A stretch of 32,372 nt of DNA from positions 1-32,372 of the IMG/VR virus record IMGVR_UViG_3300034111_000436; one strand, given 5' to 3'. Positions 1 to 32,372 of this stretch are shown piece after piece. This DNA is from a virus. A program made the translations under genes and the position numbers. The number at the start of each line of letters is the position of its first letter. Within the stretch, counting starts at the first letter, position 1. A model generated the notes under the pieces. That model saw only the letters and a list, made by a program, of their open reading frames with translations. It had not been told where the DNA came from and searched no databases.

Positions 1-165
1 GTTTATAATACGTGCCTATGGGACGGTTCGCTTGAAACATGGCAGCCCCCAGATGACGAAACGATCATGATTGCCAACGACTGGGCAGGAATCGGAGATT
101 GGTGGGAAGAGGCCGAAGCGCGCTTCTATCGTGCAATCCCTAATAATGAGGACGTAGCATCATGA
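1..165 (+). CDS. C-terminal end of a cut gene, unknown product
   Basis: Frame 1 is open from the first base to a TGA at 163-165 and gives 54 residues rich in Trp and acidic residues (for example DWAGIGDWWEEAEARF). The stop overlaps the ATG of the next gene (ATGA), the same coupling used across this genome, so this is a real gene end. No domain is recognisable in so short a piece. If the window ends join, it would be the C-terminus of the fibre-like gene that runs off the other end, whose frame is compatible; this is not shown. Confidence 0.7.
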   Translation, partial: VYNTCLWDGSLETWQPPDDETIMIANDWAGIGDWWEEAEARFYRAIPNNEDVAS

Positions 166-446
166 CAGTAGAGACTATGTTCGGTATCATCATGAGCACA
201 ATGCTGGCCATCATCGGATTCTGGGTTAAGACGCTAGTCAATGACTTCCGCGAAACACGCGACAACGTGATCGCCATGCACGAAGTGATGAGCAACACGA
301 CCAGCGAAATCATCGCTCTTAAAAAATCAGATGAGCTAATCACACAGCGCATCGTTGAAATCATCGAGCGGCTGGTAAGATTAGAAGAGCGCACAGGCAA
401 CACAGTCCCAAAACCACGTAAGGCGTACAAGCGTGCTGTCAGATGA
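162..446 (+). CDS. Small membrane protein with N-terminal TM helix and coiled coil
   Basis: 94 residues. A hydrophobic helix at about residues 5-26 is followed by a charged, heptad-like helical region (about 28-80) and a basic tail (KPRKAYKRAVR). This topology (one TM segment plus a long helix) resembles small phage lysis accessory or holin-like proteins, but no family signature is visible. The start overlaps the preceding stop. The end overlaps the next gene by 14 nt, so the two membrane genes are probably co-translated. The partner holin role is inference from size, topology and neighbour. The endolysin is elsewhere (14129), so this is not a compact lysis cassette. Confidence 0.7.
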   Translation: MTVETMFGIIMSTMLAIIGFWVKTLVNDFRETRDNVIAMHEVMSNTTSEIIALKKSDELITQRIVEIIERLVRLEERTGNTVPKPRKAYKRAVR

Positions 447-789
447 CCCAATCATATCGAAGGTTGTACTGCGCTACAAGTTCTGGCCCAAGCGTCAGGA
501 TTACGTTCCGCCTATCGAGCGTGTGCCGCTTGCAGACGAATTGCAGCCGCATGTTCCACGTGAAACAAAGCTAGGATTTACGGGATATATGAAACTGATC
601 CCGCATGTTTTTACAATTATCAAAGGTGCTTTAATGAGCAACTGGAAAACAACGGTCACAGGCGTAGTAGGTGCATTGGCTGTACTGGTCAATTCAATTA
701 CTGGCGTTGTGATTCCACAGGACGCAATTATTGCCGTCGTACTTTTCGCACTCGGATTCTTTGCAAAGGATGGAAAGAGCAATGATTGA
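433..789 (+). CDS. Holin-like small membrane protein, possible dual start
   Basis: 118 residues from GTG at 433. The N-terminal two thirds are soluble and basic (FWPKRQDYVPPIERVP). The last 51 residues start with MSNWKTTVTGVVGALAV, hold two hydrophobic segments (about 75-92 and 97-112) and end AKDGKSND. The NWKTT...GFFAKD layout is common in short phage holin-like proteins that begin exactly at this Met. An internal ATG at 634 has a fair Shine-Dalgarno (AAAGGTG) about 6 nt upstream, so a 51-aa short form is plausible. The long frame is kept as the main call because it overlaps its neighbour and would otherwise leave an empty ~190-nt gap in a very compact genome. Holin function is inferred. 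Confidence 0.65.
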   Translation: MLSDDPIISKVVLRYKFWPKRQDYVPPIERVPLADELQPHVPRETKLGFTGYMKLIPHVFTIIKGALMSNWKTTVTGVVGALAVLVNSITGVVIPQDAIIAVVLFALGFFAKDGKSND

Positions 790-982
790 TTTTAGCAAGA
801 TCAAAAACAAGGCAATCGTAACTATCAATCACGGTGCAAAAGACATCGATGTAGAGGTAGTTAACGATACGCCGAGCGCATGCGTAGTCAAGCTGCCAGA
901 CGGCTCAATCATGACCGTAGGCAAGATGCACGTAAAGGCAATCAAGCCAGAGACCCCAGTACCTTCTGCTATCAAGGAATAA
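782..982 (+). CDS. Hypothetical protein, small beta-rich
   Basis: 66 residues from ATG 782, which has GGAAAG just upstream; a start further upstream in the same frame would lie deep in the preceding gene. The sequence alternates hydrophobic and polar residues (KAIVTINHG, VEVVNDTPSACVVKLPDGSIMTVGKMHVKAI), suggesting a small SH3-like or beta-barrel fold. No family is recognised. It lies between the membrane proteins and the head-tail connector and overlaps the previous stop by 8 nt, so it belongs to the structural operon. Confidence 0.6.
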   Translation: MIDFSKIKNKAIVTINHGAKDIDVEVVNDTPSACVVKLPDGSIMTVGKMHVKAIKPETPVPSAIKE

Positions 983-985
983 GCA

Positions 986-1561
986 ATGCCCCTAGTATCG
1001 CGCGCAGTAATCAAGCAGGACTGGCTAAACATCGCAGCAATCGACACAAGCCGCGACGGTCTTATAGATCGTCTGATCGGCTATGTTGACAATGAGATCA
1101 AAGACATCTGCAATCAGCCCATCATTCAGGAAAGCGTAACAGCTTACTACGAAGGCACGCGCGATACGTTGCTTCTAACAGGTTATACCGTGCCGGTGAC
1201 GTTGACTACGCTTAAATATAGAGATAGCTACGGAGATACATTTGCTTCCGTCACCGGCACTACTAATCTTGTGGACATACGCGGCGTTAAATATCTATAC
1301 CTTGAAGACGGCTTTATTAACAAGCAGTACGAAGCAGTCATGAGCGTAGGATATACCACCATCCCTAGCGTGATCGAGATCTGCGCTGCGGAGATGGTAA
1401 CCGAGCTGTATATGGAGACGCCATTCGCACCGCAGGCAAACCGATTCGGCGTAACAGCTATCACGGAAAGCGAAGCTGGTATGAGCATTTCAAAGACGTT
1501 GCAGGCAATGCGTACGCGCGTTAAGCCACGGCTTGCACCATATACGCGCGTGACGATATGA
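986..1561 (+). CDS. Head-tail connector protein, gp6-like
   Basis: 191 residues. The N-terminus has the pattern of the gp6-like/Ad1 connector family: W at 14, then NIAAIDTSRDGLIDRLIGYVDNEI, where helices assemble into a ring under the portal. A central strand-rich part (residues about 50-115) is followed by a helix, IEICAAEMVTELY, and a C-terminal part ending MRTRVKPRLAPY. Length is longer than HK97 gp6 but typical of this family in environmental phages. It is the first of three connector/neck genes in the usual order (connector, gp10-like, tail terminator) and overlaps the next gene by ATGA. Confidence 0.75.
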   Translation: MPLVSRAVIKQDWLNIAAIDTSRDGLIDRLIGYVDNEIKDICNQPIIQESVTAYYEGTRDTLLLTGYTVPVTLTTLKYRDSYGDTFASVTGTTNLVDIRGVKYLYLEDGFINKQYEAVMSVGYTTIPSVIEICAAEMVTELYMETPFAPQANRFGVTAITESEAGMSISKTLQAMRTRVKPRLAPYTRVTI

Positions 1562-2061
1562 GCGATCTCTCACAAAGATTGGCACGGCTGGAGCGTGGGA
1601 TATTGGCAGCGGTTAAAGATGTAGCGCAGAGCATCCCTTACGAGCTGCAAATCTTTACAGAGGATTATCTCAATCCCAACGAAGCAGGGCAGAAGACGGC
1701 AAAAGATGGGCAGCGATATTATCCTAACAAGAACACAAGTAGCAAGCTGCGTACGCTTTACGGAAATATAGCGCGATCACTTGAGCCGGACGGCAAAGGT
1801 AACTTTAGCAAGGTAGAGTTTCGTAACGGCGAGTTCAAGATTGAGTATGGTTACGACCCAAATACTCCTGTTCAGTCTGGCAAGAACAAACTCACATTGA
1901 TGTACGCTAGGTACAACGAACTAGGCACATCACGAGCAAAGGCAAGGCCGTTCTTAAAGCCGGGCTTTGCTGCGTATATGCGTGATGCTTCTGGATACAA
2001 AGCCCTTATCAAAGAGCTTGAAACTACGATCGTAGATGAGTTTATGCAGGAGTTCGGATAA
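1558..2061 (+). CDS. HK97 gp10-like neck / tail completion protein
   Basis: 167 residues. The diagnostic part is near the C-terminus: YARYNELGTSRAKARPFLKPGFAA, matching the Y..y.E.GTs...RPFL.PA pattern of the HK97 gp10-like family (head closure/neck). The N-terminus is helical (LSQRLARLERGILAAVKDVA). Position between the connector and the tail terminator agrees. Start ATG overlaps the previous stop and the stop overlaps the next start (TAATG). Confidence 0.8.
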   Translation: MSDLSQRLARLERGILAAVKDVAQSIPYELQIFTEDYLNPNEAGQKTAKDGQRYYPNKNTSSKLRTLYGNIARSLEPDGKGNFSKVEFRNGEFKIEYGYDPNTPVQSGKNKLTLMYARYNELGTSRAKARPFLKPGFAAYMRDASGYKALIKELETTIVDEFMQEFG

Positions 2062-2525
2062 TGGCGACCAATTCGATGCAGTACATTGTAGATACAATCA
2101 TTGATGCTCTTAACAGCGACGGCAATCTTACGCCGCGCCGTATATGGAGACCAGACGCGTATGAGTCAAAGACTACTATCTGCTATCCATACATTAGCCA
2201 GATGCAGTACGACACCGACTCCGAGACGGGCTTGAGCTTGGGGCTTGGTCGTGCATTGGTCGAGATCATGTGCAACGCCATGATAGAAGCAGACCCTAGC
2301 GAGTTAGGCATAGCCAATGAGCGGGCGGGCGATATTGCAAGCCGTATCAAATACGCGCTAGAGACGTATGACCTCGACGCAATAGGCAGCAATAACGATG
2401 GAAGATTTTACACGGCTATCACGTCAATGCATGTAGATGGCAACGTAGGCGAATTCAACACGGGCAGCAATAAAATCCAGATGGGCGTTGCTGCTACTGT
2501 CACTTTTGTTATACGACCAGTCTAG
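2061..2525 (+). CDS. Probable tail terminator protein
   Basis: 154 residues. Members of the tail terminator group (gpU-like/DUF3168-like) are poorly conserved in sequence; the call rests on position (after a gp10-like protein, before the tail tube), length, and layout: an N-terminal helix (MQYIVDTIIDALNSDG), a middle part with YPYISQMQYDTDS, a helix (DIASRIKYALETY), and a C-terminal strand pair (TAITSMHVDG, GVAATVTFVIRPV). It would cap the tail tube and contact the head. Function is inferred. Confidence 0.6.
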   Translation: MATNSMQYIVDTIIDALNSDGNLTPRRIWRPDAYESKTTICYPYISQMQYDTDSETGLSLGLGRALVEIMCNAMIEADPSELGIANERAGDIASRIKYALETYDLDAIGSNNDGRFYTAITSMHVDGNVGEFNTGSNKIQMGVAATVTFVIRPV

Positions 2526-2530
2526 GACAC

Positions 2531-3280
2531 ATGGACACACAGGACACACAATTAGATAGCTTCCCCGTCAGCTTTTGCGTTATCGCATCGCATGATGACA
2601 TGCACAAGAGTATGCAGGGCATGCTCCGTTCACTACCAAAGAATGCGGAGGTTTGCATCCTGCTAAATAAGCAGGGGCGCGAACACCACGTTAGCGAAGC
2701 GGTAGAGCATACTGACGAAAATCACACGATCCGCTCGCGCGAGTGGACGTACGAAAAGGGAAAATTCAGCTTTGCACAAGCTCGCAATCTATGCGGTCAA
2801 ATGGCTACGAAGGAATGGATATTTTGGATGGACTGCGACGAATACCTATGCGAGCAACAGCACGAAGGCATAGCAGAGGCAACACAAAGGCACGGCGGCG
2901 GCGTAGGTGGTTTTATGGCGGGGCAAGCATCCCTATCATGCTATAAGAAGCTGATCGGCGAAGCAAACGAAAACGAATACTTTAACATCGGACAACTGCG
3001 GATGTACCGTAACACTCCAGAGTTTTACTGGGAAGGTTACGCACACGAGCAGATTGCACACACTATCCGCGGCGCTGGTTACAGCATCGTAGATACAACT
3101 ATCACAATCGCACACAATGGTTACAGCGGCGAAAGTGAAGTGCTCAAGAAGAAGCTCATACGCAACACCACTCTGATCGGCAGATGGTTAGCAGAGAACA
3201 ACGAAGAGCACGGACTGCATACATTCTATCGCGATACATACGTGCGCGATTTAACAGCACTAATTAAAATGGAGAAATGA
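2531..3280 (+). CDS. GT2-family glycosyltransferase
   Basis: 249 residues with a GT-A fold pattern. VSFCVIASHDDM (13-24) is the first Rossmann strand. FSFAQARNLCGQMATKEWIFWMDCDE (79-104) is the typical ARN...W.l.lDaDE stretch, with the metal-binding D-x-D at D101/D103 and E104. GYAHEQI (169-175) holds the conserved HE of this subgroup. No signal peptide or membrane anchor, so it should act in the cytoplasm. It sits between the tail terminator and the major tail protein, with ATG six nt after the previous stop. Phage glycosyltransferases next to structural genes have been linked to glycosylation of virion proteins; the nearby Ser/Thr-rich tail tube is a reasonable substrate, but this is inference. 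Confidence 0.85.
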   Translation: MDTQDTQLDSFPVSFCVIASHDDMHKSMQGMLRSLPKNAEVCILLNKQGREHHVSEAVEHTDENHTIRSREWTYEKGKFSFAQARNLCGQMATKEWIFWMDCDEYLCEQQHEGIAEATQRHGGGVGGFMAGQASLSCYKKLIGEANENEYFNIGQLRMYRNTPEFYWEGYAHEQIAHTIRGAGYSIVDTTITIAHNGYSGESEVLKKKLIRNTTLIGRWLAENNEEHGLHTFYRDTYVRDLTALIKMEK

Positions 3281-3281
3281 A

Positions 3282-3887
3282 ATGGCACTATCTGGTTTCG
3301 TGATCAATGGTGGTCGTAAGGCAGAGTTCTTTACGATTACCGTTGGTACAACACAGACAACCTTTGCATCGACTACTCCTGTCTACACCTGCGTATCGCA
3401 GATTACGTCAGACGGGGCAAATGATGACAACGGTATTCGCACATGGACGTTAGACCAAGTACAAGCAGACAAGCTGTACTGGGACTTCGTCCAGACATAC
3501 GCACCGGCCTCTACAACATCGGCTAGCACAGAAGAGCTGACTATGGAAAACGGCGAAATTATCAGCGGTGCATCCGCTGGTAGCACAGAACTTGCTATGC
3601 TTGTACGTGGAGCAACAATCAAAGACGGGCCAAGCAATGGAAAGCGTCTTGCATGGGCTGGACTTGTCAAGGTTTCAAAGTCTTCTGGCTCTGTAAACTT
3701 TGCCGGTACAGCTTACGTTAAGCCAACGCTAACGGCTATTGCAACTAGCATTACTACAAATCTAGTAATCCCTTCCGGTGCTTTGGCTGATTATGTCGGT
3801 TCAACAGCGGTAACACCAGTTACTGTTACAATCGCAGCATCTACATATCCTTACGGTAAGATGCTTGTCGATCTCGACATTGTATAA
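3282..3887 (+). CDS. Major tail (tube) protein
   Basis: 201 residues, beta-rich, with strong Ser/Thr content (for example PASTTSASTEEL at about 75-86). Identified mainly by position: after the tail terminator, before the chaperones and tape measure, and directly followed by an intrinsic terminator, as suits a highly expressed gene. The start at ATG 3282 has GGAG about 8 nt upstream. The tube would be built of hexameric rings of this protein. The central GEIISGASAGSTELAMLVRG and the final YPYGKMLVDLDIV look like tail-tube strands, but no family motif is decisive. Confidence 0.72.
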   Translation: MALSGFVINGGRKAEFFTITVGTTQTTFASTTPVYTCVSQITSDGANDDNGIRTWTLDQVQADKLYWDFVQTYAPASTTSASTEELTMENGEIISGASAGSTELAMLVRGATIKDGPSNGKRLAWAGLVKVSKSSGSVNFAGTAYVKPTLTAIATSITTNLVIPSGALADYVGSTAVTPVTVTIAASTYPYGKMLVDLDIV

Positions 3888-3910
3888 TCAAGCGTAGCGA
3901 TACGCATACT

Positions 3911-3962
3911 GGGGGCTGGTACTGGCGATCTGTGTCCCGTCAGTTACTGGCCCCCTATTTTT
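3911..3962 (+). terminator. Intrinsic terminator after the major tail protein
   Basis: Bases 3911-3921 pair with 3945-3955 (GGGGGCTGGTA with TACTGGCCCCC, nine Watson-Crick and two G-T pairs), followed at once by TATTTTT. It separates the tail tube gene from the chaperone genes and could set the high tube-to-chaperone ratio if it is partly read through. Confidence 0.8.
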
Positions 3963-3973
3963 AAGGACACACA

Positions 3974-4585
3974 ATGAAACTTAACGGCATAGAAATAGAC
4001 CATCTACCGGTCACGCTCCGCAATCAACAGATTTGCAAAGACTGGTATCAGCGCATAAGCAATCACATACAGCAACGAAGCGTTGAGTATATGCTCCGCA
4101 CGATTGCACGATTGCGGCACGGTAGCGAAGAGTTAGCCGAGCTAATCGACGAAGTGGGCATGGTCAACAACGTAACGCTTAAGGCGCGAATTGTGGCCCT
4201 AATAGAGGCACATAAGGCGCAGCACGACTATGAGAACGAACAGCGCAAAGCAGCAAAGCAAGCCGAGCTGGAATACGAGCCAATGACAGCGGAAGCAGCA
4301 AAGGCCATAGCAGAGCAGGAGTTGAAAGATTCGCTAGTCGTACTGCTGAAAGATAGCCCGGAGATAGGGCGTCAGATGTACTTTAACTTGGACGCTTTCC
4401 CGCAAACGATGGAGTCTATGCTGCTAGGCATTGACTGCATACGCGCTACGGTCGATTATAGCAAGCTATCAGAGCAGGAATCGGAAGCTATCAAGAGCGC
4501 AAACGATAGCGAATTCTGGCAGGACGTGACGGCCTCGGAGGTGGCTCAATACGTCGATCGATTTCGCAGCTCACACAAGCAATGA
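3974..4585 (+). CDS. Tail assembly chaperone-like protein, G-type, copy 1
   Basis: 203 residues, mainly helical, with a charged stretch at about 95-110 (YENEQRKAAKQAELEYE). Position between tail tube and tape measure is that of the G/GT tail assembly chaperones. It is a paralogue of the gene at 4939: both start with a similar helix (KDWYQRISNHI versus QEWQGKISAYI) and share a C-terminal block, TM...MLLGIDCIRAT...SKLSEQ...FW..VT (about residues 140-195). Copy 1 carries an extra ~50 residues in the middle. The T-like frame at 4587 is open back to 4530 inside this gene, in the +1 frame, so a frameshift fusion is possible. The leader AAGGACACACAATGAA is identical to that of copy 2. Confidence 0.65.
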   Translation: MKLNGIEIDHLPVTLRNQQICKDWYQRISNHIQQRSVEYMLRTIARLRHGSEELAELIDEVGMVNNVTLKARIVALIEAHKAQHDYENEQRKAAKQAELEYEPMTAEAAKAIAEQELKDSLVVLLKDSPEIGRQMYFNLDAFPQTMESMLLGIDCIRATVDYSKLSEQESEAIKSANDSEFWQDVTASEVAQYVDRFRSSHKQ

Positions 4586-4586
4586 G

Positions 4587-4949
4587 TTGTACGAAGTTTG
4601 GCGTGTCACTATGTGGAAAATTCACGAAGTGAAGCTGTTAGACAAGTACGGATTCTCACAAGAGCATCCTAACTTTACAATGGACATAGACGATAACTAC
4701 ACCGACACGTTACCCGCTACCGCATCATCTATGGCAATGGCTCTGCAATACGCTCCCGAATGGGGATTGAGTTACTACGAAGTAATGGATATGGCGTATG
4801 CGGAATTCTACAAGCTGGTAAACATCCAAAAAGCAATTAACTACAAGAAGCCGTGGTGGACTGGAGACATGGGCGAACAGGCATACATGTACGAGAAAGC
4901 CAGCGGCAAGCGTCTCAACAAACCTCGAAGGACACACAATGAATTTTGA
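4587..4949 (+). CDS. T-like tail chaperone extension, start uncertain
   Basis: Up to 120 residues from TTG 4587, or 112 from ATG 4611; neither has a visible Shine-Dalgarno. The frame is open upstream to 4530, overlapping the end of the preceding gene, and lies +1 relative to it. The body (ALQYAPEWGLSYYEVMDMAYAEFYKLVNI) resembles the short helical T domains that are made as G-T fusions by ribosomal frameshifting. A run TTT-C at 4562-4565 could allow a +1 slip (TTT to TTC), but there is no slow codon next to it, so this site is weak. Re-initiation after the TGA at 4583 is the alternative. It ends inside the next gene, overlapping it by 11 nt. Confidence 0.55.
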   Translation: MYEVWRVTMWKIHEVKLLDKYGFSQEHPNFTMDIDDNYTDTLPATASSMAMALQYAPEWGLSYYEVMDMAYAEFYKLVNIQKAINYKKPWWTGDMGEQAYMYEKASGKRLNKPRRTHNEF

Positions 4950-5376
4950 ACCTATCCCGCTATCAGTAGCGAACGCGAAGCTCTTGCAAGAATGGCAAGG
5001 CAAGATCAGCGCATACATTGAAGAACACGGCAAAGACCGCATTATGGCGGGCGTGTCGAAGATGTACGCAGAAGATGCAGAGTTTGCGGCACTTGTGGAC
5101 AAAGCAATCAGCAATGGCGGTACGTTTACAGAGCTAGACCTGACCGAATGGGCGAAGAGCAATATGATAAAAGCAGCCGCATTGCATCGGCAAATGCAGG
5201 AGTTACCGCACACAATGAGCGCGCTTATGCTTGGTATTGATTGCATCAAAGCGACGGCAGACAAGAGCAGGTTATCGGAACAGGACGCAGCACAGTTTGA
5301 CGATGAAGGATTCTGGCATCACGTAACAATTACCGATGTGCAGAAGTATTGCAATACCCTACTTGAAATGAAGTAA
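4939..5376 (+). CDS. Tail assembly chaperone-like protein, G-type, copy 2
   Basis: 145 residues, paralogous to the gene at 3974 (shared helix near the N-terminus, and TM..LMLGIDCIKATADKSRLSEQ...FW..VT near the C-terminus). It is shorter because it lacks the charged middle part. It sits directly before the tape measure gene, whose ATG overlaps its stop (TAATG); this is the usual place of a tail chaperone that coats the tape measure before tube polymerisation. Its start is preceded by AAGGACACACA, the same leader as copy 1. Confidence 0.65.
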   Translation: MNFEPIPLSVANAKLLQEWQGKISAYIEEHGKDRIMAGVSKMYAEDAEFAALVDKAISNGGTFTELDLTEWAKSNMIKAAALHRQMQELPHTMSALMLGIDCIKATADKSRLSEQDAAQFDDEGFWHHVTITDVQKYCNTLLEMK

Positions 5377-8300
5377 TGGCAGAAAAAGTTACCGTCAAAA
5401 TAGACATAGATGCCAGCGAACTAAAGAAGCAGCTCGGTACTGTATTAACAGAAGCTAAAAAGCTGGACAACATCGATCCGACTATTAAGCCGAAAGTTGA
5501 TGACAGCGACATTAAAGCCGCGAAAAGCGAGCTGCAAGATTTAGGTGATAAGCAGACTATAAAGCTAGACGGTAGCAAAGCAGAAGGCGTTATTGCCAAC
5601 ATTAAAAAAGAACTGTCCAGCGCATTTGAAGCGGCAAAAGGTGGTGACGCTGGGGGCGCAATAGAAGGATTGAGCAACGGCCTTGCCGCAGCTTTCCCAT
5701 TAGCAGGCGCATTGTCTAGCGGGATGGAGATTTTAAGCTCTACCGTTGGAGCAGTGGCGGGCGCATTTGGTGAAGCATTTGCAGCGGGCGCGGAGTTTGA
5801 CAAGACGCTCAAGCAGCTATCGATTAGCACGGGGCTAGCAGGCGAAGATTTAGGCAAGTTAGAGACGGCAGCGGACAATGCTTTTTTGAAGGGTGTGGGG
5901 GAGAGCGCGGCGGAAGCTGCGAAGATCGTGGGTTCGCTACGTCAGACGCTCGGAGATGCAATACCACTTGATAGTTTAGATGAGGCGGCAGCGCGATCAA
6001 ACCAAGTAGCGCAGGCGTTAGGAACAGAGACGCCGGAGTTAGTGGGCAAGCTATCGCCGCTCATTAAGCAGTACGGCTTGAGCTTTAACGATGCGCTAAA
6101 CTTGGTAGCATCGGGAGCACAAAAAGGTGTTACCGATATCGGCGGCTATTTGGATGCTATCCAAGAGTTTACGCCGAACCTCAAAGAAGCTGGATTTAGC
6201 GCAGAAGAGTTTACAGGGCTGCTAGGCAAAGCGGGCGAAGTAGGTCTCAAAGACTTTGCCAAAGTTGGCGATGGTATTAAAGAGCTGCAAAACCGTATTA
6301 AGTCGGGTGATCTTCTAACGCAATTGCAGGGCATTGGTGGTGAGACTAGCAAGCAGCTTGAGAACCTAGCACGGCAAGCGCAGAAGGGCACGCTATCAGG
6401 TAAGGAAGTGCTTACGCAATCTATCGCAGAGATTGACAAGGCATTTAAGGACGGCAAAATATCGCAGTCCCTACGGGGTCAATTGCTCACTACCTTCGGC
6501 GGCTCTATCGCGGAAGACATCGGCAGCGAAGCGTATAGTAAGATATTCAGCGCGCCAATTGATACAGCGGCCGTTAAGAAGGCAGCACAAGAAGCGGGCA
6601 AGGTAATCGACCAAACGATACCGCCGCCTGATTTTGGGCGCATCTTTGAGCTTGCAAAGAAAGAAGTTGGGCAGGCACTCAACGAAGTATACCAAAAAGT
6701 AATTGCGCCTGTCCTTACTCCTTTGATAGATGGATTTGGGAAATTAAAAGATGTGTTTGTAAGCGCCTTTTCAGGATTAGGCCCCGGCGTTGACATACTA
6801 AAATTATATGGCGAATATCTTGGATTTTTAGCAAAGTTTGTTGTCGATCGTGTTGTTTTAGCTTTTAAGGTTTTGCTAACTGTTTGGCGTGTTTTATATG
6901 CTCCCGTACAGATACTTATTAGTGCTATTGTTAAACTTGTCAAATGGTTTGGAGATTTAACAGGTGCTACCGAGTTTCTTTCAAAAGCATGGAACTATCT
7001 CAAGTCACTTGGTGAAACTGTTTTTACAGTTATTACCAACTTGGGCGATGCAATCGTAGGGCTTGTCAACGCCGTCAGTTCTTTTGATTTAAGCAACATC
7101 GAAAATGCCTTATCTGCATTTGGCACGTTGACACAAGCAAAGAAGAAAGATGCAGACGCTACGAAGGAACAGGCAAAGGCGCAAGAGGATGTTAACAAAG
7201 CAAACAACGGCGGGCTGACTCCAGAAGAGGCGGCAAAGCTGGCAGAAGAACAAGCGGCAGCAGCAGAGAAAAAGAAAGAACAGGAAAAGGCATACGCCGA
7301 AGCGTTAAAAGCAGCACGCGCCGAATTAAAAGCAATAACGGCGGAAGAACAGAAGCGGCAGCAAATACGCGATGCGCAGTCTATCGAGGATGAAAATAAG
7401 CGCGCAATTAAGATCATTGAAATCGAGCGTGACTTTCAGAAGAAGATACTGGATGAACAGCTTGCAGCTATCAAAGGCAAGGGCAAGCTAGAGACTACGC
7501 AGCGCGAAATACTTAATATACAGCTCAAGAAATTAGAGCAGGAAAGCGCTGACGCTATTGCACAAATAAGGGCAAAGCAGCGCGCCGATGAATTGGCAAA
7601 GGCACAAGAGCAGGCAAAGAAAGTAGAAGAGCTTAACGCCAAAGTTGCGGATCAGTTACTAGCACGATTGCAGGCACGCTTTGCGGGCGGTGACAACTCG
7701 CTTGCTGCGGCTGTTCTAAACGCACAAAGATCAGCTATTGAGCGCGGACTGACGGCAACGGTAGATGCTATCATTGCATCTACTCCAGAGTATGCGGCTG
7801 CTATTGCAAAGATTAACAAAGAGATCGAGCAGGGCTTGTTAAATCCTGCCGATTATGCAGAGCGTACAAATAAAGTACGCGCAGAGATACTTGCACGATT
7901 GCAATCGCTACCATCCGATACTAAAGATGTGTACGCATTACAGATTCGCGGCGCATACCAGCAAAGCGCGGATGAGATTGCGAAGGGTACAGCGGACATC
8001 GTAGCGCAGATCAGGCAACAACAAGTAAAGCAGTCGGGCGAGATATTTGCAGATTCATTGCGTGGCATTGGTGAAGCTCTGCGCTCGGTAGATTTTGCGA
8101 CTATCTACGGCGAAGCTGCGGACAAAGCAGCGGCCTTGAACGAAGAGCAAGAGAAGTTAATCGAGAACTTGCAGGATGGTACAGCGACTTATCAAGATTC
8201 GGTAGATCAGCTTGCTAACTTGCAGGCACAACAGGAACAGACGGCAAGTGCGACGGCTACGGCTATCTCGCAGGCATTCCAAGCTATTGCAGATCAACAG

Positions 8301-9164
8301 GCAAAGGCAGCGCAGGACGGTATCAATACGGTAAACGCTGCACTCGAACGTAGAAAAGAGATAGCCAAGCAAGAGATCGACCTTGAAAAACTAAAGGCAG
8401 CAGAGGTTAAAGCTCTGCAAGATCAGGGTATCAAAGACAAGGAAGTTTACGAGGCAGCACTCAAGGCGATAGAGGAAAAGTATACGCAGGATCGCGCTAA
8501 TCTTAAGAAGGAAGATGAGAAGCTAGCGCAGGAATCAGCAGAGGTACAGGACGCTGCACTTAACCAGATAGCCGTATCAGCGGGTGCTGCTTTTGCATCG
8601 CTTGTAGCGGGCGGTGAAAGCGCAGGCGAGGCACTCAAGAAAGTAGTCGGATCGACTGTTAGCGCATTGCTTGACTTGTATACGCCATCTATTGTGGCCT
8701 TGTTTAGCTCGGTTATCCCTCCGCCATTCGGACAAATCGCCGGGCTTGCAGCGGTGCAAGCGTTAAAGGCATTATTGCAGTCCGCGTTGTCTGGCTTTGA
8801 AGAAGGCGGTTACACGGGCAACGGCGGCACAAAGCAAGTAGCGGGCGTAGTCCACGGGCAAGAGTTCGTAATGACTGCCGATACAACACGCAAGAACAGG
8901 GCGCTGCTTGAGCACTTGCATAGCGGCAAATCGCTTGAGTCATTCCCTGCTTTGCAGAAGATGCTCGCGGACAATCAGATTAGCACGATACCAGTAACGG
9001 AGCTACAACTTATGCGCTCCGAGCTTTCGGCTATTCGGCAGCGTCTGGACTCAATGCCGAATGGTATACAGGGCAACATGGGAGTAGATGTGCAAGTAGG
9101 CATGGATACGTACCTTTACGAGCGTGACCGCTCACGAATGATAGCAAGAAAGTTGAGAGGATAA
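5376..9164 (+). CDS. Tape measure protein
   Basis: 1262 residues, the longest gene here. N-terminal helical repeats (1-80), a hydrophobic stretch (about 96-140), a tape-measure core (about 140-420), a second strongly hydrophobic region (about 455-540, YLGFLAKFVVDRVVLAFKVLL), long Glu/Lys/Ala/Gln-rich coiled coil (about 590-760 and 960-1070), and a typical C-terminus GFEEGGYTGNGG...VHGQEFVM (about 1140-1170). It fixes tail length and is ejected into the cell envelope. Using about 1.5 angstrom per residue, the tail would be near 190 nm; this is an estimate. The stretch 6720-7130 is richer in T, also at third positions, than its flanks. Confidence 0.92.
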   Translation: MAEKVTVKIDIDASELKKQLGTVLTEAKKLDNIDPTIKPKVDDSDIKAAKSELQDLGDKQTIKLDGSKAEGVIANIKKELSSAFEAAKGGDAGGAIEGLSNGLAAAFPLAGALSSGMEILSSTVGAVAGAFGEAFAAGAEFDKTLKQLSISTGLAGEDLGKLETAADNAFLKGVGESAAEAAKIVGSLRQTLGDAIPLDSLDEAAARSNQVAQALGTETPELVGKLSPLIKQYGLSFNDALNLVASGAQKGVTDIGGYLDAIQEFTPNLKEAGFSAEEFTGLLGKAGEVGLKDFAKVGDGIKELQNRIKSGDLLTQLQGIGGETSKQLENLARQAQKGTLSGKEVLTQSIAEIDKAFKDGKISQSLRGQLLTTFGGSIAEDIGSEAYSKIFSAPIDTAAVKKAAQEAGKVIDQTIPPPDFGRIFELAKKEVGQALNEVYQKVIAPVLTPLIDGFGKLKDVFVSAFSGLGPGVDILKLYGEYLGFLAKFVVDRVVLAFKVLLTVWRVLYAPVQILISAIVKLVKWFGDLTGATEFLSKAWNYLKSLGETVFTVITNLGDAIVGLVNAVSSFDLSNIENALSAFGTLTQAKKKDADATKEQAKAQEDVNKANNGGLTPEEAAKLAEEQAAAAEKKKEQEKAYAEALKAARAELKAITAEEQKRQQIRDAQSIEDENKRAIKIIEIERDFQKKILDEQLAAIKGKGKLETTQREILNIQLKKLEQESADAIAQIRAKQRADELAKAQEQAKKVEELNAKVADQLLARLQARFAGGDNSLAAAVLNAQRSAIERGLTATVDAIIASTPEYAAAIAKINKEIEQGLLNPADYAERTNKVRAEILARLQSLPSDTKDVYALQIRGAYQQSADEIAKGTADIVAQIRQQQVKQSGEIFADSLRGIGEALRSVDFATIYGEAADKAAALNEEQEKLIENLQDGTATYQDSVDQLANLQAQQEQTASATATAISQAFQAIADQQAKAAQDGINTVNAALERRKEIAKQEIDLEKLKAAEVKALQDQGIKDKEVYEAALKAIEEKYTQDRANLKKEDEKLAQESAEVQDAALNQIAVSAGAAFASLVAGGESAGEALKKVVGSTVSALLDLYTPSIVALFSSVIPPPFGQIAGLAAVQALKALLQSALSGFEEGGYTGNGGTKQVAGVVHGQEFVMTADTTRKNRALLEHLHSGKSLESFPALQKMLADNQISTIPVTELQLMRSELSAIRQRLDSMPNGIQGNMGVDVQVGMDTYLYERDRSRMIARKLRG

Positions 9165-9165
9165 C

Positions 9166-9654
9166 ATGCCAGCAAAGAGTAACTGGACAATGACGCTGTA
9201 CGGCAGCAATACAGATACAGCTACGACAACAAGCGACGCGACGTATGGCGGGGCAATGATGCTTATATCAGCGTTGACTACCGCGACAAACAAAAGCGTT
9301 TTCATCCTTGCGCCGCAATTCGATTATGTGTTCAATACAGGCACGCTAGAAGATGTGAGTGGAACGGTCATAGGATTCACGACGCGCCGTATACAGTTCC
9401 AAATTGAAACCTATCCGTTTAGTTACGATGCAACGTCGGTAACTTTAGAACAGGATATGGAGGACATGATCACGCTGCTAAACATCATCCGAGATTTTAA
9501 GTTCTTGTACCTTCGCGTGGATGGTGGATCGAGGGCTTATCCTGCGGCAACGTATGTATATCCTGTGACTTTGACGTCTAATAACACGGCAATCAATAAG
9601 CAATTCGGCAATCGTACTTTAACGCTCACGTTTGAGCATAGGAAGCGCAGCTAA
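9166..9654 (+). CDS. Distal tail protein candidate
   Basis: 162 residues, mostly beta strands (FTTRRIQFQIETYPFSYD, FLYLRVDG, VYPVTLTSN, FGNRTLTLTFEHRKRS). It follows the tape measure, the usual place of a distal tail (Dit-like) protein that joins tube to tip, but it is shorter than typical Dit proteins and no motif confirms it. ATG at 9166 has AGAGGATAAC upstream. The stop overlaps the next start (TAATG). Confidence 0.55.
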   Translation: MPAKSNWTMTLYGSNTDTATTTSDATYGGAMMLISALTTATNKSVFILAPQFDYVFNTGTLEDVSGTVIGFTTRRIQFQIETYPFSYDATSVTLEQDMEDMITLLNIIRDFKFLYLRVDGGSRAYPAATYVYPVTLTSNNTAINKQFGNRTLTLTFEHRKRS

Positions 9655-11450
9655 TGGCACACTACCGCATTGCTCGCACTATGCCGAACGGATGGCAAGT
9701 GCGGCTGGACATGATAAGCTACGACGGCGCATTTGGTGACACGATCGTACCGTTGCCAGAGGTGGTATTGCTTGAAATGGGCGCACTAACCGCAGAGTTT
9801 GATTCGCTGCCCTATGGCCTTATGAATCCTGCTACGTTCTCATTTCGTCTTGTGTGGGATCAGCTTCCCGATGCAATGAAGACGTACCTTGAAGATGCTT
9901 TTACGGAAGACCCGTTACTGCTTTCAGGGTACAAGCGCAATACGTGGTATCTCTACACAGATCGCGGCACAAGCGGTGCAACATGGTCGCTTGAGTTTGC
10001 AGGATGTGAAGACAACGTAGAAGCACTAGAATTGCAGCCGCTTGATAACGGCTTTTTCTCGTACAATGTAGAGCTGGTAGACATCGCGTATTACTGGCTC
10101 AAGACAATGAACGGCAAACAGTTCTTCAATGTGATAGGTTTGGGAATAGCCAAGATATTAAGTCAAGATATTGCAGCAGGGCCTAATGCTTGGCAGATAA
10201 GACTAAACCCAAGCAATCTAAATAACCGAGAGCAAGTACACGAGTTCTGGAGTGTTAACGCACAAGGAACATTTTTGTCCATCGGGAATTTAATGGACAC
10301 GTTCTACAATTCGTCAAGCTACTTTGCCGAATCCTTGACACACGCCGCAAGCGGTACGTTTGATAGCACCAATGCTTTGCGCAACCTCATGAATCACGCG
10401 GTAGACTGGTACGCTGCCGCTAGCGTTCAAAGCTTGCCGCGTAATGCGGACAGTACAGCGTTAACAAATGCACAGATGTACGCGCTTGTAGAGATCACGC
10501 CCGTAGGTGATGCAACGGCCATAGGCGGCGTAATGGTGCAACAAGACAAGTACGGCATTGCCAACGCTAATACTACGGCATACGATGTGCTGCGTACGCT
10601 ATGCGAGCAATCGGGCGTACGTGTTGGTTATCGCTTTACTACAAGCGGCAGCGGATCAGGCACTGCAATCAATGTAGTATTTGACGTTAAGATGGTAACG
10701 GAAGGCCGCGATCATCCGAGCAATGTAGATGCTACGCTATCTTTGTCTAGTGCGTTGACATACTCAAGCATTACAAAGCGCGGCGATAACATCTTAAAAG
10801 CAGAAGTACGTTACGAGACCGAATCAGATCGCGACGCTACGGATATTGTCAAGGTGCAGCGCGGGGCTAGGGCATCTCGAAGCATGAATATAGAGCCGCT
10901 TTTGCATAACATGCCGGTGCATATTCAGGACAACAACCCAGATGATAGGTGGCCCAAGTTCAAAGCCCCAATAAAGCAGACTAACCAGCTATACGTGCGT
11001 GGTAGTTATTACAGCGGTTCGCCAAATAACTTCACAAAGATTCATGAAAAAACGGCTATACGATATAGCACGACACAATCTGTCGTAGTAGACCCTGACG
11101 GATTAAAAAATCCAGTTCCTGCAACTGATTTCAAAACTAATTCCGAGACGCAGGCAACCTACTTCTTGCAGATCAATGACTGCCAAGTGAACGGATGTAT
11201 CACGGCTGCCCTGTGCAACCTACTTTTGACGGTATTTAGCAACGAAAACAACGCTATTGTAGAGGTAGAGTGGCCTTTGAGCATAAGCAATAAGGTAATG
11301 ACGGATTATATCGCAGGCAAATTTGAGCTAACCAACGAAGCGGCAGATAAATTCGATAACATCGCATGGGATAAGGCAATGCCAGTATCAATATCCGTTG
11401 ACTTGATAGGCGCAAAAGCTACGCACCGCTACTATATGGTGAGCGCATAA
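9654..11450 (+). CDS. Tail tip / hub protein
   Basis: 598 residues, soluble. The N-terminal ~100 residues are strand-rich (GWQVRLDMISYDG, SFRLVWDQLPDAM) as in baseplate hub proteins. The central part (about 130-320) contains an aromatic helix (VELVDIAYYWLKTMNG) and TAYDVLRTLCEQSGVRVGYRF, a layout common in tail hub domains. No peptidoglycan-degrading motif is seen. Identified by order (third gene after the tape measure) and size. It overlaps both neighbours by one base of stop-start, so translation is coupled. Confidence 0.55.
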   Translation: MAHYRIARTMPNGWQVRLDMISYDGAFGDTIVPLPEVVLLEMGALTAEFDSLPYGLMNPATFSFRLVWDQLPDAMKTYLEDAFTEDPLLLSGYKRNTWYLYTDRGTSGATWSLEFAGCEDNVEALELQPLDNGFFSYNVELVDIAYYWLKTMNGKQFFNVIGLGIAKILSQDIAAGPNAWQIRLNPSNLNNREQVHEFWSVNAQGTFLSIGNLMDTFYNSSSYFAESLTHAASGTFDSTNALRNLMNHAVDWYAAASVQSLPRNADSTALTNAQMYALVEITPVGDATAIGGVMVQQDKYGIANANTTAYDVLRTLCEQSGVRVGYRFTTSGSGSGTAINVVFDVKMVTEGRDHPSNVDATLSLSSALTYSSITKRGDNILKAEVRYETESDRDATDIVKVQRGARASRSMNIEPLLHNMPVHIQDNNPDDRWPKFKAPIKQTNQLYVRGSYYSGSPNNFTKIHEKTAIRYSTTQSVVVDPDGLKNPVPATDFKTNSETQATYFLQINDCQVNGCITAALCNLLLTVFSNENNAIVEVEWPLSISNKVMTDYIAGKFELTNEAADKFDNIAWDKAMPVSISVDLIGAKATHRYYMVSA

Positions 11451-12247
11451 TGCCAATAAATGATCCAATCAAGAACCGCAAGGTAGCTCCAGCATCGCTA
11501 GCGTTTGAGCGTGACCAAATGCGTAACGGTGCGATCTTCCAAGTAGGTACAACACCAACATCAGTGACGTACCAAGAGATCGTAAACATCCGCTACGGCG
11601 ATATTACGCAGCTCTATATCACTAACCAGTATATCCAGACCGACAACGATCGCATAATGAAGGCAATGCACGAATCAGAGCATAGATCAAAGCATTGGGT
11701 TTCGGATTACAAGCGTTCTTTCCAATGGGATATAAAGCAGAATCAAGCATACCGAGTAAATGACTGGCAGATACTAGCATTTAACAACGAAGTGCTGCGG
11801 GCTATGGGCTGTTCCAATGGCGGCGTAGTGGCGGATGGTACGGCGTACTGGCAGTACCGCTGCCCAGAAGATGCGGCAGGTATATACTGGATATATGCTT
11901 ACCTCAATTTTCAGTTTGCCAACAATGCCAACGTCTCAAGCTCAAAGCTCGGTCTATTCCTAAACGGTTCGCTTTACCGTTTGATTGATAACGTTGACAA
12001 TAGCATGATGGGCGCAAACAAGATCATTGATACGCGCATGGGCGGCGGTGCTCACATACCTATGCGGACGGGCGACGTACTAACTATACGTATTTACGCC
12101 AAAGATAGCTTGGCTGGTTTGGACGTAGCTTTGTATCCTACATCTGTTTACGGCTATGTAACGGGGCATCGTGAGAACTGCGACAACATCGAGATATACA
12201 ACAACCCAGTAACAGGATTTCTTTACCAATTCGACCACAACCAATGA
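11450..12247 (+). CDS. Tail tip protein with C1q-like jelly-roll domain, receptor-binding candidate
   Basis: 265 residues. From about residue 125 to the end the pattern is that of a C1q/TNF-like jelly roll: YRCPEDAAGIYWIYAYLNFQF (start of the sandwich, G-x-Y), LGLFLNGSLYRLID (the l.Ng strand), then GGAHIPMRTGDVLTIRIYA (the l..GD.v.i strand) and SVYGYVTG at the end. Such domains are often trimeric and bind cell-surface ligands. The N-terminal ~110 residues probably attach it to the tail. The fold call is from pattern only. It overlaps both neighbours by stop-start. Confidence 0.6.
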   Translation: MPINDPIKNRKVAPASLAFERDQMRNGAIFQVGTTPTSVTYQEIVNIRYGDITQLYITNQYIQTDNDRIMKAMHESEHRSKHWVSDYKRSFQWDIKQNQAYRVNDWQILAFNNEVLRAMGCSNGGVVADGTAYWQYRCPEDAAGIYWIYAYLNFQFANNANVSSSKLGLFLNGSLYRLIDNVDNSMMGANKIIDTRMGGGAHIPMRTGDVLTIRIYAKDSLAGLDVALYPTSVYGYVTGHRENCDNIEIYNNPVTGFLYQFDHNQ

Positions 12248-12783
12248 GCTGCTTACCAAATACACCTGTCGCGCCTAATCTTTTAAGCGCAACCAACTCT
12301 AGTGATCTCGGATGGATCGACCTAACCAGCGTATCTACAAGCTCGCTGTCGCAATACTATCCCGTATCGAATACGGTGATAACGTTTGAAGGTACGGCGA
12401 ACACGACAAACCAGCACATGATCTTGCGGCAGCTTGAGATAGAAGAGACTGCAAGCAGTAGCGCCAATATCAAGAAAGCTCCGCTGCATGTTTACCTCTA
12501 TACAAACAGTTCGCCGGGCACGCCAACGCTCGGAGCGGTTTTTAATGGCAGCGTAACTGATCTTGTGGCGGTCGTACCAGTAGCGCAGGCGGACTATGTG
12601 CGCGTAAGCGATACCGTATGGGTAGCTCGCGTAAATCCTGCTCGTTACTATCGTACGGGCGTTGGCTCTACTGCTGGGTTTTTGTATGGCGTTGTAATAT
12701 CTAATAACGGTTCAAGTCTAACGTATGCTGCATCGGCTGCTATGCGCTTAAAAGTAATTACAGAAGCGGGTACAGCACTATGA
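12244..12783 (+). CDS. Tail-associated protein, beta-rich, unknown
   Basis: 179 residues, rich in Ser, Thr, Ala and Val, with alternating strands (HMILRQLEIEETASSS, APLHVYLYTNSS, GFLYGVVISNNGSS, AAMRLKVITEAGTAL). The layout suggests a small beta-sandwich, as in accessory tail-tip or receptor-binding proteins. No recognised family. It overlaps the putative receptor-binding gene by 4 nt and the next 46-aa gene by ATGA, closing the tail module. Confidence 0.6.
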   Translation: MSCLPNTPVAPNLLSATNSSDLGWIDLTSVSTSSLSQYYPVSNTVITFEGTANTTNQHMILRQLEIEETASSSANIKKAPLHVYLYTNSSPGTPTLGAVFNGSVTDLVAVVPVAQADYVRVSDTVWVARVNPARYYRTGVGSTAGFLYGVVISNNGSSLTYAASAAMRLKVITEAGTAL

Positions 12784-12920
12784 TAGACGTTGAAGAACTG
12801 ATTGAACAGCTCAAAGTAATTGCATACGATGACATCCCACCGGTACGCCGGGCGCAGCTATTGCACGTTATCGTCTATCTGGAGCAATGGGCGAAAGATC
12901 ACAATGTAAGGGCTAACTGA
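12780..12920 (+). CDS. 46-aa hypothetical protein
   Basis: ATG 12780 to TGA 12918-12920 gives 46 residues (starts MIDVEELIEQLKVIAYDD, ends KDHNVRAN). It overlaps the previous stop (ATGA) and its own stop overlaps the next ATG (TGATG), and it fills the only gap between two genes exactly, which supports translation. It looks like two or three helices (VEELIEQLKVI, RRAQLLHVIVYLEQWAKD). Function unknown. Confidence 0.65.
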   Translation: MIDVEELIEQLKVIAYDDIPPVRRAQLLHVIVYLEQWAKDHNVRAN

Positions 12921-13891
12921 TGGGTAATAAAGCAGTCCGGCTAACTGACGAAGAATACGAAGCGGTCGCAGCTATGCGAGCCGAGCGGCTCAAAAAGATG
13001 AAAACCAACAACACCAACATCCAGCTTGGTATTGCTAGGGCAGAATCTAGCTATGCCGAGCAGGCCGTAACCGGTGCTGTATTCGGTCAAGAACCGGAGC
13101 CAGTTGCTCCGCTTGCAGGAGAGCTGCGCGAAGATGAGATAACGGACTTGTCTACGTGCAACAAGATTGGCGTAATCTCGGATGCTCATTGGCCCTTTCA
13201 CGATCTGCGCAGGGAAGCAGACGGAACGTATAGCGGCGCATATTTAACCGCTATCGAATGGCTGCGCAACTGTGGAGTAGATACGCTGCTTTTAAATGGC
13301 GATATGATGGACTGCTATAACCTTTCTTCGCATGAAAAGGTAGAAAATAACAGGTCATGGAAGTGGGAATTGGACGCCGCGCGTACTATGGTTAAGCATC
13401 TGCGGCAATTTTTTGGCGATAAGGTGCGGATCGTCTACCGGGAGGGCAATCACGAGGAACGGCTCAAGCGTTACCTAGCACAGAAGGCAAAAGAGTTAGA
13501 AGGCACGATCATTCTAGAAGAGATGCTCGGATTGCACGAGCAGGGGATAGAGTGGGTAGACGAGCGGGCAAAGGTTAAAGCGGGCAAGCTATGGATAGAT
13601 CACGGTCACGAATGGTTTGGAGGTGGTGGTGTTAATCCAGCGCGCAACTACCGCATGAAAGCCGTAGATAATGTGATGGTAGGGCACGTACATAAGACTT
13701 CCACAGACCTATTTAGAAGGCCGCTGGACGGTACTTTCATAGCGGGGTGGTCTGTTGGGTGCTTATGCGATCTAAACCCACGCTACGCGCCTCGCAACAA
13801 CTGGAATCACGGCGTAGCTTTGGTGGAGTTAGAAGCGCAGGGTAATTTCACCGTTCACAACAAAGTAATCCTGCAAGGGGTGGTGCGATGA
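12920..13891 (+). CDS. Calcineurin-like metallophosphoesterase
   Basis: 323 residues. All five metal-site motifs of the calcineurin-like superfamily are present in order: SDAH (87-90), GDMMD (127-131), GNHEE (176-180), DHGH (227-230) and GHVH (255-258). The enzyme should hydrolyse phosphomono- or diesters with two metal ions; substrate unknown. The first ~75 residues are a charged extension (MRAERLKKMKTNNTN) not needed for the fold. It lies between tail and lysis genes. It might act on nucleic acid, on cyclic nucleotides or on envelope phosphates, and nothing here decides between these. Confidence 0.88.
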   Translation: MGNKAVRLTDEEYEAVAAMRAERLKKMKTNNTNIQLGIARAESSYAEQAVTGAVFGQEPEPVAPLAGELREDEITDLSTCNKIGVISDAHWPFHDLRREADGTYSGAYLTAIEWLRNCGVDTLLLNGDMMDCYNLSSHEKVENNRSWKWELDAARTMVKHLRQFFGDKVRIVYREGNHEERLKRYLAQKAKELEGTIILEEMLGLHEQGIEWVDERAKVKAGKLWIDHGHEWFGGGGVNPARNYRMKAVDNVMVGHVHKTSTDLFRRPLDGTFIAGWSVGCLCDLNPRYAPRNNWNHGVALVELEAQGNFTVHNKVILQGVVR

Positions 13892-14223
13892 CACCAACAT
13901 CATTCAAGCTCGGCGGCAATACGTGGCGTGTCAAGCTGCAAAAGTCAATCGTTGTAGTGACACCTGCGGGCGAAGTACAGCACTTGTACGGCGAATGCAA
14001 CATAGACACCTACACGATCAGGATTGCTCGCACAGTCGAAGGCAAGCCCTGTACAGCGGACACGATGACGCAGACGTTTATCCATGAATTCATACATGCG
14101 GCACTTTACACGATAGGAAGGCGATTTGATGATGAGGAACTTGTTGTTGGGCTTGAAAACATGGTATGGCAATACTTTAAAACAGCTAAACACTCCAAAG
14201 GCAGAGCAGCCGACCGAATATAG
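13888..14223 (+). CDS. HExxH zinc metalloprotein, SprT/ImmA-like
   Basis: 111 residues. The zincin motif HEFIH is at 66-70 in a helix (DTMTQTFIHEFIHAALYTIG) after beta strands, and a second helix with acidic residues (DDEELVVGLENMVWQ, E84 or E90) could supply the third zinc ligand. Small phage proteins with this layout are usually grouped as SprT-like or ImmA-like peptidases. Its 3' end overlaps the endolysin gene by 95 nt in another frame, unusually long for this genome. Role unknown: a protease in lysis or in host takeover are both possible. Confidence 0.7.
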   Translation: MTPTSFKLGGNTWRVKLQKSIVVVTPAGEVQHLYGECNIDTYTIRIARTVEGKPCTADTMTQTFIHEFIHAALYTIGRRFDDEELVVGLENMVWQYFKTAKHSKGRAADRI

Positions 14224-14659
14224 CTGGATGCAGATTGCGCAGAAGGAAAAAGGGCAGGCCGAAATAGCAGGGCCAAAGCATAACAAGCGCATCGTTGAGT
14301 ATCATCAGCGCACGACGTTGAAGGCGAAGGATGACGAAACGCCGTGGTGTTCTTCTTTTGTCAACTGGTGCGTAGGCAATGCCGGGTATAGCGTCACAGG
14401 ATCAGCGGCAGCGCGGTCATGGGCTAAATATGGGCAGTCATGCAAGCCTCATTCGGGGTGCATTGTAGTAATGACACGTACCGGAGGCGGTCACGTTGGC
14501 TTTTATGTACGCGAGACGGCTAAATACGTCTATGTGCTAGGCGGTAATCAGTCAAACAAGGTAAGCATAGCAGGATATGACAAGGGGCGCATTATTGCGT
14601 ACCGTCTGCCTAGCGAGCTGAACGTGCCTGATGCGATGGTATACGACACCAAAGCGTAA
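14129..14659 (+). CDS. Endolysin, TIGR02594 / NlpC-P60-like peptidase
   Basis: 176 residues from ATG 14129, chosen because AGGAAGG lies 7 nt upstream (14115-14121), inside the preceding gene. The core matches the TIGR02594 group: SWMQIAQKEKGQAE (about 32-45), DETPWCSSFVNWC with catalytic Cys74, TGSAAARSW, then GGHVGFYV with His122, and VLGGNQSN with Asn140, completing a Cys-His-Asn type site. These enzymes cut peptide bonds in peptidoglycan. No signal peptide or cell-wall binding domain, so it needs a holin, and the candidates are the two genes at 162-789. It is the last gene before the terminator-promoter region. Confidence 0.85.
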   Translation: MMRNLLLGLKTWYGNTLKQLNTPKAEQPTEYSWMQIAQKEKGQAEIAGPKHNKRIVEYHQRTTLKAKDDETPWCSSFVNWCVGNAGYSVTGSAAARSWAKYGQSCKPHSGCIVVMTRTGGGHVGFYVRETAKYVYVLGGNQSNKVSIAGYDKGRIIAYRLPSELNVPDAMVYDTKA

Positions 14660-14688
14660 AGAAAAGCCCGATATTTTTACCTATCCGA

Positions 14689-14729
14689 GAAAAAGTTAAA
14701 TTTTTTTTGACTTTTTTTCTTTTTTCTAT
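14689..14729 (+). terminator. Weak AT-rich terminator after the endolysin
   Basis: GAAAAAGT (14689-14696) can pair with ACTTTTTT (14710-14717), followed by TCTTTTTTC. The stem is almost all A-T (one G-C, one G-T), so it is weak, but it lies exactly between the last late gene and the promoter of the early genes. The long T tracts around it (14701-14729) may also serve as an A/T-rich upstream element of that promoter. Confidence 0.45.
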
Positions 14730-14758
14730 TGTGTAGACAAAATGTTTACGTATATTTG
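14729..14758 (+). promoter_or_regulatory. Bacteroidota-type primary promoter for the early genes
   Basis: TTG at 14729-14731, 19 nt, then TATATTTG at 14751-14758, which fits the Bacteroidota consensus TTTG-N19-TAnnTTTG. Transcription should start at about 14763-14766. It is preceded by T-rich DNA. It is the only good match I found in the window. It implies that the first gene uses ATG 14796 and not an upstream start, and it points to the host group. Confidence 0.75.
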
Positions 14759-14795
14759 TGACGTAATCAAGTTCACACTTAACAAGGGCACGGCA

Positions 14796-14996
14796 ATGAA
14801 AAAGTACAATCAACAAAAAGTAGCTGCAATCATTGAGCAACTGCAAGAGCAATTGGACGCAGCGGCTCAAGATGAGAATTGGGACGCTTGGGACAGGATA
14901 AAAGATGCTATTTACAACTTGCAATGCTACAAAACAACAGACGCGCAAAAGTTTGAAGCAGCTTCACACGACGATTATCTACAAAGTCAATACTAA
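14796..14996 (+). CDS. Hypothetical early protein
   Basis: 66 residues, first gene after the promoter. ATG 14796 is chosen because the predicted transcript begins near 14764, so the ATG at 14742 lies upstream of the mRNA; AAGGG lies about 8 nt before 14796. The product is a helical acidic protein (VAAIIEQLQEQLDAAAQDENWDAWDRIKDAIYNL). First early genes of phages often encode host takeover factors, but there is no motif here and no function is claimed. Confidence 0.65.
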   Translation: MKKYNQQKVAAIIEQLQEQLDAAAQDENWDAWDRIKDAIYNLQCYKTTDAQKFEAASHDDYLQSQY

Positions 14997-15053
14997 AACC
15001 ACGGGGCGCAGCATCCTACACTGCAATCATTCACTTTTTACAAGGGTAATATC

Positions 15054-15275
15054 ATGAACATCGGCATTGAATTCACGACAACACGCAGCGCAGACGGCAA
15101 GACGTACTGGCGCGTGGCTCCTTACTTGAGCGCGTCGTATCGGCAGAAGCTGTATATCGTTGGCGTTGGGCTTATCGCTCTGCTTGCTATCACGCTGTCA
15201 GCATTGGCAGTAGCTGCAACACCTGATCCGATTATCAAGCCAGAACAGACCGTTACGTTGTGGGGGTCGAGATGA
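15054..15275 (+). CDS. Small single-pass membrane protein
   Basis: 73 residues: a soluble polar start (IEFTTTRSADGKTYWRVAPYL), one TM helix at about 33-54 (YIVGVGLIALLAITLSALAV) and a short polar tail. AAGGG lies about 8 nt before the ATG. The 57 nt between the previous stop and this start hold no other gene. The stop overlaps the next ATG (ATGA). Unknown function; early membrane proteins may act on the host envelope. Confidence 0.6.
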   Translation: MNIGIEFTTTRSADGKTYWRVAPYLSASYRQKLYIVGVGLIALLAITLSALAVAATPDPIIKPEQTVTLWGSR

Positions 15276-15496
15276 GCATGACAAAGCGATATTTGCACCT
15301 AGTAGAAATGGACACAAATAAAGTTACACGAACTTACACATGGGAGGAATATGACGAAATTGCAAGCGCACAAGATGATCCGTTTGCCGGCGAATATCCA
15401 TCGTCTCTTATTACAGGACGCCAAAGCAAACAACAGGAGCGCACAGAAGCAACTCACGCATCTACTAACACAGCATTACAAGGGGGCACGCAATGA
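15272..15496 (+). CDS. Hypothetical protein
   Basis: 74 residues from ATG 15272, which overlaps the previous TGA and has GGGGG a few bases upstream; ATG 15278 is a close alternative, and GTG 15260 is possible but less well placed. The first half is acidic and aromatic (YTWEEYDEIASAQDDPFAGEYP); the second half is polar, rich in Gln, Thr and Ser, and probably disordered. No family recognised. Overlaps the Gp157-like gene by 4 nt. Confidence 0.55.
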   Translation: MSMTKRYLHLVEMDTNKVTRTYTWEEYDEIASAQDDPFAGEYPSSLITGRQSKQQERTEATHASTNTALQGGTQ

Positions 15497-16017
15497 TTTT
15501 CCGAGAGACCAAGCAGACATTCACGAGTAGCAGCGGAGCGGCGTACAAGCTAGCTGATCTAATGAATCAAATGATGCACACGGACGACCCCGAAATTGTG
15601 GCAATGTTTGAAGATGCAATCGAAGAAGCGGGCGAAAACTTCCGTGAGTATATTGTGCAGGCAATGGACATCGCGGCTAATCTCAAGATGTCAGCGGAAG
15701 CAATCAAGCTGGAGATACAACGCTTGCAATCATTGCTAACTGAACGTAATACAAGGGCAGAGCGGCTTGAGAACGCAGTAAAGCGTCACATGGAGATGGT
15801 AGAGTTAAAGGAGATTGTGACCGATCTATACACGCTAAAGCTACGCAAGAACCCACCAAAGGTAGAGATATTGGAAGAAGTGGTAGTGCCTAGCGAGTAC
15901 AAGGCAGAAAAGGTATCATTTACGATAGACAAGAAAGCAATTGCCGATGCGCTTAAAAACGGCGTGCCGGTAGATGGGGCAAGGTTAATCAACACTACAA
16001 GGTTGGAGGTAAAATGA
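15493..16017 (+). CDS. Siphovirus Gp157-like protein
   Basis: 174 residues. The middle is a long coiled coil (about 60-105, AEAIKLEIQRLQSLLTERN followed by RAERLENAVKRHM), followed by TLKLRKNPPKVEILEE and VPSEYKAEKVSFTIDKKAIADALKNG...GARL, the hallmark layout of the Gp157 family (PF05565). Such genes typically precede a single-strand annealing protein, as here. The molecular function is not settled; a link to phage recombination or resistance has been proposed for the family. Confidence 0.82.
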   Translation: MIFRETKQTFTSSSGAAYKLADLMNQMMHTDDPEIVAMFEDAIEEAGENFREYIVQAMDIAANLKMSAEAIKLEIQRLQSLLTERNTRAERLENAVKRHMEMVELKEIVTDLYTLKLRKNPPKVEILEEVVVPSEYKAEKVSFTIDKKAIADALKNGVPVDGARLINTTRLEVK

Positions 16018-16760
16018 GCCAAGCAATAACAGCGACTAACACGGCGGTCGCAGCTTCAATAAACGAGTCGCAGGCGGCAGCGTTGTTTGAGACGCTGGTA
16101 GTAAACGGCGATCTGTCCGCAATGTCGCAGGAACAGCGCATCCAATATTACAAGCTGGTATGTGAGCGCGTGGGATTAGACCCATACCAGAAGCCGTTTG
16201 ATCTAATCAAGCTATCAGGCAAGCTCACGTTGTACGCAAACAAGACATGCACGGCGCAGCTAACATCTATACGCGGCCTTCGTGTGGCTATCGTAGCTCG
16301 CGAAGTCATCGGCGATCAGTATGTAGTAACGGCACGATGCGAGACACCAACGGGCAGCTACTCCGAGGACATAGGAGCTGTTACGATTGGCGGTATGCGC
16401 GGCGATGCGGCAAGCAATGCCATGAAGAAAGCAGCAACACAGGCAAAGCGACGCGCTATTTTGAGCGCATGCGGTCTCGGTATGCTTGATGAAGAAGAAG
16501 TTGTGCAAGTTCAAGGCGCTGAACGTATCGAATTGCCGCCTATAAAGCCCGCTACGACGTCAGAACAGGACGAAGCTATCACGGAATGGTTATCGGCTAT
16601 TGATGCCGCTACGGGGCCAGAAGAGCTAACTGCGATTGTGATGCAAATCAAGAGCGTAGACGAAGGCATCAAAGCACCGATCCGCGAATACGTGGCACGA
16701 CGTGCAAAAGAGCTTGATTTAGTTTGGAGCAAGGGCGCATATACGGAGGTGCAGCGATGA
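16014..16760 (+). CDS. Putative single-strand annealing / recombination protein
   Basis: 248 residues. ERVGLDPYQKPFDLIKLSGKLTLYANKTCTAQL (about 50-84) and ASNAMKKAATQAKRRAILSACGLGMLDEEEV (about 134-164) are the conserved segments. The NAM.KA.T.AKRR..LS.CGLG.LDE block is common in phage proteins beside Gp157 that are usually placed with RecT/Erf-like annealing proteins. The C-terminal ~80 residues (SEQDEAITEWLSAIDAATGPEEL) look like a separate helical protein-protein domain. The exact recombinase family is uncertain. Neighbouring SSB-like, nuclease and helicase genes fit a recombination-replication operon. Confidence 0.6.
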   Translation: MSQAITATNTAVAASINESQAAALFETLVVNGDLSAMSQEQRIQYYKLVCERVGLDPYQKPFDLIKLSGKLTLYANKTCTAQLTSIRGLRVAIVAREVIGDQYVVTARCETPTGSYSEDIGAVTIGGMRGDAASNAMKKAATQAKRRAILSACGLGMLDEEEVVQVQGAERIELPPIKPATTSEQDEAITEWLSAIDAATGPEELTAIVMQIKSVDEGIKAPIREYVARRAKELDLVWSKGAYTEVQR

Positions 16761-16999
16761 GAAGATACTCAATGAGCGCAGTAGCGATATCTACTGTTGA
16801 TTCAGAAGGCAAATATGTAGAGTACGAACAATTACAAAAACTACTTATTGCATCTGATCAAGCACTTGAAGCATTGTATTACGTTGTGCAATGTGAAGAA
16901 ATAATAGCAACGCAATCTGAAGCAATGCAAAAAGAATTGAGGGCAACATTTGCAAACCTGAATATTGCGATAGTCGATATAAAAGGAGTCAAGCGATGA
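16757..16999 (+). CDS. Hypothetical protein
   Basis: 80 residues from ATG 16757, which overlaps the previous TGA and follows the strong Shine-Dalgarno GGAGG (16745-16749) at about 7 nt. The product is mostly helical (YEQLQKLLIASDQALEALYYVV, EAMQKELRATFANLNIAIVDI). No family recognised. It overlaps the next gene by 4 nt. Confidence 0.6.
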   Translation: MRRYSMSAVAISTVDSEGKYVEYEQLQKLLIASDQALEALYYVVQCEEIIATQSEAMQKELRATFANLNIAIVDIKGVKR

Positions 17000-17211
17000 G
17001 AAAGCTAGGAACATGGAAGCAGCCCAGCGGATTCTACTCCGTTGTCGATCTTGATGCTGACATCTGCGTAGCGGACTGCCTACCGACGATGCAAGTTGCA
17101 AACCAGATCATGCGATTGCTGAATGATGCTTACGAAGACTGTGAAGAAAACAACCCAGCTTTGGTAATGCTGGAAAAACTAACCTATAAGCCAACGGAAG
17201 GAGAGCAGTAA
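16996..17211 (+). CDS. Hypothetical protein
   Basis: 71 residues. ATG overlaps the previous TGA; AAAGGAG lies 7-9 nt upstream, a good binding site. The N-terminus (WKQPSGFYSVVDLDADICVADCL) suggests a small beta hairpin, the rest a helix (VANQIMRLLNDAYEDCEE). Three Cys residues without a CxxC pair. Unknown function; the stop overlaps the next ATG (TAATG). Confidence 0.55.
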   Translation: MRKLGTWKQPSGFYSVVDLDADICVADCLPTMQVANQIMRLLNDAYEDCEENNPALVMLEKLTYKPTEGEQ

Positions 17212-17630
17212 TGGGTATCAGATCATTCTTACGTCGCTGGCTCGGTATTGAGTCGGTAGAAAAGACGGTAAAAAAGACGGTAAAAAAGACGGTAGGCAGA
17301 GCATACCAGCAGCCGGTACGCCAAAGACGTACAAGCGTGCTATCTGACAGTCAATACATGTTCAGAGCAATCACATTAGAGCAATTCTATGCAAAGTGCG
17401 GCGGATTCGATGGCATAGAACGTATGAGGAAAACATACGGCGATTATCGCAACTGGCTATCGGTAGTATCAAGACATCCAAAATGGAGAGTCTGTTTGAC
17501 CGAGAACACAAAGATGATTACGAAATCCTTTGACGACAAGCTATCAGCACACGAGTTCCTCGAAAAGTTTATCGCTTACCATGAGCGCATGAAAGCAAAG
17601 GCCGCAAAGAGCGGTCTGAATTACAACTAA
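17211..17630 (+). CDS. Hypothetical basic protein with KTVK repeats
   Basis: 139 residues. An amphipathic N-terminus (MGIRSFLRRWLGIESVE) is followed by three copies of a four-residue repeat (KTVK, KTVK, KTVG) encoded by a 12-nt tandem repeat at 17259-17294, then a basic stretch and a helical C-terminal part (FRAITLEQFYAKCGGFDGIERM). The high positive charge in the first 45 residues suggests nucleic acid or membrane contact. No family recognised. GGAG lies upstream of the ATG, and the gene is followed by a structured intergenic RNA. Confidence 0.6.
   Translation: MGIRSFLRRWLGIESVEKTVKKTVKKTVGRAYQQPVRQRRTSVLSDSQYMFRAITLEQFYAKCGGFDGIERMRKTYGDYRNWLSVVSRHPKWRVCLTENTKMITKSFDDKLSAHEFLEKFIAYHERMKAKAAKSGLNYN
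17259..17294 (+). repeat. 12-nt tandem repeat, three units
   Basis: Three head-to-tail copies of AAAAAGACGGTA (first copy with G at its first base), in frame inside the gene at 17211. They encode KTVK units. Because the unit is a multiple of three, copy number could change without breaking the frame. Confidence 0.9.
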
Positions 17631-17634
17631 CAGA

Positions 17635-17734
17635 GCAGGGAATGCCCCTGCGATGTCGGTTGTGCAAGTACCACGACGTGGTATAGGTTTGGGACAGGGG
17701 CGGAGGTTGGGAAGCCAAAGCCCCTACTTTTAAC
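17635..17734 (+). ncRNA. Structured intergenic RNA with attenuator-like alternative hairpins
   Basis: Four segments can pair in three mutually exclusive ways. Segment 1, GCAGGG (17635-17640), pairs with CCCTGC of segment 2 (17646-17651). Segment 2, GCCCCTG (17644-17650), pairs with segment 3, CAGGGGC (17695-17701). Segment 3 (17696-17701) pairs with segment 4, GCCCCT (17720-17725), which is followed by ACTTTTAA. Inside the 2:3 loop is a perfect hairpin, TACCAC/GTGGTA (17669-17683). Inside the 3:4 loop, TTGG pairs with CCAA (17707-17718). The upstream gene stops at 17630, so a terminating ribosome would cover segment 1. No known riboswitch class was recognised. The terminal T run is short. Confidence 0.5.
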
Positions 17735-17748
17735 ACAAGGAGTAAACA

Positions 17749-17952
17749 ATGCACGATAACAAGCACGGCACATGCAGAACATGCAGCCGATTAAAAGAAT
17801 ACGAGCGCGATCAGTTGAGCTACGAAGGATTCTATACCATCTCTGTACAATACGCATTCTGCGACGTGCTAGAGATAGAACTGGATGATCCTGATACCTT
17901 CTACTGCGCTAACTACAAGCCGCACAAAGGGGGCAAGCATGAGCAAGCATAG
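17749..17952 (+). CDS. Small Cys-rich protein, possible zinc binder
   Basis: 67 residues. Cysteines at C-R-T-C (9 and 12), FC (38) and YC (53), with His residues at 2, 6, 59 and 64, suggest a small zinc-binding knuckle. A good Shine-Dalgarno, AAGGAG, lies 8 nt before the ATG, downstream of the structured RNA at 17635-17734, so this is the gene that such a switch would control. It overlaps the next gene by 14 nt. Function unknown. Confidence 0.6.
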   Translation: MHDNKHGTCRTCSRLKEYERDQLSYEGFYTISVQYAFCDVLEIELDDPDTFYCANYKPHKGGKHEQA

Positions 17953-18079
17953 CGACATCGACCTAGCACGCTTCGCCGCCGATGCTATGGTACTGATCCT
18001 GTTCTTTGTGGCTCTAACTTGCATCATTGCTTTTGCCTGTATGCTCTACTTCTTCCTTTGGCTAGTGGGGATCGTATGA
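17939..18079 (+). CDS. 46-aa single-pass membrane protein
   Basis: ATG 17939 with GGGGG about 5 nt upstream is chosen over starts inside the preceding gene. The product is a short polar head (MSKHSDIDLARFAADA) followed by 28 mostly hydrophobic residues (MVLILFFVALTCIIAFACML and on to WLVGIV). The stop overlaps the next ATG. Unknown function; topology is that of small toxic or envelope-acting early phage proteins. Confidence 0.6.
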   Translation: MSKHSDIDLARFAADAMVLILFFVALTCIIAFACMLYFFLWLVGIV

Positions 18080-18444
18080 AGCAGCGTATAGAGCGAGTGA
18101 GTATCAGCGGCAAGGTAGTAGCTATCCGAGCATCCGTACAGGCGCAACGCGGCGGTAGATACCGTAAGCAGTTTATAGTAAACGATGCTATCAATGAACA
18201 GGATGCAATAGCGGCAGCAAAGGAGTATATTGCATTCATAATTGAGCGACTATCAAACATGCCCGCAGAACGTGAGATAGTCAAGATAGTAGAAGAGATA
18301 GTAGACCAAGCAAAGCTCAAAGATGCACACAACACAAAGGTGCGCGGGGCGGTAGGCAAAGACGTATCAGCGGTGCTTGCACGTTACCCTCTGTCTACCA
18401 CAGTCTTCGGCTATGAAAACACATTGGGCGAATGGGTAAAATAA
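18076..18444 (+). CDS. Hypothetical protein
   Basis: 122 residues from ATG 18076, which overlaps the previous TGA and follows GTGGGG. The first part is strand-like and basic (RIERVSISGKVVAIRASVQAQRGGRYRKQFIVND), followed by helices (EQDAIAAAKEYIAFIIERL, EIVKIVEEIVDQAKLKDA). This beta-then-helix layout is seen in small nucleic-acid-binding proteins, but no family is recognised. A strong hairpin follows the stop. Confidence 0.55.
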   Translation: MKQRIERVSISGKVVAIRASVQAQRGGRYRKQFIVNDAINEQDAIAAAKEYIAFIIERLSNMPAEREIVKIVEEIVDQAKLKDAHNTKVRGAVGKDVSAVLARYPLSTTVFGYENTLGEWVK

Positions 18445-18448
18445 AAGA

Positions 18449-18472
18449 GCCGCCAGATTTTCGTCTGACGGC
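18449..18472. terminator. Strong hairpin, terminator-like on the minus strand
   Basis: GCCGCCAGA (18449-18457) pairs with TCTGACGGC (18464-18472), eight pairs and one mismatch, with a TTTTCG loop. On the + strand it is not followed by T residues, but it is preceded by AAAATAAAAGA, so read on the minus strand the hairpin is followed by a T-rich run, as in an intrinsic terminator. It could stop antisense transcripts, or serve as an mRNA 3' end or processing barrier on the + strand. Confidence 0.5.
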
Positions 18473-18534
18473 CCACGGAGGGAGCAAGGAGTCACGCACT
18501 CACTTACAAGGGGTAAACGAATATAGGGCATAAC

Positions 18535-18735
18535 ATGTACCAAGAACAAACAGACCCAGACTTCGTTATCCACCTGATAAGCAGGTTCGATGACGATCAG
18601 CTTGTAGAATGGCATGAACGTGCCGGTATCTACGAATACGAAGCAAACATGAGCAGAGATGCAGCGGAATACAAAGCCGCGCTAGATATACTTTCACAAA
18701 TAGCGCAGAAGATGCGCAAGAAGGGCACACGATGA
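18535..18735 (+). CDS. Hypothetical acidic protein
   Basis: 66 residues, helical, acidic in the first half (DPDFVIHLISRFDDDQLVEWHERAGIYEYEANM) and basic at the end (AQKMRKKGTR). The ATG is preceded by AGGG about 6 nt upstream; a stronger AAGGGG lies further away at about 18509. It overlaps the next gene by 4 nt. No family recognised. Confidence 0.55.
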   Translation: MYQEQTDPDFVIHLISRFDDDQLVEWHERAGIYEYEANMSRDAAEYKAALDILSQIAQKMRKKGTR

Positions 18736-19079
18736 GTAGCGACGCAATCAACATCACGGGCGAGCTGATCCACATTGGGCAGACGCAGCAGGTAAAAGAC
18801 ACATTCCAGAAGCGATCTTTCGTAGTCAAGACGCAATCGGAATACCCGCAGGAACTGGAGTGCCAGTTTACGCAAGACAAGTGCAAGGAGCTAGACCGCT
18901 TTAAGGTGGGTGACACCGTAACAGCCCGAGTAAACTTGCGCGGACGCGGTTACAACAAGCGCGAAGGCGGTATGGGGTGGTTTACATCGCTCGATTGCTG
19001 GAAGATCGACAAGCTAGGCGAAGGCGCACCGGCAAGCAAGGCAACTGTTATCGCTGAACCTACTGATCTTCCCTTTTGA
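18732..19079 (+). CDS. DUF3127 family protein, SSB-like
   Basis: 115 residues. INITGELIHIGQTQQVKDTFQKRSFVVKT (7-35) and YPQELECQFTQDKC...F.VGDTVTARVNLRGRGYN (38-80) and WFTSLDCWKI match the DUF3127 family, an OB-fold group found mostly in Bacteroidota and their phages. The C-terminus ends TDLPF, resembling the acidic-hydrophobic tip by which SSB recruits partner proteins. With the annealing protein, nuclease and helicase around it, a single-stranded DNA-binding role is likely. The biochemical function is inferred. Confidence 0.82.
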   Translation: MSSDAINITGELIHIGQTQQVKDTFQKRSFVVKTQSEYPQELECQFTQDKCKELDRFKVGDTVTARVNLRGRGYNKREGGMGWFTSLDCWKIDKLGEGAPASKATVIAEPTDLPF

Positions 19080-19081
19080 GT

Positions 19082-19381
19082 ATGAAGAGGGCAGCAAAGG
19101 TGGACATAAACCAGAAAGAGATAGTCACATATCTACGCAAGATTGGGGCGTCAGTCGCTGTTATGAGCGCAGTCGGTCAGGGCTTCCCCGATCTTGTGGT
19201 AGGATGGCGCGGACGCAATTACATGATCGAAGTGAAGCAGGCCAAAGGCAAGCTAACAGAAGATCAGTACGAGTTCGCAGCGCATTGGAGGGGCCAGTAC
19301 GGCGTTGCACGGTCGATAGATGATGCGTGCAACATAATCGGAGCGGATTTACCACGACTTAACGTATTGAAGGAGGACTAG
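19082..19381 (+). CDS. VRR-NUC type nuclease
   Basis: 99 residues from ATG 19082 (TTG 19076 is the alternative; neither has a clear Shine-Dalgarno, so coupling to the upstream stop is likely). The PD-(D/E)xK site is visible: FPDLVVGWRGRNYMIEVKQAKGKLTEDQ with D37, E50, K52 and Q62. IVTYLRKIGASVAVMSAVGQG precedes it, as in the VRR-NUC fold. Such small enzymes cut branched DNA and sit next to phage helicases, as here. Confidence 0.82.
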   Translation: MKRAAKVDINQKEIVTYLRKIGASVAVMSAVGQGFPDLVVGWRGRNYMIEVKQAKGKLTEDQYEFAAHWRGQYGVARSIDDACNIIGADLPRLNVLKED

Positions 19382-19386
19382 TCAAA

Positions 19387-20655
19387 ATGGACTCACAGGG
19401 GTATCTTGCTTTCATACAAAGCAAAAAGAAGACGATAGACGATGCAGGATTTGACGTAAACGATCTCCCGTCTTTCTTGTTTGCCTATCAAAAAACAATT
19501 GTATCAAAAGCACTTAAGCGCGGACGCTTTGCGATCTTTGCAGAATGCGGCCTAGGCAAAACACCTATGCAGCTAGTATGGGCAGATCAAATAGCAAAGC
19601 ACACAGGAAAGCCGGTACTAATACTTGCACCGCTTGCAGTAGCAGCACAGACCGTGCGCGAAGGTGCAAAGTTTGGCATAGATGTATATCATTCGCGAGA
19701 TGGTAGCTACGAGCGGATCACAATCACAAACTATGAGCACATCGATAAGTACCACGCGGGCAAGTTTGCTGGCATCGTACTTGATGAGAGCAGCATATTA
19801 AAGAATTACGCCGGCAAACTACGTAATGAGATTACTAGCTTTGCAAAATCGATACCATACCGGCTATCAGCTACTGCAACACCAGCCCCGAATGACTTTG
19901 TAGAGTTTGGAACGCAAGCAGAGTTCTTAAGCATTTGCACGCATACGGAAATGCTTGCTAACTACTTCGTTCACGACGGCGGCGATACGTCCAAATGGCG
20001 GCTAAAAAAGCATGCTGTTAAAGACTTCAAGCGATGGCTAAACGAATGGAGCATCAACATCAACAATCCGAGCGATCTTGGTGATAGCATTGAGGGATTC
20101 CAGCTCCCGCAGCTCAACGAAGTGCAAGTGCAAATCGACACGCAGCGACCAGATGAAACTCTATTTGAGCAAGTTGCTATCTCATTATCAGAGCAGCGCC
20201 ATCAAAAGCGTAAATACGATGAAGACATAGCGAACAAAGTGGCAGAAATAGTAAACGGTAACGATAATCAATGGCTTGTGTGGGTTGAGAACAACTACGA
20301 AGCTGATAGCATACGCAAGTTGATACCAGAAGCCGTTGAGATACGTGGATCAGATAAGCCAGAGCATAAAGAAACTGCAATGATGGACTTTGCAGCTGAT
20401 AAGATACGAGTGCTTATTACCAAGCCATCTATTGCGGGCTTCGGTATGAACTGGCAACAATGCAGCAACATGGTTTTTTCATCGTTGTCGCACTCATACG
20501 AACAACGCTACCAAGCTATTCGCAGATGCTACCGATTCGGGCAGCGCAATCAAGTCAACGTATACACGATCAGATACCACGGCGATGACGCCATTTCAGT
20601 AAACTTTAACCGCAAACAAGTGAATGCGGATCACATTAAATCAGTAGAGGTTTGA
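19387..20655 (+). CDS. SNF2-type DEAD/H helicase
   Basis: 422 residues, superfamily 2. Q-like motif AYQK (33-36), Walker A ECGLGKT (53-59), motif Ia ILAPLAVAAQ (79-88), Walker B VLDESS (131-136), motif III SATATPAP (161-168), motif V GFGMNWQ (about 350), motif VI RRCYRFGQR (379-387). The RxxRxGQ form and DESS box place it with SNF2-like phage helicases, which lack the extra domains of chromatin remodellers. A clear AGGAGG (19371-19376) lies 10 nt before the ATG. It likely works with the adjacent VRR-NUC nuclease in replication or recombination. Confidence 0.88.
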   Translation: MDSQGYLAFIQSKKKTIDDAGFDVNDLPSFLFAYQKTIVSKALKRGRFAIFAECGLGKTPMQLVWADQIAKHTGKPVLILAPLAVAAQTVREGAKFGIDVYHSRDGSYERITITNYEHIDKYHAGKFAGIVLDESSILKNYAGKLRNEITSFAKSIPYRLSATATPAPNDFVEFGTQAEFLSICTHTEMLANYFVHDGGDTSKWRLKKHAVKDFKRWLNEWSININNPSDLGDSIEGFQLPQLNEVQVQIDTQRPDETLFEQVAISLSEQRHQKRKYDEDIANKVAEIVNGNDNQWLVWVENNYEADSIRKLIPEAVEIRGSDKPEHKETAMMDFAADKIRVLITKPSIAGFGMNWQQCSNMVFSSLSHSYEQRYQAIRRCYRFGQRNQVNVYTIRYHGDDAISVNFNRKQVNADHIKSVEV

Positions 20656-20656
20656 C

Positions 20657-21535
20657 ATGCAGCACGAACATGTGCAAGGGGACAATTTCAACATCTATAA
20701 CGGCGATTGTGTGCTTGGTTTGAGCAACTACGTCCTAGATGAGACGGTGGGCTATTCAATCTTCAGCCCTCCATTTGCGAGCTTGTATACTTATTCTGAC
20801 AGTCCATTTGACATGGGCAACACGCAAAACGATGATGAGTTTTACGAGCAGTTTAGATACCTAGTAAAAGAGCTCTACCGAGTCATGATACCGGGCCGTG
20901 ATGTTAGCTTTCATTGTATGCTGCTACCAAGCACGATCCAGCATAACGGAGTTATCGGGCTGCGTGACTTTCGCGGCGATCTAATCCGCATCTTCCAAGA
21001 TGAAGGTTTTGTCTATCATTCGGAAGTGGTTATCTGGAAAGATCCAGTTGTAGCTATGCAGCGCACAAAGGCGATCGGTCTGCTTTATAAGCAGCTTAAG
21101 AAAGATAGTTGCATGTCTAGGCAGGGCATACCAGACTACCTGATTACGATGCGTAAGCCCGGCGCTAATCCGCAGCCGGTAACAAAGACGCCAGAGTCTT
21201 TCCCGGTAGGCAAGTGGCAGCGCTACGCTAGTCCTGTTTGGATGGACATAAACCCATCGGACACGTTGCAGTATACATCGGCCCGTGAGCACGACGACGA
21301 AAAGCACATCTGCCCATTGCAGTTGCAAGTAATTGAGCGCGGCATAGAGCTATGGAGCAATCCCGGCGATCTTGTGCTATCTCCTTTCATGGGAATTGGA
21401 TCAGAAGGCCACGTTGCGTTAAAAATGAATCGTCGCTTTGTTGGGTTTGAGCTTAAAAAAAGCTACTTCAAACAGGCAAGCAGCAACCTTCGCAATGTAT
21501 CACAATTGAACAGCTTATTTGGGGAGGATATATAA
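20657..21535 (+). CDS. DNA methyltransferase, beta class
   Basis: 292 residues. Catalytic motif IV SPPF (37-40) comes before the SAM-binding motif I LSPFMGIGSEG (241-251), the order of the beta class. SPPF suggests N4-cytosine or N6-adenine methylation; the base and target site cannot be read here. Ser replaces the usual Asp in D-P-F-x-G-x-G, a variant I believe is common in phage members. No restriction enzyme is next to it, so it is probably an orphan that protects phage DNA. It follows the helicase with a one-base gap. The stop overlaps the next ATG. Confidence 0.87.
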   Translation: MQHEHVQGDNFNIYNGDCVLGLSNYVLDETVGYSIFSPPFASLYTYSDSPFDMGNTQNDDEFYEQFRYLVKELYRVMIPGRDVSFHCMLLPSTIQHNGVIGLRDFRGDLIRIFQDEGFVYHSEVVIWKDPVVAMQRTKAIGLLYKQLKKDSCMSRQGIPDYLITMRKPGANPQPVTKTPESFPVGKWQRYASPVWMDINPSDTLQYTSAREHDDEKHICPLQLQVIERGIELWSNPGDLVLSPFMGIGSEGHVALKMNRRFVGFELKKSYFKQASSNLRNVSQLNSLFGEDI

Positions 21536-21633
21536 TGGACGCAATCGACAGGGGGATAGCGATCAGCTTGGTGCTGCTAGTGATGTATATCGCACTCGAG
21601 ATATACGTACATAATAGGAGGGTCGATGACTGA
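21535..21633 (+). CDS. 32-aa membrane micropeptide
   Basis: ATG 21535 overlaps the previous TAA and follows GGGGAGGA (Shine-Dalgarno, 21521-21528). The 32 residues are a short polar start (MDAIDRG), one hydrophobic helix (IAISLVLLVMYIALEIYV) and a basic-acidic tail (HNRRVDD). Its own 3' end contains AGGAGG, the binding site for the next gene, which it overlaps by 8 nt. The tight fit, the good binding site and the clean TM segment support expression. Confidence 0.6.
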   Translation: MDAIDRGIAISLVLLVMYIALEIYVHNRRVDD

Positions 21634-22213
21634 ATACCCGAACTGGTTTGACTCGGTAGCACGAGCAAATTTTACAGAGTTTCTGCTGCCAGAAGCAGGC
21701 CGCGATAACTACCAAGCATTGCAGATCGGCGCATTTGTAGGTCACGCAAGCGATTGGCTGCTACGGTATATGCTAACAGGTAACAAAGTGATGCTGTACG
21801 ACGTGGACACATGGCAGGGCAGCGACGAAGCAGAGCACAAGCTGTTTGACTGGGTAGATGTTTTTGACACGTACCTATCGCGCATCGGGCTGCGTGCATA
21901 CATGAAGTGCCGATACTTCCGTATGACGTCGGATAGGTTCTTCGATAGCTATGCCAACATGCTAGATCGCAATCAGTTCGACTTTATCTACATCGATGGC
22001 GACCATACCGCAGATCAGGTATGGAAAGACGGCGCAAAGGGCTGGAAGTATCTTAAGCAAGGCGGCATCCTTGCCTTTGATGACTATCAATGGGATGGGG
22101 GCAAGGGGACGGCACATAATCCAAAGCAGGGGATTGACACGTTCCTAGAAGTACACGACGGCGAATACGAGCTGCTAGCAAAGAACTGGCAAGTATGGCT
22201 GCGGAAGTTGTGA
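21626..22213 (+). CDS. Class I SAM-dependent methyltransferase
   Basis: 195 residues. ALQIGAFVGHASDWLL (31-46) is the SAM-binding motif I, MLYDVDTWQGSDEAEH (56-71) motif II with the following loop, DFIYIDGDHTADQVWKDGAKGW (119-140) the Methyltransf_24-type signature, and GGILAFDDYQW (146-156) the next strand. This family mostly methylates small molecules, sugars or proteins, not DNA. Substrate unknown. A strong AGGAGG lies just before the ATG. It could work with the glycosyltransferase at 2531 on a glycan, but they are far apart and this is only a suggestion. Confidence 0.82.
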   Translation: MTEYPNWFDSVARANFTEFLLPEAGRDNYQALQIGAFVGHASDWLLRYMLTGNKVMLYDVDTWQGSDEAEHKLFDWVDVFDTYLSRIGLRAYMKCRYFRMTSDRFFDSYANMLDRNQFDFIYIDGDHTADQVWKDGAKGWKYLKQGGILAFDDYQWDGGKGTAHNPKQGIDTFLEVHDGEYELLAKNWQVWLRKL

Positions 22214-22249
22214 CACGTTGATAACGCGCGCAGAGAAATATCATCCAAT

Positions 22250-22267
22250 TATGGCGTAAGTGCCATA
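22250..22267. promoter_or_regulatory. Inverted repeat upstream of the replication initiator
   Basis: TATGGC (22250-22255) and GCCATA (22262-22267) form a perfect 6-bp inverted repeat with 6-nt spacer, about 20 nt before the initiator ATG in a short (72 nt) intergenic space. It could be an operator or an mRNA hairpin. No good promoter was found next to it. Confidence 0.4.
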
Positions 22268-22285
22268 GATTGCTAATTCCTAAAC

Positions 22286-23212
22286 ATGAACAACAACATA
22301 GACAATACGACCCAGATGCTAGAAGATTCCTTCACCGGAGACGGTGCGGGCGGTTCATTCATGACCGAGGAAAATCAGCTAGCATCTGGGTTTCCTATTT
22401 ATGGTATGGAAAACTCGTGGATTAAGCTACATCGTAAGATATTAGAGAACTGGGTATTTAAGCAAAGGCCAGAATACCTAAAGATTTGGGTCTATATTTT
22501 GATTGCTGCAAACTGGAAACCAAGCAAGGCGTTGGTCAATGGTCAGTTTGTCACAATAGAGCGCGGGGAGATGTTAACTAGCTACCGATCACTAGCAGAA
22601 GGGGCAGGAACTACGGTGCAAATCGTGAAAACCTTTCTCAAGTACGCAGAAAATGACGGCATGATAAGCGTCAAAAGCAACACAGCGGCAACACGGCTTA
22701 AGATATTGAATTATGAAGACTTACAAGGACGTGAAAACAACGATCAACACACGCCTAACACACGGTTAACACACGATCAACACACGCCTAACACTATCAT
22801 AAGAAGTAAAGAATATAAAGAAGGTAAGAAAGAAAGAATAGAAGAAGAAGATAAAGATAGTGTGAGTATGCGCTCTCGCGCATTCACGCGACCAAGTTGT
22901 CAAGAAATCCTTGACTACTTCATTGAGCTAGGCAGCACAGCCGATGAGGCGCACAAATTCTACGACCATTACACGGCTAACGGATGGAAGGTGGGTAAGA
23001 ATGCGATGAAGGATTGGAAGGCAACGGCGAGGAATTGGAACAGGAATAAGGGCAAGTTTGGCAAAGAATCTGATCCGCAGATTGCGATCCGCACAAAGCC
23101 CGCAGGATTGCCAAAGCAGGTGGTCGAATTGTACCAGAAGGAGCTACCATCTGAAATTGAAATAGAGCGCATAAAAGCTTTGTACCTGTCCAAAGTATCA
23201 AACAACGAATAA
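22286..23212 (+). CDS. Phage replication initiator (replisome organiser)
   Basis: 308 residues. The N-terminal domain (about 40-148) has the pattern of phage replication initiators: WIKLHRKILENWVFKQRPEYLKIWVYILIAANWK, GEMLTSYRSLAEGAGTTVQIVKTFLKYAENDGMI and ATRLKILNYEDLQ, a winged-helix DNA-binding unit. A charged low-complexity linker (about 150-195) is encoded by the iteron array and purine tract. The C-terminal part (about 200-305, CQEILDYFIELGS, FYDHYTANGWKVG, MKDWKATARNW) resembles the C-terminal DnaD-like helicase-loader contact domain. Start ATG 22286 has no Shine-Dalgarno. Its own gene carries the probable origin, as in lambda O. Confidence 0.78.
   Translation: MNNNIDNTTQMLEDSFTGDGAGGSFMTEENQLASGFPIYGMENSWIKLHRKILENWVFKQRPEYLKIWVYILIAANWKPSKALVNGQFVTIERGEMLTSYRSLAEGAGTTVQIVKTFLKYAENDGMISVKSNTAATRLKILNYEDLQGRENNDQHTPNTRLTHDQHTPNTIIRSKEYKEGKKERIEEEDKDSVSMRSRAFTRPSCQEILDYFIELGSTADEAHKFYDHYTANGWKVGKNAMKDWKATARNWNRNKGKFGKESDPQIAIRTKPAGLPKQVVELYQKELPSEIEIERIKALYLSKVSNNE
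22740..22860 (+). other. Probable origin of replication inside the initiator gene
   Basis: The iteron array is followed directly by a 60-nt tract (22801-22860) with no C, seven T and otherwise A and G: A+T-rich and strongly purine-biased on one strand. Iterons plus such a tract inside the initiator gene, at the linker between its DNA-binding and C-terminal domains, is the architecture of the lambda origin in gene O. The AT tract would be the unwinding element. Function is inferred from this layout. Confidence 0.75.
22744..22798 (+). repeat. 11-bp iteron array, four full and one partial unit
   Basis: Units at 22744 (TCAACACACGC), 22755 (CTAACACACGG), 22766 (TTAACACACGA), 22777 (TCAACACACGC) and 22788 (CTAACAC then divergent). 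Consensus YYAACACACGN. The spacing is exactly 11 bp, one helical turn, and not a multiple of three, so the repeat is not simply a protein repeat. Every third unit is in frame again, which gives a 22-nt direct repeat at 22740-22761 and 22773-22794. Confidence 0.9.
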
Positions 23213-23295
23213 AAACGCGCCTACTGGGCTGGAAACGGCTTGCAAACAACTATTAAGCATTACTTAACAGCTCAAAAACAACACGGAGGGTACAT

Positions 23296-23865
23296 ATGAG
23301 GCGGTATAGAAAGCTAAATGAGGTGCTCGCAATGTCCGACACCATCCTCAAATACTTTGATGTGCACCGGTCACGGTTCGTATCATGGGCTGCTAACCAG
23401 CCCGATCTGTTCCCAGAAGTAAGCGCGCGCGCTATGCAGGATTATTTGCTGATCGCAATCAATAGGCACATGATCCCTTCACACATAACCGACACCAGAA
23501 GAGCACTCAAAATCATCAAACAAAAACTAGCAATGAGACCAAACACGCAAAATCCAGCTATCCTAAACCTTATCGACCAATTCTGCAAGCTCTACAACTG
23601 CACATGGGAGCAGCTTGTAGCGCAATCCCGATTCCATTGGGTTGTAGAATGCCGGTATCTGCTCATGTACTTCCTATTTACGAAGTACCGACTATCTAAC
23701 TCCTTGATAGCGCGGCTATTTAACAAGCACCACTCGTCAGTTATCCACGCGCTGCGTAACATGCGCAGCCAAATCGAAACAGATGCTAACTTCCGTGAAT
23801 ACGTGGAACGTATGGAAACGCTGCTAGATATTAACTTTACGGTGCAAGTGGAAGAGATAGAGTGA
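23296..23865 (+). CDS. DnaA domain IV-like DNA-binding protein
   Basis: 189 residues. The last ~95 (about 90-182) align in layout with DnaA domain IV: ILNLIDQFCKLYNCTWEQLVAQSR, then CRYLLMYFLFTKYRLSNSLIARLF, then HHSSVIHALRNMRSQI (145-160), which corresponds to the DnaA signature (D/H)HSTVIHA.RKI. No AAA+ ATPase domain is present. The N-terminal ~85 residues are helical and unlike other DnaA domains. ATG 23296 is used; CGGAGGG lies about 8-14 nt upstream. It directly follows the initiator/origin gene, so it may help initiation, recruit host factors, or compete with host DnaA. Confidence 0.75.
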   Translation: MRRYRKLNEVLAMSDTILKYFDVHRSRFVSWAANQPDLFPEVSARAMQDYLLIAINRHMIPSHITDTRRALKIIKQKLAMRPNTQNPAILNLIDQFCKLYNCTWEQLVAQSRFHWVVECRYLLMYFLFTKYRLSNSLIARLFNKHHSSVIHALRNMRSQIETDANFREYVERMETLLDINFTVQVEEIE

Positions 23866-23905
23866 GTAATGTGGAATTTTACAAACTAGTTATGCAGACC
23901 ACATA

Positions 23906-24343
23906 ATGGGCCGTAAAAAGTTAGAACTCGACGAAGAGAAGATATGGGAAGCTGCGACGAAAGGGGCTGGCTTTGAAGCTATTGCAAGAGCACTAGGCAA
24001 GGATGCAGACGGCAAGCCCCTAGTATCTGGTGAAACGATACGTAGGCGCTACGCAGAGCTTATATCGCAGGCAAAGGCAAACGGCGATATTGAGCTTTAC
24101 GCTGCCCTATGGGAAGAAGGCGTAATAGGCGTACCAGATCAGAACGGTAACAGGAAACGCAACGGTGCGGTATTGCTGCGCCTTGCAGAGCATCGACTAG
24201 GAATGTCCCAAAAGATGCATCAAACAAATGAGCGGCAAGAGTTTAACATCGTAATAGGCCCTAAACCGAATACCATACCACTAGAAGCAGATGATACAAG
24301 TAACAACACCATTGCCGGCACAGACGGCCTTTTGGAACAGTAG
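23906..24343 (+). CDS. Terminase small subunit candidate
   Basis: 145 residues. A helix-turn-helix is visible at about 8-55 (DEEKIWEAATKGAGFEAIARALG...GETIRRRYAELI), followed by a helical oligomerisation-like part and a disordered C-terminus. It lies directly before and overlaps the large subunit by 53 nt, the usual position of TerS, which recognises the packaging site. The short region before it (23866-23905) holds no gene. The ATG has no clear Shine-Dalgarno. Family assignment is by position and HTH. Confidence 0.7.
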   Translation: MGRKKLELDEEKIWEAATKGAGFEAIARALGKDADGKPLVSGETIRRRYAELISQAKANGDIELYAALWEEGVIGVPDQNGNRKRNGAVLLRLAEHRLGMSQKMHQTNERQEFNIVIGPKPNTIPLEADDTSNNTIAGTDGLLEQ

Positions 24344-25451
24344 AGCACGGCATCGGCTTTTCGTGGGTGGTATCGGTAGCGGCAAGACGCTGGCAGGATG
24401 CCTTGAGATACTACGGCAGCCGTCAGGGACATTTGGCACGGTCATAGCTCCTACCTATCCCATGCTGCGGGATGCTACGCTGCTGACATTCTTCGAGAAG
24501 TTTGGGCAGGCCGTGGAGAGCCATAACAAGAGCGAAGGCGTGACGGTGCTGCGTAACGGTACTACCGTGTTCTGGCGATCAGCAGACAAGCCCGACTCAC
24601 TACGTGGCCCTAACCTGAACTGGTTCTACCTAGATGAAGCTGACTATATGGACGGCGCTACATGGGACGTTATGCTTGGTCGTATTCGCCGCGATCCTAC
24701 CGCATGCTGGCTTACAACATCGCCTAATGGTGATACCAACTGGGTATTCGAGCGGTTCTACCGTAAGTGGACAGAAGGCAACCCAGAGTACTTTGTAGCG
24801 CAGGCAAAGACAAGGGATAATGTACACCTACCGCCTGAATACGTCAGGACGCTAGAGGAAACGTATACCAGCGAGTTTGCGCGGCAGGAGCTGGAAGGGG
24901 AATTTATCGGGCCAATGGGGCGCATCATGCGTAAGGAATGGTTGCAATACGCTCTGCTACCAGAAGATGACATCACGTACGTAATCGGCGTGGATTTGGC
25001 GGTAGGTATGAAATCCAACGCAGACGATCGCGCTATTGTGGTGGTGGGCAAGCGCGGTACGACCTATTACGTCGCTGATGTGGTGTTTGGCAAGTGGAGC
25101 TTTAACGAGACCAAAGACAAGATCAAGCAGACTGCCTATAACTGGAATGCGGTCAGGGTATGCGTTGAGAACGTGGCGTATCAAGAGGTAATGGTGCAAC
25201 AACTACGAGCCGAGACGATGCTTAACATTCAGGGTGTCAATCCACGTGGACGCAACAAGCTGACCCGCTTTCTACCCATTGCGGGCAAGTATGAGCACGG
25301 CTATATTAAGCACGTTAATAACGTACCTTTGGAATTTACAGAGCAACTGCTTATGTTCGACGGCAAAGATGGGAAGCCCGACGATATGGTTGACGCTCTC
25401 ATCTACGCTGTAAACGGACACGAATCAAACACTTACGTTTACGAGATATAG
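24291..25451 (+). CDS. Terminase large subunit (TerL)
   Basis: 386 residues. ATPase: Walker A GGIGSGKT (26-33), Walker B WFYLDEAD (111-118; D115, catalytic E116), coupling motif TTSPNG (142-147). Nuclease: GVDLAVG (233-239, D235), VCVENVA (290-296, E293) and PDDMVDAL (363-370, D365 and D368). It cuts and pumps phage DNA into the prohead through the portal. The protein is on the short side but both domains are complete. The start lies inside the TerS gene and the stop overlaps the portal GTG. Confidence 0.93.
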   Translation: MIQVTTPLPAQTAFWNSRARHRLFVGGIGSGKTLAGCLEILRQPSGTFGTVIAPTYPMLRDATLLTFFEKFGQAVESHNKSEGVTVLRNGTTVFWRSADKPDSLRGPNLNWFYLDEADYMDGATWDVMLGRIRRDPTACWLTTSPNGDTNWVFERFYRKWTEGNPEYFVAQAKTRDNVHLPPEYVRTLEETYTSEFARQELEGEFIGPMGRIMRKEWLQYALLPEDDITYVIGVDLAVGMKSNADDRAIVVVGKRGTTYYVADVVFGKWSFNETKDKIKQTAYNWNAVRVCVENVAYQEVMVQQLRAETMLNIQGVNPRGRNKLTRFLPIAGKYEHGYIKHVNNVPLEFTEQLLMFDGKDGKPDDMVDALIYAVNGHESNTYVYEI

Positions 25452-27565
25452 TGTTAATAGCTGATTACTTCCAGTCGCTTTTTGGTGTTAATAATAGAAA
25501 GCTCTTTGGTCGTAACAATCAAGCACTACCAAGCCCAAACGGCACGCAAGTCGGTGGGCGAATTGGCTATCCCTCAAAAGCTGGTTACCTTGCCAACGTA
25601 GAACACGGATTTAATCGCAACCCAGTCGTAGCGGCTTGCGTTGGTGTTTACGCATCTACGCTCAATGAGCCGCCTTTGGCTGCGATGTACGACGATGGTA
25701 CGATCAACAGAAACCATCCCGTCAGTCTGCTGTTCCGCAAGCCCAATCCTCGTATGGGCCAAGCTGAATTCTGGCAGATCGTGTGGACATACCTAGCTAT
25801 TGGCGGCAATGCTTACATCGTCAAGGTACGCTCGGCAATGGGTAACATCGTTGAGCTATACCCATACTCGGATGCTCACGTTGCGCCGCTGCTTAACGAT
25901 TTGGGATGGGTCTACGCTTACCGCTACCAGTCTGGTAACATAACGCAGGACTGGCCCGCGGATGATGTTATCCACATCCAGAATCCAGCGTACCGCGATC
26001 CGGTCAATATGCACAAGGGCGTTAGCCCTATCAGCGTGGCATGGGACAAGATCAACACCTACAACGAGCTGCAAGCTACGATCTATTCGCTTGTAGCTTC
26101 AAATGCTATCCCTAGCGGTATCTTGTCAGCTCCGGGCGATGTTCCTATTTCGCAGGTCGAATCTTTGCGGGCGCAATTGCGTAAACGCAAGGATGCCAAC
26201 GGCAAAGACCGTACAGATGCGATCGTGCTAGGCAACGGCATGAGTTACCAACAAATGGGACTAGATGCACAGAAGCTGCAAGCGATTGAGACAACGCAGG
26301 AACTTGAGACGGCTATTTGCGGCGCATTCCGCATCCATCCAGCCGTTGTATTGACAAGCGCAGGCCTTGCACGTAGCACATACAACAACCTAGCTAGTGC
26401 CTACCAAGAATATACTACTTTAACGCGCGTGCCATTCTGGAATGCGCTAGAAGAGCAACTTGAATCTGGACTCCGTAAGGAATTCCCAGACGTTCAGCTT
26501 GCTTTTGACACTTCAGAGGTGCAGGCACTACAACCAGACGCGGCAACGGTAGAAGCGCAGGCATTGCAGCAGTTTACGGCAAACATTATCACGTTGAACG
26601 AAGCACGCGCAACGCTCAAATACGAAGATGTCGAGAACGGCGATGTATTCGCATACGAGCAGCAACCACATGGCGGCTTCGGTGCGTTTACTGCTCCAGA
26701 GCCAGAGGCAAAGCAATCGGTAGAAACCAACGCTGACCCAATCGAAAGCATAGAGGGCCGCAAGGTAAAGTGGCACGAGCCGGAGGCGGTAAAGTACTGG
26801 CAGAAGCAGGAGGATGTTATCCTCAAAGCTGCGGAAGCTACGCAGGCGGATGTTGCGGAAGTAATGAAGCGCGTTGAACGTGCCGTGATGAAGCAGGTAA
26901 AAGCCGATCGTTTTGTTGGCGTCAACAAAATGGTAAAAGCCCCGCAGGATGCAATCAACATAGCCGATTTGGTTAGGCAGTTTATAGCAGCCAATGAAGC
27001 TACGCAAGAGGCATTGCGTACGCAAATCATCGAGATGACGCTTGAGAGCGTAGGCGGTGATCTTACGCAAGTGCAGAGCTTGACAGATCAAATCCGTGAT
27101 GAGCAAATCCGCAAGTCTACCGAGAACATGAAAGAGTCTTTGAACACGGCTAAAAAGGACGTAGCGAAGGTTCTAGAAGCTAACGCAGGCAAGCCAGTAG
27201 CGGAAGTGCAAAAGTCCCTGCTAGAAAAGTTTAGCGAGATGCAGACGTCACGCGCAAAGATGATCGCCGTTACTACGTGCAAAGCGCAGGCAACGGTAGT
27301 GCAGCGTCAGACCGTCAAGCGCGTTAACCAGCGGGAAACTGATCCAAAGCGTAAGGTAGTGCAAGTATGGCTATCCCAGCGTGATTCTGACGTACGCAAG
27401 ACGCACAAAGATTTAGACGGCGAATGGATTGAAGAGGGCGAGACGTTTGACCAGTTCGTATCTGGAGCAGGCGAAGGCCCCGGACTAGGGGAGCCACAAG
27501 AAGCGATTAATTGCCGCTGTACCTTGCGTCCAGTTCGCCGATCACGAGTACAGGAACGGAACTAA
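25451..27565 (+). CDS. Portal protein fused to a MuF-like head morphogenesis domain
   Basis: 704 residues from GTG 25451 (TAGTG overlap with TerL). Residues about 1-400 are an HK97-type portal: NVEHGFNRNPVVAACVGVYAS, WTYLAIGGNAYIVKVR, DDVIHIQNPAYRDP, GVSPISVAWDKI, and FRIHPAVVLTSAGLARSTYNN with SAYQEYTTLTRVPFWNALEEQL. A helical region (about 440-620) joins it to a C-terminal MuF/SPP1 gp7-like domain: WLSQRDSDVRKTHKDLDGEW (640-659) and INCRCTLRPV (686-695). MuF domains bring minor head proteins or enzymes into the prohead. Both are more often separate genes, so one polypeptide would place the MuF part at the portal in 12 copies. Confidence 0.88.
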   Translation: MLIADYFQSLFGVNNRKLFGRNNQALPSPNGTQVGGRIGYPSKAGYLANVEHGFNRNPVVAACVGVYASTLNEPPLAAMYDDGTINRNHPVSLLFRKPNPRMGQAEFWQIVWTYLAIGGNAYIVKVRSAMGNIVELYPYSDAHVAPLLNDLGWVYAYRYQSGNITQDWPADDVIHIQNPAYRDPVNMHKGVSPISVAWDKINTYNELQATIYSLVASNAIPSGILSAPGDVPISQVESLRAQLRKRKDANGKDRTDAIVLGNGMSYQQMGLDAQKLQAIETTQELETAICGAFRIHPAVVLTSAGLARSTYNNLASAYQEYTTLTRVPFWNALEEQLESGLRKEFPDVQLAFDTSEVQALQPDAATVEAQALQQFTANIITLNEARATLKYEDVENGDVFAYEQQPHGGFGAFTAPEPEAKQSVETNADPIESIEGRKVKWHEPEAVKYWQKQEDVILKAAEATQADVAEVMKRVERAVMKQVKADRFVGVNKMVKAPQDAINIADLVRQFIAANEATQEALRTQIIEMTLESVGGDLTQVQSLTDQIRDEQIRKSTENMKESLNTAKKDVAKVLEANAGKPVAEVQKSLLEKFSEMQTSRAKMIAVTTCKAQATVVQRQTVKRVNQRETDPKRKVVQVWLSQRDSDVRKTHKDLDGEWIEEGETFDQFVSGAGEGPGLGEPQEAINCRCTLRPVRRSRVQERN

Positions 27566-28326
27566 TGAAGTACAAGAACATACCAGTAGAATTTAAGGCG
27601 GATGAGCAGGGCAGTGTTGAAGCGTTTGTGAGCGTCTTCGGCAATGTCGATTCATACGGCGATCGTGTTATCTACGGCGCATTCAAGGAAAGCATAGAAG
27701 CAAAGCTACCAAAGATGGTATGGCAGCACGATATGCAGCGACCGATTGGGAAGACGGTGCTAGCAGAAGAGATACCAGCGGGTGACTCACGTTTGCCAGA
27801 GCGTCTGCGCGATAACGGCGCGCTGTACGTAAAGGGCCTGTTTAATCTCAACACAACCGACGGCAAAGACGCATACGAGCACATCAAGTTTGGCAGCGTT
27901 GACGAGTACAGCTTTGGATATGAAGAGGTAGAGACAACGCCGCTCGCAGATGGTACAAAAGAACTTAACAAACTGAACATTATCGAATGGTCACCGGTTA
28001 CGGTAGGGGCAAACCCAATGACCATGACAAGTAACGTTAAAGCTATGACACTTGAAGAAAAGCTGGATGTAGCGGCTACGCTTATCAAGCAATCAGAAGA
28101 GCACGCACTCGCATACGCGGATATGCGTAGTAAAGCGGGCCGTGTGCTCAACTCTCGAATACGAGGCATGATCCTTTCACTTGCCGATCAATTGAAAGAC
28201 GTGTCGAAAAATCTGTATCAGCTTCACGCCGAGACAGACCCAATACCAAAGGCAGACGATAAGGAGTTAAAGCGCAAGCAACTCCTATCGCTTATGCAAA
28301 CAATAAACACAATGGAGATAATCTAA
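27565..28326 (+). CDS. HK97-family prohead protease
   Basis: 253 residues from ATG 27565 (TAATG overlap with the portal stop, AGGAACGGA upstream). Typical blocks: AFVSVFGNVDSYGDRVIYGAF (20-40), KMVWQHDMQRPIG with catalytic His55, FGSVDEYSFGYE with Ser116, and IIEWSPVTVGANP with Glu141, forming the Ser-His-Glu type site. The last ~100 residues (about 155-253) are helical and charged and may act in scaffolding. It processes the N-terminal delta domain of the capsid protein downstream. Confidence 0.9.
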   Translation: MKYKNIPVEFKADEQGSVEAFVSVFGNVDSYGDRVIYGAFKESIEAKLPKMVWQHDMQRPIGKTVLAEEIPAGDSRLPERLRDNGALYVKGLFNLNTTDGKDAYEHIKFGSVDEYSFGYEEVETTPLADGTKELNKLNIIEWSPVTVGANPMTMTSNVKAMTLEEKLDVAATLIKQSEEHALAYADMRSKAGRVLNSRIRGMILSLADQLKDVSKNLYQLHAETDPIPKADDKELKRKQLLSLMQTINTMEII

Positions 28327-29786
28327 TGACGTGGGAAGAAATCCTCGCAGCTTTGGATGCCGTTCTCGCTGGTACGTTTGAGACACCAGAAGCAATGGCA
28401 GCCGAAGTAGCAACAATCCGCGAGCAGATCGCGGCGCTTCTAGCAGAAGCATCTGAAGAAACAGCCGAAGTTGAAGAGGTATCGGCAGCCGTAGAGGGTG
28501 CAGCAAAGGCACAAGCCAAGCTTGCTCGCATCATGACAATCATTCAACAAAAGAAGACGCTTAACGATATGAAGACAAAGAACGCTTCAGATCTTAACGC
28601 ACTCAAGACAGCGGCCCCAGTACCTTCTGGTTTCGTTGCAGAAGGCGCAAAGATCACTGGCCAGCACTACCGTGGCAAGGCATTCAAGCAGTTCGGCAGC
28701 GAAGCAGGAGCAGCAGCATACAAGGCAGGACGCCAGATCGCTGCTTACCTCGGCGATGCTAATTCGGCTCAATGGTGTAAGGATAACGGCGTACCAATGC
28801 AAAAGACAATGGCAACAACGAGCAACTCGCTCGGCGGTTTGACTGTTGTTGACGAACTGGATCAAGCTATCCTGTACTACCGCGAAGAGCGCGGCGTAGC
28901 TCGCGGTATCATGGATGTAGTATCTATGAACAGCGAAACACGTACCGTTAATCGCAACGTAGGCGGCACGACTGTATACGCACTTGGCGAAGGCCAGAGC
29001 TACACAGCATCAGATGTCCAGTTCAGCGGCGTACAGTTGACAGCAAAGAAGTTCGGTGCTCTTACGCAGAACACGATCGAGCTTGGCGAAGATTCATACG
29101 CAGCAATCGCAGAAGAGATCGCAAAGGATCACGGCTACGCTCACGCTGTACAAGAAGACAAGGTTGCTTTCTTGGGCGATGGTACATCAACGTACAACGG
29201 CCTTGTAGGTTTGACCGAATCTTTCAAGAAGCTCGTTACTGATATCGGCGGTGCATGGGCAACGGATGCCAACAAGGCATACGCAGGGGGCGTGCAAGTT
29301 GCAACCGGCGCAACACTTGCATCTGTAACTTTATCTGATATCATCAAGACGCAGGCAAAGGTTGCTACATTCCCCGGAATGAATAACCGATTCTACGTTC
29401 CTTCGCAGGTATGGTACGGCACGATTGTACCTCTGATCCAAGCAGTAGGTGGTAACACAGCAACGCAGATCGTAGACGGCGTAACACGTCAGTTCTTTAA
29501 CGGTTCGGAAGTTGTCTTCACAGATGAGCTTTACACGCCGCTGCTTACAGCCGAGAACAGCCAGTTCGTACTGTTCTATGGCGATGCTGCTCAAGCTGGT
29601 TTGTTTGGCGATCGTCGCGGTCTGTCAATCACAAGCTCACAAGAAGTAGGCTTCCTGACAGACACGCAATACAACAAGTCCACAGCTCGCTACGGCGTAA
29701 ACTGGTGGAATATCGGTAACGCTTCAGCAACAGCGGCAAGCCGTCAGCGCGGCGCACTTGCAGCTCTTGTAACAAAGAACTCATAA
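28326..29786 (+). CDS. Major capsid protein, HK97 fold, with scaffolding delta domain
   Basis: 486 residues. The first ~100 are helical and acidic (PEAMAAEVATIREQIAALLAEA) and form the scaffold-like delta domain that the upstream protease should remove, probably near residues 93-105 (NALKTAAPVPSGF). The mature part contains SNSLGGLTVVDELDQAILYYREERGVAR, an N-arm/E-loop region, GALTQNTIELGEDS, a spine helix AIAEEIAKDHGYAHAVQEDKVAFLGDGTSTYNGLVG, and a C-terminal part with DRRGLSITSSQE. This order is the HK97 fold. ATG overlaps the protease stop; GGAG lies upstream. Confidence 0.9.
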   Translation: MTWEEILAALDAVLAGTFETPEAMAAEVATIREQIAALLAEASEETAEVEEVSAAVEGAAKAQAKLARIMTIIQQKKTLNDMKTKNASDLNALKTAAPVPSGFVAEGAKITGQHYRGKAFKQFGSEAGAAAYKAGRQIAAYLGDANSAQWCKDNGVPMQKTMATTSNSLGGLTVVDELDQAILYYREERGVARGIMDVVSMNSETRTVNRNVGGTTVYALGEGQSYTASDVQFSGVQLTAKKFGALTQNTIELGEDSYAAIAEEIAKDHGYAHAVQEDKVAFLGDGTSTYNGLVGLTESFKKLVTDIGGAWATDANKAYAGGVQVATGATLASVTLSDIIKTQAKVATFPGMNNRFYVPSQVWYGTIVPLIQAVGGNTATQIVDGVTRQFFNGSEVVFTDELYTPLLTAENSQFVLFYGDAAQAGLFGDRRGLSITSSQEVGFLTDTQYNKSTARYGVNWWNIGNASATAASRQRGALAALVTKNS

Positions 29787-29795
29787 GGTGACCAA

Positions 29796-30239
29796 ATGAA
29801 TAACTTGCAAAACGTAAAGGTTGTAAACGTAACGCCGCCTGCCGCTATCAAGGATAACGCCTCGTTCGCTACAACAACAATCGACACGCTCGGCTTTAAC
29901 AAGGTAGCTATCTACTTTGCACTCGGCGCAACTGATATCGCTATGACTGCTCTTAAGGTTCAAGAGTCTGACGATTCAGGCATGAGCGGAGCCGCTGATA
30001 TTACAGGTGCTGTATACGGCGCAACTGGATATGCTGCTCTTCCAACAGCAGACGATGACAATAAGGTATTTGGCTTCTTTATCGACCTTAAGGGCCGTGA
30101 GCGTTACCTTGACGTTGTTGCTACTGCCGGTGATGGATCGACAGGTACATTCGGTGCTTGCACTGCGTTCCTTTACAACGGCAACGCTACTACTGACGAT
30201 GCTACCGAACGTGGCCTCGCTGCTAATCTTATCGTCTAA
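29796..30239 (+). CDS. Probable capsid decoration / head-associated protein
   Basis: 147 residues, beta-rich (FNKVAIYFALGATDIAMTALKVQESDDSGMSGA, VFGFFIDLKGRERYLDVVATAGDG). Proteins with the tALkVQEsdds...RYLd.v layout often follow the major capsid gene and are treated as head decoration proteins. The Shine-Dalgarno AAGGTGA is 5-6 nt before the ATG, suggesting strong expression. Function inferred from position and pattern. Confidence 0.62.
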   Translation: MNNLQNVKVVNVTPPAAIKDNASFATTTIDTLGFNKVAIYFALGATDIAMTALKVQESDDSGMSGAADITGAVYGATGYAALPTADDDNKVFGFFIDLKGRERYLDVVATAGDGSTGTFGACTAFLYNGNATTDDATERGLAANLIV

Positions 30240-30283
30240 AGTGACATGACTACGGGGGCTACGGCCCTCGTGGTGATCTCACT
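30240..30283 (+). other. Composite hairpin between decoration and fibre genes
   Basis: AGTGA (30240-30244) pairs with TCACT (30279-30283), and inside it ACGGGGG (30252-30258) pairs with CCCTCGT (30265-30271) around CTACGG. No T run follows, so it is not a standard terminator. It lies between the very abundant capsid/decoration mRNA and the fibre genes and may stabilise or process the transcript. Confidence 0.5.
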
Positions 30284-30292
30284 TGAAAGCAC

Positions 30293-30637
30293 ATGATAAC
30301 ACTATCCAACGCAGGCGCAAGAGTTGACTTGCAGATTCGCAAGGGTGGGGCTTTTGCTCGCACACTAACCTACAAAGTCAACGGCGCTGTTCAGAATATC
30401 ACGGGCTATACGTTCGCGGCTCAAGTGCGTACAGTATCGGGCACGCTTGCCGCTACGTTTACATGCACAATCGTGAGCGCAGTAGCAGGCACGTTTAGCA
30501 TTGTGCTTACGAGCGCAGAGACGGCGGCCCTTGTGACGACGACAGAATACAAGTGGGATTTAGAAGTTACGATTAGCGGCGTTGTGACCGAGCTTTTGCG
30601 AGGTGATGTTACGGTAGTAGATGAGGTTACTACTTGA
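30293..30637 (+). CDS. Fibre/baseplate-type beta protein, BppU-like N-terminal fold
   Basis: 114 residues: VDLQIRKGGAFARTLTYKVNGAVQNITGYTFAAQVRTV (about 10-48), GTFSIVLTSAETAALVTT and YKWDLEVTISGVVTELLRGDVTVVDEVT. The pattern rkG..f...l...nG...ltGyt..aqvR...G.f.i.LtaaeTaaL...Y.wdl.v..gg....ll.G.v.v is common in phage baseplate or fibre attachment proteins (BppU/Ig-like). The stop overlaps the next start. Confidence 0.65.
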   Translation: MITLSNAGARVDLQIRKGGAFARTLTYKVNGAVQNITGYTFAAQVRTVSGTLAATFTCTIVSAVAGTFSIVLTSAETAALVTTTEYKWDLEVTISGVVTELLRGDVTVVDEVTT

Positions 30638-31110
30638 GCTTAAGCGTAGTCAATATAAAGCAGGACACGTTAGTAGTTGATGTGAAGCAATCGCAGCCAA
30701 CGGTCAACGTGCAGAGCTATGATCTTACGCTTGACATTGCAAGCGGCGGAATCGTCCCCGCGGCGATTGATACGACGCTGGTGGCATCTACTAGCTTGTC
30801 AGCTTTGCGATGCATTACAACGGATTCTAGCGGCCTTGCAAAGTATGCTACGCCAGACTCGCTTGCGAATGCCGTGGTAATCGGGATCAGTACGACGGCG
30901 GCGAGCACGGGGCAGAATATCACAATCAAAACAAGCGGGCAGATTACGGATGCTTCTTGGAACTGGACAAAGGGAGCTATCTATCTAGGGGCTAACGGCT
31001 CGCTAACGCAGACGGCCCCTACCGGAGGCAGCATAATCGTTCACGTAGCAAAAGCAATCACAGCAACAACACTAATCATCGACATAGACACAATCATTCA
31101 AACGGTGTAA
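30634..31110 (+). CDS. Fibre/decoration-like beta protein
   Basis: 158 residues from TTG 30634, which overlaps the previous TGA (TTGA) and follows GAGG at about 8 nt; there is no ATG near. The first ~50 residues are strand-like (VNIKQDTLVVDVKQSQPTVNVQSYDLTLDI). The rest (about 55-158) has the form TDSSGLAKYATPDSLANAVVIGISTTAASTGQNITIKTSGQI and WTKGAIYLGANGSLTQTAPTGGSIIVHVAKAITATTLIID, which resembles the C-terminal part of the next protein. Likely a virion surface or fibre component; not proved. Confidence 0.6.
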   Translation: MSLSVVNIKQDTLVVDVKQSQPTVNVQSYDLTLDIASGGIVPAAIDTTLVASTSLSALRCITTDSSGLAKYATPDSLANAVVIGISTTAASTGQNITIKTSGQITDASWNWTKGAIYLGANGSLTQTAPTGGSIIVHVAKAITATTLIIDIDTIIQTV

Positions 31111-31111
31111 C

Positions 31112-31621
31112 ATGGCAGAAAAGTATATCAAAAATAACAGCGGTCAGCTCGCAGAAGTCGAAGCTACCGTATCATCATCAGGCGCAACGGAAGCGGGCAA
31201 GATTGTTGCTCTTGATGGAGGCGGCAAACTGGACAATTCAGTATTGCCATCAGGGATTGGTGCAACTGTAAAGGTTGCTGCAACTAGCGAGAACTTAAGC
31301 GCAGGCGATCTTGTGAATCTTTGGAACGATAGCGGTACTGTTAAGGCACGCAAGGCAGATGCAAGCAATGGACGCCGTGCTCACGGCTTTGTTATTGCAT
31401 CTACAACAAGCCCTGCAAACGCCACGGTATATCTTGATGGTACAATCACAGGGCTCACAGGTTTGACACCCGGCGCTCCTTACTATTTGAGCGGTTCAAG
31501 CGCAGGTGATATTGTCTCAACTGCACCTAGCACATCGGGCTATATTTCGCAGGAAGTCGGAATCGCTTTGTCTGCAACCGAAATAAACTTTGAAGAACAG
31601 CAACCTATTACGCTGGCCTAA
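31112..31621 (+). CDS. Fibre/decoration-like beta protein, second copy of the domain
   Basis: 169 residues. The N-terminal part (KIVALDGGGKLDNSVLP, about 29-46) is the type of repeat found in fibre N-termini. The C-terminal ~115 residues (NLSAGDLVNLW, HGFVIASTTSPANATVYLDGTITGLTGLTPGAPYYLS, GDIVSTAPSTSGYISQEVGIALSATEINFE) share a layout with the protein before it: value, aging term ('may be changed later'), then G..yyls..G..t.tap..g.....vG.A.s...i. Its stop overlaps the next ATG (TAATG). A host-contact or head-fibre role is inferred. Confidence 0.6.
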   Translation: MAEKYIKNNSGQLAEVEATVSSSGATEAGKIVALDGGGKLDNSVLPSGIGATVKVAATSENLSAGDLVNLWNDSGTVKARKADASNGRRAHGFVIASTTSPANATVYLDGTITGLTGLTPGAPYYLSGSSAGDIVSTAPSTSGYISQEVGIALSATEINFEEQQPITLA

Positions 31622-31827
31622 TGGCTAACCTACGACCAATAACAACTAGCGGCAATCTGTCGGAGTTTTCAAGCTCTGACAGTTTGCTATTTGGTGCGTC
31701 TATGGTGTTAGTAGAACAGGGCAGCAGTCCCAGCACACCGTCGTCGGGACTGGCTTTGTTATATGTAAAAACGGACGGTAATCTGTATTTCAAGAACGAT
31801 GCAGGCACGGAAACACAGCTCAACTAA
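31621..31827 (+). CDS. Free-standing fibre anchor module, 68 aa
   Basis: 68 residues that repeat the N-terminus of the next gene: RPITT at the start, SDSL..GAS.VL.EQGSSP.TPSSG in the middle, and LYFKNDAGTET at the end. By direct alignment 46 of 68 positions are identical. It ends exactly where the fibre continues into its glycine-rich part, so it is a complete module and not a truncated remnant. The start and stop overlap both neighbours. It could be a separate virion protein or compete with the fibre for its docking site. Confidence 0.7.
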   Translation: MANLRPITTSGNLSEFSSSDSLLFGASMVLVEQGSSPSTPSSGLALLYVKTDGNLYFKNDAGTETQLN

Positions 31828-32372
31828 TGGCAGATAAGAGACCCATAACAACACCGGCAGCACTCGCAGAGCTAACGAATAGTGATAGCTTGATTGCGGG
31901 CGCATCGGCTGTCTTATCAGAGCAAGGCAGTTCACCAGCTACGCCGTCTTCTGGCTATGGCATCGTTTACGCAAAGACTGATGGCAAGCTATATTTCAAA
32001 AACGATGCGGGAACCGAGACTGACCTAACAGCTACGGGTGGTGGTGGAACTAACCCAGTCATTCGCGAATACACAGCCAACGACACATGGACAAAACCAA
32101 CAGCATCTAATTTCTGGGGTGCTTTGGTGCTATGTGTAGGTGCTGGTGGTGGTGGTGGGAGTGGCAGGCGTGGTGCTGCGTCAACAATTAGGGGTGCGGG
32201 CGCAGGTGGTAGTGGTGCTACTTATGCTTATCGTATTATGCGCGCTGCTACGTTATCGGCATCTAGTTATGCAATAACAATAGGCAGTGGGGGCCCGGGT
32301 GGCGCGGCAAGAACTACTAACGATACTAGCGGCGTTACGGGGACCAACGGCGGAATCACTAGTTTTGATTCT
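31827..32372 (+). CDS. Glycine-rich fibre-like protein, 3' end outside the window
   Basis: 182 residues visible. Residues 1-68 duplicate the preceding 68-aa protein. Then comes a linker (TGGGGTNPVIREY), TANDTWTKPTASNFWGALVLCVGAGGGGGSG and further Gly-rich blocks (AGAGGSGA, GSGGPGGAA), with YAITIGSGG as in the Gly-rich domains of phage tail or head fibres (WTKP.....v.v.GaGGGGGsG). These Gly-rich blocks form polyglycine bundles at fibre tips and often decide host range. The gene runs off the window in an open frame. Confidence 0.8.
   Translation, partial: MADKRPITTPAALAELTNSDSLIAGASAVLSEQGSSPATPSSGYGIVYAKTDGKLYFKNDAGTETDLTATGGGGTNPVIREYTANDTWTKPTASNFWGALVLCVGAGGGGGSGRRGAASTIRGAGAGGSGATYAYRIMRAATLSASSYAITIGSGGPGGAARTTNDTSGVTGTNGGITSFDS

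Follow-up and report, generated by a model that had tools for sequence, protein, structure and literature searches.

The 32,372-nucleotide viral stretch analysed here (the window; IMG/VR record IMGVR_UViG_3300034111_000436) carries a glycosyltransferase-like gene, hereafter GT, within a run of tail genes (Table 1). The gene is an ATG-started open reading frame of 249 codons, located exactly where the original prediction had placed a GT2-type enzyme with a D-x-D site, and family searches bear that description out. The protein matches Pfam PF00535 at E 1.7e-4 (22.0 bits, slightly below the curated cut-off of 23.3) with two more GT2 models ranking next, and its sole NCBIfam match at E ≤1 is SunS (TIGR04195; E 4.3e-9, 35.7 bits against a cut-off of 350). 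In the PHROG collection, weak matches to phrog_37334 and phrog_13126 (‘beta-1,4-glycosyltransferase’) both lie near 1e-4. By this family resemblance we take the gene to be real and its product to be a GT2-like glycosyltransferase. No membrane span was found by hydropathy, the 19-residue maximum being 0.71, and the enzyme is predicted to be soluble. The D101-C-D103 motif follows a Rossmann-like half and is invariant in the eight aligned members, as are the HE and HNGY motifs, and the sequence DCDE is present in 22 of 22 contigs (window counted). This invariance argues against an enzymatically inactive protein whose fold is retained for an assembly or scaffolding role, a highly unlikely reading that is in keeping with the fixed position of the gene in the tail run. 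GT is very probably an active catalyst.

Table 1 Features of the window that bear on the GT gene and its candidate partners.
Feature	Coordinates	Strand	Details
Tail completion / neck-1-like protein	1558..2061	+	phrog_5 E 8.6e-6
Putative tail terminator	2061..2525	+	gene order only
GT2-like glycosyltransferase	2531..3280	+	249 aa; DxD at residues 101-103
Putative major tail (tube) protein, candidate acceptor	3282..3887	+	201 aa; gene order only
Tape measure protein	5376..9164	+	phrog_1272 E 3e-22
Methyltransf_24 protein, O-methyltransferase-like	21626..22213	+	195 aa; PF13578 E 1e-15

GT had been described as lying between a tail terminator and a major tail protein. The position holds, while the two gene names come from gene order, without a family match, and are plausible on that basis. 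A neck-1-like gene and the tape measure gene frame the stretch, so a tail terminator and a tail tube protein would be expected within it; neither protein has a credible match in Pfam or PHROGs. For the 3282–3887 product, a PDB profile search returned nothing credible, tblastn against 50,697 phage records gave no match, and the AF2 model has a pLDDT of 41 and is unusable. Because none of these five approaches named the protein, we infer ‘tail tube’ from its place and refer to it as the tube candidate. Its gene starts one base past the GT stop codon. The tube candidate is rich in Ser/Thr, as the original prediction had it (24.4% against 13.2% across the 36 ORFs counted), though six of the other 35 window ORFs likewise exceed 21%. 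Further along, before the tape measure gene, the 3974–4585 and 4939–5376 products match each other at 22–43% identity, as if duplicated, and occupy the position expected for tail assembly chaperones.

The arrangement of these genes is conserved across related contigs. IMG/VR scans with GT returned 19 contigs at 94–99% identity and scans with the tube-candidate gene returned 22 contigs, which gives 23 sources for comparison, the window plus 22 contigs, with L036 beginning inside the tube gene. GT and the tube candidate are adjacent and in the same order in all 22 contigs where both are readable, the window included. The gap between them is one base in 21 of these, and in L028 they overlap by one base. 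Upstream, the preceding gene and GT are separated by 5 bases in 19 contigs and by 8 in L028 and L034; the gap is undefined in L018, whose aligned GT start lacks an ATG. The dN/dS of GT is 0.074 against L020, 0.188 against L028, 0.158 against L034 and 0.045 against L012. Within the near group GT has diverged less than the tube candidate (94% against 83% identity for L020; 97% against 84% for L012), and in two distant members the two proteins are about equal (76% against 76%; 77% against 74%). GT is a core gene of this uncultured phage group and is under purifying selection. Wider scans with profiles of GT and the tube candidate returned no contigs beyond those already found. With regard to the host, the window encodes at 18732–19079 a DUF3127 protein (E 4.3e-24), of a family found mostly in Bacteroidota, which is a hint of a Bacteroidota host. 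Separately, the 23296–23865 product has a DnaA C-terminal helix-turn-helix (Bac_DnaA_C, E 1.6e-9) and is possibly an origin-binding protein.

By sequence, the solved relatives nearest to GT are SunS, ThuS and GmaR. A single-sequence PDB search matched, below 1e-3, only two SunS sequences (6.6e-7) and GmaR (1.7e-4); with the GT family profile the matches are SunS at 2.8e-9, ThuS (7msk) at 1.1e-5 and GmaR at 1e-4, and no LPS enzyme appears among the matches of either search. The relationship to SunS is distant, at about 25% identity. GmaR of Listeria glycosylates flagellin and is also an antirepressor. SunS, ThuS and EnfC-type glycocin glycosyltransferases use peptides as acceptors, according to the available part of PMC8620827. 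Since SunS, ThuS and GmaR act on peptides or proteins, these matches favour, short of proof, a protein acceptor for GT.

The predicted GT model is of middling quality (pLDDT 60), and at that quality GT-A enzymes stand among its best rows in the structure comparison, all with Z below 8. The best rows are B4GALNT1 (Z 7.2), GtrB (7.1) and ArnC; ThuS reaches 6.5 and SunS 5.8 with the same model, so protein glycosyltransferases are not singled out, and a Foldseek search with the model gave no match at E 0.001 or better. The lipid-phosphate enzymes GtrB and ArnC in these rows would suit an enzyme that modifies a host surface glycan from the cytoplasmic face (LPS core, capsule or a lipid-linked precursor) and thereby blocks superinfection or the loss of progeny onto debris, and so would the weak match to phrog_13126, which falls in the host-takeover category. 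The DxD, HE and H-x-GY motifs also occur in LPS enzymes of the wider GT clan, which points the same way. Modification of a host glycan is nevertheless improbable, given a protein that has no membrane span, a gene that is fixed in the tail run and a set of PDB sequence matches that includes no LPS enzyme.

Five phage records match GT, four of them SPbeta-type phages, whose yolJ we take to be sunS. The top phage-record match, OR846634.1 (L127, Enterococcus phage Efs 1-1-1), was not accepted as a phage relative: the ORFs adjoining the match are C39-type ABC transporter-like and thioredoxin-like, and the region resembles a gene cluster for glycocin production, perhaps from plasmid DNA. Among plasmids, 106 records match GT at 1e-4, of which 96 are from Enterococcus, and all are below 60% identity. 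A genome scan with GT found a single distant relative; it lies in a Planctomycetota MAG, in surroundings that were not recognised as phage.

Where an acceptor site might lie was approached through the tube candidate itself. Its Ser/Thr positions are invariant in 26 of 49 cases, against 94 of 152 other residues (p 0.32), which is no enrichment, and conserved Ser/Thr were accordingly rejected as acceptor sites of the 3282–3887 product. A C-terminal Ser/Thr cluster was also rejected, since Ser plus Thr make up 19.5% of the last 41 residues against 25.6% of the first 160. Cys37 is invariant in 22 of 22 sequences; this is uninformative, because, when 17 Cys positions from nine proteins were checked, 14 proved to be kept in every available sequence. 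Weak tube-candidate matches in L193, L194 and L196 (E 0.005–0.01), in the vicinity of distant GT2 genes, were set aside, being absent at E 0.001 over larger stretches.

A second enzyme that may act on the same product is the Methyltransf_24 protein encoded about 18 kb from GT. It covers the full PF13578 profile at 58.9 bits (cut-off 26.3) and also exceeds the cut-off of PF01596 (Methyltransf_3), an O-methyltransferase family. D59, D124, D152 and D153 are invariant in eight of eight members, and the PDB matches, weak as they are (best E 0.059), are all methyltransferases, mostly of O-type. The PHROG label ‘DNA methyltransferase’ therefore appears to fit the protein less well than O-methyltransferase-like. 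Among 20 contigs searched, the methyltransferase gene occurs in 14 and GT in 13. Both are found in seven of the seven other contigs of at least 25 kb, and each of the remaining 13, all shorter than 25 kb, has one or the other, as is expected of fragments given the distance between the two genes.

Around the terminase, a relative of the methyltransferase was seen in 28 of 50 loci, on stretches of unequal length. The N6/N4 DNA methylase is present in four of these 28 and the SNF2 gene in three, and so the methyltransferase gene stays while its neighbours come and go. In most of the 22 loci without it, only a short stretch lies upstream of the terminase. L073, L074 and L078 begin at or inside the SNF2/DNA-methylase cassette, downstream of the site that the methyltransferase gene occupies in L075 and L076. 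The gene is absent from L039, which has 3.4 kb upstream of the terminase. In the window the SNF2-type helicase and the N6/N4 DNA methylase (20657) lie at 19387–21535 and behave as a cassette that few relatives have. A terminase gene stands at each end of two contigs, 3300045999_003053 (L042/L049) and 3300044615_000233 (L065/L068), suggesting either terminal redundancy or a read that ran on beyond the closure of a circle. The presence of DNA-modifying genes such as the 20657 methylase would be consistent with GT glycosylating DNA bases. This is a far-fetched reading, as no base-hydroxylating or hypermodification gene was found among the 20 ORF proteins scanned with Pfam and GT sits among tail genes, not replication genes.

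More distant relatives of the methyltransferase place its family in the company of GT2 genes. A profile scan gave 258 relatives, of which 80 were kept; 54 of the loci (L139–L192) are distant, at 42–50% identity, and the analysis used the 35 that lie on contigs longer than 10 kb, leaving out the 19 on shorter ones. A PF00535 gene is present at E 0.001 in 14 of these 35 contigs, above the Pfam cut-off in 11 of the 14. Among distant contigs of at least 23 kb, which are not fully independent (G039, G041 and G047 look alike), 10 of 13 carry such a gene, compared with 3 of 34 arbitrary IMG/VR contigs (Fisher p 1.2e-5) taken from a list of 80 and unmatched in phage type, or with 0 of 23 once arbitrary contigs longer than 57 kb are dropped (Fisher p 1.1e-6). 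The Pfam cut-off is exceeded in 9 of the 13 and by all three of the arbitrary-contig matches. A search of the 34 arbitrary contigs for a 21626-type methyltransferase, run without a positive control, found none. The association is one of the methyltransferase family with GT2 function, as would be expected of a sugar O-methyltransferase.

Physical linkage is seen in part of the set. In 4 of the 14 contigs no more than 1.5 kb separates the methyltransferase from the GT2 gene; L208 and L209 show an 11-base overlap of the two, and in L210 about 155 bases lie between them. The linked GT2 genes belong to phrog_13126 (L208, L214) and phrog_34859 (L210, L215, L219), and they align with the window GT at 12–16% identity. 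A profile of the window GT matched 0 of the 35 distant contigs in a search without a positive control, and the single local match in the set is in L203 (E 0.004). By sequence, the GT2 enzymes beside the distant methyltransferases are other types and not orthologues of the window GT. In annotated phage records the best methyltransferase relative is in MW202753 (32%), where no glycosyltransferase name occurs among 53 features, most of them ‘hypothetical’, covering 29,470 of 35,640 bases, which counts against the association. In L214 a collagen-like tail-fibre gene (7133–9292) is followed directly by the phrog_13126 GT2 gene, which makes this contig a candidate case of glycosylated phage collagen. 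With L208, whose GT2 gene is near tail-fibre-like genes, and with the six further window proteins that are equally Ser/Thr-rich, L214 also lends some weight to the reading that the window GT glycosylates a virion protein other than its neighbour, be it capsid, decoration protein or tail fibre. The strict adjacency of GT and the tube candidate counts against this reading, which we regard as unlikely.

Taken with the solved relatives that act on proteins or peptides, the fixed place in the tail run and the core status of the gene make glycosylation of a virion protein the best reading. A soluble GT2-type enzyme would be made along with the tail proteins from the late tail gene run and would take a single sugar from a nucleotide-sugar of the host and attach it to a freshly synthesised virion protein, either ahead of assembly or in its course. 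Its first candidate acceptor would be the product of the next gene, because a single base separates the two genes, which stand together in every readable relative. O-methylation of that sugar by the 21626 enzyme may follow. The steps differ in strength. That some virion protein is the acceptor we consider likely; that the acceptor is the adjacent protein is a tentative proposal. The original prediction had named the tail tube or the capsid. Its virion-protein component is what we favour here, the tail tube is indicated by adjacency, its Ser/Thr showing no extra conservation, and no pointer to the capsid was found. The accompanying suggestion that the methyltransferase could cap the sugar gains from its co-retention with GT and from the GT2 association of its relatives; O-methylation of the transferred sugar, a step we infer, is possible at a little short of even odds. 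As a whole, the account in which GT glycosylates a virion protein, perhaps its neighbour’s product, with the sugar perhaps then methylated, stands at about an even chance. A more elaborate version is doubtful: a two-gene decoration system of protein glycosyltransferase and sugar O-methyltransferase that would be core here and, with the GT2 type exchanged, present in wider environmental phages, the tail tube being coated with an O-methylated sugar that is possibly S-linked to Cys37 by the SunS-like enzyme.

Glycosylation of phage virions is itself already known, and the window most likely adds another case in an uncultured phage group. In Mycobacterium phages, capsid and tail tube subunits are reported to be glycosylated and antibody binding to be weakened (Freeman et al. 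2023, as relayed in the available portions of PMC12619734, PMC11652166 and PMC12691614), and the glycans are said in the accessible text of PMC12619734 to sit at C-termini. A glycosyltransferase and a methyltransferase of Rhodococcus cluster CB phages are interpreted likewise in the part of PMC13313380 available. The window resembles the mycobacteriophage systems in its phage-encoded GT, which lies near virion genes in all 22 contigs with neck and tape measure genes nearby. It differs in that the C-terminus of the tube candidate is poorer in Ser/Thr, unlike the C-terminal glycosylation described in those sources, and in that the system is known here from genes only. SunS, ThuS and EnfC-type enzymes are the closest sequence matches, yet GT falls far below the SunS cut-off, measures 249 residues against 421 for the model, and no glycocin-type genes for a precursor, a transporter or immunity were noticed next to it. 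GmaR shares the GT2-type domain (profile match E 1e-4), whereas the window GT bears no sign of a regulatory role and lies in the tail gene run. The phage glycosyltransferases of phrog_13126 and phrog_34859 are similar as GT2 genes of phages with the same methyltransferase family, though they are not orthologous. Among the literature matches listed, no title or abstract concerns a glycosyltransferase between tail terminator and tube genes. The present case combines a firmly fixed gene position with an enzyme whose nearest solved relatives by sequence are SunS, ThuS and GmaR.

If the reading is right, virion sugar decoration would be a fixed, selected trait of a phage group remote from the actinobacteriophages in which it is already known. 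Since the decoration would then be kept under selection, its benefit, whether in adsorption, stability or escape from defence, becomes testable. The methyltransferase family retained alongside GT would, in turn, provide a marker by which further phages with possible virion decoration could be found.
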